Below, in pieces: positions 1-64,000 of a stretch of 64,000 nucleotides of DNA. Both the position numbers and the translations under genes were made by a program. Position 1 is the stretch's first letter. The number at the start of each line of letters is the position of its first letter. The stretch spans positions 186,001 to 250,000 of the forward strand of contig NZ_JANHOJ010000001.1 of NCBI RefSeq assembly GCF_026930145.1. The letters run 5' to 3'. The stretch comes from Bartonella sp. A05. GTDB lineage: Bacteria; Pseudomonadota; Alphaproteobacteria; Rhizobiales; Rhizobiaceae. Under the pieces are notes generated by a model, which was not told where the DNA came from, searched no databases, and saw nothing but the letters and a program-made list of their open reading frames with translations.

Positions 1-16
1 CTCAAGAGGGAATAAA

Positions 17-682
17 ATGAAAGCACTCTTCTGGCGCGATTTTAAATTAGCTTTAACGCCACAAGCTTCTTTGTTCACAGAACTCTTATTTTTTATTGCC
101 GTCATCCTGATAACCCCTTTTGCAATTGGGCCAGATTCAAACATTCTTGCACGAATAGGCCCTGGAATATTATGGCTTGGCGCCCTTCTCGCAAGTCTTC
201 TCAACCTTAATACACTTTTTCAAAATGATCGTGATGACGGAAATCTCGACCAATTCATCCTCTCCGATCAAAGACAAAGTCTAACACTGATTGTTTTCAT
301 AAAATGTTTTGCTCATTGGGCAGGAACTATGCTTCCTCTTATTTTTGTTACTCCGATCTTGGCGTTTATGCTCCATTTAGATGCCACAACAACTTTTGCA
401 ACAATGCTGACCCTCTTATGTGGAACACCTGCCATCACTTTTATCGGAGCTATTGGTGCAGCATTAGCAACATCATTGCTACACAATACTCTTCTCATCT
501 TTATTATCATCTTACCATGGGCAATTCCAATCATCATTTTTGGCGTTTCGGCTGCTAGAGCTCCAACAATGCCCAATGTTTCCTTTCTCTCTGCTTTAGC
601 TCTTCTTCTTGCTTGTTCTCTCTTTTGGAGTATCTTCAGCTCTTTTGTTACCGCTATAACACTCAAATATTTATCCGAATAA
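17..682 (+). CDS. ccmB: Heme exporter protein CcmB
   Basis: CcmB is an inner-membrane subunit of the CcmABCD heme-handling ABC complex of system I cytochrome c maturation. It works with the CcmA ATPase to release heme-loaded CcmE. The 221-residue product has the usual family length and about six hydrophobic segments, beginning with a short cytoplasmic N-terminus (FWRDFKLAL) that is typical of CcmB. The ATG follows an AAGAGGGAA ribosome site. The gene sits 45 bp before ccmC and heads a ccmB-C-D-G series. The ATPase gene ccmA probably lies just upstream, outside the window. Identification rests on family resemblance and on the downstream ccm genes. Confidence 0.93.
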   Translation: MKALFWRDFKLALTPQASLFTELLFFIAVILITPFAIGPDSNILARIGPGILWLGALLASLLNLNTLFQNDRDDGNLDQFILSDQRQSLTLIVFIKCFAHWAGTMLPLIFVTPILAFMLHLDATTTFATMLTLLCGTPAITFIGAIGAALATSLLHNTLLIFIIILPWAIPIIIFGVSAARAPTMPNVSFLSALALLLACSLFWSIFSSFVTAITLKYLSE

Positions 683-727
683 TAAAAGATAATTGCCGCA
701 AAACTAAAGTCTGCTTATTATAAATCC

Positions 728-1492
728 ATGAATGAATTATCATACACACAAAAAACGAAACCTTCCCTCATAAATTCCAACCGTTTTATGAAAATAAGCA
801 GTTTTGCTTTACCTTGGTTAACCGGCACCACATTATTTTTTCTGAGCTTAGGGCTTGTCTTGATTATAAACTCCCCCGATGACTATCAACAAGGAATCAC
901 CGTCAGAATTATGTATCTTCATGTACCATTCGCGTGGCTATCCCTATTCTGTTACACTATGATGAGTGTCGCCGCACTGAGCAGTCTGTTTTGGGATTAT
1001 TATCTTGCTGATATAGCACTCAAATGTGGTGCACCCATTGGAGCAATGTTTACAGTTTTAACTTTGATAACAGGAGCTCTATGGGGCCGTCCCACATGGG
1101 GAACATGGTGGGTATGGGATGCGAGACTAACATCGTTTTTGATCCTGTTTTTTATCTACCTTGCCATCGTCTCACTTTCATGTGCTTTCGATAACCGAAT
1201 CAAAGCTGCACGCGCCACAGCAATTCTAACACTGGTTGGATCAGTCAATATCCCCATTATAAAATTCTCCGTTAATTGGTGGAACACGCTTCACCAATCA
1301 GCATCACTTTTACGTTCAGGTGGCACCACCATTGATAAAACCATGCTATGGCCGCTTATAGTCATGATGTTTTGCTTTACCTTTCTATTCATCCTATTGC
1401 ATCTCATGGCTATGCAAAATGAAATCACCCGTCGTCATATCCAAATGCTTCAAACCAAAGCAGCTCATCGCGCCCGACACCAGGATTCCTAA
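728..1492 (+). CDS. ccmC: Heme exporter/heme-handling protein CcmC
   Basis: CcmC is an integral membrane protein that presents heme to the chaperone CcmE in the periplasm during cytochrome c maturation. The 254-residue product carries the tryptophan-rich WWD signature around residues 118-131 (GRPTWGTWWVWDARLTS), which defines the heme-handling protein family. Conserved histidines flank it in periplasmic loops (YLHVPFAW near residue 60, NTLHQSASL near residue 190). Six membrane segments are visible. It lies between ccmB and ccmD in the same orientation, with only 5 bp before ccmD, so the genes are surely co-transcribed. Confidence 0.95.
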   Translation: MNELSYTQKTKPSLINSNRFMKISSFALPWLTGTTLFFLSLGLVLIINSPDDYQQGITVRIMYLHVPFAWLSLFCYTMMSVAALSSLFWDYYLADIALKCGAPIGAMFTVLTLITGALWGRPTWGTWWVWDARLTSFLILFFIYLAIVSLSCAFDNRIKAARATAILTLVGSVNIPIIKFSVNWWNTLHQSASLLRSGGTTIDKTMLWPLIVMMFCFTFLFILLHLMAMQNEITRRHIQMLQTKAAHRARHQDS

Positions 1493-1497
1493 TCATC

Positions 1498-1749
1498 ATG
1501 CCCAACATAAATAACAACCAAAGCGAATTTTTAGGAAATTTCTCCCAGAGAATTGATTTTTTCCTTGGAACCCTTCATCATGAGCAAATTGTTGTTTTAA
1601 GTTACATGTTATCTGCAATTATTCTGCTTTGTTTTGTGGGGCATATTCTTCATAAAGGTATACGCCAAAAAAAAATCCTAAGACAGCTGCAGACAAAAGA
1701 GCTGACTTGGAAAGCCAAATATAGTGAAAATCACACATCTAAAACTTAA
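1498..1749 (+). CDS. ccmD: Heme exporter protein CcmD
   Basis: CcmD is a small single-span membrane protein that helps release holo-CcmE from the CcmABC complex. The 83-residue product has one hydrophobic segment (about residues 29-50, VVLSYMLSAIILLCFVG) followed by a basic, charged tail (HKGIRQKKILRQLQ), which is the usual CcmD topology. It is longer than many CcmD proteins (about 50-65 residues), mainly because of a 25-residue N-terminal extension. Sequence conservation in this family is poor, so the call depends on position between ccmC and ccmG and on topology. Its 3' end overlaps the proposed GTG start of ccmG by 26 bp. Confidence 0.8.
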   Translation: MPNINNNQSEFLGNFSQRIDFFLGTLHHEQIVVLSYMLSAIILLCFVGHILHKGIRQKKILRQLQTKELTWKAKYSENHTSKT

Positions 1750-2347
1750 AAAAAATATACCTTTACCAATTTTATGTGTCCTGTTTGGACCGTTTTTTCT
1801 TTTTCTCCTTTTGATTATGCTGCTCTTTAAATCTATGAACAGCCAACATACCTATGATCGTTCTATCACCCAAAATGCATTAGAAGGAAAACCAGCTCCA
1901 AAAATCAATCTCCCCTTATTAAACAATGAGGGCTTTTTAAATTTAGAACAATTTAAAGGACACGTGACACTCATTCATTTTTGGGGTTCTTGGTGTCTAT
2001 CCTGTCATGAAGAACACGCGACTCTTATGCAAATTGCAAAAGATAAACGCTTTAATCTTATTGGAATTAATTACAAGGATAACAAAAATAATGCTCAACG
2101 TTTTTTAACCAATTTTGGCAATCCTTTTAAATTTATTGGTTTGGATGTGTCAGGTCATACAGGCATTAACTGGGGTGTATATGGACCACCAGAAACCTTT
2201 ATTTTGAACAAAAAGAATATCATCATCGCTAAACATACTGGCCCCTTAACTTGGCAAACTTTTCAGCAACAACTCCTGCCCAAAATTGAAACAGCTCTTA
2301 TAGAAAAAATTTCAACAATCAATAACCCATCGGGAAAAAACAAGTAA
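1724..2347 (+). CDS. ccmG: Periplasmic thiol:disulfide oxidoreductase CcmG (DsbE)
   Basis: CcmG is a membrane-tethered thioredoxin-like protein that reduces apocytochrome c (via CcmH) before heme attachment. The 207-residue product has an N-terminal membrane anchor (about residues 15-37) and a thioredoxin fold with the active site WCLSC near residue 91, preceded by FWGSW. The usual GVYGPPETF segment with its cis-proline is also visible (around residue 150). A GTG inside ccmD is the only start that keeps the whole anchor; no ATG precedes the membrane segment. ccmH and ccmI do not follow it here. In Rhizobiales they are often in a separate operon. Confidence 0.9.
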   Translation: MKITHLKLKKNIPLPILCVLFGPFFLFLLLIMLLFKSMNSQHTYDRSITQNALEGKPAPKINLPLLNNEGFLNLEQFKGHVTLIHFWGSWCLSCHEEHATLMQIAKDKRFNLIGINYKDNKNNAQRFLTNFGNPFKFIGLDVSGHTGINWGVYGPPETFILNKKNIIIAKHTGPLTWQTFQQQLLPKIETALIEKISTINNPSGKNK

Positions 2348-2455
2348 AAATACTCTAACACATATTGAGAAATATATCTCTATACCCCCCAGAAATCATA
2401 AATCTTGATTATAAAAACAATGACGCAATATTTTTAATGTTTGGTTTTATTACGG

Positions 2456-2506
2456 AGCAAGCCACAGTTTTGTGTTAGAAGATAGCGTGATTTAAAGCGG
2501 CTTGCT
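2456..2506. repeat. Intergenic inverted repeat, possible RNA hairpin
   Basis: AGCAAGCC at 2456-2463 is the exact reverse complement of GGCTTGCT at 2499-2506. Between them a smaller CACA/TGTG pairing is possible. The 284-bp spacer between the convergent ccmG and gcrA genes holds no supported reading frame. No U-run follows on either strand, so this is not a canonical terminator. It could be a structured 3' untranslated region or chance. Confidence 0.3.
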
Positions 2507-2631
2507 GATGTTTACTTTAAAGAGTCTGATCAAAATCGGAGCTGATTTATCATTTCATAAAACAGAAATTTTATACTCTGAAATAAAAGGAATTATGAAA
2601 TATATTCCAATACTAAACATCTTTTGAAATA

Positions 2632-3165
2632 TTATATTCTCATCCGGCGTCTCTCTGAAAAAGGCTGAAATGCTAGTTTAGCATGAAAAGCGCAATAAGG
2701 ATTGCTTTCACCAGAATCAGCACCACAAAAATGAAAATCTGATAACAAAGGGTCTCCAACTGGCCATCTACATGTATGCTCACTCAGTTGTAAAAGATTC
2801 AAATGGCGCGACACAGGCATAACAACATTTGATTGTACAGGAACATCACTTTCTACCACCTCTTCAGCGATAAAATCTATCTTTAAAGCCATATCTTCAG
2901 AGCTAGTAGAGAGAGCATTTTCTGGCAATACTGGTGGTACAGAACGGCGTGTTCTAGGCACTGTTGAACTGACACCAGAGAGTATTTTTTGCGTGCGTGA
3001 TACGACTTGTGTTGTTTTACCACGTCCTGGCAATTTCAGCCGGTGCACCTTACCAATCACTGCATTTCTACTAACCCCACCTAATTGAGCTGCAATCTGG
3101 CTAGCACTTAAACCTTCACTCCAAAACTTCTTAAGAAGCTCAACACGTTCATCTGTCCAACTCAT
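2632..3165 (-). CDS. gcrA: Cell cycle regulator GcrA
   Basis: GcrA is an alphaproteobacterial transcription factor that binds sigma-70 RNA polymerase and activates genes with methylated GANTC sites, linking CcrM methylation to cell-cycle transcription. The diagnostic N-terminus is present: MSWTDERVELLKKFW, then the helix-turn-helix SASQIAAQLGGVSRNAVIGK and a basic stretch. The C-terminal end (HTCRWPVGDP...FCG...PYCAFH) carries the conserved cysteine/histidine cluster of the family. An upstream in-frame ATG at 3210 would add 15 unrelated residues; the ATG at 3165 matches the family start. The 177-residue length is normal. It is divergent from argD. Confidence 0.95.
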   Translation of the reverse strand: MSWTDERVELLKKFWSEGLSASQIAAQLGGVSRNAVIGKVHRLKLPGRGKTTQVVSRTQKILSGVSSTVPRTRRSVPPVLPENALSTSSEDMALKIDFIAEEVVESDVPVQSNVVMPVSRHLNLLQLSEHTCRWPVGDPLLSDFHFCGADSGESNPYCAFHAKLAFQPFSERRRMRI

Positions 3166-3607
3166 ACAGAACTCCATCTTAATCACCGCATTGAGATGCT
3201 CAAGTAGCACTTCAAATGCCTTAACTCTATTTTAATCGCCAAGTGAAAAACTCTATGCTCTAGCCAAGCACCATCAGACCTCATTCAACCCATGGAATTT
3301 ACAAACAGAAATACAATCCTCATTCAGTTGCTTAAACTACAATATGCACTCACTCTATGACAAGAGTATTTACTCCTCGAAGAGTACTTTTAAAAATGTT
3401 TTCCCCAACTTGCGAATCAAGCATAGAAAAAATCTCTTACTCTTGCTCTGAAATTTACATACAAATACACATTTTCGAAACCTTAAATTGATTTTTATAA
3501 ATTGGAGCGATAATCTATTACAGCGCGGCACTGACCACACACTACGAAAATAAATTTAGCGTTGTTTTTTTGTTGTGTTGCAGCACTTAAAAACAAAGGA
3601 AATAATA
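3166..3607. other. Intergenic region between divergent gcrA and argD
   Basis: This 442-bp AT-rich spacer holds no supported gene. It must contain the promoters of both gcrA and argD. The argD ribosome site (AAAGGAAATAATA) lies at its right end. I see no clear operator or hairpin. Confidence 0.5.
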
Positions 3608-4819
3608 ATGTGTACAACCTCTATGCAATCACTTTATAATGTCTTTGCTCGACGCAATTTACATTTCGAACGCGGGCATGGAGTATGGCTTATTTCTAAT
3701 AAAAGAGAGCGTTATCTTGATTTCACATCTGGTATTTCTGTCAATTCTTTAGGGTATGCTCATCCGAAACTGATTGATGCTATTAGAGTACAAGCTGAAA
3801 AACTTTGGCATGTTTCCAATCTTTTTCAATCACCTGAACAAGAAATATTTGCTGCGCGTCTTTGTGCAAACAGCTTTGCGGATAAGGTTTTTTTCTGCAA
3901 CTCTGGAGCAGAAGCATTGGAATGCGCATTCAAAACAGCTCGTCGCTATCATTATGCATCCAATCAGCCAACACGCGTTGAAATCATCACTTTTGAAGGT
4001 GCATTTCATGGCCGGACGCTCGCAACAATTGCAGCCAGCGGACAAGACAAATATCTTGAAGGTTTTGGTCCCAAAGCAGGTGGCTTTATTCAAGTTCCCT
4101 TTGGGGATGAAAAAGCTTTACGTGAGGCCATCAATGAAAAAACTGCTGCTATCCTTATTGAACCCATTCAAGGAGAAGGAGGCATTCGGACAGTATCTCA
4201 TGAAACTCTAAGACTTTTACGCAAATTATGTGATGAAAATAATCTGTTATTAATTTTAGACGAAGTACAGACCGGCATTGGACGGACAGGAAAACTTTTT
4301 GCCTATGAATGGAGCAATATTACACCTGATATTCTTACTCTCGCAAAAGGATTAGGTAGCGGATTTCCATTAGGAGCTTGTCTTGCAACCGAAAAAGCTG
4401 CAAAAAGCATGACACCAGGAACCCATGGCTCAACATTCGGAGGAAATCTTCTTGGCATGGCTGTGGGCAACAGCATTTTGGATATTATCTCAGAACCAAG
4501 CTTTTTGAATCATGTTCAAGACATGGGTAATAAGCTAAAACAAGGACTTTCCATCATCCTCGACTCTTATCCTGACGTTATTTGCTCAATTCAAGGTATG
4601 GGGCTTATGGTGGGTATTCAGTGCGTAGTTCCCCAAAATGATGTCATCAACGCATTAGAAAATGAATATATTTTGAGTGTTGGTGCCGGTAATAATATAG
4701 TACGCTTATTACCTCCTCTTATTATCACTGAAGAAGAAATGTGTGAAGGCTTGCACCGTATTGAAAAAGCAATTGCTCATCTTTCGCAGACAAATAAAAA
4801 AAGACAGAAATATGACTGA
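3608..4819 (+). CDS. argD: Acetylornithine / succinyldiaminopimelate aminotransferase
   Basis: This is a class III PLP aminotransferase of the ArgD/DapC type. It transaminates N-acetylornithine, and commonly also N-succinyl-LL-2-amino-6-oxopimelate in lysine and peptidoglycan precursor synthesis. Visible signatures are [18 protein letters not shown] (PLP phosphate binding), [26 protein letters not shown] and the lysine of [15 protein letters not shown]. The ATG at 3608 follows AAAGGAAATAATA and gives 403 residues, the usual length; an in-frame start at 3575 is less likely. The gene overlaps hslO by 8 bp, and argF, often placed between them in related bacteria, is absent. With arginine genes incomplete here, the diaminopimelate role may be what keeps it. 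Confidence 0.93.
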
Positions 4820-5822
4820 AAAATACGAAACAGCCCATAATGAAGCCTCTTTTAATAAAGTCTACTTAAATAGAGATGATGCCGTTGTTCCCTTTCAAGT
4901 TGAAGAACTAGATACCCGTGGACGTGCTGTACAACTTGGAGACACTTTAAATTCTATCCTCACAAGGCATCAATATCCTGAACCTGTCTCTTACCTTCTA
5001 GCAGAAACTTTAGTTTTAACCGTTTTGCTTGGGACATCACTTAAATTTGAGGGAAAATTCATTTTACAAACCCATTCTGATGGACCAGTAAGCATGTTGG
5101 TCTGTGATTTTACCACCCCCTTCAGTCTCCGCGGATACGCTCATTTTGATAAAGAAAGATTAGAACAAGCAATTACCACTGGCCAAACATCACCAGAAAT
5201 GCTCCTTGGAAAAGGAACTTTGGCCTTCACAATTGATCAAGGTGCCTATACGCAGAATTATCAGGGGATCGTTGCATTAGATGGATCAAATCTACAGGAA
5301 GTTGCCCATACCTATTTTAAACAATCAGAACAAATTCCTACCAATATCCGCCTCGCAGTGGCAAGATTAATTGATCGTGATCAACAGGGAAAACCAAAAA
5401 AAAGTTGGCGAGCCGGAGGTATTTTGACACAATTCTTACCCCAAGCATCATCCCATCATAAAACACACGAAGCCAATCAAAAATCAGCAGAACCCAAAAC
5501 CCGTACCCAACTTGAAGATCAATGGCGAGAAGTTAAAGCGCTCATTGGAACCATCGAAAATGCAGAACTTACTGACCCCCAAGTCAACACGGAACAATTA
5601 CTGTTCCGTCTCTTTCACGAACGGGATATCAAAGTTTTTAAAACCTCTATTATTACGGATCAATGTTCCTGTTCACGTGAAAAAATTAAAAACATCCTAG
5701 ACAAATTTTCCACTGAAGAACGTTCCAAAATGATCGAAAACCAAAAAATTTCCGTTACGTGTGAATTTTGCTCAACAATCTATCATTTCAAACCAGAAGA
5801 ACTTTCTGAAGAAAAAGCATAA
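4812..5822 (+). CDS. hslO: Redox-regulated chaperonin Hsp33
   Basis: Hsp33 is a cytoplasmic holdase activated by oxidation: zinc release from four cysteines exposes a substrate-binding surface. The 336-residue product has the N-terminal Hsp33 fold ([18 protein letters not shown]) and, at the C-terminus, the CSCS and CEFC pairs about 30 residues apart (near residues 281-283 and 316-319), matching CXC-X(27-32)-CXXC. The ATG at 4812 follows AAAGACAGAAAT and overlaps the argD stop. The argD-hslO linkage is usual in Rhizobiales and suggests translational coupling. Confidence 0.95.
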
Positions 5823-6227
5823 TTCCCCCTCCTTTTATGATAAAGAAGTGCTCTTTCTCTTAAATAATCGCTTTTACTTTTAGAAACGACAAAGCTGTTA
5901 AAAAACAGTTATGTTTTTCATATATTAATCAAACCCAACCATCATAAAAACAAAAAGAGATGTTTATGCATCGAATAAATAAGTAAGTAAGGCTTTGCTA
6001 TTCTGTCAAAAGACTAAAATAAGGGCAATATAGTATGAAATTATATTGATGAAAATAGAGATTTTGGTCACTTTACGGAAATGCTCATGGCTTCCAACCC
6101 TAATTCAAACAGGCTACTGAAACGCAACGACAATTAAAACATCCTGCAAAACATTTCTTCCTTCCAGCGTCTGAAGCTGACCGCCCCTTCCAACTTTATA
6201 CACAAGCACGAAACAACCCGCATGACA
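5823..6227. other. Spacer between convergent hslO and smr; possible gene debris
   Basis: This 405-bp stretch has no intact gene. On the plus strand, 6041-6103 and then 6104-6240 (one frame away) read without stops into protein-like sequence, for example PASEADRPFQLYTQARNNP around 6164-6220. I do not recognise the family. The frame continues antisense into smr, where it is simply a shadow. It may be the remnant of a lost gene. Confidence 0.3.
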
Positions 6228-6818
6228 TCACACCCCTTTCCTTGATGTTAAACAGCGTAACCGAATATAAAGCGCGCCACTACCGCCATGCCGTCGAGAT
6301 GCTGGCTCAAATGCATGAACATAATATCGAAAAATCGGCGTTTTTAGCCAATATGGAACAAATTGATATAAAACACCATCACTTCCATATGATCGACCCC
6401 TTCCTGTTATCACTAAAACATAGCGTAACCCAGACTGTTGAGACGATTGTAAAAATTTCTTCAAAAAAAAATAGGCTTCTTCTTGCATAAGGCCATGAAG
6501 ATCAAGACGTGCTTCAATAGGAAAATGACCCTTTGCAATTTTACGATACGTTGTACGATCGAATACATGTATCTTGTCTTTTTGTGCCATCAGCCTCTTT
6601 GGCTCTTTAACTATTATTGGCTTCTGCTGATTTTCTTGCGAAAATTTGATACTTCGTACAGCTTGCATTTTTTTATTGTCGATATTTTCAGTATTTTCCT
6701 GAATAAGAGGATGGAACACATCACGAAGTGGTATTGTAGTACGACAAACCATCTCCCACAAAAAACGATCCTGTGGAGTTAATCGATCATCTTTTTTGCC
6801 CCATTCACTCCTGGCCAT
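6228..6818 (-). CDS. Smr domain protein (MutS2 C-terminal-like endonuclease domain)
   Basis: This is a stand-alone small MutS-related (Smr) domain protein of the alphaproteobacterial type. The C-terminal half (about residues 100-190) carries the family landmarks: LDLHGLMQEEA, VITGRGRS, the WL of PYWLKTP, and RHGGSGALYIRL near the end. The DLHG and GSGAL motifs define the predicted nucleic-acid nicking fold. The N-terminal 80 residues are basic and variable. The ATG follows a strong AAGGAGG site. It lies 49 bp after tim44 on the same strand; a lytic transglycosylase gene (mltA) is often found between these two in relatives but is absent here. Biological role is not well defined. Confidence 0.88.
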   Translation of the reverse strand: MARSEWGKKDDRLTPQDRFLWEMVCRTTIPLRDVFHPLIQENTENIDNKKMQAVRSIKFSQENQQKPIIVKEPKRLMAQKDKIHVFDRTTYRKIAKGHFPIEARLDLHGLMQEEAYFFLKKFLQSSQQSGLRYVLVITGRGRSYGSDGVLYQFVPYWLKTPIFRYYVHAFEPASRRHGGSGALYIRLRCLTSRKGV

Positions 6819-6867
6819 TTGCTCCTGAAACCTCCTTTCAATACGCTACTAATCAGAAAAAATCATC

Positions 6868-7560
6868 TTAACTTTCATCTTCCGTTGCAAAAAGCTTCCA
6901 ATTTGGATCTTGCGACATGCTATTACGCACAAAAGTCCATACATCTTTAATTTCTATAATTGTTTCGGGATCACCATCGATACATTCTTCTTGCTCATTG
7001 TAGGTTACAGAAATAATTTCACTGACAATACGCATAGTCAAAAATTCTTCTTTGTCTTGCATTTCTGCCGCAACAAACTCAACCTTATTAATCCCCACAA
7101 AAGTAAACTGAACTCTTTCATTTCTTTCTTCTCGCTGCGCAATGGCCGCACTAAAACTCTCAAAAACATCAGAAGAAAGTAATTCCTTAAGTTGACCACG
7201 ATCACCTTGTGCAAAAGCTGTCACAATCATTTCATAAGCAGTCCGAACACCATTGACAAAAAATTGAGGAGAAAAATGAGGATCCGCTCGACGCACAGCA
7301 CGCAAACCATCGTTTAATTCACTCCCCTCTGGTGCAATTGCATCAATTTCGCTAAAATTGTCTTTCTGTACATTCACCTGATTAGGGAATGAAACAATAT
7401 CATCGGTTGTTTCTGCTTCTGTCAGTTTTTTAGAACAATCCGAATAAGGATCAAAAGGAGGCTTTTCAAAACCAACTCGTTTTCCTAATACACTACGCAG
7501 TTGCACAAAAACAACAACCATAATAATAAGAGCTATTATAAGTACAACATCAAATTCCAT
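6868..7560 (-). CDS. Tim44-like domain membrane protein
   Basis: This is an alphaproteobacterial Tim44/TimA family protein. A single N-terminal membrane segment (about residues 2-22, EFDVVLIIALIIMVVVFVQL) is followed by a linker and a C-terminal Tim44-like domain (about residues 85-230: FVNGVRTAYEMIVTAFAQGDRGQLKELLSSDVFESF). Bacterial members are inner-membrane-associated and resemble the matrix-exposed domain of mitochondrial Tim44; their exact job is unclear. A TTG 12 bp upstream is possible, but the ATG at 7560 gives the expected short cytoplasmic or periplasmic tail. It is divergent from fxsA and secB, the usual alphaproteobacterial neighbourhood, which suggests a role linked to protein export or membrane biogenesis. 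Confidence 0.9.
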   Translation of the reverse strand: MEFDVVLIIALIIMVVVFVQLRSVLGKRVGFEKPPFDPYSDCSKKLTEAETTDDIVSFPNQVNVQKDNFSEIDAIAPEGSELNDGLRAVRRADPHFSPQFFVNGVRTAYEMIVTAFAQGDRGQLKELLSSDVFESFSAAIAQREERNERVQFTFVGINKVEFVAAEMQDKEEFLTMRIVSEIISVTYNEQEECIDGDPETIIEIKDVWTFVRNSMSQDPNWKLFATEDES

Positions 7561-7741
7561 AAGCGCTATCAATCTCCAAGCCTAAAATGATCTATCATCA
7601 ACGTCATAATTAATATCACCTATGAACCAACATGTAAAATAAGTAAATCTACCATTTAAATAATGTTCATAGAACTTTAATTTAAGTTAAAAGAAGAGCA
7701 AGTACAATGTTTACAAAAAACATTGAAAAAGGAATTTTCGT

Positions 7742-8248
7742 GTGACACAATTTCATCATATAAAACTTCGCTTTTTTGTAGTTACTATCCTCAGCGTTCT
7801 CTGTGTTGAAATCACTGGTTTTATCCTCGTTGGAGAAAAAATTGGGGTTTTAGCAACTCTGAGTTTAACCCTGTTAACAATGATGATTGGAATCACTTTA
7901 TTGCGCATCCAAGGTGTTAGCTTTTTAAAAAATATACAACGAGATCCCATCCAAAGGCATACACCAGAATATTATATGGCCGATAATGCTCTCATCATTA
8001 TTAGCGCAATTTTTCTCATTCTCCCCGGTTTTGCAAGCGATATTTTGGGAATACTACTTCTTATAAAACCAGTACAGACTGTTGTCAGGTCTCTTTTTCT
8101 ATCATTGAAATACAATAAAAAGGCTAATGCTAGAACTCATCCCAATGCTCGCAATGAATCTCAAAAAATAATTGAGCTTAATGCAGAAGATTATCAAAGC
8201 TACGATGCAAAAAAATCTCCCTGGTACAAAAGTGATGATAATGATTGA
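7742..8248 (+). CDS. fxsA: FxsA family membrane protein
   Basis: FxsA is a small cytoplasmic-membrane protein; the E. coli member overcomes phage T7 exclusion by F plasmid, but its normal function is unknown. The 168-residue product shows the family core: three or four hydrophobic segments, the LLRIQG motif (residues 53-58) and the ILPGFASDILGILLLI segment (about residues 95-110). The tail is polar and ends acidic. The start is a GTG preceded by AAAAAGGAATTTTC. It lies between tim44 (divergent) and secB (same strand, 141 bp), the typical rhizobial order. Confidence 0.9.
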   Translation: MTQFHHIKLRFFVVTILSVLCVEITGFILVGEKIGVLATLSLTLLTMMIGITLLRIQGVSFLKNIQRDPIQRHTPEYYMADNALIIISAIFLILPGFASDILGILLLIKPVQTVVRSLFLSLKYNKKANARTHPNARNESQKIIELNAEDYQSYDAKKSPWYKSDDND

Positions 8249-8389
8249 AATGAAAAAAAGCTGTAAAAGACACATAAAAAGTAGAAAAGATGAGGAGAGC
8301 ATTTCTTGCAACCTATTGCAAGGCATGATAACCAACTTACCTTTGAACCTAAATATAGAAATAGATGTATCATAACGAAAGGCTTTAGT

Positions 8390-8866
8390 ATGGCTGAAGG
8401 TGAAATCAATAACAATGGTAAAGAACCGGTTTTTGCCGTATTAACTCAATATTTAAAAGATTTTTCATTCGAAAATCCAAATGCTCCTAACTCACTGCGC
8501 CCACGAGAAAAAGCACCACAAATCGATATCAACGTTGATATCAACGCTAATCCAGTTGGTGATGATAATTATGATGTTATGTTATCTCTTTCTGTCAAAG
8601 CCAATGATGACACTGGAGTGTTGTTTCATGTAGAATTGGTTTATGGTGGTATTTTTCATATTGAAAACATTCCTCAAGAACATGTTATGCCGCTTGTTTT
8701 TATTGAATGTCCTCGTCTTTTGTTTCCCTTTGCACGACAAATTATATCTGATGCCACACAAAATGGTGGATTTCCCCCTTTGTGGCTTCATCCGATTGAT
8801 TTTGCAGCAATGTTTCAAAAGCGGCTTTCCGAAGAAACAAAAAATACCCAAACAAAACCATCCTAA
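8390..8866 (+). CDS. secB: Protein-export chaperone SecB
   Basis: SecB is a tetrameric cytosolic chaperone that keeps preproteins unfolded and delivers them to SecA. The product (158 residues) has the full SecB fold: [18 protein letters not shown] near the N-terminus, the beta strands [11 protein letters not shown] and [26 protein letters not shown], and the [17 protein letters not shown] helix with [13 protein letters not shown]. An in-frame start at 8306 would add 28 unrelated residues, so the ATG at 8390 is chosen (GAAAGGC upstream). A 10-bp direct repeat (GATATCAACG twice, near 8525-8545) codes for the IDIN/VDIN stretch and looks like ordinary coding sequence. Confidence 0.95.
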
Positions 8867-8939
8867 AAACTTGTTCGCAAAATCAAGCGAGATTTATTTT
8901 TACTTCCTTCATTATAAAAATCCTAAAGTTTCGGGGGTT

Positions 8940-9817
8940 TTATAACGATTTTTTAAGCGGCCAGCATTGCACTATTGACGATGCTCGTTGTGTCCCACTC
9001 AACGATCCAATTTGGACAGATTTTTTCTGTCCCATTCGGATAATATCAATAATGGTCGCTTCACCAAGCTTTTGTAATATTTGGCTTAAAATTAAAGATG
9101 AGTGATACCCAGACATCACTACAATATTACTGGGTTTTATTCATCTTATAAAAAGATATTTCTGTATCAATCACCCATTGAAAGACATGTTAGCCCCATT
9201 TCTTCATCAAATACAACTGATGAACCCGCATTCATGCAAAATAGCAATAGAAACCTGAATATACACTAGAGAAAACTGCATTGTCATATAGCCAAGATAT
9301 CAACTGCTAAATGCGCCGCTCGTAGCTGATATTCCAACAACACAAATAAAAAAGCCGTCTATTCAACAGTATCAGAAACAGTATAAGAACAAGCATTGAT
9401 GTATCTAATCAATAGCTCTTCTCATTTCTCATTAATCACCAAGTATATACCCGCAAAAGCCTTTATAATTGTGGATCATACTTGAAAATAATCGTCCAAT
9501 GCCATCCTAACAAACGACACACAATAAGTGCGATCATTTTTGATACAACAATCAGACTTTTAGCACTACATCTTTATATCAAGAGAACGAGCAACAAGCA
9601 TCCATATGACAACATAGCCTGGCATTTACAAAAAATCCCTTCACGTCGAAAATCACTCCCAGCACAACAGTCTCTTCAATTTGTTCTTTACAGCACATTC
9701 CTGTTGTCTAACCCAGCCTTTAATGAACCGTAAGAAGCCTTTACTCAATCATCCTATTCCTCTTGCTTATCCATAAATCATTTTCTTTAGCATTGAACGA
9801 ACATGATTATAACTCGC
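8940..9817 (-). pseudogene. Remnant of the phosphotransacetylase-like C-terminal domain of the malic enzyme
   Basis: Directly after the malic enzyme stop codon, minus-strand translation in shifting frames gives pieces in the right order for the regulatory phosphotransacetylase-like (PTA) domain of MaeB-type malic enzymes. At 9560-9491: CCIKNDRTYCVSFVRMALDD, resembling the family NxDRxxFxAxMVxLGDAD region. At about 9240-9169: VVFDEEMGLTCLSM, resembling the FxxDGEM region. At 9140-8940: NIVVMSGYHSSLILSQILQ, followed by LGEATIIDIIRMGQKKSVQI, matching the family GPANVLVMPxxHSA...LLxELGxxTVIGPLLxGxxKPVQI end. Several frameshifts and stops separate the pieces. Length (about 880 bp) is a little short of a complete domain. 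The match is from memory of the family, not from a search. Confidence 0.75.
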
Positions 9818-11140
9818 TCATATCGTAACCTCTGGACGTCTACTCTTCAAATCATGCTCATAAGCCCATAAATCAATATGCTTTCGCGCAACACCCGTCT
9901 CCATCGCGGCTTTTGCCACCGCGATTGAAACAACCGTAAGCAAACGTGAATCAAATGGAACGGGTATGATATAGTTTGGACCAAACTTCAATGAATGATC
10001 GCGATAAGCTTTTGCAACACTATCAGGCACCTCCTCACGCGCCAAACCTGCAATAGCTTTTGCTGCAGCAATTTTCATGCTGTCATTAATGACCGTCGCA
10101 CGGACATCAAGCGCACCACGAAATATATATGGAAAACAAAGAACATTATTAATTTGATTGGGATAATCCGATCGTCCTGTTGCCATAATAGCATCATCAC
10201 GTACTTGCAGAACGGCTTCTGGTGTAATTTCTGGATCGGGATTAGCCATAGCAAAAATGACCGGCTGAGGAGCCATTGATTTTACCATTTCTGGAGTTAG
10301 TGCACCTTTAACTGAAACCCCGAAAAACATATCAACGCCTTCCATCGCCTCAACCAGAGTGCGTTTATCCGTTTTTATGGCATGAGCAGACTTCCACTGA
10401 TTCATCCCTTCTTCACGACCTTCATAAACAACACCCTTGGTATCACATAAAATAATGTTCTCAGCCGGAAACCCCATCGCTTTAATAAGCTCAAGACAAG
10501 CAATTCCTGCAGAACCAGCACCATTACAAACTAACCGCGTATTCTTCATATCACGCCCAGTTAAATGTAAAGCATTAAGTACACCAGCAGCCACCGCAAT
10601 TGCCGTCCCATGCTGATCATCATGAAAAACAGGGATATTCATGATTTCACGCAAACGACTTTCAATTATAAAACAATCAGGCGCTTTAATGTCTTCAAGA
10701 TTAATACCACCAAAAGATGGCTCCAAATGACGAACCAGATTAATAAAACTATCCGGATCATTTATATCAATTTCCAAATCTATTGAATCAATACCCGCAA
10801 AATGCTTGAAAAGTACTGCTTTTCCTTCCATCACCGGCTTAGAGGCCAATGCACCCAAATTGCCTAAACCCAAAATAGCAGTCCCATTTGATATCACAGC
10901 AACCAGATTACCTTTTGCTGTATAGTCATAAGCCAACTCTGGATTGTCAGCAATTGCGTGAACTGGAACAGCAACTCCCGGCGAATAAGCAAGCGCTAGA
11001 TCATGCTGAGTTTCCAGAGATTTTGTAGCAATAACTGCAAGCTTTCCAGGCCGACCACGACTGTGAAAATCAAGGGCTTCTTGTTCACTTGCACTATAGA
11101 CTATTTTCTGCTTCTGCTCACTTTTTTTCATATTACTCAT
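9818..11140 (-). CDS. maeB: NADP-dependent malic enzyme, catalytic part only
   Basis: Malic enzyme decarboxylates malate to pyruvate with reduction of NAD(P). The product (440 residues) contains the complete catalytic region: AYSPGVAVP (about residues 50-60), the metal/substrate segment FHDDQHGTA, and the nucleotide-binding [13 protein letters not shown]. MaeB-type enzymes of Rhizobiales are normally about 750-770 residues, with a C-terminal phosphotransacetylase-like domain that regulates activity. Here the frame ends after [13 protein letters not shown], just where that domain should begin, and its debris lies downstream. The ATG at 11140 is placed right after TTTGGAGAGA; a second ATG lies 9 bp on. 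The catalytic half is intact and probably active, but likely without acetyl-CoA type control. Confidence 0.92.
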
Positions 11141-11342
11141 TCTCTCCAAAAACAGTATAAATCCTGCTTGATAATCATGTATCGTTATTTGATTTTACAA
11201 TTTGATTCATAGGTAAAAAGTCGTTATGCTCTCCTTAGTAGTCGGCTTCATTATGCCTTTCAATCCAGAAATAATAAAGAGAAACATTGAAGTAAATAAA
11301 CAAAGAGCACAGGCTCTATATTGAAAGGAACAAACGCGTAAA

Positions 11343-14078
11343 ATGGAAAAGGAGACCGAACATAAAAATAATTTAAGCTCACAGTTTTCCTACTTATCCA
11401 GTACAGCTCAAGAGCACCTTACACCCATGATGAAGCAATATATAGAAATCAAAGCCGTTAACAGCGATTCACTGCTTTTTTATCGTATGGGTGACTTTTA
11501 TGAACTGTTTTTTAATGATGCAGTTGAAGCAGCTCAAGCTTTAGGAATCACACTTACAACACGTGGAAAACATTTAGGTGAAGATATTCCTATGTGTGGT
11601 GTTCCCGTTCATTCTGCAGATGATTATTTGCAAAAACTAATCGCTTGTGGCTATCGCGTTGCTGTCTGCGAACAAACAGAAGATCCTGCAGAAGCAAAAA
11701 AGCGCGGCTCAAAATCAATTGTTCAACGCGATGTCGTTCGTCTTGTTACCCCAGGAACTATAACAGAAGAAAAGCTCCTTGATCCAACACGCGCGAATTA
11801 TTTGATGACACTTGCCCGCATAAAAACCCGTGATGGAGAAGAATTTGCGCTTTCTTGGATTGATATTTCCACGGGTATATTTCGTGTTACAGAAAGTCAT
11901 CATGACAAACTCTTGACAGACATTATGCGTGTGGACCCACAAGAAGTAATTGTAGCAGATTCACTTTTCCATGATAAATCTCACAAATCACTTTTTAATG
12001 TCCTCGGCCGAGTTACTTCACCTCAACCAGCTAATCTCTTTGACACAGTGACTGCTGAACGCGATATTTGTCATTATTTCAAACTGTCAACTCTTGAAGG
12101 CATTGCTGATTATTCGCGCTCAGAACTTTCAGCAATTGCTGCAGCTATTCGCTATATCGAAAAAACGCAAATTACTCATCGCCCCCCTCTCATGCGACCC
12201 GAGCGCCAAAATGAAAGCGCCACTCTTTTCATTGATGCAGCTACAAGACTCAGTCTGGAACTTATTCGAACCACATCCGGCCAACGCGATGGAAGCTTAC
12301 TCAAAGCTATTGATCGTACTGTTACAGGAGGTGGTTCACGTCTCCTCATCGACCGCTTAATTTCTCCTCTAACCACTCCCACAGCCATTGATCAGCGTCT
12401 TGATTCAATCGATTTTTTTCTGCGCAATACGTCCCTAGCTGAAGCTATCAAGCTTATTTTAAAAGGAGGGCCAGACATGCCACGCGCAGTTTCACGTTTA
12501 GCTCTTGGACGAGGAGGTCCGCGTGATATAGGCGCAATCCAGCGCGGTTTTAAAATCATTCATGGATTGAATCAGCTTTTTAATGATGAATTGCTTCCCC
12601 AGGAAATCAACGATGTGCGAGAAGTGTTCTCGCACTTACCCACAGCCTTACATTGTCATCTAGAACAAGCCTTAGCAGATGATCTCCCACTTCTCAAACG
12701 TGATGGTGGATTTGTTCGCTTAAATTATCATCAAGAACTCGACGAAATGCGTAGTCTACGCGATGAATCACGCTGTGTCATTGCTAAACTTCAAGCACAA
12801 TATGCCCAAGAAACAGACATCAAAACGCTCAAAATTAAGCATAACAACATCTTAGGCTACTTCATTGAAGTCACAAGCCTACAGGCACCAGCTCTCACCA
12901 ATAGCCCGGAAGCAAAAGCACGTTTTATCCATCGGCAAACAATGGCCAATGCCATGCGTTTCACAACAACAGAACTTGCTGAACTCGAAGGCCGTATTGC
13001 TCATGCAGCGAACCACGCCTTGACGCTTGAGCTAGAAATCTTTGACTCTCTTGTTAATGAAATTACTACTCAAGTCGACTTCATTCGTAAAGCTGCTGAA
13101 GCACTGGCTACTTTGGATGTATCCATTGCTTTAGCTCATTTAGCTGAAGAACAAGGATATTGTCGTCCCAAAGTGGATAATTCACTGACCTTTAATATCA
13201 TTGCGGGACGCCATCCTGTTGTAGAACAAGCATTACGAAAGCAAGCAGAAAAACCATTCGTTGCCAATGACTGCGACTTATCTGCGCAACAAAATCATCA
13301 ATATGCAGCAATCTGGTTGTTGACTGGTCCCAATATGGGGGGAAAATCAACTTTTTTACGACAGAATGCTCTCATTGCAATTATGGCGCAAATGGGTTCC
13401 TTTGTTCCAGCTGCTTCAGCCCATATCGGTGTTGTTGATCGCTTATTTAGTCGTGTCGGTGCTTCTGACGATCTTGCGCGGGGGCGCTCTACCTTTATGA
13501 TAGAAATGGTCGAAACAGCAACCATTCTCAATCATGCCAGTAGCCATTCCCTTGTGATCCTTGATGAAATTGGACGAGGAACATCAACCTTTGATGGCCT
13601 TTCAATTGCTTGGGCTGCAGTTGAATATCTTCATGAAGTTAACCACTGTCGTGCCATTCTTGCCACACATTTTCATGAAATGACAGCACTCACTAAAAAG
13701 CTTGACCGCCTGCATAACGTAACGATGAAAGTAAAAAATTGGGATGGCGATGTTATTTTTCTTCATGAAGTCATTAAAGGAGCCGCTGACCGATCCTATG
13801 GAGTGCAAGTTGCGAAGCTCGCTGGGCTTCCTGCAGCCGTTATTACCCGTGCTACAGATGTTTTACACCAATTGGAACAAGGTGAAATAGCTGGAAAAGG
13901 ACATCAATTCATTGATGATTTGCCGCTATTTACTCTTAAAACAACACATCTCAAAAATGACGAAACAAACGAATGTTGCGCAATCAAAAAGGCTCTTAAA
14001 AATATCCATCCTGATGAATTATCGCCCAAAGATGCTTTAGAAGAACTCTATCACCTCAAACAACTTGATAAACAATGA
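11343..14078 (+). CDS. mutS: DNA mismatch repair protein MutS
   Basis: MutS recognises base mismatches and small loops and starts methyl-directed-type mismatch repair with MutL. All domains are visible in the 911 residues: mismatch-binding domain with the F-x-E motif in GDFYELFF (about residue 52), connector, lever and clamp, then the ATPase with Walker [10 protein letters not shown] (near residue 662), the [12 protein letters not shown] Walker B/signature region and the ATHFHE switch. The C-terminal tail is short. The ATG lies after AAAGGAACAAACGCGTAAA. No partner genes are adjacent; glnD, a frequent neighbour in Rhizobiales, is not present downstream. Confidence 0.97.
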
Positions 14079-14626
14079 ACATCTTATAACACATCAAAAA
14101 TAGAATCCACTATAATTATTCACTCTATATTCTAAAGGTAGCCCACCTGAATTTCAATCTTTTGATTGTTTGATCTTCACAAACCTATTGTTTTGCTCAT
14201 TTCTGGTATTTATCGATACGATAAACGAAATAGGCCATTTTAATGAACGCATCCCTCTGTTTCATAAGAATCAAAGAAGGCACACTCTCATTATGGCTAA
14301 CGCATACCTGCAACATATATTGTTTACACTGCTTTAATATCATTCAATTTATTAGGATAAGCACAGCTTATATACAGACAAAGCTTATTGATAACCTTTT
14401 CGTAGAAGCTTGCTTATTTTTCTACGCAGTAAAAACAAAAAATATGCAAAATCCTAAAAAGCGTATCACAACATCTTTTAATTCCAAAAATCCTTAATCA
14501 GAATGGCTCAAAATAAGACGACAAAGTCTATGATTCTATTAACTCAAAATATTATAAAAAACGCAAAAGGCTCAGAAATCTTCTCTTATTCTTTTTCTTT
14601 TTCTTTCTCAAAACGCGATTCTTCAC
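14079..14626. other. Spacer between convergent mutS and ilvD
   Basis: This 548-bp AT-rich stretch shows no supported gene. One 84-codon frame (14243-14497) lacks a ribosome site and any recognisable motif. A 7-bp stem (CGTAGAA 14401-14407 with TTCTACG 14420-14426) has no U-run. A pyrimidine-rich tract of CTTTTT units lies near 14580-14608 next to the ilvD end. Confidence 0.4.
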
Positions 14627-16468
14627 TCATAAAATATTACGAACTGCACCCTTAGCGGCAGAAGTCGTCATCGCAGCATAAGCTTTAAGAGCCTTCGAAA
14701 CTTTGCGTTTACGCTCCTCAACTGGTTTCCAAGCTGCATTTCCCTTTTCTTCCATCTTGGCACGACGGCGCATAATCTCAACATCATCAACCATTATATC
14801 AATGGTACGGTTAGGAATATCAATTTCTATGATATCGCCCTCTTCCACCAGAGCAATAGCCCCTCCTTCAGCAGCCTCTGGCGAAATATGACCTATAGAT
14901 AACCCTGAAGACCCTCCAGAAAAACGGCCATCTGTCACAAGTGCACAGACCTTCCCTAACCCTTTAGATTTAAGATAGCTGGTTGGATAAAGCATTTCTT
15001 GCATTCCAGGTCCACCGCGTGGGCCTTCATACCGAATCAATACAATATCACCCGATTTAATTTGATCGGTCAAAATCGCTGAAACAGCGGAATCCTGACT
15101 TTCAAAAATCCTTGCAAAACCTTTAAAGGTTAGAATTGACTGATCAACACCTGCTGTCTTCACAATACAGCCATCTTGCGCAATATTCCCATAAAGAACC
15201 GCCAATCCTCCATCTTTTGAATAGGCATGTTCAATATCACGAATCACACCTTTTTCACGATCCAGATCAAGGGTATCATAGCGACAGAACTGACTAAATG
15301 CCTTCTGTGTTGCTATACCACCTGGTGCAGCACGATAGAATTCATGAATGGCTGTTTCATCAGTCTGTTTCACATTCCACTGATAAAGAGCCTCTTTCAT
15401 CGTTTTTGCATGCACTGTATAAGTCGATGTATCAATAAGTCCAGCTGCATCCAATTCACCTAGAAGTCCCATAATGCCACCCGCACGATGAACATCTTCC
15501 ATATGCACATTGGCAACAGCAGGCGCAACCTTGCACAAAACAGGAACATGACGCGAAAGACGATCAATATCCGCCATGGTAAAATCGACCTCACCTTCCT
15601 GTGCTGCTGCTAAAAGATGCAATACAGTATTAGTTGACCCGCCCATGGCAATATCCACAGCCATTGCATTTTCAAAAGCTTTGCGCGAAGCAATAGAACG
15701 CGGTAAAACTGTCTCATCATCTTGTTCATAATAGCGCTTGGTCAATGTCACAATTCTTCGTCCTGCTTCTTCAAAAAGCATTTGACGATCTGCATGTGTA
15801 GCCAACATTGAACCATTTCCTGGGAGAGAAAGCCCTAATGCTTCGGTAAGACAATTCATAGAATTAGCCGTAAACATTCCTGAACAAGAACCACATGTCG
15901 GACAAGCAGCCTGCTCCATTTCAAAAACTTCTTCCTCTGAATGCTGATCAGAGGCCGCAACAATCATTGCATCAACTAAATCAACGGCAATATCCTGATT
16001 TTTCCATTTAATTTTACCGGCCTCCATAGGACCACCTGAAACAAAAATCGTTGGAATATTTAACCGCAAGGAAGCCATTAACATGCCTGGCGTGATCTTG
16101 TCGCAATTAGAAATACACACAAGAGCATCCGCACAATGGGCATTGACCATATATTCAACAGAATCTGCAATAATTTCACGTGAAGGCAAAGAATAAAGCA
16201 TACCATCATGCCCCATAGCGATCCCATCATCGATTGCAATCGTATTAAATTCTTTTGCAACACCGCCAGCAGCCTCTATCTCTTGTGCCACCAGTTGTCC
16301 AAGATCTTTCAAATGGACATGCCCCGGCACAAATTGTGTAAAAGAATTTGCAATTGCAATAATGGGCTTACCAAAATCAGCATCTTTCATTCCTGTTGCA
16401 CGCCAAAGACCGCGTGCTCCAGCCATATTGCGGCCATGAGTCGATGTTCTCGAACGATAATAAGGCAT
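14627..16468 (-). CDS. ilvD: Dihydroxy-acid dehydratase
   Basis: IlvD is an iron-sulfur enzyme that dehydrates 2,3-dihydroxy-isovalerate and -methylvalerate in valine, isoleucine, leucine and pantothenate precursor synthesis. The 613-residue length is standard. Iron-sulfur and substrate motifs are intact: [12 protein letters not shown] (about residue 120), [19 protein letters not shown] (about residues 190-210), and [21 protein letters not shown] near the C-terminus. No other branched-chain amino acid gene is adjacent. In a reduced genome, retention could reflect 2-ketoisovalerate supply for pantothenate, but this is inference and needs the rest of the genome. Confidence 0.96.
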
Positions 16469-16659
16469 GATTTTCCCCCCCTAGCATAATTCTACTTTTC
16501 TCTGCTGTGCTACAACATAATCTTAAAAATAAAGAGATTTAACGTCAAAAACAGAAAAATGCACACTATCTAGATATTCGAACATAGATTCTAAACTATT
16601 ACTGTTCGCCATAAATTTTGAACTGTACATATATAATTATGAAAAAATATATAGATCTT

Positions 16660-16735
<76 letters not shown>

Positions 16736-16862
16736 TTACAAAAAGACGAATGACTTTCCCTAAAGGAAGATAACAATCTATAGATTTTTTAGAATGAGAA
16801 AAACTCAAGATCAAGAGAAATTTATATTCGATGAAAAGAATACAACTTCCTCTTGCTTTGTC

Positions 16863-17243
16863 TTAAGCATCATCATCGTTAGAAACACCACCACCGAGGA
16901 TATCAGTCACATCGTCATCTTCATCGCCTTCATCGTGAGATAAGAATGCATCATCATCATCTCCGAGATCCACATCACTATCCCCCAAATCAGGTAAATC
17001 ATCATCTTTAGAATCGTCAATATCCTCTTCAAGTAACATGAAGGCTGACTTTTCAAGCGCTGTATCAAGTTCTTCAGCGTCAACTTCTTCTTCGTTATTA
17101 GCTTCTGCTGCCGCAACCTCAAAATAAGAGCGCGGATAAGAAAGCCCTGTATAAGGTGACACAATAGGGTCACGATTTAGATCATAAAATTTTTTCCCCG
17201 TTTCTGGGTCAACACGTTTGGTTCCAAGTTCTTGCTTTGCCAT
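16863..17243 (-). CDS. TIGR02300 family acidic protein
   Basis: This is a conserved alphaproteobacterial protein of unknown function. The N-terminal 45 residues are the conserved part: MAKQELGTKRVDPETGKKFYDLNRDPIVSPYTG, which is the TIGR02300 signature and resembles a short metal-free FYDLN motif domain. The remainder is low-complexity and highly acidic (runs of Asp and Glu, with glycine-rich end GGGVSNDDDA). It lies next to tRNA-Ala and is divergent from aroA, as in many Rhizobiales. Length is typical at 126 residues. I cannot assign a function. Confidence 0.9.
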   Translation of the reverse strand: MAKQELGTKRVDPETGKKFYDLNRDPIVSPYTGLSYPRSYFEVAAAEANNEEEVDAEELDTALEKSAFMLLEEDIDDSKDDDLPDLGDSDVDLGDDDDAFLSHDEGDEDDDVTDILGGGVSNDDDA

Positions 17244-17260
17244 GGACCGTGCCTCTTTAA

Positions 17261-19404
<2,144 letters not shown>

Positions 19405-19494
19405 AACCGTCAAGGTGATTTCAACCTAGCGCTAATTTCTCTTTAATAAAGAGAAAGGTATGGAATGACCCTATATTAACACTAACCCAGCGCC

Positions 19495-19518
19495 TATACC
19501 TTTTCCCGTAAAGGTATA
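19495..19518 (+). promoter_or_regulatory. Hairpin in the rpsA 5' leader
   Basis: TATACCTTT (19495-19503) and AAAGGTATA (19510-19518) form a perfect 9-bp stem with a 6-nt loop, ending 5 nt before the AGGAG ribosome site of rpsA. A second hairpin, TTTCTCTTTAATAAAGAGAAA, lies at about 19436-19456. S1 controls its own translation in E. coli through leader structure, so an autoregulatory element is plausible here. Confidence 0.45.
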
Positions 19519-19533
19519 TATTTAGGAGTTCTT

Positions 19534-21234
19534 ATGTCACAATACAATCCCACAACAGCGGATTTTGAAGCTCTTTTAACAGAATCATTTCAAACAAACG
19601 ATCTCAATGAAGGATCGGTTGTTAAAGGTCGCGTTATTGCAATCGAAAAAGATATGGCCATTATTGATGCTGGTCTTAAAGTAGAAGGGCGTATTCCACT
19701 TAAAGAATTTGGAACCAAAGGAAAAGATGGTTCTTTGCAAGTTGGTGACGAAGTGGAAGTTTACATTGAGCGCATTGAGAATGCGATGGGTGAAGCTGTT
19801 TTATCACGCGAAAAAGCACGCCGCGAAGAAAGTTGGATTCGTCTTGAAGAGAAATTCAATGCTGGTGCACGTGTGGACGGAGTTATCTTTAGCCAAGTTA
19901 AAGGCGGCTTTACAGTTGATCTTGATGGTGCCATTGCTTTCTTGCCACGCAGCCAAGTTGACATTCGCCCTATTCGTGATGTTGCACCTTTAATGAACAA
20001 CCCACAACCTTTTGAAATTCTGAAAATGGATCGTCGTCGTGGAAATATTGTTGTCTCACGCCGCACAGTCTTAGAAGAAAGTCGAGCTGAACAGCGTTCA
20101 GAAATCGTCCAAAACCTTGAAGAAACCCAAATTGTTGAAGGTGTTGTTAAAAATATCACTGATTATGGTGCTTTCGTTGATCTTGGTGGAATTGACGGAC
20201 TCTTGCATGTCACCGATATGGCTTGGCGGCGTGTTAACCACCCATCTGAAATCCTCACAATTGGTCAAACAATTAAAGTTCAGATTATTCGTATTAACCA
20301 AGATACTCACCGCATCTCTCTCGGAATGAAACAGCTCGAAAGTGATCCTTGGGATAGCATTAGCGCCAAATATCCAATCGGTAAAAAAATCACTGGTGCT
20401 GTCACCAACATTACTGATTACGGTGGTTTCGTTGAAATTGAACCAGGAATCGAAGGACTTATCCACGTTTCCGAAATGAGCTGGACAAAGAAAAATATCC
20501 ATCCTGGAAAACTTCTTTCTACATCACAAGAAGTGGAAGTTGTTATTCTTGAAGTTGATCCTTCTAAACGGCGTATTTCCCTTGGATTAAAACAAACATT
20601 TGAAAATCCATGGGTAGCTTTTTCTAATAAATTCCCCGTAAATTCACAAATCGAAGGAGAAGTTAAGAACAAAACAGAATTTGGTCTCTTCATCGGTCTT
20701 GAAGGTGATGTGGACGGCATGGTTCATCTTTCTGATCTTGATTGGAACCGTCCTGGTGAACAAGTTATTGATATGTACAACAAAGGTGATGTCGTTAAGG
20801 CTGTTGTTTTGGATGTTGATATTGAAAAAGAACGTATCTCTCTCGGAATTAAACAACTTTCCGATGATAAGGTAGGAGAAGCAGCAGCTTCTGGTGAATT
20901 GCGCAAAGGTGCTATCATTACCTGTGAAGTCACTGGAATTAATGATAATGGCGTTGATGTGAAATTAATTGACCATAATCTTGAAACAACCATTCGTCGT
21001 TCTGATTTAGCGCGTGATCGTGATGAACAACGCCCTGAACGTTTCTCGATTGGACAAAAAGTTGATGCCCGTATTACTGTGTTCGACAAAAAAACGCGTA
21101 AGCTTTCTGTATCCATCAAAGCTTTAGAGATTGCAGAAGAAAAAGACGCGGTTGCTCAATATGGTTCAGCGGATTCAGGTGCTTCTCTTGGTGACATCCT
21201 TGGTGCAGCTTTGAAAAAGCAAGAACAAGATTAA
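19534..21234 (+). CDS. rpsA: 30S ribosomal protein S1
   Basis: S1 is the RNA-binding ribosomal protein that brings mRNA to the 30S subunit. The 566-residue product contains six S1 (OB-fold) domains in tandem; repeats such as ITDYGAFVDLGGIDGLLHVTDM (shortened here), GLIHVSEMSW and GMVHLSDLDW mark domains 3 to 5. The ATG follows TTTAGGAGTTCTT. A strong intrinsic terminator lies 10 bp after the stop. A structured leader precedes it, suggesting autoregulation. Length and order after cmk are as expected for Rhizobiales. Confidence 0.97.
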   Translation: MSQYNPTTADFEALLTESFQTNDLNEGSVVKGRVIAIEKDMAIIDAGLKVEGRIPLKEFGTKGKDGSLQVGDEVEVYIERIENAMGEAVLSREKARREESWIRLEEKFNAGARVDGVIFSQVKGGFTVDLDGAIAFLPRSQVDIRPIRDVAPLMNNPQPFEILKMDRRRGNIVVSRRTVLEESRAEQRSEIVQNLEETQIVEGVVKNITDYGAFVDLGGIDGLLHVTDMAWRRVNHPSEILTIGQTIKVQIIRINQDTHRISLGMKQLESDPWDSISAKYPIGKKITGAVTNITDYGGFVEIEPGIEGLIHVSEMSWTKKNIHPGKLLSTSQEVEVVILEVDPSKRRISLGLKQTFENPWVAFSNKFPVNSQIEGEVKNKTEFGLFIGLEGDVDGMVHLSDLDWNRPGEQVIDMYNKGDVVKAVVLDVDIEKERISLGIKQLSDDKVGEAAASGELRKGAIITCEVTGINDNGVDVKLIDHNLETTIRRSDLARDRDEQRPERFSIGQKVDARITVFDKKTRKLSVSIKALEIAEEKDAVAQYGSADSGASLGDILGAALKKQEQD

Positions 21235-21244
21235 TCGTTCACTC

Positions 21245-21276
21245 AAGGCCGTTCATTTTTCTGACGGCCTTTTTTA
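21245..21276 (+). terminator. Intrinsic terminator after rpsA
   Basis: AAGGCCGT (21245-21252) pairs with ACGGCCTT (21264-21271) around an 11-nt loop, and a run of T follows to 21276. The hairpin starts 10 bp after the rpsA stop. Confidence 0.9.
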
Positions 21277-21446
21277 TTTCTCAATAAAATCACTATTTTG
21301 ATTCCATCAATCATTTGGTAAAAAATTCAAACACTTTTCGAATAAAAAACTTATTTTTTTCTATGAACCGCTCATTATTAGGATAAAATGCCAACAGTCT
21401 GTTTTTGAATCAATAAAAATGCTGCATAATTGCATAACAATAGAAT

Positions 21447-24400
21447 ATGATGGCATCCACAATATCTTACGTGAGACATTTTTTTTCTCAGAAAATAAAA
21501 ACCTGCTCCTTCACCAAAACCGTTTATCCCATTCGTTCAACAGATAAAACGCAAGAAGAGCTTTATAAATTAGGCCATGATATAGCCTATGGCAAAGAAA
21601 TAGTACTTCCTGCATATGAAGAAGAAAGCAATTTCCATGGACGATTAATAGAAAACGCTAAAATTATTCTCCATGCTTTTCGCACCAATGACGTTGCAGC
21701 ACGTAACAACGAAACTATTGCACCATCTGCCCAATGGCTTATCGATAATCATTATACCATTGACCAAACTATACAACAGCTACGCTGTAACTTCTCAAAA
21801 TCTTTCATTAAACAGCTCCCCCCTTATGAAAAAAAGGCAGAAATTCCACGTATTTTCGTTTTAGCTTGGCTGTATATCGCCCATACAGATAGCAGATTTT
21901 CACAAGAAACACTCACAGCTATCATCAATGGCTTTCAAGAAATTTGTACCCTCAACATTGGCGAATTATGGGCACTGCCTTTTGTTATTCGCATGATTTT
22001 AATTGAAAATGTCCGTCGCCTTTCATTGCGTATTGAGCAAGCGCGACATATGTCCCTTTTTGCCAATCAAGCAGCAGATAAAATTACTCTTGCGGAAGAC
22101 GAATCCCAATTATCCAATCTTTTCACTTTTTATGAAAAGTTAACTGCCGATCCAATTTTTTCATCTCGTTTGTTTTATCGTTTGCGAGGCACATCCGTTG
22201 ATTCAACGGTGGCATTGACTTGGCTTGAAAAGCAGTTGCATCACCATGGCAGCAGTCCAGAAATGGCAACAGCTCATGAACATACCTGTCAAGTAAAAGA
22301 CGGAATGACCATGGGACATATTATTCGCTCTCTCAAAACCATTAATGATATTGATTGGACTGTATGGTTTGAAACTGTCAGCTGCGTAGATTTTGTCTTG
22401 CGTAATAACAGTGATTTTGCCGAAATTGATTCTCATTCACGCAATGCTTATCGGCAAGTGATCGAAAAAATTGCACGCCATTCACCTCTTAGTGAACTGG
22501 AAGTTACACATAAAGCTATAGAAATAACGCAATCCTTCTCTGAAGAGACTCCCCATTACAACAATTCTTCTATTGGATGGTATCTTGTTGATGATGGGCG
22601 TTATGCTTTTGAAAAAGCCTGTCAATACAATCCATCCCTTTTCATGCGATGGATACGTGCCTATCGTCGCTTAAAGATAGGAATCATTGCAATCCCTGTC
22701 TCTCTTTTAACGCTCGCTTTTTTGCTCGCAGTTTACACGCTACTACGAACATCTGGTCTAACACCATTGATGACTTTTATCTTTACCGTATTGGCACTCT
22801 TTCCTGCAATGGATGCTGCCTTTTCTTTCTTTAACACTGTCATTTCATGGTTTGTACCACCCCATCAGCTCATTGGTTATGACTATAAAGAGGGTATTCC
22901 TAAACACGCCCGTACAATGGTTGTTGTCCCCACTTTAATCACATCACATGATTATATTGATGAGCAAATACGCAATCTTGAAGTGCACTATCTTTCTAAT
23001 CCTCAAGGCGCTATTCATTTTGCGCTTATCACAGACTGGGCAGATGCATCGTTAGAAGCAACACAGGACGATCTTGATCTTCTACAGTACGCACAAAAGG
23101 GTATTGCTGAACTTAACCACCGCTATCATAGGGATGATATTCCTTTATTTTTTCTTCTACACCGCCGGCGTCTTTATAATGCCGGTGAAAAATGCTGGAT
23201 GGGATGGGAACGTAAACGCGGTAAACTTCATGAACTCAACCTCTTATTACGAGGCAATCAAAATACAAGCTTCTATACTCCAGATCCACGTCTTCCCATG
23301 GATTGCCGTTTTGTTATGACACTTGATTCAGATACACGTCTAACGCCTGAAAGTGTCCCTAAACTCGTCGGGAAGCTCAACCATCCGCTCAATCATCCCA
23401 TTTTTGATCCCAAAAATGGAAAGATTGTTAAAGGCTACAGTATTTTACAACCTCGTATTACGCCTTCTCTCTCAGCAGGAGAAAACACATCAATTCTGCA
23501 ACGGGTTTTTTCTACCAATCGCGGCATCGATCCTTATGTCTTTGCCGTATCTGATACCTATCAAGATCTTTTAGGAGAAGGAACTTTTACCGGCAAAGGC
23601 CTTTATAATATTGATATATTTGAACAAGCTCTTGAAGGAAAAATCAAAGAAAATACTGTTCTCAGTCATGATCTTTTGGAAGGAAGTTATGCGCGTGCCG
23701 CACTGGTAAGTGACAGCGAAGTAATTGAAGACTATCCAACAGCCTATAATGTTGATGTTGCTCGTCATCATCGTTGGGTTCGCGGTGATTGGCAATTATT
23801 GCCCTATCTCATTAACCGACGTCAAATTAACCTCACGGCACGTTGGAAAATGCAAGATAATCTGCGTCGTTCCCTCACACCACTTATGTGGTTGATCGCA
23901 ACAATCACGGGGTGGTCTGTTTTGCCATTTAAAACAGCAATCATCTGGCAAACATTTTTGTTTCTTAGCCTATTTATTTCCCCAATTCTAGGTGTACTTC
24001 AGACACTCATTCCAATCCGTATCCATTATTCTTTGCGCGGTCATTTGCAATCGATTTTAAACACTATTGCATCCACGATAGCGAATATCTTTCTTAGAAT
24101 TACGTTTATTGCCCATTCAGCTTATTTTATGACTGATGCAATTGTCCGCACGCTTTATCGTATGATTATTTCGAAACAACATCTTCTTGAATGGAAAACA
24201 TCAGCCGCAACAAAATCAATCCCTAATAGTTTAGGCTTCTATGTTTTCACAATGTGGCCAGCATCGCTTATAGGCATTATCGCTGTAGCAATCCCTGTAT
24301 CCTTTTATAATCTAACAAGCTTTATCGCTTTACCTTTTGGGATAATGTGGTTCTTTTCACCGCTGATTGCATGGCTTGTCAGCCAACCAACCACATTTCA

Positions 24401-27400
24401 AGATACTCTTGATATATCTCAAGAAGATAAAAGAGCGCTACAGCGTATTGCACGACGGACATGGCTTTATTATGTAACTTTTGTTAATGCACAAAGCAAT
24501 TATTTGCCACCCGATAATTTTCAAGAAGATCCTGAACCCCTTGTTGCCCAACGCACATCACCAACTAATATTGGCGTTTATCTTCTTTCCACTATTGCCT
24601 CACGTGATTTTGGCTGGATCAGCTTTGAAGAGACGATTATACGCATCGAGCACACGTTAAGCACTCTTGAAAAAATGGAAAAATTCCGTGGTCACCTCTA
24701 TAATTGGTATGAAACGGATACACTTAGACCTTTATTACCTACCTATGTTTCAACTGTTGATTCAGGGAATCTTGCCGGCCATTTGATAACACTCTCCTCT
24801 GCCTTAAGGGAATGGGCTGAAACCCCGAGTCTTTTTTTACAAAGCAATCTAACGGGCCTATTAGATGTCAATGATATTCTTAAAGAAACTTTAGAAGAAA
24901 TTCCAGATAGTCAAAATATTGTGTGCTCCTTACGCCGACGGATCAGAGAACATATTGCCAATTTTCATCGTACCATCAGTACTCTCATAGAAAAACCAGA
25001 AACTATAACTTTACAGACTACGCATCTTTTGCCAACAGTCCATGATATTGTACAACTAACAGATGAACTCAATCAAAAAATTCAAACAGCCGAATCCGCT
25101 CGTACTCTGTCTTGGGCCACATGCCTTTTAGAAACGTGCAAAATCCATAATCATGATGCCACTGGTAGCGACAATACCAAAAAACTGTACAAAAAATTAA
25201 CTGCTTTAGCTGAAAAAGCACGGCAAATAGCCTTTGATATGAAATTTGACTTTTTGGAATGTCCTGAACGACAACTCTTATCCATCGGCTACCGTGTTCA
25301 AGAAAATAAATTAGATGAAAGCTGCTATGATCTTCTGGCTTCAGAAGCACGTCTCTCTAGTCTTTTTGCCATTGCGAAAGGCGATATCAAATTAAAACAT
25401 TGGTTTCATTTAGGCCGATTGCTCACTCCAATTGGTTGGAAAGGTGCTCTCCTCTCATGGTCGGGATCCATGTTCGAATATCTAATGCCCTCGCTGGTTA
25501 TGCACGAACCCTTAGGATCCATACTGGATCAAACCAATCGATTAATTATTCGTCACCAAATACAATACGCTCACACACAAGGATTACCTTGGGGAATTTC
25601 AGAAGCTGCATTTAATGCCCGCGATCACTTAATGAATTACCAATATTCAAATTTTGGTGCCCCAAGTCTTGGACTCCAACGCGGATTATCACGCAATGCT
25701 GTTATTGCTCCTTATGCCAGCCTCTTAGCTGCACAATATATGCCAACCCAAGCCGTAACTAATTTAAAACGCCTGCGTGAGCTCGGCGCTTTAGGAGAAT
25801 ATGGTTACTATGACTCCGTTGATTTTACCCCTTCACGTGTGCAAGAAGGGGAAGAATACGCTATTGTGCGTAATTATTATGCACACCATCATGGTATGTC
25901 CATTCTTGCTGTCAACAATGTCATTTTTGAAGGTCGGATGCGTAATCGTTTTCACCAAGATCCCATCATTGAAGCAGCACAGTTATTATTACAGGAAAGA
26001 GCTCCGAGCCAAATCCCCATCATTCATACAAAAGTTGCCAATCCTCTGTGCAATCATTTTGGAAAACTTGATGATGCTCCTATCCGCATTATCACAAATC
26101 CGCTTCTCAAACCCCGTGAAACTTTACTCTTATCAAATGGTGCTTATTCCGCCATGCTAACAGCCAATGGTTCCGGCTATAGCCGTTGGCATGATTATGC
26201 TATCACGCGTTTTATCCCTGATGCTACAGAAGATCAACAAGGCACTTTGTTTTTCCTGCGTGATATACAAAGCGGACATTGGTGGTCTGCCACCGGTGAA
26301 CCAACACGTGTTTCCGAAGAAGAATTGATCAGCATTTTTACGGATGAAAAAGCGGAATATACAAAAATAGTTGATGGCATAAAGTCAACTCTCGAATGTC
26401 TTGTTGCATCTGAAGGTAACGGCGAAGGAAGACGTCTCCAACTTACAAATACAACCAGTCAAGATCGCCTGATTGAAGTTACTTCTTATGCTGAACTGGC
26501 GCTCGCAACAATGGAAACTGATTACGCTCATCCTGTTTTTTCACGTATGTTTATAGAAACAGAAATCGCTGATTTAGGTCAAACAATTTTTGCTAAAAGA
26601 CGCAAACGTGCTCCCAGCGATCCTGATATCCATATTGCCCATTTTATTACCGATACATCGAATATCATCCAAGAAACAGAAGCTGAAACAGACCGTTATC
26701 TTTTTATAGGCCGTGGACGATCAATCCACCATGCTGCTGCATTTGATCAGAATACTCATTTCAAAAGTCGTCAGGGATGCGTCCTTGATCCGATTATATC
26801 AATCCGCTGTCGCGTAAAAGTCCCAGCACATGAAAAAGTAGAACTTATCTTTTGGACTTTCGCGGACAATTCAAAAGAAACTCTGCAAAATCATATTAGG
26901 TATTATCGACAACCCGATATATTCCAGCGTGAATTGTCGATGGCATGGACACGTTCGCAAATTTCAATGTACCAAAGCGGTATCCAGCCAAGAGAAGCTA
27001 TTGTTTATCAAAAATATGCAACATCTCTTATCTATCCTGATAGAACATGGCGTCTTCCTCCTGAAATCTTGGCAAAAACCCTTGGCAAGCAATCTGATCT
27101 CTGGCCAATGTCTCTTTCAGGAGACTATCCTATCTGCCTTCTTAGAATAGATAATGAAACAGATATAACTGTGCTCCGTGAACTACTTAAAGCACATGAA
27201 TATTGGCGTATGCGGGGCCTCATTGTTGATCTAGTCATTCTTAATGAGCGGACATTTTCCTATATACAGGATACGCAACACTCCGTTGAATGGGTGTGCG
27301 AATCTTACCGTCATCATGCCAAGGACAAAAATGGATGCCAACATATTTTTACCCTGCGGCGTGATCAAATGAATGAGCAAAGTTTTAAGACACTTCTTGC

Positions 27401-30038
27401 ATCAGCCCGCATTGTCCTTCATGCTCAGAATGGATCTCTGTCTGAACAGCTCAAACATATTGAAAATAATGATTCCGATCTAACAACCCGCAAGTACAGT
27501 AAAGAATCCAATTATTGCTCGCACCGCAATCAGCATCACAAAAGCAAGCAAACAGCCACCACCACTGAACGAAGCCATTTTTCCTCCATTGGCACTGAGC
27601 AACAAAAGCCACCACTTCCCCTCGTCAATGGCGAAGATTTGCAGTATTGGAATGGTTATGGTGGTTTTAATCACGAAAACCATTATGTTGTGCGTCTTAA
27701 CGGACAGACAACCACACCGCATCCATGGATTAATGTCATTGCCAATAACGGCTTTGGCTTTCATGTATCGGCTGAAGGTGCAATCTTCACCTGGGCTAAC
27801 AATAGCAGAGATTATCAATTAACCCCTTGGACAAATGATCCCGTTTCCAACCGCCCTGGGGAAGCGCTGTATATTGTTGATCGCCATTCTTTGAAATGTT
27901 TTTCTCCAGTTTCCGCTGTTGAATGTGATGATAGTGTTGTTTACGAAGCCTGCCATGGCTTTGGATTCTCAACCTTTCAATCCACTCATTCGGATATCGC
28001 GTTGCATTTTACCCATACCCTCGACCATAAAAGGCCTGTGCGCATTTCACGTCTCATCATCAAAAATGAGGGAAAAACACAACGCAGCCTACGCCTTTAT
28101 AATTACGTTGAATGGGTTTTAGGCAATATTCGTACAAAATATGCTCCCTTTATTGTCCCTTATCACGATCCTAAACGTGGTGCACATTTTATTCGAAACC
28201 CCTACCACACCGAGAGATCTGAACAAGTCACTTTTTTATCAGCATCTGAAATGCCAACCAGCGTTACCACAGATCGCACCGAGTTTATTGGTCCGACAGG
28301 AACTGTTCACCATCCACGTGCTATTCGTCAAGCTGAAGCTCTTTCAAATCTCGTTGAAGCAGGTCGCGATCCTTGTTCAGCATTAGCCTATGATCTTGAT
28401 CTGCTCCCCGGCCAAACAAAAGAAATCATCTTTTACCTTGGCAGTGCTGAAAATATGCAAGAAGCTGAAAAACTGCTGGATCAAGCGCGAATAGACGACT
28501 TTAATGATCTTCTTGCGCAACAAAAACAACAATGGGATGATCTTGTTTCATCGCTACAAGTTAAAACCCCTGATCCCTCTTTTGATATTATGGTCAATCG
28601 CTGGCTCCCTTATCAAATCTACGCCTGCCGCATACTGGCTCGCACAGCTTTTTATCAAGCCAGTGGTGCATTTGGTTTTCGTGATCAATTACAAGATAGC
28701 TTGTCTTTATTACTGCTGAAGCCACAACTCGCACGTGAGCAATTATTAAATGCTGCAATGCATCAATTTCCTGAAGGAGATGTACAACATTGGTGGCTTC
28801 CGAACACTAATTCTGGTGTTCGAACCCTTATTTCTGATGATATTGTCTGGCTTGCGTATGGAACAGCTCTTTATGTAAACACTACTGGCGAATATACATT
28901 TCTTGATACCTTAATTTCCTTCATTGAAGGAGCTCCTCTAGAAAAAGGGCAACATGATTCTTATTTTCAACCTACACAATCTGTAAAAACTGCAACCCTC
29001 TATGAACATTGTGCTTTAGCCTTAGACCTTGCCATCAAACGCTGTGGCCCACACAATCTTCCACTCATTTTAGGCGGTGATTGGAATGATGGCATGAATT
29101 TAGTGGGAATTGAAGGAAAAGGAGAAAGCGTTTGGTTGGGATGGTTCCTTGGAACGACACTAAAAGAATTCATTCCTCTAGCCCAAAACCGTGGTGACCA
29201 CAGTCACGCTGAAACGTGGCATACATACCTTGAACGTTTGACCAAAGCTTTAGAAGAAAGCGGTTGGGATGGTGCTTGGTACCGACGTGGTTATTTTGAT
29301 GACGCCACTCCTCTTGGCTCCCAAAAAAATGTTGAATGCCAAATTGATACCATTGCTCAATCTTGGGCTGTAATTTCTAAAATGGCCTCTCCTCACCGTC
29401 AAAAACAAGCAATGACATCGATGCTTGATCTTCTATGTGACGAAAAAGGCAGACTTTTACGCCTTTTCTGGCCACCTTTTAACAAAAGTCCTCTTGAACC
29501 GGGTTATATTAAAGGTTATCCACCAGGAGTTCGTGAGAATGGTGGCCAATATACCCATGGTGCTGTTTGGAGCATTATAGCATTGGCTGAAATTGGTGAA
29601 GTAGACAAAGCCTACTCTTTGTTCTCTATGATAAATCCTATTACTCATGCTCACAATCCCGAAATTTATCGTGTCGAGCCTTATGTCATGGCCGCAGATA
29701 TCTATGCCGTTGAACCACACCGTGGACAAGGCGGTTGGACATGGTATACAGGCTCAGCAGGCTGGTTTTACCGAGCCGCAATACAGACGATTCTTGGAAT
29801 CCACTGCCAAGCTGATCAGTTATTTTTACGCCCACACTTGCCCTCTGACTGGCCTGAATACGAAGTAAAAATGAAGTTCCATAATGCTGTTTATACCATT
29901 AAAGTTAAATGGGCAGAAGACAATATACTTAGTATTAATGGAAAGGTATATGCAAAAATTGATACCGGAATACAACTAAAGAAAACAGGACACCATGAAA
30001 TTGTACGCACCCTAAAATCTAAAGATAACAACAAGTAA
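21447..30038 (+). CDS. cgs: Cyclic beta-1,2-glucan synthase (NdvB/ChvB/Cgs)
   Basis: This giant inner-membrane enzyme starts, elongates, phosphorolyses and cyclises beta-1,2-glucan chains from UDP-glucose, giving periplasmic cyclic glucans used in osmoadaptation and host interaction. At 2863 residues it matches the Brucella and Agrobacterium enzymes. Order: N-terminal region; membrane segments about residues 405-475; GT84 glycosyltransferase with MTLDSDTRL (near 625) and HHRWVRGDW (near 775, the QxxRW equivalent); a second membrane cluster about 810-990; large carbohydrate-binding region; C-terminal GH94 phosphorylase domain with GGDWNDGMN (near 2545). The frame is open throughout with no stops, so it is presumably functional. 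No transporter (ndvA) or modification gene is adjacent. Confidence 0.96.
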   Translation: MMASTISYVRHFFSQKIKTCSFTKTVYPIRSTDKTQEELYKLGHDIAYGKEIVLPAYEEESNFHGRLIENAKIILHAFRTNDVAARNNETIAPSAQWLIDNHYTIDQTIQQLRCNFSKSFIKQLPPYEKKAEIPRIFVLAWLYIAHTDSRFSQETLTAIINGFQEICTLNIGELWALPFVIRMILIENVRRLSLRIEQARHMSLFANQAADKITLAEDESQLSNLFTFYEKLTADPIFSSRLFYRLRGTSVDSTVALTWLEKQLHHHGSSPEMATAHEHTCQVKDGMTMGHIIRSLKTINDIDWTVWFETVSCVDFVLRNNSDFAEIDSHSRNAYRQVIEKIARHSPLSELEVTHKAIEITQSFSEETPHYNNSSIGWYLVDDGRYAFEKACQYNPSLFMRWIRAYRRLKIGIIAIPVSLLTLAFLLAVYTLLRTSGLTPLMTFIFTVLALFPAMDAAFSFFNTVISWFVPPHQLIGYDYKEGIPKHARTMVVVPTLITSHDYIDEQIRNLEVHYLSNPQGAIHFALITDWADASLEATQDDLDLLQYAQKGIAELNHRYHRDDIPLFFLLHRRRLYNAGEKCWMGWERKRGKLHELNLLLRGNQNTSFYTPDPRLPMDCRFVMTLDSDTRLTPESVPKLVGKLNHPLNHPIFDPKNGKIVKGYSILQPRITPSLSAGENTSILQRVFSTNRGIDPYVFAVSDTYQDLLGEGTFTGKGLYNIDIFEQALEGKIKENTVLSHDLLEGSYARAALVSDSEVIEDYPTAYNVDVARHHRWVRGDWQLLPYLINRRQINLTARWKMQDNLRRSLTPLMWLIATITGWSVLPFKTAIIWQTFLFLSLFISPILGVLQTLIPIRIHYSLRGHLQSILNTIASTIANIFLRITFIAHSAYFMTDAIVRTLYRMIISKQHLLEWKTSAATKSIPNSLGFYVFTMWPASLIGIIAVAIPVSFYNLTSFIALPFGIMWFFSPLIAWLVSQPTTFQDTLDISQEDKRALQRIARRTWLYYVTFVNAQSNYLPPDNFQEDPEPLVAQRTSPTNIGVYLLSTIASRDFGWISFEETIIRIEHTLSTLEKMEKFRGHLYNWYETDTLRPLLPTYVSTVDSGNLAGHLITLSSALREWAETPSLFLQSNLTGLLDVNDILKETLEEIPDSQNIVCSLRRRIREHIANFHRTISTLIEKPETITLQTTHLLPTVHDIVQLTDELNQKIQTAESARTLSWATCLLETCKIHNHDATGSDNTKKLYKKLTALAEKARQIAFDMKFDFLECPERQLLSIGYRVQENKLDESCYDLLASEARLSSLFAIAKGDIKLKHWFHLGRLLTPIGWKGALLSWSGSMFEYLMPSLVMHEPLGSILDQTNRLIIRHQIQYAHTQGLPWGISEAAFNARDHLMNYQYSNFGAPSLGLQRGLSRNAVIAPYASLLAAQYMPTQAVTNLKRLRELGALGEYGYYDSVDFTPSRVQEGEEYAIVRNYYAHHHGMSILAVNNVIFEGRMRNRFHQDPIIEAAQLLLQERAPSQIPIIHTKVANPLCNHFGKLDDAPIRIITNPLLKPRETLLLSNGAYSAMLTANGSGYSRWHDYAITRFIPDATEDQQGTLFFLRDIQSGHWWSATGEPTRVSEEELISIFTDEKAEYTKIVDGIKSTLECLVASEGNGEGRRLQLTNTTSQDRLIEVTSYAELALATMETDYAHPVFSRMFIETEIADLGQTIFAKRRKRAPSDPDIHIAHFITDTSNIIQETEAETDRYLFIGRGRSIHHAAAFDQNTHFKSRQGCVLDPIISIRCRVKVPAHEKVELIFWTFADNSKETLQNHIRYYRQPDIFQRELSMAWTRSQISMYQSGIQPREAIVYQKYATSLIYPDRTWRLPPEILAKTLGKQSDLWPMSLSGDYPICLLRIDNETDITVLRELLKAHEYWRMRGLIVDLVILNERTFSYIQDTQHSVEWVCESYRHHAKDKNGCQHIFTLRRDQMNEQSFKTLLASARIVLHAQNGSLSEQLKHIENNDSDLTTRKYSKESNYCSHRNQHHKSKQTATTTERSHFSSIGTEQQKPPLPLVNGEDLQYWNGYGGFNHENHYVVRLNGQTTTPHPWINVIANNGFGFHVSAEGAIFTWANNSRDYQLTPWTNDPVSNRPGEALYIVDRHSLKCFSPVSAVECDDSVVYEACHGFGFSTFQSTHSDIALHFTHTLDHKRPVRISRLIIKNEGKTQRSLRLYNYVEWVLGNIRTKYAPFIVPYHDPKRGAHFIRNPYHTERSEQVTFLSASEMPTSVTTDRTEFIGPTGTVHHPRAIRQAEALSNLVEAGRDPCSALAYDLDLLPGQTKEIIFYLGSAENMQEAEKLLDQARIDDFNDLLAQQKQQWDDLVSSLQVKTPDPSFDIMVNRWLPYQIYACRILARTAFYQASGAFGFRDQLQDSLSLLLLKPQLAREQLLNAAMHQFPEGDVQHWWLPNTNSGVRTLISDDIVWLAYGTALYVNTTGEYTFLDTLISFIEGAPLEKGQHDSYFQPTQSVKTATLYEHCALALDLAIKRCGPHNLPLILGGDWNDGMNLVGIEGKGESVWLGWFLGTTLKEFIPLAQNRGDHSHAETWHTYLERLTKALEESGWDGAWYRRGYFDDATPLGSQKNVECQIDTIAQSWAVISKMASPHRQKQAMTSMLDLLCDEKGRLLRLFWPPFNKSPLEPGYIKGYPPGVRENGGQYTHGAVWSIIALAEIGEVDKAYSLFSMINPITHAHNPEIYRVEPYVMAADIYAVEPHRGQGGWTWYTGSAGWFYRAAIQTILGIHCQADQLFLRPHLPSDWPEYEVKMKFHNAVYTIKVKWAEDNILSINGKVYAKIDTGIQLKKTGHHEIVRTLKSKDNNK

Positions 30039-30155
30039 AAAACTTTTTTATATTGCTCTAAGCTGTTATATTTGTTACATTTTTATATTGTTCGTAATAT
30101 ATCACCTTAGTATGAAAACAATATTAGATCTCATTAAACCGAAAGAGAAGAGATC

Positions 30156-31430
30156 ATGAATCGTACAGATATTGCTAAACGTGTTTATAACCATACATGG
30201 AAACTTGATCCGATCATTCGTTCGCTTCTCGATACGGATTTTTATAAGCTTCTTATGGTGCAGATGATTTGGAGGCTTTATCCAAATGTTCATGCTACTT
30301 TCTCGCTCATTAACCGTACCAAAACAGTTCATCTTGCCAATGATATTAATGAAGGTGAGCTGCGTGCTCAACTTGATCATGCCATCAGTTTGCGCTTTAC
30401 AAAAAAAGAAATGATATGGCTTGCTGGCAATACATTTTATGGTCGCAAAAAAATTTTTAAACCGGATTTTCTTAATTGGCTTGAGAAATTTCAACTTCCC
30501 GAATATGAGCTAACCCAGAAGGATGGCCAATATATTTTACATTTTTATGGCCCATGGGCATACAGCTCTATGTGGGAAATTCCTGCCCTTGCTATTATCA
30601 ATGAATTACGCTCACGCGCTGCTCTAAAAAACCTTGGTCGTTTTGCACTGGATGTGCTTTATGCCCGTGCAAAAGCAAAAATGTGGAGCAAAATTGAACG
30701 CCTTCAAAAACTTCCTGATATTAAAATATCTGATTTTGGCACCAGACGTCGCCATTCTTTTTTATGGCAACGCTGGTGTGTTGAAGCATTAAAAGAAGGC
30801 CTTGGAAATTCTCTTATGGGCACTTCTAATATCCTTCTAGCCATGGACACAGATTTAGAGGCCATTGGTACAAACGCACATGAACTCCCTATGGTTATTG
30901 CAGCTCTTGCTGAAAATGATGATGACTTACGCAATGCACCTTACCAAGTTCTACGAGATTGGAACCAATATTACGGTGGAAACCTTTTGATTGTTTTACC
31001 AGATGCTTTCGGCACAGAAGCATTTTTACGTAATGCGCCAGAATGGGTGGCAGACTGGACAGGTTTCAGACCCGATAGCGCTCCACCTATTGAAGGAGGT
31101 GAACGCATTATCAAATGGTGGCAAGAAAAAGGAAAAAAACCACGTGAAAAATTATTGATTTTTTCCGATGCGCTCGATGTAGATACAATTGAAAAAACCT
31201 ATCATCATTTCCATGACAAAGTGCGTATGAGTTTTGGCTGGGGAACCAATCTCACCAATGACTTTGAGGGTTGTGCACCCAAAAAAATCGCAAACCTTGA
31301 TGCTATTTCTCTTGTCTGCAAAGTCACCCAAGTAAATGATCGACCAGCTGTAAAACTTTCAGATAATCCTGAAAAAACTATGGGTGATCCTCAAGAAATA
31401 CAACGCTATCTCAATCTTTTTAGCAATTAA
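30156..31430 (+). CDS. pncB: Nicotinate phosphoribosyltransferase
   Basis: PncB converts nicotinate and PRPP to nicotinate mononucleotide, the salvage entry to NAD. The 424-residue product shows the family core: [20 protein letters not shown] (20 residues, near 24-43), [14 protein letters not shown] and [25 protein letters not shown] (shortened), [14 protein letters not shown] and [11 protein letters not shown]. The ATG follows GAAAGAGAAGAGATC. It stands alone after cgs. A complete gene suggests that NAD is made by salvage of host nicotinate, but no other NAD genes are in the window. Confidence 0.95.
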
Positions 31431-31833
31431 AACATACTCTTTAGGACTGAAATATAAACTAATTCGTATAAATGAGAGACAAACTCCTGTGAAATAAATT
31501 AATTTCCAAACAATACAACATACAAAGACTATTGATTTCTCTTAGTACACGAAAAGAATGTGATATTCTGTGAGATAGTCTTTTTGTGCGCGATCTATCC
31601 TATCATGCTGTAAAAGTATTTCTAGCATCCTTAATAATATACGAACATATAGTCTCTCCGTGCCAATGCTTTCACCCGCATATCATCCTAGCCAATGAAT
31701 ACATAACTATTATAACATAACATTTTGCGAAAATGCACGAGCTAAATATTATGGATAGTATCCTAGTTATTATTTGCCCCACAACCTTCTATCAAATTCC
31801 CATAACATAAAATGCGTTTGATTCATAAATTTT
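31431..31833. other. Spacer between convergent pncB and DUF454 gene
   Basis: This 403-bp AT-rich stretch contains no supported gene, clear terminator or repeat that I can see. Confidence 0.5.
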
Positions 31834-32250
31834 CTATTCTGGTATTGATGAGGATGATGACATAGGTGAAGATGGGCGTGTAATCATATAAATAGCAATG
31901 GCCAACAAAACAGTTGCAACCAATAAGGCAAGCCACAAAGCAGGATGCACCACTATCAAAAACAATAAAAAGCCTACAGCCATGCTAACCGTAGCAAAAA
32001 TTTTAACAAAAAGCGGAATAGCTCCATGTTCTTCCCATTGTTTAATGTGCTGACCAAAAACACGGTGATGATACAACCACTGGTGAAAACGCGGTGATGA
32101 ACGAGCAAAACACCATGAAGCAACCAGAAGAAAAGGTACTGTCGGCATAATAGGTAAGACTGCACCGATAACACCCAACACAACCATTACCCAACCCAAT
32201 ATCAAACAACAAATACGCACAGTGCGGGACATCTTAAGTCTTTTTTTCAT
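31834..32250 (-). CDS. DUF454 (YbaN) family inner-membrane protein
   Basis: This is a small membrane protein of the YbaN/DUF454 family, whose function is unknown. The 138-residue product has the typical pattern: RICCLILGWVMVVLGVIGAVLPIMPTVPF (paired helices with the conserved GxxLPxxPTxPF motif), WCFARSSPRFHQWL, then HRVFGQHIKQWEEHGAIP and two further membrane helices. A second ATG six codons in (32232) is an alternative start. It is the last gene on this strand after the metal transporter operon, but is separated from it by 434 bp including a small RNA candidate and terminator. Confidence 0.88.
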   Translation of the reverse strand: MKKRLKMSRTVRICCLILGWVMVVLGVIGAVLPIMPTVPFLLVASWCFARSSPRFHQWLYHHRVFGQHIKQWEEHGAIPLFVKIFATVSMAVGFLLFLIVVHPALWLALLVATVLLAIAIYMITRPSSPMSSSSSIPE

Positions 32251-32502
32251 CCTCTAGCGCCAACACTCCTCTTATTCTGCAAATATTATATATAAAGCTT
32301 TTTTATATAAAATCCCGTAGACAAATCAACTCCCTGTATTTTGCACACAATCACTGCTCAATCCTCTCGTTCATTCATAAGCATACTCTCAATCAGCAAT
32401 TTTCAGTAACGACTCTTGCAAAAGTATAAAGCAGTTTCGTGATATAATAATCATTTCAAAATTTTTAACTACCAAAACAAGTCTTTCAATGAAGAAAAAG
32501 AT

Positions 32503-32535
32503 AAAAAGGCTGCATAATAAATAATGCAGCCTTTT
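32503..32535 (-). terminator. Intrinsic terminator of the small RNA candidate / sit operon
   Basis: On the minus strand AAAAGGCTGCAT and ATGCAGCCTTTT (32524-32535 and 32504-32515 in plus coordinates) form a perfect 12-bp stem with an 8-nt loop, ending in a U-run and then AUCUUUUUC. The A-rich other side could also let it work in the plus direction. Confidence 0.9.
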
Positions 32536-32615
32536 AATTACGAATGCAGCGTTGGGAGGAGGAAATACTGCATCCATCCGCTAGATGTTGGGAGGAAAAT
32601 AATCTAGCGCGCAAT
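32503..32615 (-). ncRNA. Putative anti-Shine-Dalgarno small RNA (cuckoo/alpha-r14/CcsR-like)
   Basis: Read on the minus strand, three hairpins follow one another. Hairpin 1: GCTAGAT / ATCTAGC (32602-32608 with 32580-32586), with TTTTCCTCCCAAC in the loop. Hairpin 2: ATGCAG / CTGCAT (32568-32573 with 32544-32549), with TTTCCTCCTCCCAAC in the loop. Hairpin 3 is the intrinsic terminator. Two stem-loops that each expose CCUCCC, followed by a terminator, is the known plan of rhizobial cuckoo RNAs (alpha-r14, NfeR1) and Rhodobacter CcsR RNAs, which pair with ribosome binding sites. It starts about 70 nt after the sitD stop, so it could have its own promoter or be cut from the operon 3' end. The 5' end is an estimate. 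Confidence 0.75.
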
Positions 32616-32621
32616 TCTTTA

Positions 32622-32651
32622 ATAATAAAAAACCATCGAAACAATATACAA
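32622..32651 (-). promoter_or_regulatory. Possible promoter of the small RNA candidate
   Basis: On the minus strand TTGTAT (32651-32646) and TATTAT (32627-32622) are 18 bp apart and would start transcription near 32615, just before hairpin 1. In such AT-rich DNA this match is weak evidence. Confidence 0.35.
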
Positions 32652-32684
32652 AAACGCATGACTGCTATGCATAAATTACTACAC

Positions 32685-33590
32685 TCAAATTTTCTGAATC
32701 GCACTCCGATGAAAGAAAATTGACGTAATAATGATGATAAAAATAAGCGTTAAAATTAATACAATCGTGGAAGCAGAATCAGAACCAATGAATAAGCTTA
32801 AATAAATACCTAAAAAACTAGAAACAACTGCAACACATATAGAAATCAAAAGCATAGAAGAAAAGCGCTTTGTGACGAGATAAGAAATTGCTCCTGGTGC
32901 AATCAGTAAAGAAATAACTAAAATAATGCCAATAGCTTTTAAAGCTGCAACAATCGTAAGAGAAATCATTGTTAAAAGGGTATAATGAAGCAGTGATACC
33001 CGTAACCCAATCGCACGTCCCTGCACTGAATCAAAAATGTACAACATAAAATCGCGCCATTTTGCTCCCAGAATCAAAGTAACAATTGTAGAAATTACCG
33101 CTGTCTGCGTAATATCAAGCCAATTAACGCCCAAAAGATTTCCAAATAGAATGTGGTTTAGATCCACATCACTATAAATCGCCGTTGCCAAAACAAGCCC
33201 CAAACCAAACATAGACGAAAAAACGACTCCCATGACTGTATCCTGCTTAATACGGCTATTGCTCCCCAAAAAGCCTGTTATGATGGCACAGATCATACCA
33301 GCAACAAAAGCACCGCAAGCAATCAAAGTCATTGTGACATTGTTCGGATTCATATGCTGAACATAAGCAAACGGTAAAGAAGCCAAAAATGTCATCACCC
33401 ACGGCGTTACCATATAACCCATAACTACACCTGGAAAAACGGCATGGGAAATTGCATCTCCTAAAAGCGCCCATCCTTTCAAAATAAGAAAACAGGAAAG
33501 TACAGCCATGGGAATAGCAAGAATAATGGTAATAATGATACCCTTAATCATAAAAGAAAACTGGAAAGGAAGCAGTAATTGATCAATCAT
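32685..33590 (-). CDS. sitD: Manganese/iron ABC transporter permease (SitD/YfeD type)
   Basis: This is the second membrane permease of a cluster-9 metal ABC importer (ABC-3 family). The 301-residue product has about eight or nine hydrophobic helices, the LKGWALLGDAISHAVFPGVVMGY segment typical of the first half of ABC-3 permeases (shortened here), and the LLIAPGAISYLVTKRF region near residue 230. It overlaps the sitC stop by 4 bp (ATGA), as do all junctions in this operon, which implies coupled translation. A small RNA candidate and terminator follow. Confidence 0.9.
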   Translation of the reverse strand: MIDQLLLPFQFSFMIKGIIITIILAIPMAVLSCFLILKGWALLGDAISHAVFPGVVMGYMVTPWVMTFLASLPFAYVQHMNPNNVTMTLIACGAFVAGMICAIITGFLGSNSRIKQDTVMGVVFSSMFGLGLVLATAIYSDVDLNHILFGNLLGVNWLDITQTAVISTIVTLILGAKWRDFMLYIFDSVQGRAIGLRVSLLHYTLLTMISLTIVAALKAIGIILVISLLIAPGAISYLVTKRFSSMLLISICVAVVSSFLGIYLSLFIGSDSASTIVLILTLIFIIIITSIFFHRSAIQKI

Positions 33591-34453
33591 GATATCATCG
33601 CACCTTTTTTCGCTGCTCTTACACGTAAACGTGCAGCAATAAAACCGTGTTTAGGAGCAAAAACAAAAGCCAAAATAAACAAAAGAGCTTGAAAAAGCAC
33701 AACAACACCACCGGTTTGTGCATTTAAAAAATAACTCACATAAACACCCAATACACTTGTAATTGTTCCAATCACAACCGCAATCACCAAAAGGTTTGCA
33801 AAGCGATCACTTAAAAGATAGGCAGTTGCTCCAGGTGTCACTACAAGACAAATAACCAGAAAAGCTCCTACCGTCTGCATTGCAGCAACAGTGCAAGCCG
33901 CAAGCAATGTAAAAAAGAGAATTTTTAAGTGCTTTACGTTCAACCCAACGGCGCGCGCATGATTTTCATCAAACAAAGCAAGCAGTAAATCTTTCCACTT
34001 TAAAAGCAATATAAATAAAGAAATAAAGCCTATACAAGCCAGCTGTATAATATCTAATGAACTCACTGCTAAAACATTTCCAAGAACAATCGTATCAATA
34101 TTGACAGACATTGGTTTGAGTGATTTTAAAAACAATCCAAAAGCAAAAAAGGATGAAAAAATTAAACCAATAATAGTGTCTTCCTTTAATTTTGTTCGAT
34201 GATTAAAAAATAACATCGCTGCCGCAGCTAATCCACCAGAGAAAAAAGCTCCAAACGAAAAAGGTAATCCTAAAAGATAAGCTCCAGCTACTCCGGGCAC
34301 AATTGAATGAGAAAGAGCATCACCAATCAGAGACCAACCTTTCAACATTAAAAAAGCAGAAAGAAAGGCACAAACACACCCAACCAACCCCGAAACCCAC
34401 ATCGCATTAACCATATATTGATAGCTAAATGGCTCAAGCAACCACAAAATCAT
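33587..34453 (-). CDS. sitC: Manganese/iron ABC transporter permease (SitC/YfeC type)
   Basis: This is the first ABC-3 family permease of the metal importer. The 288-residue product resembles SitD in layout: LKGWSLIGDALSHSIVPGVA (20 residues, near 38-57), ENHARAVGLNVKHLK in the cytoplasmic coupling region and VVTPGATAYLLSDRF near residue 210. The basic C-terminus (RLRVRAAKKGAMIS) is cytoplasmic. It overlaps both sitB and sitD by 4 bp. Two distinct permeases, rather than one, is the Sit/Yfe arrangement. Confidence 0.9.
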   Translation of the reverse strand: MILWLLEPFSYQYMVNAMWVSGLVGCVCAFLSAFLMLKGWSLIGDALSHSIVPGVAGAYLLGLPFSFGAFFSGGLAAAAMLFFNHRTKLKEDTIIGLIFSSFFAFGLFLKSLKPMSVNIDTIVLGNVLAVSSLDIIQLACIGFISLFILLLKWKDLLLALFDENHARAVGLNVKHLKILFFTLLAACTVAAMQTVGAFLVICLVVTPGATAYLLSDRFANLLVIAVVIGTITSVLGVYVSYFLNAQTGGVVVLFQALLFILAFVFAPKHGFIAARLRVRAAKKGAMIS

Positions 34454-35280
34454 ACAATGCGCTCCAAATTCTGATTGCCATCACACAATACAGGCTTGTC
34501 GTCATCTGTCAAAACATCATTTGTTTTTGCACCTTGGAGATCAAAAATATGATGATGCAAAGTACCATCAAAAGTTTGTTCAAGATTTTTTTGTGTAAAG
34601 ACTGCTTTGGTTAATCCAGAAGCCAAAACGGTTCCCTTTATTAAAACCGTGCGATCACAAAATTCACGAACAGAGCCTAGATTGTGGGTAGAAACCAATA
34701 TCGCAGCACCTTCTGTTCGCAATTCTCGCAATAGAGCAATGATCTTATCTTCTGTCTTAACATCAACACCGGTAAACGGCTCGTCTAATAAAATAGCTTT
34801 TGCTTGTTGTGCAAGCGCACGTGCCAGAAAGACACGCTTTTTCTGACCGCCAGAAAGTTCACCAATTTGCCGCTTAGCAAACTCCCACATATCAACACGT
34901 TCTAACGCAACACGGACAGCTTCATAATCTTGCGGCCGTGCATAGCGGAAGAAATTCATATGGCCATAGCGTCCCATCAATACAACATCTTCAACAAGAA
35001 CAGGAAAATCCCAATCAACGTCCTCACTCTGTGGTACATAAGCGACAAGGTTTTGTTTCAAAGCCTTTTCAACCGGCAAATCAAAAATGTTAATTTTTCC
35101 TTTTGAAGGCTGTACAAATCCCATAATGGCTTTAAATAACGTTGATTTTCCAGATCCATTAACGCCAATCAATGCCGTAATAGAACCAACCGGACTCTGA
35201 AAACTGACTTCACGCAAAGCGGTATGCCCATTGCGATAAGTCACCGTTACCCCTTGAGCAGATATTCCAGATTTAGTCAT
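34450..35280 (-). CDS. sitB: Manganese/iron ABC transporter ATP-binding protein (SitB/YfeB type)
   Basis: This is the ATPase of the metal importer. The 276-residue product has Walker A GVNGSGKSTLFKA (near residue 38), Q-loop VPQSEDVDWDFPV (the DWDFP segment is typical of cluster-9 metal ATPases), signature GELSGGQKKRVFLARAL, Walker B AILLDEPFTGVD and the H-loop STHNLGSV. The C-terminal extension ends in a His/Asp rich segment (TLHHHIFDL and TDDDKPV). It overlaps sitA and sitC by 4 bp each. Confidence 0.93.
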   Translation of the reverse strand: MTKSGISAQGVTVTYRNGHTALREVSFQSPVGSITALIGVNGSGKSTLFKAIMGFVQPSKGKINIFDLPVEKALKQNLVAYVPQSEDVDWDFPVLVEDVVLMGRYGHMNFFRYARPQDYEAVRVALERVDMWEFAKRQIGELSGGQKKRVFLARALAQQAKAILLDEPFTGVDVKTEDKIIALLRELRTEGAAILVSTHNLGSVREFCDRTVLIKGTVLASGLTKAVFTQKNLEQTFDGTLHHHIFDLQGAKTNDVLTDDDKPVLCDGNQNLERIV

Positions 35281-36185
35281 TGCCCCTTTGCCCCATCGGA
35301 TAAGACAGCGGCAATACGTGCGCTGGTAACACGCAACAAATCAACATAGGTCGGAACCTCACCATCTTGCTCACTCAAGGAGTCAACATAAAGCACACCG
35401 CCATATTTAGCGCCTGTTTCTCTTGCAACCTGCTGAGCAGGTGCAGGAGAAATGGTACTCTCAGAAAAGATCGCTTGAATATTATATTTCCGAACCATAT
35501 CAACAACATGCTTAACCTGCTTCGGTGTTCCCTGCTGATCAGCGTTAATTGGCCATAAATAGAGTTCTTTTAAATTAAAATCACGCGCCAAATAACTAAA
35601 TGCACCCTCACTTGTCACAAGCCAACGTTTATCTTCTGGCAATGCTTCAAATTCAGCTCTTATCGGATCAATGATTGAGCGAATTTTTTGCTTATAGTTT
35701 TCAGCATTTTCTTTATAAGTGGCAGCATTCTCAGGATCGTATTTGACAAAAGCATCGCGAATATTATCCACATAAATCAAAGCCGCAGTCGGTGACATCC
35801 AAGCATGGGGATTCGGTTTACCACTGTAAGGTCCGTCACCAATGTTGATCGGCACAACACTTTCTGAAACAACAACACTTGGAACATCTTTGATATTTTG
35901 GAAAAATTTCTCAAACCAAAGCTCCAACCCTAACCCATTCCATAAAATAAGATTAGCTCCTTGCGCACGCATAAGATCACGCGGCGTAGGCTGATATTCA
36001 TGAATCTCAGCACCAGGTTTGGTAATGGATTCAACCTCAGCAGCATCACCAGCCACATTACGCGCCATATCAGCAATGATTGTAAAAGTTGTAACAGCTT
36101 TAAATTTGTTCGCACTCAAAGCTGAGCCAGGTGCAAAAAAAACTATCCCACAAAAAACTGTGGCAAAAAACGCTTTTAATGGCAT
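35277..36185 (-). CDS. sitA: Periplasmic Mn/Fe-binding protein (SitA/YfeA type)
   Basis: This is the cluster A-I substrate-binding protein of the metal importer. The 302-residue product has a signal peptide (about residues 1-24, ending GSALSA). The four metal ligands expected for the YfeA/PsaA type are visible: His62 (EIHEYQPTP), His127 (NPHAWMSP), Glu193 (TSEGAFSY) and Asp268 (LYVDSLS). Glutamate rather than histidine at the third position, and no His-rich loop, favours Mn/Fe over Zn. It is the first gene of sitABCD; a palindrome just upstream may be the binding site of a Fur-family regulator. Confidence 0.94.
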   Translation of the reverse strand: MPLKAFFATVFCGIVFFAPGSALSANKFKAVTTFTIIADMARNVAGDAAEVESITKPGAEIHEYQPTPRDLMRAQGANLILWNGLGLELWFEKFFQNIKDVPSVVVSESVVPINIGDGPYSGKPNPHAWMSPTAALIYVDNIRDAFVKYDPENAATYKENAENYKQKIRSIIDPIRAEFEALPEDKRWLVTSEGAFSYLARDFNLKELYLWPINADQQGTPKQVKHVVDMVRKYNIQAIFSESTISPAPAQQVARETGAKYGGVLYVDSLSEQDGEVPTYVDLLRVTSARIAAVLSDGAKGQ

Positions 36186-36200
36186 TGATTTTCTTTCTAT

Positions 36201-36215
36201 TGCTAATGATTTGCA
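36201..36215 (-). promoter_or_regulatory. Palindromic operator candidate upstream of sitA
   Basis: TGCTAATGATTTGCA is a near-perfect 15-bp palindrome (6 of 7 half-site pairs) starting 15 bp before the sitA ATG, next to its AGAAAG ribosome site. The TGC-AAT-n-ATT-GCA form resembles Mur/Fur family boxes found before sit operons in Rhizobiales. The rest of the 302-bp spacer to pheT shows no gene; only a small AGCTC/GAGCT stem near 36466-36480. Confidence 0.5.
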
Positions 36216-36487
36216 TTAACATCTATAAATAGCAGCTAATTTTCTCCTTGGCAATAAAAGATTATTTCAAAATGATAATTTCTTTCGCCACTTAAAATTA
36301 TATCTTTACTACTTTCAAAAATGCTTATGATTGAACTGTTTTTCTGTTGGATAAAAATGGATAGGTGGCTAATTTCAAAAAACCACTCAGATCTTAACGC
36401 TCATACTGACTGCATTTATATTTAAATGCATATCCTATTCATAACATCCTAAAAGAATGATGTGCAGCTCGATAAGAGCTACAATCA

Positions 36488-38902
36488 TCAACAACGCAAA
36501 TGTCCACCTGTTGCTTTAGCGACGCTCTCCACAACCTTCAAAGCAAGTTCCTCAAGATCTTCATCTGTCAAAGTTCTTTCAATGGGCTGAAGTGCAACTT
36601 CAATTGCTACCGACTTCTTATCATCACCAAGAATGGGATCTTCAAAAAGATCAAAAACCTGCACTGAATGAATAAGCTTTTTATCCGCCCCCTTCGCAGC
36701 GCGAACAATGAGAGAGGATGCAACAGCTTTATCAACCACAAATGCAAAATCACGTCGCACCATTTGAAAAGGTGCTAGATTTAAAGGAGGACGATTCTTA
36801 GTTGCCTTTTTCTTTGGCTCTGGAATCCGATCAAGAAAAACTTCGAAACCGCATAAAGGACCACTAACATCTAATTTTCCCAATGTCTCAGGATGAAAAA
36901 CACCAAAAAAGCCCAAAATAACCTTTGGCCCAAGCTTGATAACCCCTGAACAACCCGGATGATACCAATTGGGCGCACCTGCCTCAATTTGCACTTTGCT
37001 GATATCCATACCACATGCTTCCAAAACTGCAAATGCATCTGCTTTGGCATCAAAAACATCAACGACTTTTGCATTTCCATTCCAAAAACGTCCAGCTCCT
37101 TCAAATCTTTCTGTACCACGACGAATACCACAAGCAACAGACTGTTGCTTATCGGGTGTATCACCTTCATAGATGCTTGAAACTTCAAACAAAGCCATAT
37201 CCGAAAAACCACGATCAACATTTCGCTGTGCAGCCATAAGCAAGCCAGGTAAAAGAGAAGGACGCATTACCGACATATCCGTAGCAATAGGATTCACCAA
37301 TTTCAGTTGCGCCTGATCACCTCCAAAAGTAAGTGCCTGATTTTCAGAAATAAATGACCAGGTTACAGCTTCCATCATACCCCGATAAGCTAAAACCTGA
37401 CGCGCAGCACGTGAACAAATCTGCGAGAAAGTTAAAATCGGACCTTTTCCCTCTGTAAAGTCTTTCAACGGTATAGGCTCAATCTTATCCAGCCCATGAA
37501 TTCGCATCACTTCTTCTACTAAATCAGCTTTACCAGCAAGATCGTGGCGCCATGTCGGTACTTTAACCGTCACCACATCCCCTTCTCCTTCAACGCTAAA
37601 TCCAAGCTGTGCTAAAATAGTCATAGCTTGTCCATGATCTATATCTAAATTCGTTAAACGTTTTATTTCAGCAAAGGGAAAAACAATCTCTTTGATTTCT
37701 GGCTTCTGATAACCAATGACCTGCGCTACCGACGCCTCACCGCCACAAAGACGCAGGACCAACTCTGTTGCAATCTCAAGCCCTGATTCCATAAAAGCCG
37801 GATCAACGCCACGCTCAAATCGATAACGCGCATCGCTAATAATTCCTAATGCACGACCCGTCTGCGCAATACTCTGCGAATCCCAAAGCGCTGATTCAAT
37901 AACAACGCGACGTGTCGTTTCATCACAGCGCGTTCTTTCACCACCCATGATACCAGCAATGGAAACAACCCCCTCTTCATCGGCAATGACACAATCTTTA
38001 TCTCCCAAACGATAGGTTTTTCCATTAAGCGCCTGAATTTGTTCACCTTCACGACCACGACGGATACTTAAATGTCCTTTAATCTTATCTGCATCAAAAA
38101 CATGAAGCGGACGACCAAGGTCAAAACTGATATAGTTTGTCATATCAACCAATGCATTAATCGGCCTCAAACCGATTGCGATCAAACGCCGTTGCATCCA
38201 TTGCGGCGATGCCCCATTGTGCACATTGCGCACTTCACGCCAAGCAAAACCTAAACATAATGATGCATCCTGCACAAAATCCAAAGACACTTGAACCGGC
38301 GTTTCAAAGGAAGTGGTCAATTGCGGCAAAGACAATTTTTTTAATCGCCCAATTCCAGTTGCAGCTAAGTCACGAGCAATTCCGCGAACACCTGTGCAAT
38401 CAGAACGATTGGGCGTTAAACCAACATCAATCACTGGATCATCTAAACCCGCATAAGTCGCAAATGAGCCCCCAATAGGTGCATCTTCTGGAAGTTCAAT
38501 AATCCCATCATGCTCATCCAACAACGCAAGTTCTGATTGTGAGCACATCATACCAAAACTTTCGACACCTCGAATTTTTCCCACAGATAATGTCACATCA
38601 AGCCCAGGCACATAAGTTCCTGGCAATGCAAGAACGCCAACAAGCCCAGCACGTGCATTTGGCGCTCCACAGACAACTTGTACAGGTGCACCAGAGCCGT
38701 TATCAACTGACAAAACCTGTAATTTATCAGCATCAGGGTGCTTAGTGGCCGTTAAAACCTTGCTAATCACAAAACCTGCTAAAGAAGAACGATCCTCAAC
38801 ATGATCAACCTCAAGGCCAATAGCTGTTAGTTTATCGCAAATTTCATCCAAAGATGCATCTATATCTAGGTGATCCTTCAACCAGGACAATGTAAATTTC
38901 AT
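36488..38902 (-). CDS. pheT: Phenylalanine-tRNA ligase beta subunit
   Basis: PheT pairs with PheS in the alpha2-beta2 enzyme that charges tRNA-Phe; the beta subunit binds the tRNA and edits Tyr-tRNA. The 804-residue length is normal. The N-terminal EMAP-like tRNA-binding domain ([21 protein letters not shown]), the B3/B4 editing region ([19 protein letters not shown]), B5 domain and C-terminal anticodon-binding fold ([12 protein letters not shown]) are visible. It follows pheS by 31 bp on the same strand. Confidence 0.97.
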
Positions 38903-38933
38903 TTTAAAACCTCACATGAAAACCGTTACAAGA

Positions 38934-40019
38934 TCACAAATTGCGTAAACCAGCAAAAAGACTGGGTATATCAAGACAACGAAAGCCATAATGATCCAAC
39001 CAACGCAAATCAGCATCAAAAAAAGCCCGCAAATCAGACATGCCATATTTTAACATTGCAATACGATCAATACCCATACCCCACGCAAATCCTTGATATT
39101 CATCAGGATCAAAACCAACATTTTTCAAGACATGCGGATGCACCATTCCACACCCTAAAATTTCTAGCCAATCACGACCTTCCCCAAACTTCACTTCCGA
39201 ACCAGAACGGTCACATTGAATATCCACCTCCATAGATGGTTCAGTAAAAGGAAAGAAAGAGGGACGAAAACGCATCTTCACCGAAGATACTTCGAAAAAG
39301 GCTTTACAAAACATTTCATGCAGCCACATCATATTTGCAATGTTCGAAACTTTATCAATCACCAATCCTTCCACCTGATGAAACATCGGAGAATGTGTCG
39401 CATCAGAATCCATACGATAAGTTTTTCCAGGAATAATAATGCGTATCGGTGCCTGCTGCTTTTCCATTGTGCGAATTTGAACAGGCGATGTATGCGTACG
39501 CAACAATTTCCGATTTCCTGTTTCATCTACGTCAAAAAAGAAAGTATCATGCATTTCGCGCGCAGGATGACCTTGAGGAAAATTTAACGCTGTGAAATTA
39601 TAATAATCCGTTTCAATATCTGGCCCCTCTGCAATCGAAAAACCCATACCTGCATAAATGGCTATGATTTCATCGATCACATGCGAAATAGGATGAATAC
39701 GCCCCCTTTCCATAGGTGAAGAGCGAACAGGCAAAGTCACATCAACTGTTTCACTAGAAAGCTGCAAAGCCAGTGCTTGACGTTTAAAAAAATCACGCTT
39801 TTGCGCATATAATGCTAAAATGCGGTTTTTTAATCCATTAAGTACTGGCCCAATTTGATGACGTTCATCAGCGCTCATAGTTCCCAGCGCTTTTAATTTT
39901 TCAGAAATGCTGCCTTTTTTACCCAATGCCGCAACACGCACCGTTTCAAGTTCTTGTTCATCCTGTGCTGCTTCTAAAGCTAAACAAATTTCTTGTTCCA
40001 GACGCTTAATATCGTTCAT
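38934..40019 (-). CDS. pheS: Phenylalanine-tRNA ligase alpha subunit
   Basis: PheS is the catalytic class II subunit. The 361-residue product has an N-terminal coiled coil (about residues 1-85) and the class II motifs: [43 protein letters not shown] (motif 2 region), [16 protein letters not shown] and [13 protein letters not shown] (motif 3). The ATG at 40019 is chosen over an in-frame start at 40094 because family members start near [10 protein letters not shown]. It lies between rplT and pheT; rpmI-rplT-pheS-pheT order is common in bacteria. Confidence 0.96.
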
Positions 40020-40117
40020 ATTTCTATATTTCTGCCTATTTTTAAATAAAAAAACCGCGCCAGCAATAGCCAACGCGGGATCCCGAATAAACAATGCTTT
40101 AAGAGAACGCGGCTGGC

Positions 40118-40519
40118 TTACTTGACAGCGCTTTCAAAAGCATTAGGCGTTGTATCTTTCAAATATTCTAGAGCTTTCTTTGCAGAAGCCACCAAAGCAG
40201 AAAACGCTGTAGGCTCATGAATAGCTATATCAGAAAGAACCTTACGATCGACTTCAATACCAGCCTTTGATAAGCCGTCAATAAAACGCCCATAAGTTAA
40301 GCCTTCCATACGAACAGCCGCATTAATCCGCTGGATCCACAAAGCGCGGAAAGTGCGTTTGCGGTTTTTACGATCACGATAAGCATATTGCTTCGAACGA
40401 TCAACTGCTGCTTTGGCTGCACGAATCGTATTTTTACGCCGACCGTAAAAACCTTCAGCCTGTTTAAGAACTTTTTTGTGCTTAGCGTGAGCTGTAACAC
40501 CTCTTTTTACACGTGCCAT
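40118..40519 (-). CDS. rplT: 50S ribosomal protein L20
   Basis: L20 binds 23S rRNA early in large-subunit assembly and, in several bacteria, represses its own operon. The product (133 residues) is slightly longer than the 118-residue E. coli protein because of a C-terminal tail ([14 protein letters not shown]). The L20 core is intact: [36 protein letters not shown] and [18 protein letters not shown]. It follows rpmI by 33 bp and is upstream of pheS. The ribosome site is AGGAGATTGTC. Confidence 0.97.
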
Positions 40520-40552
40520 ATGACAATCTCCTAAAAATCAAAAGCGCAAGGC

Positions 40553-40756
40553 TTAAAGGCCATTCGGCAAATAACACTGAATGACTTTTTTAGCATCTGG
40601 CTCAGAGAGAACCATTGTTCCACGTGCATCACGAATAAACTTATTAGAACGTTTAATCATGCCATGACGTTTACCAGCAGCTGCTGCCTTAACTTTGCCT
40701 GTCGCAGTGATTTTGAACCGCTTTTTAGCGGATGATTTGGTCTTCATTTTGGGCAT
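40553..40756 (-). CDS. rpmI: 50S ribosomal protein L35
   Basis: L35 is a small basic large-subunit protein. From the ATG at 40756 the product has 67 residues, the usual size, and reads [20 protein letters not shown], then [19 protein letters not shown] and the end IQCYLPNGL. The reading frame is open for a further 42 codons upstream, but these do not belong to the family. infC, often next to rpmI, is replaced by nth 135 bp upstream. Confidence 0.96.
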
Positions 40757-40891
40757 TTTGCTACTCCATACATTAAATTTCATCAAGCGGACCAAAGCTT
40801 GAATAAGCAACTCAACAGCCACGGCATGCCCTGCCGGGCGGTTAACCTTATTCTTAATAAGCCAGTGTGCATAAAATAGCAAGGGGGCATA

Positions 40892-41632
40892 TCACAAAAA
40901 AACCGGTGCTCCATTACCTTTTACCTCAATTAAAGGCGCTGGAATTGCATTCGTTTTAATTGCAGCCTTGCAAAGATCAGCAATAATGCACTGCATGCAC
41001 TCTGCTTTACGCGCTTTACAAATGTAACGGCCATGTAGAATGAGCCAATGATGTGCATGATGCATATAATGCGCAGGAATAATCTCCACCAACTTTTCTT
41101 CAACCTCCTCGGGTGTTTTTCCCGGAGCTAAACCAAGGCGATTTCCAAAACGAAAAATATGTGTATCCACCGCCATAGTGGGCTGGCCAAAAGCAACATT
41201 TAAAATTACATTGGCAGTTTTGCGCCCTACACCAGGCAACGTCATAAGAGCTTCACGACTACTCGGCACTTGACCGCCATATTGGTCAATCAAAATACAA
41301 CAAAGTGCATAAACATTGCGCGATTTTGCACGCCAAAGACCAATAGTACGAATATAATGCGCAATTCCCTCTTCTCCTAATGCAGCCATTTTTTCAGGTC
41401 GGTCAGCAAGACGAAACAATTCTTGCGTTGCTTTGTTAACACCAGAGTCTGTGGCTTGAGCAGACAGAATAACCGCAACCAAAAGAGTGAATACATTTGT
41501 ATATACAAGATCGCTTTTAGGGGAAGGACGTTGTACAGAAAAACGGCGAAATATTTCTTCAATCTCAGCGTTTGTATACAATGTTCCGGCAATTGTTCGC
41601 GCTTTTTGCAATTTTGTTTTTCTTTCAGTCAT
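40892..41632 (-). CDS. nth: Endonuclease III
   Basis: Nth is a bifunctional DNA glycosylase/AP lyase that removes oxidised pyrimidines in base excision repair. The 246-residue product has the helix-hairpin-helix LPGVGRKTANVIL with the catalytic lysine, the catalytic aspartate in TMAVDTHIFR, and the C-terminal [4Fe-4S] cluster cysteines arranged C-X6-C-X2-C-X5-C (CKARKAECMQCIIADLC). The N-terminal about 25 residues are longer than in E. coli. It is probably a single-gene unit; its stop is 135 bp from rpmI. Confidence 0.96.
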   Translation of the reverse strand: MTERKTKLQKARTIAGTLYTNAEIEEIFRRFSVQRPSPKSDLVYTNVFTLLVAVILSAQATDSGVNKATQELFRLADRPEKMAALGEEGIAHYIRTIGLWRAKSRNVYALCCILIDQYGGQVPSSREALMTLPGVGRKTANVILNVAFGQPTMAVDTHIFRFGNRLGLAPGKTPEEVEEKLVEIIPAHYMHHAHHWLILHGRYICKARKAECMQCIIADLCKAAIKTNAIPAPLIEVKGNGAPVFL

Positions 41633-42023
41633 TAAACTCTCTGGCTTCTCTCTTGAAATCGTTTAAGCCTGCCATACGGGAAGAGAACATGCAAATTTAA
41701 AGTTTTGTCAAATAGTTGCTTTGAAAAGAACGATCACAATGATACATTGATAGCTTTCACCAAACCCATTATTTTAGAGTTTAAAATAATGAAAAAAGCG
41801 GTCAACATATTGGAATAAAGAACAAAGCTTATCCAGCATATCATATTCAAAGTCGTTACAAAAATGATAACAAAATCATATGTGTGTAGCTTACGTTGTA
41901 GCATCACTTTACCTGCATTCCAATATACCTATTGACACAGAGTATATGCATAGCGCAAATGCTAAGTTGCAAAATAATCTCAGATCAGTTAATCTCTACT
42001 AAGTGAATTGAGTAAAATATACG
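41633..42023. other. Spacer between divergent nth and DUF1150 gene
   Basis: This 391-bp AT-rich region holds the promoters of two divergent genes. TTGACA at 41932-41937 could be a -35 element for the DUF1150 gene, but no convincing -10 is at the right distance. DUF1150 genes often follow a small heat shock protein gene in relatives; I see no trace of one here. Confidence 0.4.
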
Positions 42024-42275
42024 ATGAGAGAACATAAACAAACCTTGTCATTACACGATATGAGCTTGTCTGATGAAGGACAAATTGCGTATTTAAAAAA
42101 AGTGTGTACGGATGATCTAGCTAAAAGTTTTCCAGATCTCCCGCCAATGACACCAGGTATTACATTATGGGCTATTTTTGGCGAAACGGGTTATCCGATA
42201 CTTTTGTCTGATGAACGTTCTGCCGCTCTCGCAGGAGCTAATGAGCATGAGTTACAAATCGTAACCCTGCACTAA
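42024..42275 (+). CDS. DUF1150 family protein
   Basis: This is a conserved short alphaproteobacterial protein of unknown function. The 83-residue product contains the family core DLPPMTPGITLWAIFGETGYPILLSDERSAALAGANEHEL (parts given), in which the LWAIFxxxGxPIxLxDSRxxAxxxAxExxL pattern defines DUF1150. No signal peptide or membrane segment is present. It has no partner gene on either side. In related bacteria the family is often linked to hsp20-type genes. Confidence 0.88.
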   Translation: MREHKQTLSLHDMSLSDEGQIAYLKKVCTDDLAKSFPDLPPMTPGITLWAIFGETGYPILLSDERSAALAGANEHELQIVTLH

Positions 42276-42529
42276 AGTCTCTTTAAGAAAAACTATAAAA
42301 TCATCTTTCTATGCGTGAGGGTGATGTCTTTTTGTGTGACCAGTCAATTACCGAGTTCCACCCGCAACGCTTATTGTTATTTATCTACCACCCAAGCAAA
42401 GAAAAAATCACAGACAGAAAATAGTTTCAGAATAGAAACTCTAAAATAATGACGAAACCTTAACTCTCATTCGATATAAGCTGAATCTACAGATATATTC
42501 AGTATCTAAAGTATCTAATGAAGAATGAA

Positions 42530-42820
42530 TTATTTGTTATCATCAGAATTGTTATTGATTTTCTTTTTAATTTTTTGTTCAATTTTTCTAAGACAGTATG
42601 GGATAAGTAGTATTAATAAAATATAATAGGAAGTGATAATAAAAACCTCAGAATTAATAAACTTAACAATATTAATAAACTTAACAATACCTTCTCCAAG
42701 CAAAAATGTTATAAATACCAGACTAGCAATAACTGCAGCAATAACTGCAATACCCAGTATAATAGGTGCACATGCAAGTATTATAACCGCTAATATGATT
42801 CCGCCTGCAATAGTGAGCAT
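42530..42820 (-). CDS. Small hydrophobic membrane protein, unknown function
   Basis: I do not recognise a family. The 96-residue product has two long hydrophobic stretches (about residues 1-45, rich in Ile, Ala and Val, and 58-77) and a basic/polar C-terminal tail (RKIEQKIKKKINNNSDDNK). A strong purine-rich ribosome site (GGGGGGACAAT) precedes the ATG, which supports real translation. An 18-bp tandem duplication inside the gene encodes the repeated KFINIV. It is flanked by spacers and probably transcribed alone; it could be a lineage-specific envelope peptide. Confidence 0.6.
   Translation of the reverse strand: MLTIAGGIILAVIILACAPIILGIAVIAAVIASLVFITFLLGEGIVKFINIVKFINSEVFIITSYYILLILLIPYCLRKIEQKIKKKINNNSDDNK
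42656..42691. repeat. 18-bp tandem duplication inside the small membrane protein gene
   Basis: AATAAACTTAACAATATT (42656-42673) is followed immediately by AATAAACTTAACAATACC (42674-42691), 16 of 18 positions alike. The unit is a multiple of three, so the frame is kept and six residues are duplicated. Confidence 0.9.
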
Positions 42821-42989
42821 ATTGTCCCCCCTGCTATTAGCTCTTCCAATAAGTCTACGGTAGTTATTAATGTTCTGTCTCTTCTGTCAATCACGTTCAG
42901 AAAAACAACACCGTTATTTTGTAAAGAAATCAATCAGCCAGTCGATCTTCCTTACCTAAACGATATCCGATCAGATTTGATAACCTTCT

Positions 42990-43574
42990 CTAGCGCCGTC
43001 CACATGCTTTTAACTGCTGATCATAAAGTCTAGACATTTTTTCCATACGTTGTGCAGCCGCTGCAAGCGCCGCAGTTGGGCGATTTCCACGCGCATAACC
43101 ACCATGTCCCATATGATAATTTAAATAAAGATTATATGCATCATGAGGGTGAACGCCATTGCGTCGAACACTTTGACTATGATACCAAGCAACAAAATCC
43201 GCTGAATCTGAAAAACTTGTACGCCGCGCAGAAGACTTTCCTGTGGAACGGAGGTACATTTCCCATGAACCATCAAGTGCTTGAGAATAGCCATAAGCCG
43301 TCGAACGACGCTTCCATGGAATAAAACCAAGGAGTTTTGTACGTGAAGGACGCGCATCATGACGAAAGCTTGATTCCATATTAATGGTTGCAAGAATAAT
43401 GGGCATAGGAATCCCATGACGCATTTCTGCATTCTTAGAAGCTTTTTCCCAATTATCAAAAAAACCATCTTTCTGAGCAAAAACAGCGCAAGCATTATTT
43501 GTATGCATAGGAGGTTTTGTTGCACAAGCACTCAGCAAAAACGCTAATGCTCCTAAAAACACAAGGTATCGCAC
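42990..43574 (-). CDS. Lytic transglycosylase-like lipoprotein
   Basis: The product (194 residues) begins with a lipoprotein signal peptide and lipobox LLSAC (Cys17). The rest resembles a single-domain soluble lytic transglycosylase (SLT-like): INMESSFRHDARP carries the likely catalytic glutamate near residue 67, followed by STAYGYSQALDGSWEMY and the NLYLNYHMGHGGYARG segment (residues about 145-160). Similar proteins in Rhizobiales are annotated as transglycosylase SLT domain lipoproteins. It would cleave peptidoglycan glycan strands at the outer membrane. Confidence 0.82.
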   Translation of the reverse strand: MRYLVFLGALAFLLSACATKPPMHTNNACAVFAQKDGFFDNWEKASKNAEMRHGIPMPIILATINMESSFRHDARPSRTKLLGFIPWKRRSTAYGYSQALDGSWEMYLRSTGKSSARRTSFSDSADFVAWYHSQSVRRNGVHPHDAYNLYLNYHMGHGGYARGNRPTAALAAAAQRMEKMSRLYDQQLKACGRR

Positions 43575-43688
43575 AATTTTTTCCTCTGATTAGAGAGCAA
43601 ACCAAGCCTAAATACTCAAAAATTCTTACGAATAAATGAAGGATATCACCACACTCTGTATCTTATGAATTCTATCTAAGCATTGGCT

Positions 43689-44867
43689 CTACTCCTCATC
43701 AATGAAACGCAATTTTTGCGGCTGAACAGGAGCTGTTACCGGCATTGAGGTTGTATCATTTTCTTTTAAATCGAAAGCGTCTATGCGACTACCCCGCTTC
43801 ATAATTTTAGAGGAAGATATCAAAATCGCCTCGATATCTTCACCCATTTTATAAAAATGTTTCTGCAAAGCACGAACACGCGTATCCATCCGCCCGAGAT
43901 CTTCCATCAATTTTGCCACTTCAGACTGGATCAAATGCGTTTGTTCACGCATTTTCGCATCCTTCATAATTGTTTGTACAACTTGAACAGATAACATCAG
44001 CAAAGAGGGCGATACAATAATTACATGTGACCGATTGGCTTTTTGTACCAGTGGCTCAAAATCTTCATAGATTGTTGCAAAAATCGATTCCGATGGAACA
44101 AAGAGAAAAGCGGTATCATGCGTTTCGCCAGGAATTAAATATTTTTGCGCAATATCACGAATATGAACATCCATATTGGTGCGAAATTGACGTTCTGCTT
44201 CCTGGCGTTCCTGAGATGATGCGGCCTGACGAATTGCATTCCAAGCCTCCAGAGGAAATTTAGCATCAACAACAAGAGAAGGTGCCTTATTAGGCATATG
44301 AATGAGACAATCCGGGCGTTTTCCGTTTGAGAGAACCGCCTGAAAAACATAAGCTTTGGCTGGTAAAGCATCGGCAATGATCGCTTCCATTCGCCCCTGA
44401 CCAAAAGCACCACGCGTCTGCTTATTGTTTAAAATGGCCTGTAGCTGAACAACCTGCCCAGTAAGCGACTGAATATTATTTTGCGCAGCATCAATCACCG
44501 CTAAACGTTCTTGCAAACGAGCCAAATTTTCATAAGTAGATTTGGTTTGCACCTGAAGAGTTTGACCCAAATTGGTTGTCATCCCATTGAGTTTCTCACA
44601 GATAGACTGATTGAGTTCAGCCTGTCTTTGACCAAAAATTTCTGTCATTGTCTGCATACGCCCTTGCATTTCAGCCTGCGTTTTCAACAATGTAGCCATC
44701 TGCATTTGCGCCTCACGGGCACGTTCAGCCGCTTCACTTTCCCAGAGTGCCCTTTTCCGGTTACTCTGCAGAATCATAAAAAGCACCACACCAGCTAACA
44801 GAAACAGGATCATTAGCTGAACTAAATACCCACTAAAGGGCATTAAAGAAAAAAACGAATCAAACAT
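43689..44867 (-). CDS. rmuC: DNA recombination protein RmuC
   Basis: RmuC limits recombination at inverted repeats in E. coli and has a predicted nuclease-like core. The 392-residue product has an N-terminal membrane segment (about residues 10-30), a long coiled coil (about 40-150, rich in Gln, Glu and Ala) and the RmuC domain with RPDCLIHMPNKAPSLVVDAKFPLEAW and PGETHDTAFLFVPSESIFA (parts given). The ATG at 44867 is preferred over a TTG nine bases upstream. It is divergent from def, a common rhizobial arrangement. Confidence 0.93.
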   Translation of the reverse strand: MFDSFFSLMPFSGYLVQLMILFLLAGVVLFMILQSNRKRALWESEAAERAREAQMQMATLLKTQAEMQGRMQTMTEIFGQRQAELNQSICEKLNGMTTNLGQTLQVQTKSTYENLARLQERLAVIDAAQNNIQSLTGQVVQLQAILNNKQTRGAFGQGRMEAIIADALPAKAYVFQAVLSNGKRPDCLIHMPNKAPSLVVDAKFPLEAWNAIRQAASSQERQEAERQFRTNMDVHIRDIAQKYLIPGETHDTAFLFVPSESIFATIYEDFEPLVQKANRSHVIIVSPSLLMLSVQVVQTIMKDAKMREQTHLIQSEVAKLMEDLGRMDTRVRALQKHFYKMGEDIEAILISSSKIMKRGSRIDAFDLKENDTTSMPVTAPVQPQKLRFIDEE

Positions 44868-44957
44868 AAAAAACAATATAGCGGTTTTACTGTAAAAAAG
44901 CGCACAAATCGCTTATTCAATATTGACCAGAAACAAACCATTCATTAACTTATCTGT

Positions 44958-45488
44958 ATGTCAATACAACCTTTAGTTCTTTTACCTGATCCGATTTTAC
45001 GTGAAGTTTCAAAACCAATCGAGCATATCGATTCAAATGTCCAAAAACTCGCTGACGATATGTTGCAAACAATGTATGATGCTCAAGGTATTGGCCTTGC
45101 CGCTATCCAAATTGGTGTGCCCTTGCGTATGTTGGTCATAGATGTTTCTGAAAAAGAGACTCTCAAAGAGCCGCTCATTATTATTAATCCAGAAATCTTA
45201 TGGCTATCGGATGAACGCAATATTTACAAAGAGGGGTGCCTTTCTATTCCTGAATATTATGCGGAAGTTGAACGTCCAAAACAACTTCGCATGCGCTATA
45301 GAGATCATGCAGGAAAGCAAATGGAAATTGAAGCCAATGATCTCTTAGCCACTTGCTTGCAACATGAAATTGATCATTTAAATGGCCATCTTTTTATTGA
45401 TCACATTTCCAAAATCAAGCGCGATATGGTGATACGCAAATTAAAAAAACGAGCAAAAGAAAAAAACATACAGGAAGCAATTTTGTAA
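44958..45488 (+). CDS. def: Peptide deformylase
   Basis: Def removes the formyl group from the N-terminal methionine of new proteins. The 176-residue product has all three family motifs: [10 protein letters not shown] (motif I), EGCLSIP (motif II, metal-binding cysteine) and QHEIDHLNG (motif III, HEXXH). The stop overlaps the fmt start by one base (TAATG), so def and fmt are translationally coupled, as usual. Confidence 0.97.
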
Positions 45489-46417
45489 TGGCATTACGGT
45501 TAAGTTTTATGGGAACACCTGCTTTTTCTGTTCCCATTTTACATGCTTTATTAGATGCAGGACATGATATTGCAGCAGTCTACAGCCAACCGCCTCGTCC
45601 AGCAGGACGGCGTGGTCTTAAATTAATCCCTTCTCCTGTTCAAAGCGCAGCAGAAGCAAAATCTATCCCTGTTTTCACGCCTCAAAGTTTTAAAACAGCT
45701 GAAGAACAAGCTAAATTTGCAGCACTTTCTGTCGATGTTGCTGTTGTTGTCGCCTATGGATTGCTCTTACCAAAAACCATTCTTGAAACACCGCGCTTTG
45801 GTTGTTTGAATGCACATGCTTCACTCTTACCACGCTGGCGTGGTGCTGCACCTATTCAGCGTGCAATCATGGCTGGTGACCAGGAAACCGGAATGATAAT
45901 TATGAAAATGGATGAAGGACTTGATACAGGACCTGTCGCTTTATCCCGTTCAATCGTCATCACAGAGAATATCACAGCCTGTGAACTTTCAGAAAAGCTT
46001 TCACATATAGGAGCAGAACTCATGGTCGAAGCTCTGTCTGCTCTTGAAAAAGGACAACTTAAACTTACTCCGCAATCGCAGGAAGGCGTGACCTATGCTT
46101 CAAAAATAAGTAAAGACGAAACCCGTATTGATTGGACACAATCTGCAGAATCCATTCACAAGCAAATATGTGCTCTTTCTTCCTCTCCTGGAAGCTGGTG
46201 CGAAATGAGTATCAGTGGGAAACAAGAACGCGTTAAAATTCTTGGAAGTCGTTTAGCAGAAGGAATCTCTCTCAAAATCGGTCGTATAGAACCAGATAAT
46301 CTGATTATCCACTGTGGACAAGGACGTATAGAAATAACACATCTGCAAAGATCGGGCGGCAAAATTCTTGATAGCCAAACATTCTTGCGGGGTGCCAATA
46401 TTTCTGCAATTTTTTGA
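45488..46417 (+). CDS. fmt: Methionyl-tRNA formyltransferase
   Basis: Fmt formylates initiator Met-tRNA using 10-formyltetrahydrofolate. The 309-residue product shows the catalytic region [22 protein letters not shown] (parts), including the Asn-His pair and, further on, [12 protein letters not shown] with the catalytic aspartate. The C-terminal OB-like domain is present. It lies between def and truA and overlaps or abuts both, forming one operon. Confidence 0.97.
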
Positions 46418-46418
46418 T

Positions 46419-47162
46419 ATGCCGCGTTTTAAACTTACCATTGAATATGATGGCTCAAATTATGCGGGCTGGCAACGTCAAGCAGATCTTCGCACTATAC
46501 AAGGAACCATTGAACAAGCTATTTGTCATTTTAGTGGTCAACAACGAACCATCACCGCAGCTGGCAGAACTGACGCTGGTGTGCATGCAACAGGACAGGT
46601 TGCTCATGTCGATTTAACAAAAAATTGGCATCCACATACCGTACGCGATGCAATCAATGCTCATCTGCGACAACAGGGCGAAGATATTGCCATTTTAAAT
46701 GTACAAAACGTCCCTGATAGCTTTGATGCACGATTTTGTGCAACCAAACGCTATTATCTTTTTAAAATTCTTAATCGCCGTTCACAACCAGCTCTCAACG
46801 CCAAACGCGTGTGGTGGTTGCCAAAACCCCTCAATGCTGAAGCTATGCACGAAGCGGCTCAAAGACTTGTAGGGCGGCACGATTTTACGACTTTCCGCTC
46901 AGCCCATTGTCAAGCCACAAGTCCTATTCGCACTCTTGAACGCTTAGATATTCAAAAAGAAGGAGAAGAAATTTTTTTATATGCACAAGCGCGTTCTTTT
47001 CTTCATCATCAAATCCGTTCATTTGCAGGAAGCCTTATGGAAGTGGGCATCGGACGCTGGACAGCTCAAGATCTTGAAGACGCGCTCCATGCCAAAGATC
47101 GCGCACGCTGCGGTATGGTTGCTCCTCCTTCAGGCCTTTATTTGACAAAAATTGACTATTAA
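46419..47162 (+). CDS. truA: tRNA pseudouridine(38-40) synthase TruA
   Basis: TruA makes pseudouridine at positions 38-40 of many tRNAs. The 247-residue product begins MPRFKLTIEYDGSNYAGWQR and has the catalytic aspartate in AAGRTDAGVHATGQVAH, then FDARFCATKRYY and the HHQIRSFAGSLMEVGIGRW region. The ATG at 46419 follows the fmt stop by 1 base; an upstream in-frame start inside fmt is unlikely. It ends the def-fmt-truA operon. dapE, which often follows in Rhizobiales, is absent. Confidence 0.96.
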   Translation: MPRFKLTIEYDGSNYAGWQRQADLRTIQGTIEQAICHFSGQQRTITAAGRTDAGVHATGQVAHVDLTKNWHPHTVRDAINAHLRQQGEDIAILNVQNVPDSFDARFCATKRYYLFKILNRRSQPALNAKRVWWLPKPLNAEAMHEAAQRLVGRHDFTTFRSAHCQATSPIRTLERLDIQKEGEEIFLYAQARSFLHHQIRSFAGSLMEVGIGRWTAQDLEDALHAKDRARCGMVAPPSGLYLTKIDY

Positions 47163-47195
47163 ATACCCCTTAAGAAGTTTCTTCTCCAAAAGCTG

Positions 47196-48035
47196 TTAAG
47201 TAAGATTATAAAAGGAGCGAATTTTTTCAAAAGCTTCTGCTGCTGTATTGACAAATGTCATGAGAGAAACATCGGAAGGAGAAATTGTCCCTTGCGCGGA
47301 TAAATAATCAAAATTGATAACATTTTTCCAAAATTCCTCACCAAACATTAAAATTGGAATGCGTTTAACACATCCCGTTTGCACTAAAGTTAACGCTTCA
47401 AACAACTCATCCAAGGTGCCCAATCCTCCCGGAAAAATTGCCAACGCCTTCGCCCGCATTAAAGCATGCATTTTGCGTATCCCAAAATAATGAAAATTAA
47501 AACACAAATGCGGAGTTATATAAGCATTGGGGATTTGCTCATGAGGTAGAACAATATTCAAACCAATCGAGGGCGCACCGACATCAGTGGCACCGCGATT
47601 TCCTGCTTCCATCACTCCAGGTCCCCCTCCCGTAGCAATCACAAATTCACGATATTCAGTGGTAGCAGAATAGTGCGAACACAAACGCGCAAATTCTCTT
47701 GCTTCATTATAATAGCGCGACATCATTTGTAAATTTTTCTCTTGCGCTTCATTGTGCGCTGCCCATGCCTCTTGCTCAGGCTCAGGAATACGCGCTCCAC
47801 CAAACAGCACGACAGTCGATTGAATGCCACATTCTTGAAGAATTATTTCTGGTTTTAAAAGCTCAAGGCCAATGCGCTGTGAACGCAATTCAGGACGCAT
47901 CATAAATTCTTGATCCATATAAGCCAAACGATAAGTTGGCGAGCACGTTTGTTCTGTATCAGCTACTTCGCTCATCTGTTGTACTACCTCTTCCGCACGA
48001 AGTAATGACGTACCATTTGTTTCTTCTTTCACCAT
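47196..48035 (-). CDS. LOG family protein (putative cytokinin riboside 5'-monophosphate phosphoribohydrolase)
   Basis: This is a Rossmann-fold LOG/TIGR00730 protein, once called lysine decarboxylase. Members hydrolyse nucleoside 5'-monophosphates such as AMP to free the base. The 279-residue product has GGGPGVMEAGNRGA (near residue 152) and the hallmark PGGLGTLDELFEALTLVQ (near residue 215), i.e. PGGxGTxxE. The N-terminal 70 residues are an extension seen in proteobacterial members. It lies between truA (convergent) and dapD (divergent). Function in this organism is inferred only from family. Confidence 0.9.
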   Translation of the reverse strand: MVKEETNGTSLLRAEEVVQQMSEVADTEQTCSPTYRLAYMDQEFMMRPELRSQRIGLELLKPEIILQECGIQSTVVLFGGARIPEPEQEAWAAHNEAQEKNLQMMSRYYNEAREFARLCSHYSATTEYREFVIATGGGPGVMEAGNRGATDVGAPSIGLNIVLPHEQIPNAYITPHLCFNFHYFGIRKMHALMRAKALAIFPGGLGTLDELFEALTLVQTGCVKRIPILMFGEEFWKNVINFDYLSAQGTISPSDVSLMTFVNTAAEAFEKIRSFYNLT

Positions 48036-48165
48036 TCCACTATACCTTTTGTCTACGTACCCCCTCCTACGGTCTTTTCTATCCCTTTATTGACTATACA
48101 TATTTCTTCGCGTAGGTCATAAATAATAATTTTATGCTTCTAACTTGTTTAACGGAACCCTAGTA

Positions 48166-49014
48166 ATGACCAATCTCATACAACTGAAAACAATTATTGA
48201 AAAAGCATTTGATGATTGCGCTTCTATCAACACCTCTACAAAAGGTGAAATCCGTGACAGTGTTGAATACACATTAAATCTTCTCGACAAAGGTGACATC
48301 CGCGTAGCAAACCGCCAAAAAGACGGCCAATGGCATGTTCATCAATGGTTAAAAAAGGCCATTCTTCTCTCTTTTCGTCTCAATCCTACGAATCTTATTG
48401 CTGGAGGTGCTAATGAATCCTATTGGTGGGATAAAGTATCTTCCAAATTTTCTGGTTGGAAAGAAGCTGATTTCAAAAAAGCTGATTTCCGCTCTGTTCC
48501 TGGAGCTATCGTACGCCATTCTGCCTATATTGCATCCAATGTCATATTGATGCCATCCTTTGTTAATCTTGGTGCCTATGTAGATGAAAGAACAATGATT
48601 GACACATGGGCTACTGTTGGTTCCTGTGCGCAAATTGGTAAACATGTTCATCTTTCTGGGGGTGTCGGCATTGGAGGTGTTTTAGAACCACTCCAAGCAA
48701 ACCCAACAATTATTGAAGACAATTGCTTTATCGGTGCACGTTCTGAAATTGTTGAAGGTTGTATTATCCGTGAAGGAGCTGTTTTAGGTATGGGCGTTTT
48801 TATTGGTAAGTCTACAAAAATTATTGACCGTACAACAGGCGAAGTTTTTATAGGTGAAGTTCCCGCCTATTCTGTTGTTGTTTCAGGCTCATTGCCGGGA
48901 AAACCATTACCAAATGGTGAAGCAGGCCCCAATCTTTATTGCGCCGTCATTGTAAAACGGGTTGATCAAAAAACACGTGAAAAAACATCTATTAATGATC
49001 TCTTACGCGATTAA
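48166..49014 (+). CDS. dapD: 2,3,4,5-tetrahydropyridine-2,6-dicarboxylate N-succinyltransferase
   Basis: DapD transfers succinyl from succinyl-CoA to tetrahydrodipicolinate in the succinylase branch to diaminopimelate and lysine. The 282-residue length is standard. The left-handed beta-helix repeats are visible ([19 protein letters not shown], then [20 protein letters not shown], and [16 protein letters not shown]). The ATG at 48166 follows ACGGAACCC. ArgD upstream in the window may supply the next, DapC, step. The usual neighbour dapE is not here. Confidence 0.96.
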
Positions 49015-49065
49015 AAATGCTTTCTCAAGCTTTTCACACATAAACTATAAAGCACCCATTACATA

Positions 49066-49092
49066 AAAAAAAGGAAATATTCCTCTTTTTAA
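49066..49092. terminator. Weak terminator between convergent dapD and lepA
   Basis: A run of A, then AGGAA/TTCCT with a short loop, then CTTTTT lies between the two convergent genes at 49066-49092. The stem is short, so this is only a plausible bidirectional terminator. Confidence 0.4.
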
Positions 49093-49093
49093 A

Positions 49094-50899
49094 TTATTTA
49101 CTCATCTTAAGTGCTTGAATAAAGGCAGATTGCGGAATTTCCACCTTACCGAACTGACGCATCCGTTTTTTGCCCTCTTTTTGCTTTTCCAAAAGTTTGC
49201 GTTTACGAGTTACGTCACCGCCATAACATTTAGCTGTTACATCTTTGCGCAAAGCACGAATTGTTTCACGAGCAATAATTTTACCACCAACTGCCGCTTG
49301 AACTGGAATTTGAAACATATGTTGAGGAATAAGATCTTTCAGTTTTTCACACAGTGCGCGTCCGCGCTTTTCCGCTATGCTGCGATGTACAAGCATCGAT
49401 AATGCATCTATAGGTTCTGAATTCACTAGAATAGACATTTTAACCAGATCACCCTCAGAATAATCCGTCATCTGATAGTCAAACGAAGCATATCCTTTTG
49501 AAATTGACTTTAAACGATCATAAAAATCAAAAACCACCTCATTGAGAGGTAGATCATACGTCACCATAGCGCGTGTTCCTACATAGGACAAACCAGCCTG
49601 TAATCCGCGACGTTCTTGGCAAAGTTCTAAAATTGCCCCAAGATAATCACTAGGTGTCATAATTGTTGCCCGAATCCATGGCTCTTCAATAGCAGCAATT
49701 TTAACAATATCAGGCATATCAGCTGGATTGTGCAATTCCTTGACGGAACCATCATTCATCTTCATGCGATAAACAACCGAAGGTGCTGTCGCAATCAGAT
49801 CCAAATTAAATTCACGCTCTAACCGTTCTTGAATAATTTCAAGATGGAGAAGCCCTAAAAAACCACAACGAAAGCCAAAACCTAAAGCAGCTGATGTTTC
49901 CACTTCAAAGGAAAAACTCGCATCATTTAAACGCAATTTACCCATGGCAGCGCGCAAATCATCAAAATCAGCTGCATCAACTGGAAAAAGACCACAAAAA
50001 ACTACCGGTTGCGCAGGTTTAAAACCAGGCAATGCATTTTCACAAGAGCGGCGATCTTCAGTAATGGTATCCCCAACGCGGGTATCAGCCACCTCTTTAA
50101 TAGAAGCAGTGATAAAGCCAATCTCCCCTGGTCCTAATTCATCAATCTGTACCATTTTCGGGGTGAATACTCCAACTCGTTCAACTGGATATTTTGCCCC
50201 TGTACCCATCATACGAATGGCCTGACCCTTTTTCAAAACACCATCAATCACCCGTACTAAAACGATAACGCCAAGATAAGAATCATACCAGCTATCAACC
50301 AACATTGCCTTTAAAGGTTTTGTAACATCACCCATATGTGGAGATGGCAACTGTGTTACAATTGCTTCCAAGACATCAACAATACCAATACCTGTTTTTG
50401 CTGATATTTCCAAAGCTCCAGATGCATCAATTCCGATTACATCTTCAATTTGCTCTTTCACGCGCTCAGGTTCTGCAGCTGGAAGATCTACCTTATTGAG
50501 CACAACAACCAATTCATGAGAATTATCAATAGCTTGATAAACATTTGCCAAGGTTTGTGCCTCCACTCCTTGGCTTGCATCGACCACCAGCAACGACCCT
50601 TCACACGCTGCCAACGAACGCGATACCTCATAGGCAAAATCAACATGGCCAGGTGTATCAATAAGATTTAAGATATATAGTTCACCATTCTTTGCTTTAT
50701 AGTGCAAGCGCACTGTCTGTGCTTTAATGGTGATCCCACGTTCACGCTCAATATCCATGGAATCAAGAACTTGATCCTTCATCTCTCGTGTTTCAAGGCC
50801 ACCAGTCATTTGAATCAAGCGGTCAGCCAAAGTTGACTTTCCATGGTCGATATGAGCCACAATGGAGAAATTACGGATATATTTGCGATCTATTGTCAT
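49094..50899 (-). CDS. lepA: Elongation factor 4 (LepA)
   Basis: LepA is a ribosome-associated GTPase of the EF-G family that affects translation initiation and elongation under stress. The product from the ATG at 50899 has 601 residues, the standard size. G motifs are present: AHIDHGKST (G1), DTPGHVDF (G3) and [10 protein letters not shown] (G4). The C-terminal LepA-specific end ([24 protein letters not shown], parts) is complete. An extra 20-residue in-frame extension upstream is not conserved. Confidence 0.97.
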
Positions 50900-51071
50900 A
50901 TAAGGCGATTTAGCAAAGAATAGCACAAAACGCAAAGACCAATTACACACTCGTGCCAACCTTTAAAAGAATATAGGTAAAAATTGGTCTTAGAAGAACA
51001 AAACTTTTCGAGTGAAAAAAGATTAAAATTTCCATCATATTCCTTGCATCTCAGAAAAGAGAAAGAACAAG

Positions 51072-51986
51072 CTAATTAGATTTTTCAAGAATTTTATCCT
51101 TTTTCCGCCATAGTGAGAATCGCAATTGCGCCACCACAATTCCAATCAGAATAAGCACCCCTCCGAACAGAGCTGAAGCGGATAAACGCTCACCTGCCAA
51201 ACGCCCAACAAGACCAGCCCACACAGGCTCGCCCGCATAAATAAGGGTTGCGCGTGTAGGTGAAATGGATTTCTGTGCCCAGTTCATAACTAATTGTATC
51301 ACTGAGCTCATCAAGGCCAACCCTATACCTACATTCAACCACACCCATGAAAATTCGGGTATACTTTCACCCATCAAAGGCATACAGAGAAATGAAAAAA
51401 GACCTGCAAAAAATAATTGTATAATCGTTATACGCCGACTATCAACCTTACTTGCAAAAAGTCCGATTAGAATAATTTCTCCAGCAATTGCTAAAGCCCC
51501 TAGCAAAGTGAGAATTTCGCCGGTCGAAAAATCAATACCTTTGAACCCTTGTCCAGAAACAAATATAAGCCCAATAAAAGCAAAAATAATACCTATCCAA
51601 CAAGCAAAATGAGGTGGTTTTTTTAAAAAAATCCATTGCAATATTGGAACCATCGGCACATAAAGTGCTGAAATGAAAGCAGACTGGCTACTAATAATAG
51701 TCTGGAGCCCCGCTGCTTGTAAAGCATAACCAAGAAACATTCCTAAACCGATGCTCATGCCAGCGAAGATCTCATAAACGGTTATATTTCTCATAGATCG
51801 CCAAAAAATCACCCCACATATGCATGCAGCAACAATGAAACGAAAACCTACAAAAAAGAGAGGACCACTATAACGTACTGCAATATGAATAATTAAAAAT
51901 GTAATACCCCAAAGTATTGTAGCAGCAAACAATGCCAATTCCGGATTTCTGAAAAAAGGGTGATTTAACTGTTTTCTTACAGCCAT
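51072..51986 (-). CDS. EamA/DMT family transporter
   Basis: This is an inner-membrane permease of the drug/metabolite transporter superfamily. The 304-residue product has ten hydrophobic segments in two EamA repeats (about residues 15-145 and 155-285), with ATILWGITFLIIHIAV at the start and YAGEPVWAGLVGRLAGERL in the last repeat, typical of the family. The substrate cannot be told from sequence. It is 34 bp downstream of argB on the same strand, so the two may share a transcript. Confidence 0.88.
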   Translation of the reverse strand: MAVRKQLNHPFFRNPELALFAATILWGITFLIIHIAVRYSGPLFFVGFRFIVAACICGVIFWRSMRNITVYEIFAGMSIGLGMFLGYALQAAGLQTIISSQSAFISALYVPMVPILQWIFLKKPPHFACWIGIIFAFIGLIFVSGQGFKGIDFSTGEILTLLGALAIAGEIILIGLFASKVDSRRITIIQLFFAGLFSFLCMPLMGESIPEFSWVWLNVGIGLALMSSVIQLVMNWAQKSISPTRATLIYAGEPVWAGLVGRLAGERLSASALFGGVLILIGIVVAQLRFSLWRKKDKILEKSN

Positions 51987-52020
51987 AAAAAAGATCCATT
52001 CTTTAATTTATTAGTATGTT

Positions 52021-52926
52021 CTACGGAACAATAAGCGTTCCAGCCCCATGTTCAGTAAACAATTCAATCAAAACAGTATGGGGAGATTTGCCATTCAAAA
52101 TAACAACGCCTTCTACGCCATTTTGAACAGCTGTAATACAATTTTCTACCTTTGGAATCATACCACCTGAAATCGTTCCATCCCTGATAAGGTCTTTAGC
52201 TTCGGTAATTGTCAATTTCTTTAAAAGCTTACCTTCTTTATCCAATACACCAGGAACATCGGTCAAAAACAAAAGACGTTTCGCTTCTAAAGCTCCAGCA
52301 ATTGCTCCAGCAAAAGTATCGGCATTAATATTATAAGTTTTGCCATCGCGACCTGGAGCAACAGGAGCAATAACTGGAATCATTGCAGAACACGCCAAAA
52401 GATCCAACAATGTTCGATCAATTTCAACGGGTTCACCCACAAATCCCAAATCCAGAACACGTTCAATATGCGAATCAGGATCTATAACAGTCTTACGCGC
52501 TTTTTCAGCAAAAACCATATTTCCATCCTTGCCACAAAGCCCAATGGCCCATTCACCTTCAGCATTGATGAGAGCTACAATTTCCTTATTGATAGAGCCT
52601 GCCAAAACCATTTCAACTATTTCAACGATCTTTTTATCAGTCACACGCAAGCCATTTTCAAACCGCGATTCGATCCCCATTTTCATTAGGATTTCAGCAA
52701 TTTGAGGACCACCACCATGAACCACAATAGGATTAATGCCGGACTGCTTCAATAAAGCAATATCACGCGCAAACACCCGCCCTAAAGCAGGATCACCCAT
52801 AGCATGCCCACCATATTTTACCACAACCGTTTCATTTTCATATTTTTGCATATAAGGCAAAGCAGAAGATAAAAATGCTGCTTGTTTCTCAAAAACATCT
52901 GCATTCGTGCTTGCAACATCATCCAT
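52021..52926 (-). CDS. argB: Acetylglutamate kinase
   Basis: ArgB phosphorylates N-acetylglutamate in the arginine pathway. The 301-residue product has the amino acid kinase fold: [11 protein letters not shown] (ATP/substrate), [37 protein letters not shown] and FLTDVPGVL. The ATG at 52926 follows GAGGAGATTCTTTTG. In Rhizobiales it often sits next to engB/yihA; here it lies next to an EamA transporter and a long spacer. With argF absent from its usual place by argD, the role of an isolated acetylglutamate kinase is uncertain. Confidence 0.94.
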
Positions 52927-53789
52927 CAAAAGAATCTCCTCATCATTTTTTACCCTTTCTTAAGGAAGTTTGAAAAAAATGAAAATAAGTTTAAAATAAA
53001 TTTATTTCTATTTAACACATTGAAATTTATTAATTTCTCTCAAAATTTTATAAAAAACATGAGAAGCAAAATCGGCCATATCACCATCTGATATAAGCGA
53101 TCTACGGTCTGTTCTTTAAACCAAAGCATAATGGAAATGAATAGCGCAAATATCTGTCTTCACCCTTCACGACTGACATAATTTCACATAAATAACGCAC
53201 ATCATTGAACACTTCAGCCTATTTTTTCACGACAATACAGACAGTAAGAAATAAATAACACCCTATATAGCATGCTTCCCTTATAAAACTGTATAAACCA
53301 CATTGAAACAATCTATAAACTTGTACAATAACAACCTTTGTTGACTATCTCGCTTGATCACAATCCTCTCCCGAGGGTAACAATGAAATGCTGCGAAAAC
53401 AATCAGAATATCCTTTCCAAAGAATTGATATGATAACGGAATAAACAGTGTTTTGTTGACTTAATGAATAAGAGTACCATTAATTAATTAAGGATATAAT
53501 TGAAGATTTCTATCCTTTAGATGAGATATCACCTAATGTAACTCGTTAGAATAAATCCACTCGAAAGCATAATCCACACAATACACGTTATGCAGTTGAT
53601 AATACGCCGGCACCTGCATTCCTCCTCAACAGAGACATACATACATCCTAGAAATGGGTAACAATCAATCTCGTAAGGAAGCAGAGCAAACTCTGTTTTA
53701 CTGATCCATCTCATAAAATTTTTATACAACATGGATTAAAATAGAAAAATTTCTTAAGAGAATCTGTTTAATGCGCTCTCCTTGCTCCC
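52927..53789. other. Long spacer between argB and dnaJ
   Basis: This 863-bp AT-rich region holds no supported gene. A 67-codon minus-strand frame (53529-53732) has no ribosome site, no homology that I recognise and is probably chance. The left end holds the argB promoter. The rest may be debris of a lost gene, but I could not identify fragments. Confidence 0.4.
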
Positions 53790-54935
53790 TTATGAATTTT
53801 GACCAGCAATATTTTCAAAAAGCTCTTTCATCCGCGCAAAAAAACCATGGGATTGCGGTGAATTTTCATGGTTTGAAAGCCTATCAAATTCTTGTAACAA
53901 TTCACGTTGCTTTTGCGTTAATTTCTGTGGCGTTTCAATCGTGATATGAATATAAAGATCACCTTTCGCTTGCTGACGCAAAATGGGCATTCCCTTACCT
54001 TTAAGGCGAAACTGGCGCCCATTTTGTGTTCCTTCTGGCACCCTAACCCGTGCTTTGACACCATCGAGACCAGAAACCTCAAATTCACCTCCCAAAGCAG
54101 CTGTAATCATTGAAATAGGCACACTACAGTGAAGATCAGCACCTTCTCGCTGAAAAAATTCATGCGGCTTAATAGAGAGAAAAATATAAAGATCGCCAGC
54201 AGATCCACCACGGAGACCGGCATTCCCCTCACCGGAAAGACGAATACGGGTACCATCTTCAATACCCGCTGGAATATTAACGCGCAACGAACGATTTTCT
54301 TCTACGCGCCTTTTACCATGGCATTTCGAACATGGATCTGTGATTGTTTCTCCTCGACCATGACACATCGGACATGTTCGCTCAATGGAAAAAAAGCCTT
54401 GTGCAGCACGCACACGCCCAGATCCATGACAAGTTCCACATGTTTGTGGTTTGGAACCTTTTTTTGCACCTGATCCATCACAAACATCACACATAACGGC
54501 ACTTGGAATATTAATTTGAGCAGTTTTTCCTAAAAAGGCTTCTTCTAAAGTTACCTCCATACTATAGCTCAAATCTGCTCCACGTTCACGACCATCACTG
54601 CGTTTACGATGCCCACCTCCCATGATCTCGCCAAAAAAATCTTCAAAAATATCTGCAAATCCACCGCTTGCAGAAAACCCACTAAATGGACCAGCTCCTT
54701 CGCGACCATTATTTTCAAAAGCTGCATGTCCAAACCGATCATAAGCAGCTCGCTTTTGAGGATCTTTCAGAATTTCATAGGCTTCGCCAATTTCTTTGAA
54801 TTTCCGCTCTGCCTCTTTATCCCCTGCATTACGATCAGGATGATATTGCATAGCCAATTTGCGAAAAGCAGATTTTAGCTTTTTATCATCACAGTCGCGC
54901 GTTACGCCAAGAATTTCATAATAATCAACCTTCAT
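53790..54935 (-). CDS. dnaJ: Chaperone DnaJ
   Basis: DnaJ (Hsp40) stimulates the DnaK ATPase and delivers substrates. The 381-residue product has the J domain with HPD (YHPDRNAG, residues about 30-37), a Gly/Phe-rich linker (about 70-105), four zinc-binding CXXCXG repeats (CDVCDG, CGTCHG, CPMCHG, CSKCHG) and the C-terminal substrate-binding domains. Two ATG codons occur in tandem (54938 and 54935); the second matches the family start MKVDYYEIL. It follows dnaK with a terminator between them, so it may have its own promoter. Confidence 0.97.
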
Positions 54936-55042
54936 CATGTATTCCTGATAAATTTTCTGTCATCTATCTATCTCAAGATAACATTTATTTTCAATTTATA
55001 TTTTTTAAGCAACAGAGTTACAACCACTTTCGAACAATAAAG

Positions 55043-55068
55043 CCCGGCCTTATATCTCAAAGGCCGGG
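55043..55068 (-). terminator. Intrinsic terminator between dnaK and dnaJ
   Basis: On the minus strand CCCGGCCTT and AAGGCCGGG form a perfect 9-bp stem with an 8-nt loop, followed by CTTTATTG. It is 31 bp after the dnaK stop. It would reduce, though perhaps not abolish, read-through into dnaJ. Confidence 0.8.
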
Positions 55069-55098
55069 TTTATTACCTTAATAAAACATTTGCTTCAA

Positions 55099-56994
55099 CT
55101 ATTTCTTCTTATCATTGATTTCTTCAAAATCAGCGTCAACAACATCTTCACTTTTTGTATCTGTTTCAGCATTTGTCTCTTCTGCAGCTGCCGAAGCTTC
55201 ATACATAGCCTGTCCAAGCTTCATGCTAACCTCTGCTAATTTTTGCATCTTTGCTGTCATCTCTTCAGTATCATTACCTTCAAGTACAGCCTTCAAATCA
55301 GCTATAGCTGCTTCAATTTGTCCCTTATCTTCAGACGATACTTTATCGCCATATTCTTTCAGTGACTTCTCAGTTGAGTGGATAAGAGCTTCTGCCTGAT
55401 TTTTAGCTTCAACACTTTCACGACGCTTCTTATCCTCAGCAGCATGCGCCTCTGCATCCTTGACCATCTTTTCAATGTCAGCATCACTTAAACCGCCTGA
55501 TGCTTGAATACGAATCTGATGTTCCTTACCGGTTCCTTTATCTTTGGCTGAAACATTAACAATACCGTTTGCATCAATGTCAAAGGTAACCTCAATTTGA
55601 GGAACACCACGCGGTGCCGGTGGAATACCAACAAGATCAAACTGAGCCAACAACTTGTTATCATTAGCCATCTCGCGTTCACCTTGGAAAACACGAATAG
55701 TCACAGCATTTTGATTATCGTCAGCTGTTGAAAAAGTCTGCGATTTTTTTGTTGGAATAGTGGTATTGCGTTCAATAAGACGTGTAAATACCCCCCCTAA
55801 GGTTTCAATACCCAAAGACAAAGGTGTTACATCTAACAGCAAAACGTCCTTTACATCACCCTGCAACACACCACCTTGGATCGCCGCACCCATAGCAACA
55901 ACTTCGTCAGGATTAACGCCTTTATGTGGATCTTTACCAAAGAAGCTCTGCACTACTTCTTGAATCTTAGGCATGCGTGTCATACCACCAACTAAAACAA
56001 CTTCATCAATCTCACCAGCACTTAATCCTGCATCTTTTAATGCTGCTCTACAAGGCTCGATAGTACGCTGCACCAAATCATCAACTAAAGATTCAAATTT
56101 TGCACGAGTCAATTTCATTGTTAAGTGCTTAGGGCCAGACTGATCAGCTGTAATAAATGGCAAATTGACTTCTGTTTGTTGTGAAGAAGAAAGTTCAATC
56201 TTTGCTTTTTCAGCAGCTTCTTTCAAACGCTGCAAAGCCAGTTTATCATTTTTCAGATCAATCCCTTGTTCTTTCTTGAATTCATCCGCAAAATAGCTAA
56301 CTAAGCGCATATCGAAGTCTTCACCACCTAAGAATGTATCTCCATTGGTTGACTTAACTTCAAAAACACCGTCTCCAATTTCAAGTACAGAAATGTCAAA
56401 TGTACCACCACCAAGATCATAAACAGCTATCGTTTTACCATCTTTCTTATCCAAACCATAAGCCAAAGCAGCCGCTGTAGGCTCATTGATAATCCGCAGA
56501 ACCTCAAGCCCTGCAATTTTACCAGCATCTTTAGTGGCCTGACGTTGTGCATCATTAAAATAAGCAGGAACAGTGATGACTGCTTGTTCAACCTTTTCAC
56601 CAAGATAAGATTCTGCAGTTTCTTTCATCTTTTGCAAAATCATAGCTGAAATTTGCGATGGAGAATATTTTTTACCTGCTTCTTCAATCCATGCGTCGCC
56701 ATTATCACCTTTAACAATTTTATAAGGGACAAGCGCCTTATCTTTCTCAACCATCGGATCATCAAAGCGACGTCCAATCAGACGTTTCACTGCAAAAACT
56801 GTTCCTTCAGGATTTGTGACTGCCTGCCGTTTAGCAGGTTGCCCAACAAGTCGTTCACCACCATCAGTAAAAGCAACAACAGAAGGCGTTGTCCGCGCTC
56901 CTTCTGAATTTTCAATGACCTTTGCATTTTTGCCATCCATAACAGAAACACACGAGTTGGTCGTCCCCAAATCAATACCAATTACTTTTGCCAT
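55099..56994 (-). CDS. dnaK: Chaperone DnaK (Hsp70)
   Basis: DnaK is the ATP-dependent Hsp70 that refolds proteins with DnaJ and GrpE. The 631-residue product starts [20 protein letters not shown] and contains [36 protein letters not shown] and [13 protein letters not shown] (nucleotide-binding domain), [14 protein letters not shown] and the substrate-binding domain, ending in an acidic tail ([15 protein letters not shown]). Upstream on the minus strand ACTTGAAATTAAACGCAAGT near 57090-57071 resembles a sigma-32 -35 region (CTTGAA), but I see no matching -10. Confidence 0.98.
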
Positions 56995-57933
56995 ATTTTA
57001 ATCTCCATTCAGCAAGCTGCCTCAACCTTCATCAAGCATCTTCCCAAGACAGCTCCTCATCACATTCAAAACTTGCGTTTAATTTCAAGTTACACAAATA
57101 ATAAATCAAAAACCATAACAAGCTTTGTTGTTTGCTATATAAGAACAGCTTTCTTTACCTACAAGAGAATAAAGAAAGAAACATTTCTAAAATAAAAATT
57201 TTTCTTTAAAAAATAAGCATTTTCACTCTTAACACATACGTAAAAACACCACTTTTATAGTAGATAGAGATACAATAGCGCACCTTTTTTGATGCTCATA
57301 AAAATGCATTGCACCGTAAAAATTGAAGAAAGAAAGAAAAATTTTTGCTTGGTACCTTATCGCTCATAGCCACATAAAACACTCCAGTAGAACGTTTCGA
57401 AAGTATTTTCGTGTATTAAGGACGGATATCAACAAATACAACAAGCGCCTTTATTAAACTTTCACAGAGATCTTTATTCAATTTTAAACATAATATTCCC
57501 GCATCGATTATCACATGAAACCCACCCTCTAAAATACCTCATCCCTATAGGAATGTTATCTACAAATTTAACTTCAAGAACTCTGCTTCTAAACATTCAA
57601 TAATTTACTCTTGTTATAGAGTGATTCCTCTCATAGTTTTAAGAGAACTTGCATTCTAAATAAAACCGCCTTGAACTTTTTCTTACCTGTTCCTTTCATA
57701 AGTTTGCAAATATACAAAAGCGAACCACTTTTTCTTTTCCCATATACTTCCTAATAACATTAGACTTTCCTTACATTACAAGGAGTCATTACGCAAAGCA
57801 TTCTCATTCTCTCACCGCATAAATTAAATATATCATTTATTAACATCATTTTGAGCAATGTTTCCTTTTATTTTCAGCAAAAATTCTGCTAAAATTGACA
57901 GAAAGCATCAATAATGGATGAGGATACTCGATT
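56995..57933. other. Long spacer between divergent dnaK and PCu(A)C gene
   Basis: This 939-bp region holds the dnaK promoter on the right-to-left strand. On the minus strand, about 57600-57410 reads in two frames into protein-like sequence (for example FHVIIDAGILCLKLNKDLCE), interrupted by stops; I cannot name a family. The remainder is AT-rich and featureless to me. Confidence 0.35.
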
Positions 57934-58482
57934 ATGACACTTATTGCTAAAAGGATAAAAGGTTTTATGTCTACACATACTACCTGCGCAAAACATTTAC
58001 TAAAAAAATTTATCACCCACATTCCGTATGTTTTAATTTTTGCTTCTATAGCTTTTCCTACAACCGCCCACCAATATAAACTTGGCAACTTAGAAATTCT
58101 TCACCCTTGGACACGAGCAACGCTTAAAGGCTCAAAAATTAGCAGCGGCTATCTCTACATCATTAATCACAGCAATATCCCTGACCGATTGATTGCCGTT
58201 TCAATGGATGGTGTGCAGGAAACAGAAATTCATTCCATGTCAGTAATAAACGATATTATGAAAATGGAAAAAATGCCCAATGGTATTGAAATTCCAGGCA
58301 ATGGTGAAATTATACTTAAGCCTGGTGGTAATCATATCATGTTCATGGGACTTTCACAGCCATTTCAACCAGGTGATCAAGTTGCTGCGAAACTGATATT
58401 TGAAAAAGCTGGTGAAATTAATGTGAACTTTTGCGTAGATACTATGGGGAAAATACCATCTAAAAAAATCTCTTCCCAATGA
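57934..58482 (+). CDS. PCu(A)C family periplasmic copper chaperone
   Basis: PCu(A)C proteins bind Cu(I) in the periplasm and help metallate cytochrome oxidase. The 182-residue product has a membrane/signal segment (about residues 27-45, ending PTTAHQ) and the core: LHPWTRATLKGSKISSGYL, then the Cu(I) ligands His100, Met111 and the His134-x-Met136 pair (GGNHIMFMGL), close to the family pattern H(M)X10MX21HXM (spacing here is one residue longer). A downstream ATG at 57967 is an alternative start that fits a usual signal peptide length better. It stands alone and is followed by a terminator. Confidence 0.88.
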   Translation: MTLIAKRIKGFMSTHTTCAKHLLKKFITHIPYVLIFASIAFPTTAHQYKLGNLEILHPWTRATLKGSKISSGYLYIINHSNIPDRLIAVSMDGVQETEIHSMSVINDIMKMEKMPNGIEIPGNGEIILKPGGNHIMFMGLSQPFQPGDQVAAKLIFEKAGEINVNFCVDTMGKIPSKKISSQ

Positions 58483-58530
58483 GATACTGTAGTATCATTC
58501 AGTCAATTCGAGCAACCAATGATATACAAT

Positions 58531-58562
58531 AAAAAGCGCGAAAAGCTTTTTCACGCTTTTTC
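58531..58562 (+). terminator. Intrinsic terminator after the PCu(A)C gene
   Basis: AAAAAGCG...GAAAAGC at 58531-58546 pairs with CTTTTTCACGCTTTTT ending near 58561, followed by CTT. It begins 48 bp after the stop codon. Confidence 0.8.
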
Positions 58563-58587
58563 TTAACCTTGTAAAATTCTCTGTAAA

Positions 58588-58966
58588 CTACCGCAAAAGA
58601 CTAAAGAGCGTACTTTCAATCCAATAAACCTCGGTCGAGTTTAGGAATACGTAAAGCTTACGGGGGATAATTTTGTAAATCACTGTAAACACCGACTTAC
58701 TAGATTTAAAGATGAACGTATTTTTATCGCCTTGTCCTTTTCCATAAACTTATTCAGCGATTTTTCAAAGACTATCATCAAACCTCACCTCATAAAAGTA
58801 AGGATTTTTTGTAAAAGCAACTTCGTGCATCCTTTAATTGATCAACATCAACAAAAGAAATACCATGCAAATTATTAAGAGTATCTTTAAGAATTCTTCC
58901 TTTCGCTTCATGATCGCCAATACCAAGCTTTTTACAAACTGTTTAAACAAAGCTAGAGAGTCCCAT
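58588..58966 (-). pseudogene. Remnant of a LysM/BON (YgaU/Kbp-type) gene
   Basis: On the minus strand an intact ribosome site (AAAAGGAAATTAAA) precedes ATG at 58966 and MGLSSFV, as in YgaU-type proteins, but codon 8 is TAA. The frame resumes as KKLGIGDHEAKGRILKDTLN and ends of a BON domain (ISFVDVDQLKDA), then a shift leads to 58800-58588, which reads YFYEVRFDDSL*KIAE*VYG and KGQGDKNTFIFKSSKSV, clearly the LysM pattern YTVxSGDTLxKIAxxVYGxxxxYxxIFxAN. At least three stops and one frameshift are present, and most of the BON domain is deleted. The E. coli homologue binds potassium; here the gene is dead. Confidence 0.8.
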
Positions 58967-59343
58967 TTTAATTTCCTTTTGTACAATAAAAGCCCATTTT
59001 TTGCCCATGTATCATCACAATGTTTTTTCTTAATCATTTAAATAGATAAGTGGGTTTTATAAACTTCAATAATCGAAAATAAGCCTGCTCATCTCTTAGA
59101 CACAAACAGTAGTAAACTTTAATAAGAAAACGGCCTCAATGAAAATTTTTCCCGAGAGGAGGGATCCTAGTGCACATAAAAGCATTATAAAATCGAAAAA
59201 ACCAAACCGCTTTTACCGTGAAAATGAAAGGTTTTTTGCTTTGCTACAATTTGTACCATATTTGTTTTGCAAAAAAAATGTGAACTCCCATATAAATAGC
59301 GTGGGCGATTTGCTGCCACCGCAATAGAAAGGTCTAAGAAGCC
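58967..59343. other. Spacer upstream of batR
   Basis: This 377-bp region should hold the batR promoter. A 62-codon plus-strand frame (59139-59327) lacks recognisable motifs and a ribosome site. The pckA gene, divergent from the ChvI-type regulator in many Rhizobiales, is not here; a dead LysM/BON gene is in its place. Confidence 0.4.
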
Positions 59344-60066
59344 ATGAAGGATACTCCAACAGTCACCCAAACGATTGTACTTGTTGATGATGACCGCAAT
59401 ATTTTGACATCCTTATCTTTTGCACTTGAAACAGAGGGCTATCGAGTTGAAAGCTACACGGATGGAGCATCTGCACTTAAAGGTTTAACGCTGCATCCCC
59501 CGCATTTAGCTATTTTTGATATTAAAATGCCGCGGATGGATGGTATGGAACTTTTGCGCCGATTGCGTCAAAAATCCGATATCCCTGTCATTTTTCTAAC
59601 CTCTAAAGATGACGAAATTGATGAACTTTTCGGTCTCAAAATGGGTGCTGATGATTTTATCACTAAACCCTTCTCTCAGCGCCTTCTTATTGAGAGAGTG
59701 AGAGCTATTTTGCGCCGTTCAAACGCTCGAAATCAACCACTTTCGACAGGAACATCACCCGCCTCCTCTCTTAAACGTGGAGATCTTGTTATGGATCAAG
59801 AACGTCATACCTGTACATGGAAAGATAAACCTGTTATCCTAACAGTTACAGAGTTTTTAATTCTTCAAACTTTAGCACAACGACCAGGCGTTGTAAAAAG
59901 TCGTGATGCTTTGATGGATGCCGCCTATAATGACCAAGTCTATGTAGACGATCGTACCATTGATAGTCACATTAAGCGTTTGCGTAAAAAGTTTAAACAA
60001 GTGGATGATGATTTTGCAATGATTGAAACACTTTATGGTGTAGGCTATCGTTTTCATGAAGTGTAA
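59344..60066 (+). CDS. batR: Response regulator BatR (ChvI type)
   Basis: This OmpR/PhoB-type regulator is the ChvI orthologue, called BatR in Bartonella, where it controls host-adaptation genes including type IV secretion. The 240-residue product has a receiver domain with acidic pocket Asp15-Asp17, phospho-acceptor Asp59 ([12 protein letters not shown]) and the conserved lysine in FITKPF, then a C-terminal winged helix ([14 protein letters not shown] ... [18 protein letters not shown]). It is followed after 39 bp by its sensor kinase. Autoregulation is plausible from the family. Confidence 0.94.
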
Positions 60067-60105
60067 AATCATTTTGTCGCGAAAATTTGAACGGCGATCA
60101 AATTA

Positions 60106-61905
60106 ATGACAAATAATTTTCAACTGGTAACACTACAAAACAAAATACCAAATGACATTCCTTCAACACGATTTCCTACGCTTGTTCATTTGTATTCTCG
60201 AGTACAACGTCTATTTAGGCAATTGTTTTTTTCCAGTCTTACGCGCCGCATCGTCATTTTAAATCTTGCTGCCCTTGGTGTTCTGGTTACAAGCATTTCA
60301 TATCTTAACCAATTTCGCGATGGTTTGATTGAAGCGAAAATCGAAAGTCTACGCACTCAAGGAAAAATTATTGCTGGAGCCATTGCTGCTTCTGCAACAG
60401 TCGATACGAATTCTATTCTCATTGATCCTCAAAAACTTTTGGAACTACAAGCTGGAGAAAGCATTACACCTACACCTCAATCAACCGACACTTGGGATTT
60501 TCCTATTAATCCCGAACAAGTGGCTCCGCTTCTACGCCGGCTTATCACACCGAAAACGACAAGAGCACGTATCTACGATCGTGATGCCACTTTGCTTCTA
60601 GATTCGCGTGTTCTTTATTCCAGTGGTGAAATTTTCAGCTATGATTTACCACCAATCAAAATTAAGAAAAATCTGTGGGAACGCTTCTCTTCATGGTTTT
60701 CAAATACAATCTACGGCAATGGTCTTACCCTTGATAGAGAGCAAACAAAAAGCAATGGCGCTATTTATCCGGAAGTTTACCGAGCATTAAATGGTTTTTC
60801 TGCAACCGCAAAACGACGGAACAAGCAAGGACAATTAATTGTTTCAGTTGCAGTACCTGTTCAACGTTATCGTGCAGTGGTAGGTGCTCTTCTTCTTTCA
60901 ACCATCGGTTCAGATATTGATAATATCGTAAAAGGAGAAAGATTAGTTATTTTTAAAGTCTTTTCTGTTGTTGGCAGTGTGCTTTTAGTACTTTCCATGT
61001 TTTTAGCGCATACGATTGCTAATCCCTTGAGTAAATTATCTGCCTCTGCTAATCGTGTACGCAATGGCAACAATAAGCGCGTAGAAATTCCTGATTTTTC
61101 AGAACGTGAAGATGAAATTGGTCATCTTTCAACCTCTATCCGCGATATGACCAACGCTCTTTATATGCGCATTGAAGCCATTGAACGCTTTGCCGCTGAT
61201 GTAAGCCATGAATTAAAAAATCCTCTCACTTCACTGCGTAGTGCTGTTGAAACGCTACCACTGACTAAAAATGAAGCCGCTCAACAACAATTGCTTGAAA
61301 TTATCCAACATGATGTGCGCCGTCTTGATCGTTTAATTACCGATATTTCCGACGCCTCAAGGCTAGATGCAGAGCTAGCCCGCGAAACCGCTCAGATCGT
61401 TGATATGAGCGTGCTTTTGGAAAGTCTCATTCATGCTATTCGTGAAGTATACCGTAATAAACAAACTATCGATATAAATCTCAATATTATACCGCGCCTT
61501 AATGGGAAACATTATCTTGTTTTGGGACATGAATTACGTTTAGGTCAAGTCATTTCCAATCTCATTGAAAATGCGCGTTCATTCATTCCTCTTAACAATG
61601 GTAAAATTGATATTACTATGAAAAGTCAAGATTCAATGCTCATTTTGACTGTTGAAGATAACGGCCCTGGTATTCGTTCAGAGAATATCGATCACATTTT
61701 TGAACGTTTCTACACTGATAGACCAAATGAAGATGCGTTTGGGCAAAATTCAGGCCTTGGGCTTTCCATCAGTCGGCAAATTATTGAAGCTCATAATGGG
61801 ACGCTCACAGCTGAAAATATTTTTGATCCATCACTTAAAAACAAAAAAACCGGTGCACGATTTATTATCGTGCTTCCCTTTGCTAAACAAAATAAAAAAA
61901 TATGA
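60106..61905 (+). CDS. batS: Sensor histidine kinase BatS (ChvG/ExoS type)
   Basis: This membrane histidine kinase is the ChvG/ExoS orthologue and phosphorylates BatR. The 599-residue product has two membrane segments (about residues 45-65 and 284-306) flanking a periplasmic sensor domain, a HAMP domain, the H box FAADVSHELKNPLTSLRSAV (His near residue 368) and an ATPase domain with LIENARSF (N box), VEDNGPGI (G1) and GLGLSISRQII (G2). In many Rhizobiales hprK and PTS genes follow; here the next 419 bp contain nothing recognisable. Confidence 0.95.
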   Translation: MTNNFQLVTLQNKIPNDIPSTRFPTLVHLYSRVQRLFRQLFFSSLTRRIVILNLAALGVLVTSISYLNQFRDGLIEAKIESLRTQGKIIAGAIAASATVDTNSILIDPQKLLELQAGESITPTPQSTDTWDFPINPEQVAPLLRRLITPKTTRARIYDRDATLLLDSRVLYSSGEIFSYDLPPIKIKKNLWERFSSWFSNTIYGNGLTLDREQTKSNGAIYPEVYRALNGFSATAKRRNKQGQLIVSVAVPVQRYRAVVGALLLSTIGSDIDNIVKGERLVIFKVFSVVGSVLLVLSMFLAHTIANPLSKLSASANRVRNGNNKRVEIPDFSEREDEIGHLSTSIRDMTNALYMRIEAIERFAADVSHELKNPLTSLRSAVETLPLTKNEAAQQQLLEIIQHDVRRLDRLITDISDASRLDAELARETAQIVDMSVLLESLIHAIREVYRNKQTIDINLNIIPRLNGKHYLVLGHELRLGQVISNLIENARSFIPLNNGKIDITMKSQDSMLILTVEDNGPGIRSENIDHIFERFYTDRPNEDAFGQNSGLGLSISRQIIEAHNGTLTAENIFDPSLKNKKTGARFIIVLPFAKQNKKI

Positions 61906-62324
61906 CGACAAAAAGTATTATACTTCGCGTATTATCTCCAAACGATTTTTCTAGATATGAATACTCGTGATAAGAGCATTCTTTATTCACGGTATCTGTA
62001 CATGATAAGATATTCATTATGAAAAGCATTAAATTTTTCTTATTCTAGGTCGCATTAATATAGGTGGGTGTGAAGCAGACACGATTGTCTTATAAATCAT
62101 GCATATGCGATTTTTTTCTGTACTTCATACAAGCACTGTTCTTATGAAGTGATCAATATTATTCTCTCAATGCAACCGAGTTTATGCAATCAACTTATAT
62201 TATAATAGTCATTTTTTAGCCATTCTCTCTCTACATCATTGCATGTCTTTTAGCGACGTGGTTTCATTATAAATTGTCCCATCGTCACATTTATAGTGAT
62301 ATCTTATAATCACAAGGAGGTACC
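61906..62324. other. Spacer between batS and thpR
   Basis: This 419-bp AT-rich region has no supported gene and no recognisable remnant of hprK. TATAAT at 62305-62310 lies too close to the thpR ribosome site to be an obvious promoter. Confidence 0.45.
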
Positions 62325-62864
62325 ATGCTGCGTTTGTTCAGTGCACTTCAGATTCCTCAAAAAACAACGGAAGCACTTGTCTCTATACAAAATGGCTTGA
62401 AAAAAGCACAGTGGATAAATCCGCAAAATTTTCATATCACCTTGTCTTTTTTTGGTGAAATTGACTCCTCCATAGAGGAGAGGATTATTCATGCCTTTAA
62501 CACAATAAAATGCCCACCTTTTATGCTAAGTTCTGAGGGTTTTGAGGTTTTTGGTTCAAAAAATGCTCCCCATTCTCTTGTTATACGCATTACATCTTGT
62601 GAAGCTCTCAGCCTTTTACACGAAAAAATACAACACACCCGAGATTGCTTAGGATTAACTCCCGATAAAACACCCTTTACACCGCATATCACTCTTGCAC
62701 GACTGCTTGATATTCAACCCGATGATCTCCCTTCTTATCTAGCTTCTCGAGGTGATTTTGCTGTTCCTTCTTTTGAGGTCAATCATTTTGTTCTGCTATC
62801 GTCGGAAAACCCCTTAAACGATACTCCCTATATCGTAAAAGGAAGCTGGCCGCTTCAAGCGTAA
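62325..62864 (+). CDS. thpR: RNA 2',3'-cyclic phosphodiesterase (ThpR/LigT)
   Basis: This is a 2H phosphoesterase, which opens 2',3'-cyclic phosphates at RNA ends and was first known as a 2'-5' RNA ligase. The 179-residue product has both catalytic HxTx motifs: FHITLSFFGE (near residue 38) and PHITLARL (near residue 124). The ATG follows an almost perfect AAGGAGGT ribosome site. It is a single gene with a terminator 60 bp downstream, convergent with grpE. Confidence 0.94.
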   Translation: MLRLFSALQIPQKTTEALVSIQNGLKKAQWINPQNFHITLSFFGEIDSSIEERIIHAFNTIKCPPFMLSSEGFEVFGSKNAPHSLVIRITSCEALSLLHEKIQHTRDCLGLTPDKTPFTPHITLARLLDIQPDDLPSYLASRGDFAVPSFEVNHFVLLSSENPLNDTPYIVKGSWPLQA

Positions 62865-62925
62865 AAGTGTTTTTTACAAGCGTCTTCTAAAGCGATCTCG
62901 TACAATGTTAATAGCACGGGAACTG

Positions 62926-62947
62926 ACCGTGGCGGCGCACGGTTTTA
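62926..62947 (+). terminator. Probable intrinsic terminator after thpR
   Basis: ACCGTG (62926-62931) pairs with CACGGT (62938-62943) around a GC-rich 6-nt loop, followed by TTTAT. It is 61 bp after the thpR stop. Confidence 0.65.
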
Positions 62948-62973
62948 TATTCCAATTGTTATGGCTGATATGT

Positions 62974-63630
62974 TCATTCCATATCAGATCCAGAAGATTC
63001 TTTGAAGCCACCTTTGGCAACACCAACGATCGCTGGACGTAAAACACGCTCACCAATGATATAACCCGCTTGGACAACCTGCTGAACAGTATTATCTGGA
63101 ACGTCGGAGTTAGGAATTTCAAACATTGCTTGATGAAAATGCGGATCGAATTTTTGCCCCTCTGGGTTAATTTTCTTAACCCCATGGCGTTCCAAAGCAG
63201 CCATCATTGCACGCTCTGTCATTTCAACACCCTCAGCCAATGTTTTCAAACCAGCATCACTTTCGCGTGCACCTGCTGGAATAGCCTCCAAGGCACGATT
63301 AAGATTATCGGAAACAGATAACATATCACGAGCGAAATTAGCAATCGAATAGGCTTTTGCATCAGCCACATCACGCGCAGTTCTGCGCCTAAGATTTTCC
63401 ATATCCGCAGCAAAACGCAAAAGTTGATTTTTCAGTTCTTGATTTTCATCCTGTAAAGCAACTAACGGATCGACAGGTTCTTTTTCTTCTTCAACCTCTG
63501 CGTAAGCCTCTTCTTTACGCATTTTTAAAAATTCATCAGCTGCCTGTTTAAGTGCATTGCGATCAGCTGGATTTTTCAAATCGCGATTTTCAAATGAAGC
63601 GTCAGCAAATTTATTTTTTTCGTCAGACAT
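62974..63630 (-). CDS. grpE: Nucleotide exchange factor GrpE
   Basis: GrpE releases ADP from DnaK. The 218-residue product has an N-terminal coiled coil (about residues 45-110, including [22 protein letters not shown], shown in part), [17 protein letters not shown] and the C-terminal beta domain ([33 protein letters not shown]). It follows hrcA on the same strand with a 118-bp gap, the typical alphaproteobacterial pair, while dnaK and dnaJ are about 6 kb away in the window. Confidence 0.96.
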
Positions 63631-63748
63631 ACAAGTTTTATTCCTTCATAAGATTTGTTATTCTCGATATTGAAATTTTGTAAACAAAAATCAAGTAATA
63701 TTTATTCATCTTAACACAATGAATATCTACAAAAAATATCTGATCGTG

Positions 63749-64000
63749 CTAACGCAGCAACTGCGATACAAGTTGAGCTGTATAATCAACCATAGGCACG
63801 ATCTTCGCATAATTCAGCCGTGTTGGCCCAATAACACCCAAAGCACCAATTACCCTTCGCTGCGAATCGCAATAAGGCGCCACCACTAAAGAAGAGCCAG
63901 AAAGCGAGAACAACTTATTTTCCGAACCAATGAAAATACGTACTCCTGAACCTTCATCTGCCATATCAAGCAACTGTGCCATACTTTCACGTGTTTCAAG
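63749..64000 (-). CDS. hrcA: Heat-inducible transcription repressor HrcA (C-terminal part)
   Basis: The gene runs off the right edge of the window; 83 C-terminal codons plus stop are present. The visible sequence ([24 protein letters not shown], shown as [13 protein letters not shown], then [21 protein letters not shown] and [14 protein letters not shown]) is the conserved end of HrcA. HrcA represses groESL through CIRCE elements; no CIRCE sequence (TTAGCACTC-N9-GAGTGCTAA) is visible upstream of dnaK here, consistent with dnaK being under sigma-32 control in alphaproteobacteria. Confidence 0.93.

Follow-up and report, generated by a model that had tools for sequence, protein, structure and literature searches.

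A defining trait of alpha-r14 RNAs is the repression of mRNAs by pairing with their ribosome-binding sites, independently of Hfq. Within this family, LsrB is an activator of NfeR1, an RNA that uses its anti-Shine-Dalgarno (aSD) seeds to block ntrB and two transporter mRNAs (PMC10746234). A list published in 2011 counts the SmelA075 and A099 families among those represented in Bartonellaceae as well as in other bacterial families (PMC3927594). Nine years later, in 2020, the RNA BbsR14 of B. bacilliformis was detected by RNA-seq and described as having two stem-loops with TTCCTCCTAA (PMC7717549). BbsR14 is more abundant at pH 8 than at pH 6; the authors speculate on an indiscriminate repression of translation (PMC7717549). 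The main text of that article makes no mention of r14, cuckoo, NfeR1 or LysR, and none of the blots consulted in it shows BbsR14. The double TTCCTCCTAA motif occurs once in the genome of B. bacilliformis Ver097, at the locus downstream of sitD, and BbsR14 is very probably the same gene as the RNA analysed here; the published coordinates refer to strain KC583. A first, sequence-only reading of our locus had stated that no description of it was known, which fails in view of BbsR14 (PMC7717549) and of the SmelA075 and A099 families (PMC3927594). Among the papers listed by a literature search on Bartonella, VtlR, LsrB and AbcR1, none was seen to tie the Bartonella RNA to LsrB. In Rhodobacter, CcsR arises by processing of the transcript of the ccaF1 operon, with RpoHI/HII as control (PMC10253847).

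The window, that is, the whole 64-kb stretch of DNA that was analysed, belongs to a Bartonella genome of 1.56 Mb in 19 contigs. We consider it likely that it contains an LsrB-activated, trans-acting RNA with its own promoter, an ortholog of alpha-r14/NfeR1 that would block translation initiation. The features of the locus, in window coordinates, are the following:

31834..32250, minus strand: DUF454 gene, the downstream neighbour (Pfam PF04304)
32503..32609, minus strand: small RNA of about 107 nt (ar14 match, genus model and fold; 5' end predicted)
32503..32535, minus strand: intrinsic terminator with a 12-bp stem (terminator scan)
32540..32577, minus strand: hairpin 2, 11-bp stem, with the anti-SD loop CUCCUCCC at 32554-32561 (fold)
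32579..32609, minus strand: hairpin 1, 8-bp stem, with the anti-SD loop UCCUCCC at 32590-32596 (fold)
32616..32621, minus strand: putative -10 TAAAGA (position only; 17-nt spacer; column identity 0.75, no better than the flank)
32639..32644, minus strand: putative -35 TTGTTT (mean column identity 0.92 over 39 loci; weak consensus)
32656..32671, minus strand: conserved dyad TGCATAGCAGTCATGC, candidate LsrB/VtlR (LysR-type) box (consensus fit and position)
32685..33590, minus strand: sitD, last gene of sitABCD, the neighbour on the other side (Pfam ABC-3, PF00950)

Both the fold and the terminator scan confirmed what had been read from the letters, namely two hairpins with CCUCCC loops followed by a 12-bp terminator on the minus strand. 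The description of both stems as perfect stands for the 8 bp of hairpin 1, whereas the 11 bp of hairpin 2 are perfect only when G-U pairs are allowed. The minimum fold energy is -46.3 kcal/mol for 161 nt (z = -5.3), and none of 200 shuffled sequences was equally stable. When both strands of the 64 kb were scanned for stems of at least 7 pairs (at least 2 of them G-C) enclosing a loop of at most 20 nt with CCTCC, the only sites found were hairpins 1 and 2 on the minus strand and one plus-strand site at 50560. The terminator loop of the window copy reads UAUUUAUU and is without anti-SD sequence; judged against ar14 RNAs of the bee lineage and others, this copy lacks the canonical third anti-SD loop. 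The 5' end of the transcript is probably near 32609, and therefore 32610-32651 would be promoter; of the span 32503-32651 originally given for the candidate, the part from 32503 to 32609 is probably the RNA itself.

At the Rfam gathering thresholds, the scan of the window gave one tRNA and no small RNA. Under relaxed settings, RF02344 (ar14) matched end to end over 32501-32615, spanning all 123 model positions with 46.7 bits (E 1.1e-7), which is below the curated cut-off of 58.8; this is the search that had been proposed as a check, and its result bears out the suggested link to the alpha-r14/cuckoo/NfeR1 family, although under the cut-off. Five other matches of the relaxed scan in the window scored far under their cut-offs and were dismissed. 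The whole genome contains one ar14 match. Across Bartonella, the Rfam model matches at E<=1 in 41 of 71 genomes and above the cut-off in 14 of 71. In the wider family, ar14 was found at E 1e-4 in 194 of the 199 genomes drawn (above the cut-off in 183), as compared to 0 of 14 control genomes; at E 1 one of the 14 controls matched, below the cut-off, and at E 10 nine matched, none above it. Several bee-lineage genomes (G003, G004, G014 and others) have a second, weaker ar14 match elsewhere, at about 47-58 bits. Canonical alpha-r14 RNAs have three hairpins each with CCUCCUCCC; the window copy has three hairpins, two of which carry an aSD loop. Its place downstream of sitD and its dyad spacing are those of the bee-lineage members scoring above the cut-off, which indicates common descent with accepted alpha-r14 members. 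On sequence grounds, the window RNA is a diverged relative, and by position an ortholog, of alpha-r14/NfeR1.

With a covariance model built from 47 Bartonella loci, the RNA was detected in every one of the 71 Bartonella genomes, many of the matches being there by construction or closely related to the training set. The window copy, itself a training sequence, matches over 32504-32612 with 115.9 bits. Second strong copies are present in G007, G008 and G052, the record of the latter having 10% contamination. Covariation was analysed in 46 distinct sequences. With a reference structure taken from one of them, which favours this structure over slid ones, standard pairs were found in 93.9% of cells, as compared to 27-48% when the partner was slid by 1-3 columns. 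Changes on both sides were seen at 9 pairs, the shuffles averaging 4.9 and attaining 9 in 2 of 500 cases, and in 39 cells, a number reached by 0 of 500 shuffles, while further pair types were weakly above the shuffles (33 of 500 reach the observed value). In hairpin 1, 92.1% of cells are paired and 5 of 8 pairs show both-side changes; the corresponding values for hairpin 2 are 95.5% and 2 of 11.

Conservation of the loops in relatives, also proposed at the outset as a check, was found for the stems and for loop 1, in which CCTCC is retained in 47 of 48 loci (the exception being L036), and to a lesser extent for loop 2, which has CCTCC in 21 of 48 loci and a run of 4-11 C in the remaining 27. 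The length of this C-tract varies among closely related species (L033-L078) and could be prone to slippage. CCTCC in the terminator (third) loop is limited, within the 48 loci, to the 9 of the bee lineage; outside these, L017 also has it. All three loops therefore carry the motif in 9 of 9 bee-lineage orthologs, and 30 ar14 loci from other genera of the family, judged by eye, mostly have three such loops. The simplest reading would be a stepwise loss of seeds, from three to two (the window) to one plus a C-tract, and this series offers a way to find out what number of seeds an RNA of this kind requires. It is doubtful that the tract length slips within a strain, which would make the RNA a contingency locus with a seed tuned by phase variation; if this were true, the window copy with its ancestral CUCCUCCC would represent the stable reference. 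The pure C-tract seen in 27 of the 48 loci fits the binding of a protein better than the pairing with a Shine-Dalgarno (SD) sequence, and the pyrimidine loops might accordingly be seen as a decoy for a non-mRNA ligand, e.g., a ribosomal or other RNA-binding protein. This role appears very improbable to us, given that CCTCC is retained in loop 1 of all loci except one and that base pairing is how NfeR1, the nearest relative with experimental tests, works (PMC10746234).

The RNA gene lies next to sitABCD and on the same strand, as had been noted, with 75 nt, rather than about 70, from the sitD stop to the predicted start at 32609. The sit operon encodes a ZnuA-type SitA, an ABC ATPase and two ABC-3 permeases. 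The best relatives of SitD are Bartonella proteins (80-85% identity in 38 non-bee loci), and in 38 of these 38 loci the RNA is found closely 3' of sitD. This arrangement, together with the result of a scan that shows no terminator between sitD and the RNA and with the seventh place of sitB when 44 window starts were ranked by a crude score for pairing (see below), is what one would expect if the RNA were a 3'-UTR product, cut from the sitABCD transcript as CcsR is from that of ccaF1 and linking metal import to translational repression. Such an origin, put forward by the sequence-only reading, is in our opinion highly unlikely. In the bee lineage (9 of 9 loci), an ar14 match above the cut-off lies 921-925 nt after sitD, past an intact ORF, and the dyad is still with the RNA:

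L068-L070 and L072-L077, about 3926-4750: GT25-type ORF between sitD and the RNA

This ORF has 257-273 aa in seven loci, and 7 of 7 tested are GT25 glycosyltransferases by Pfam; in L073 and L074 a comparable ORF is obtained when a TTG is taken as its start, the Pfam analysis having covered the other seven. In B. bacilliformis (L067, 3890-4420), two tandem copies of the RNA each follow a related, inexact dyad-like element, and the presence of this element before the second copy, which has one CCTCC loop only, also argues against a 3'-UTR product. Moreover, ar14 scored above the cut-off in 0 of 31 non-Bartonella sitD loci scanned from a set of 33 (L094 and L111 were left out, and a few flanks were short), so that the location beside sit seems peculiar to Bartonella. 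Since in both arrangements the dyad accompanies the RNA rather than sitD, the element belongs to the RNA gene; a derivation from sitD is unsupported.

Among the matches listed, the dyad is found 42-44 nt before the model start in at least 66 of 74 strong copies and in at least 65 of 71 genomes. The 74 copies are the strong matches of the genus model, 12 weak ones (E 4.5e-4 to 0.0092) being left out. No exact dyad is among the matches listed near the copies of G009, G012 and G030, near both copies of G008 and near one copy of G007; those of G069 and G070 lie outside the dyad matches listed. The form TGCATA.CAG..ATGC is present directly upstream of the RNA in both the sitD-adjacent and the bee-lineage arrangement. 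In the genome of the window, TGCATANCAGNCATGC occurs once at 0 mismatches and the looser GCATNNCAGNNATGC twice. Three further sites with 1 mismatch, two inside ORFs and one in an ORF-poor stretch, were rejected as chance occurrences.

In B. abortus and A. tumefaciens, LsrB has the published consensus GCAT-N3-TG-N3-T (PMC8844928). Read on its reverse strand, the dyad fits this consensus in 50 of 52 upstream regions, and it is missed by one base in L055 (B. phoceensis) and in the first copy of L067 (B. bacilliformis). Shuffling the 75-nt upstream stretch 2000 times produced the consensus, on either strand, in 107 cases, and the 64 kb contain it 10 times. Because the motif is short, the case for LsrB rests on the fixed position and inheritance of the element rather than on the match by itself. 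With no match in the sigma-70 scan at the site, the putative -35 included, the core promoter is a weak one. When compared with the LsrB-dependent sigma-70 promoter of NfeR1, the upstream region has the consensus and a weak core promoter, with binding as a prediction, and a dependence on an activator would fit such a core.

The dyad followed by TTTTT may also be looked at as the intrinsic terminator of sitABCD, with an ordinary promoter for the RNA and no LysR control. A short stem and then a T-run are indeed found in the window and in most non-bee relatives, and the core -35/-10 could work without an activator. In the nine bee-lineage loci, however, the dyad is far from sitD and has no T-run after it, the sequence there being ATAATTG, AATATTG or AGAATTA, and the only site reported by the terminator scan is that at 32504-32535. 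We therefore judge this interpretation unlikely and favour a LysR-controlled promoter.

One gene with a LysR substrate domain was found in the genome of the window. It lies directly 3' of trxB, and a weak AbcR (ar15) candidate comes directly after it:

L153, 2770-2895, 3023-3928 and 3980-4954: trxB, the LysR-type gene and the AbcR candidate, taken together

The AbcR candidate has 21.5 bits against a cut-off of 40, and 8 of 14 control genomes also match at an E limit of 1; it was accepted as a positional hint only. The order is the same as trxB-vtlR-abcR in Agrobacterium (PMC7486931). Numbered from the GTG start chosen, the LysR-type protein has cysteines at 144 and 274, the conserved pair in the LsrB proteins of A. 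tumefaciens, S. meliloti and B. abortus being C144 and C273 (PMC11975290). The regulator is probably LsrB/VtlR-like and redox-sensing. LsrB of S. meliloti reportedly does not control AbcR RNAs under the conditions tested (PMC7486931); as the targets of VtlR/LsrB vary between species, and in view of this case, control cannot be transferred by homology alone.

The model of an LsrB-activated RNA draws on the structure, covariation, genus-wide conservation, dyad inheritance, motif match and presence of the regulator gene observed here, and on the published RNA-seq of the probable B. bacilliformis ortholog and LsrB activation and ribosome-binding-site blocking by NfeR1. Its transcription start, the binding of LsrB at the dyad, translational repression and the identity of the targets are predicted. 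The LsrB/VtlR-like protein probably binds the dyad at 32656-32671 and would activate transcription from about 32609. The RNA would then fold into two hairpins displaying single-stranded CCUCCC and end at the intrinsic terminator, and each loop could pair with SD sequences (GGGAGG/GGAGG), blocking the loading of ribosomes on some mRNAs.

The pairing of the loops was scored crudely on 44 window starts (picked by a script for ORFs of 120 aa or more, accessibility ignored), and because of the choice of starts and the neglect of accessibility the ranking names candidates, not targets. The first of the 44 is ilvD, with -16.0 kcal/mol for loop 1 (SD AGGGGGGGAAAA), and the second is the leader of the downstream DUF454 gene (window 32250, minus strand; -12.7). 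sitB is seventh (-10.5), sitA 42nd (-2.1), and sitC and sitD fall in the middle and lower part. The proposed link to metal import is not borne out by this score, sitA being 42nd, although the places of sitB and of the DUF454 gene weaken the case against a regulation of neighbours; this regulation is neither shown nor excluded by the ranks. As a separate observation, the G-tract SD of ilvD (window 16468, minus strand), AGGGGGGG, pairs best with both loops among the 44 starts. In the whole genome, GGGAGGA shortly before ATG shows up 21 times (one site counted twice), as against 5 times for the reversed control. Only 5 separate sites are followed by ORFs of more than 200 aa, and perfect partner sites are thus few.

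An unannotated Bartonella locus is in this way turned into a testable circuit made of one LysR-type, probably redox-sensing regulator and one anti-SD RNA, in the setting of a reduced genome in which one such regulator was found. The window RNA can be described as a rhizobial-type RNA minus one of its three binding loops, with a promoter of its own that seems to be LysR-controlled, and it probably silences genes by covering ribosome-binding sites. The orphan BbsR14 may be explained as an alpha-r14 ortholog.

Among the known systems, AbcR1/2 (alpha-r15) resemble the window RNA in their aSD-based repression and, for some of them, in the control by VtlR/LsrB (PMC8844928, PMC7486931). They belong to another family, and in this genome the weak AbcR candidate has its own locus beside lysR. 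The likeness to CcsR1-4 of Rhodobacter sphaeroides suggested by the sequence-only reading holds for the two hairpins with anti-SD loops (RSs0680a, PMC3927594) and not for the origin from the ccaF1 operon: unlike CcsR, encoded in a ccaF1 (DUF1127) operon, the window RNA has sitD (ABC-3) and DUF454 as neighbours and a separate promoter is likely. With respect to BbsR14, whose loops read CCUCCUAA, those of the window RNA read CCUCCCAA, and B. bacilliformis carries a second tandem copy, unlike the window locus with its single RNA. Compared to alpha-r14/NfeR1, the window RNA has two aSD loops and not three, loop 1 is shorter and U-rich, the half-site spacing of the box differs from the TGCA-N6-GCAT of NfeR1, and the one match in the genome has 46.7 bits against 58.8. 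With the same family (cuckoo, SmelA075) it shares the length, the hairpin plan, the CCUCCUCCC-type loops, the terminator in last position and, as a candidate, a LysR-type (LsrB-like) site upstream.
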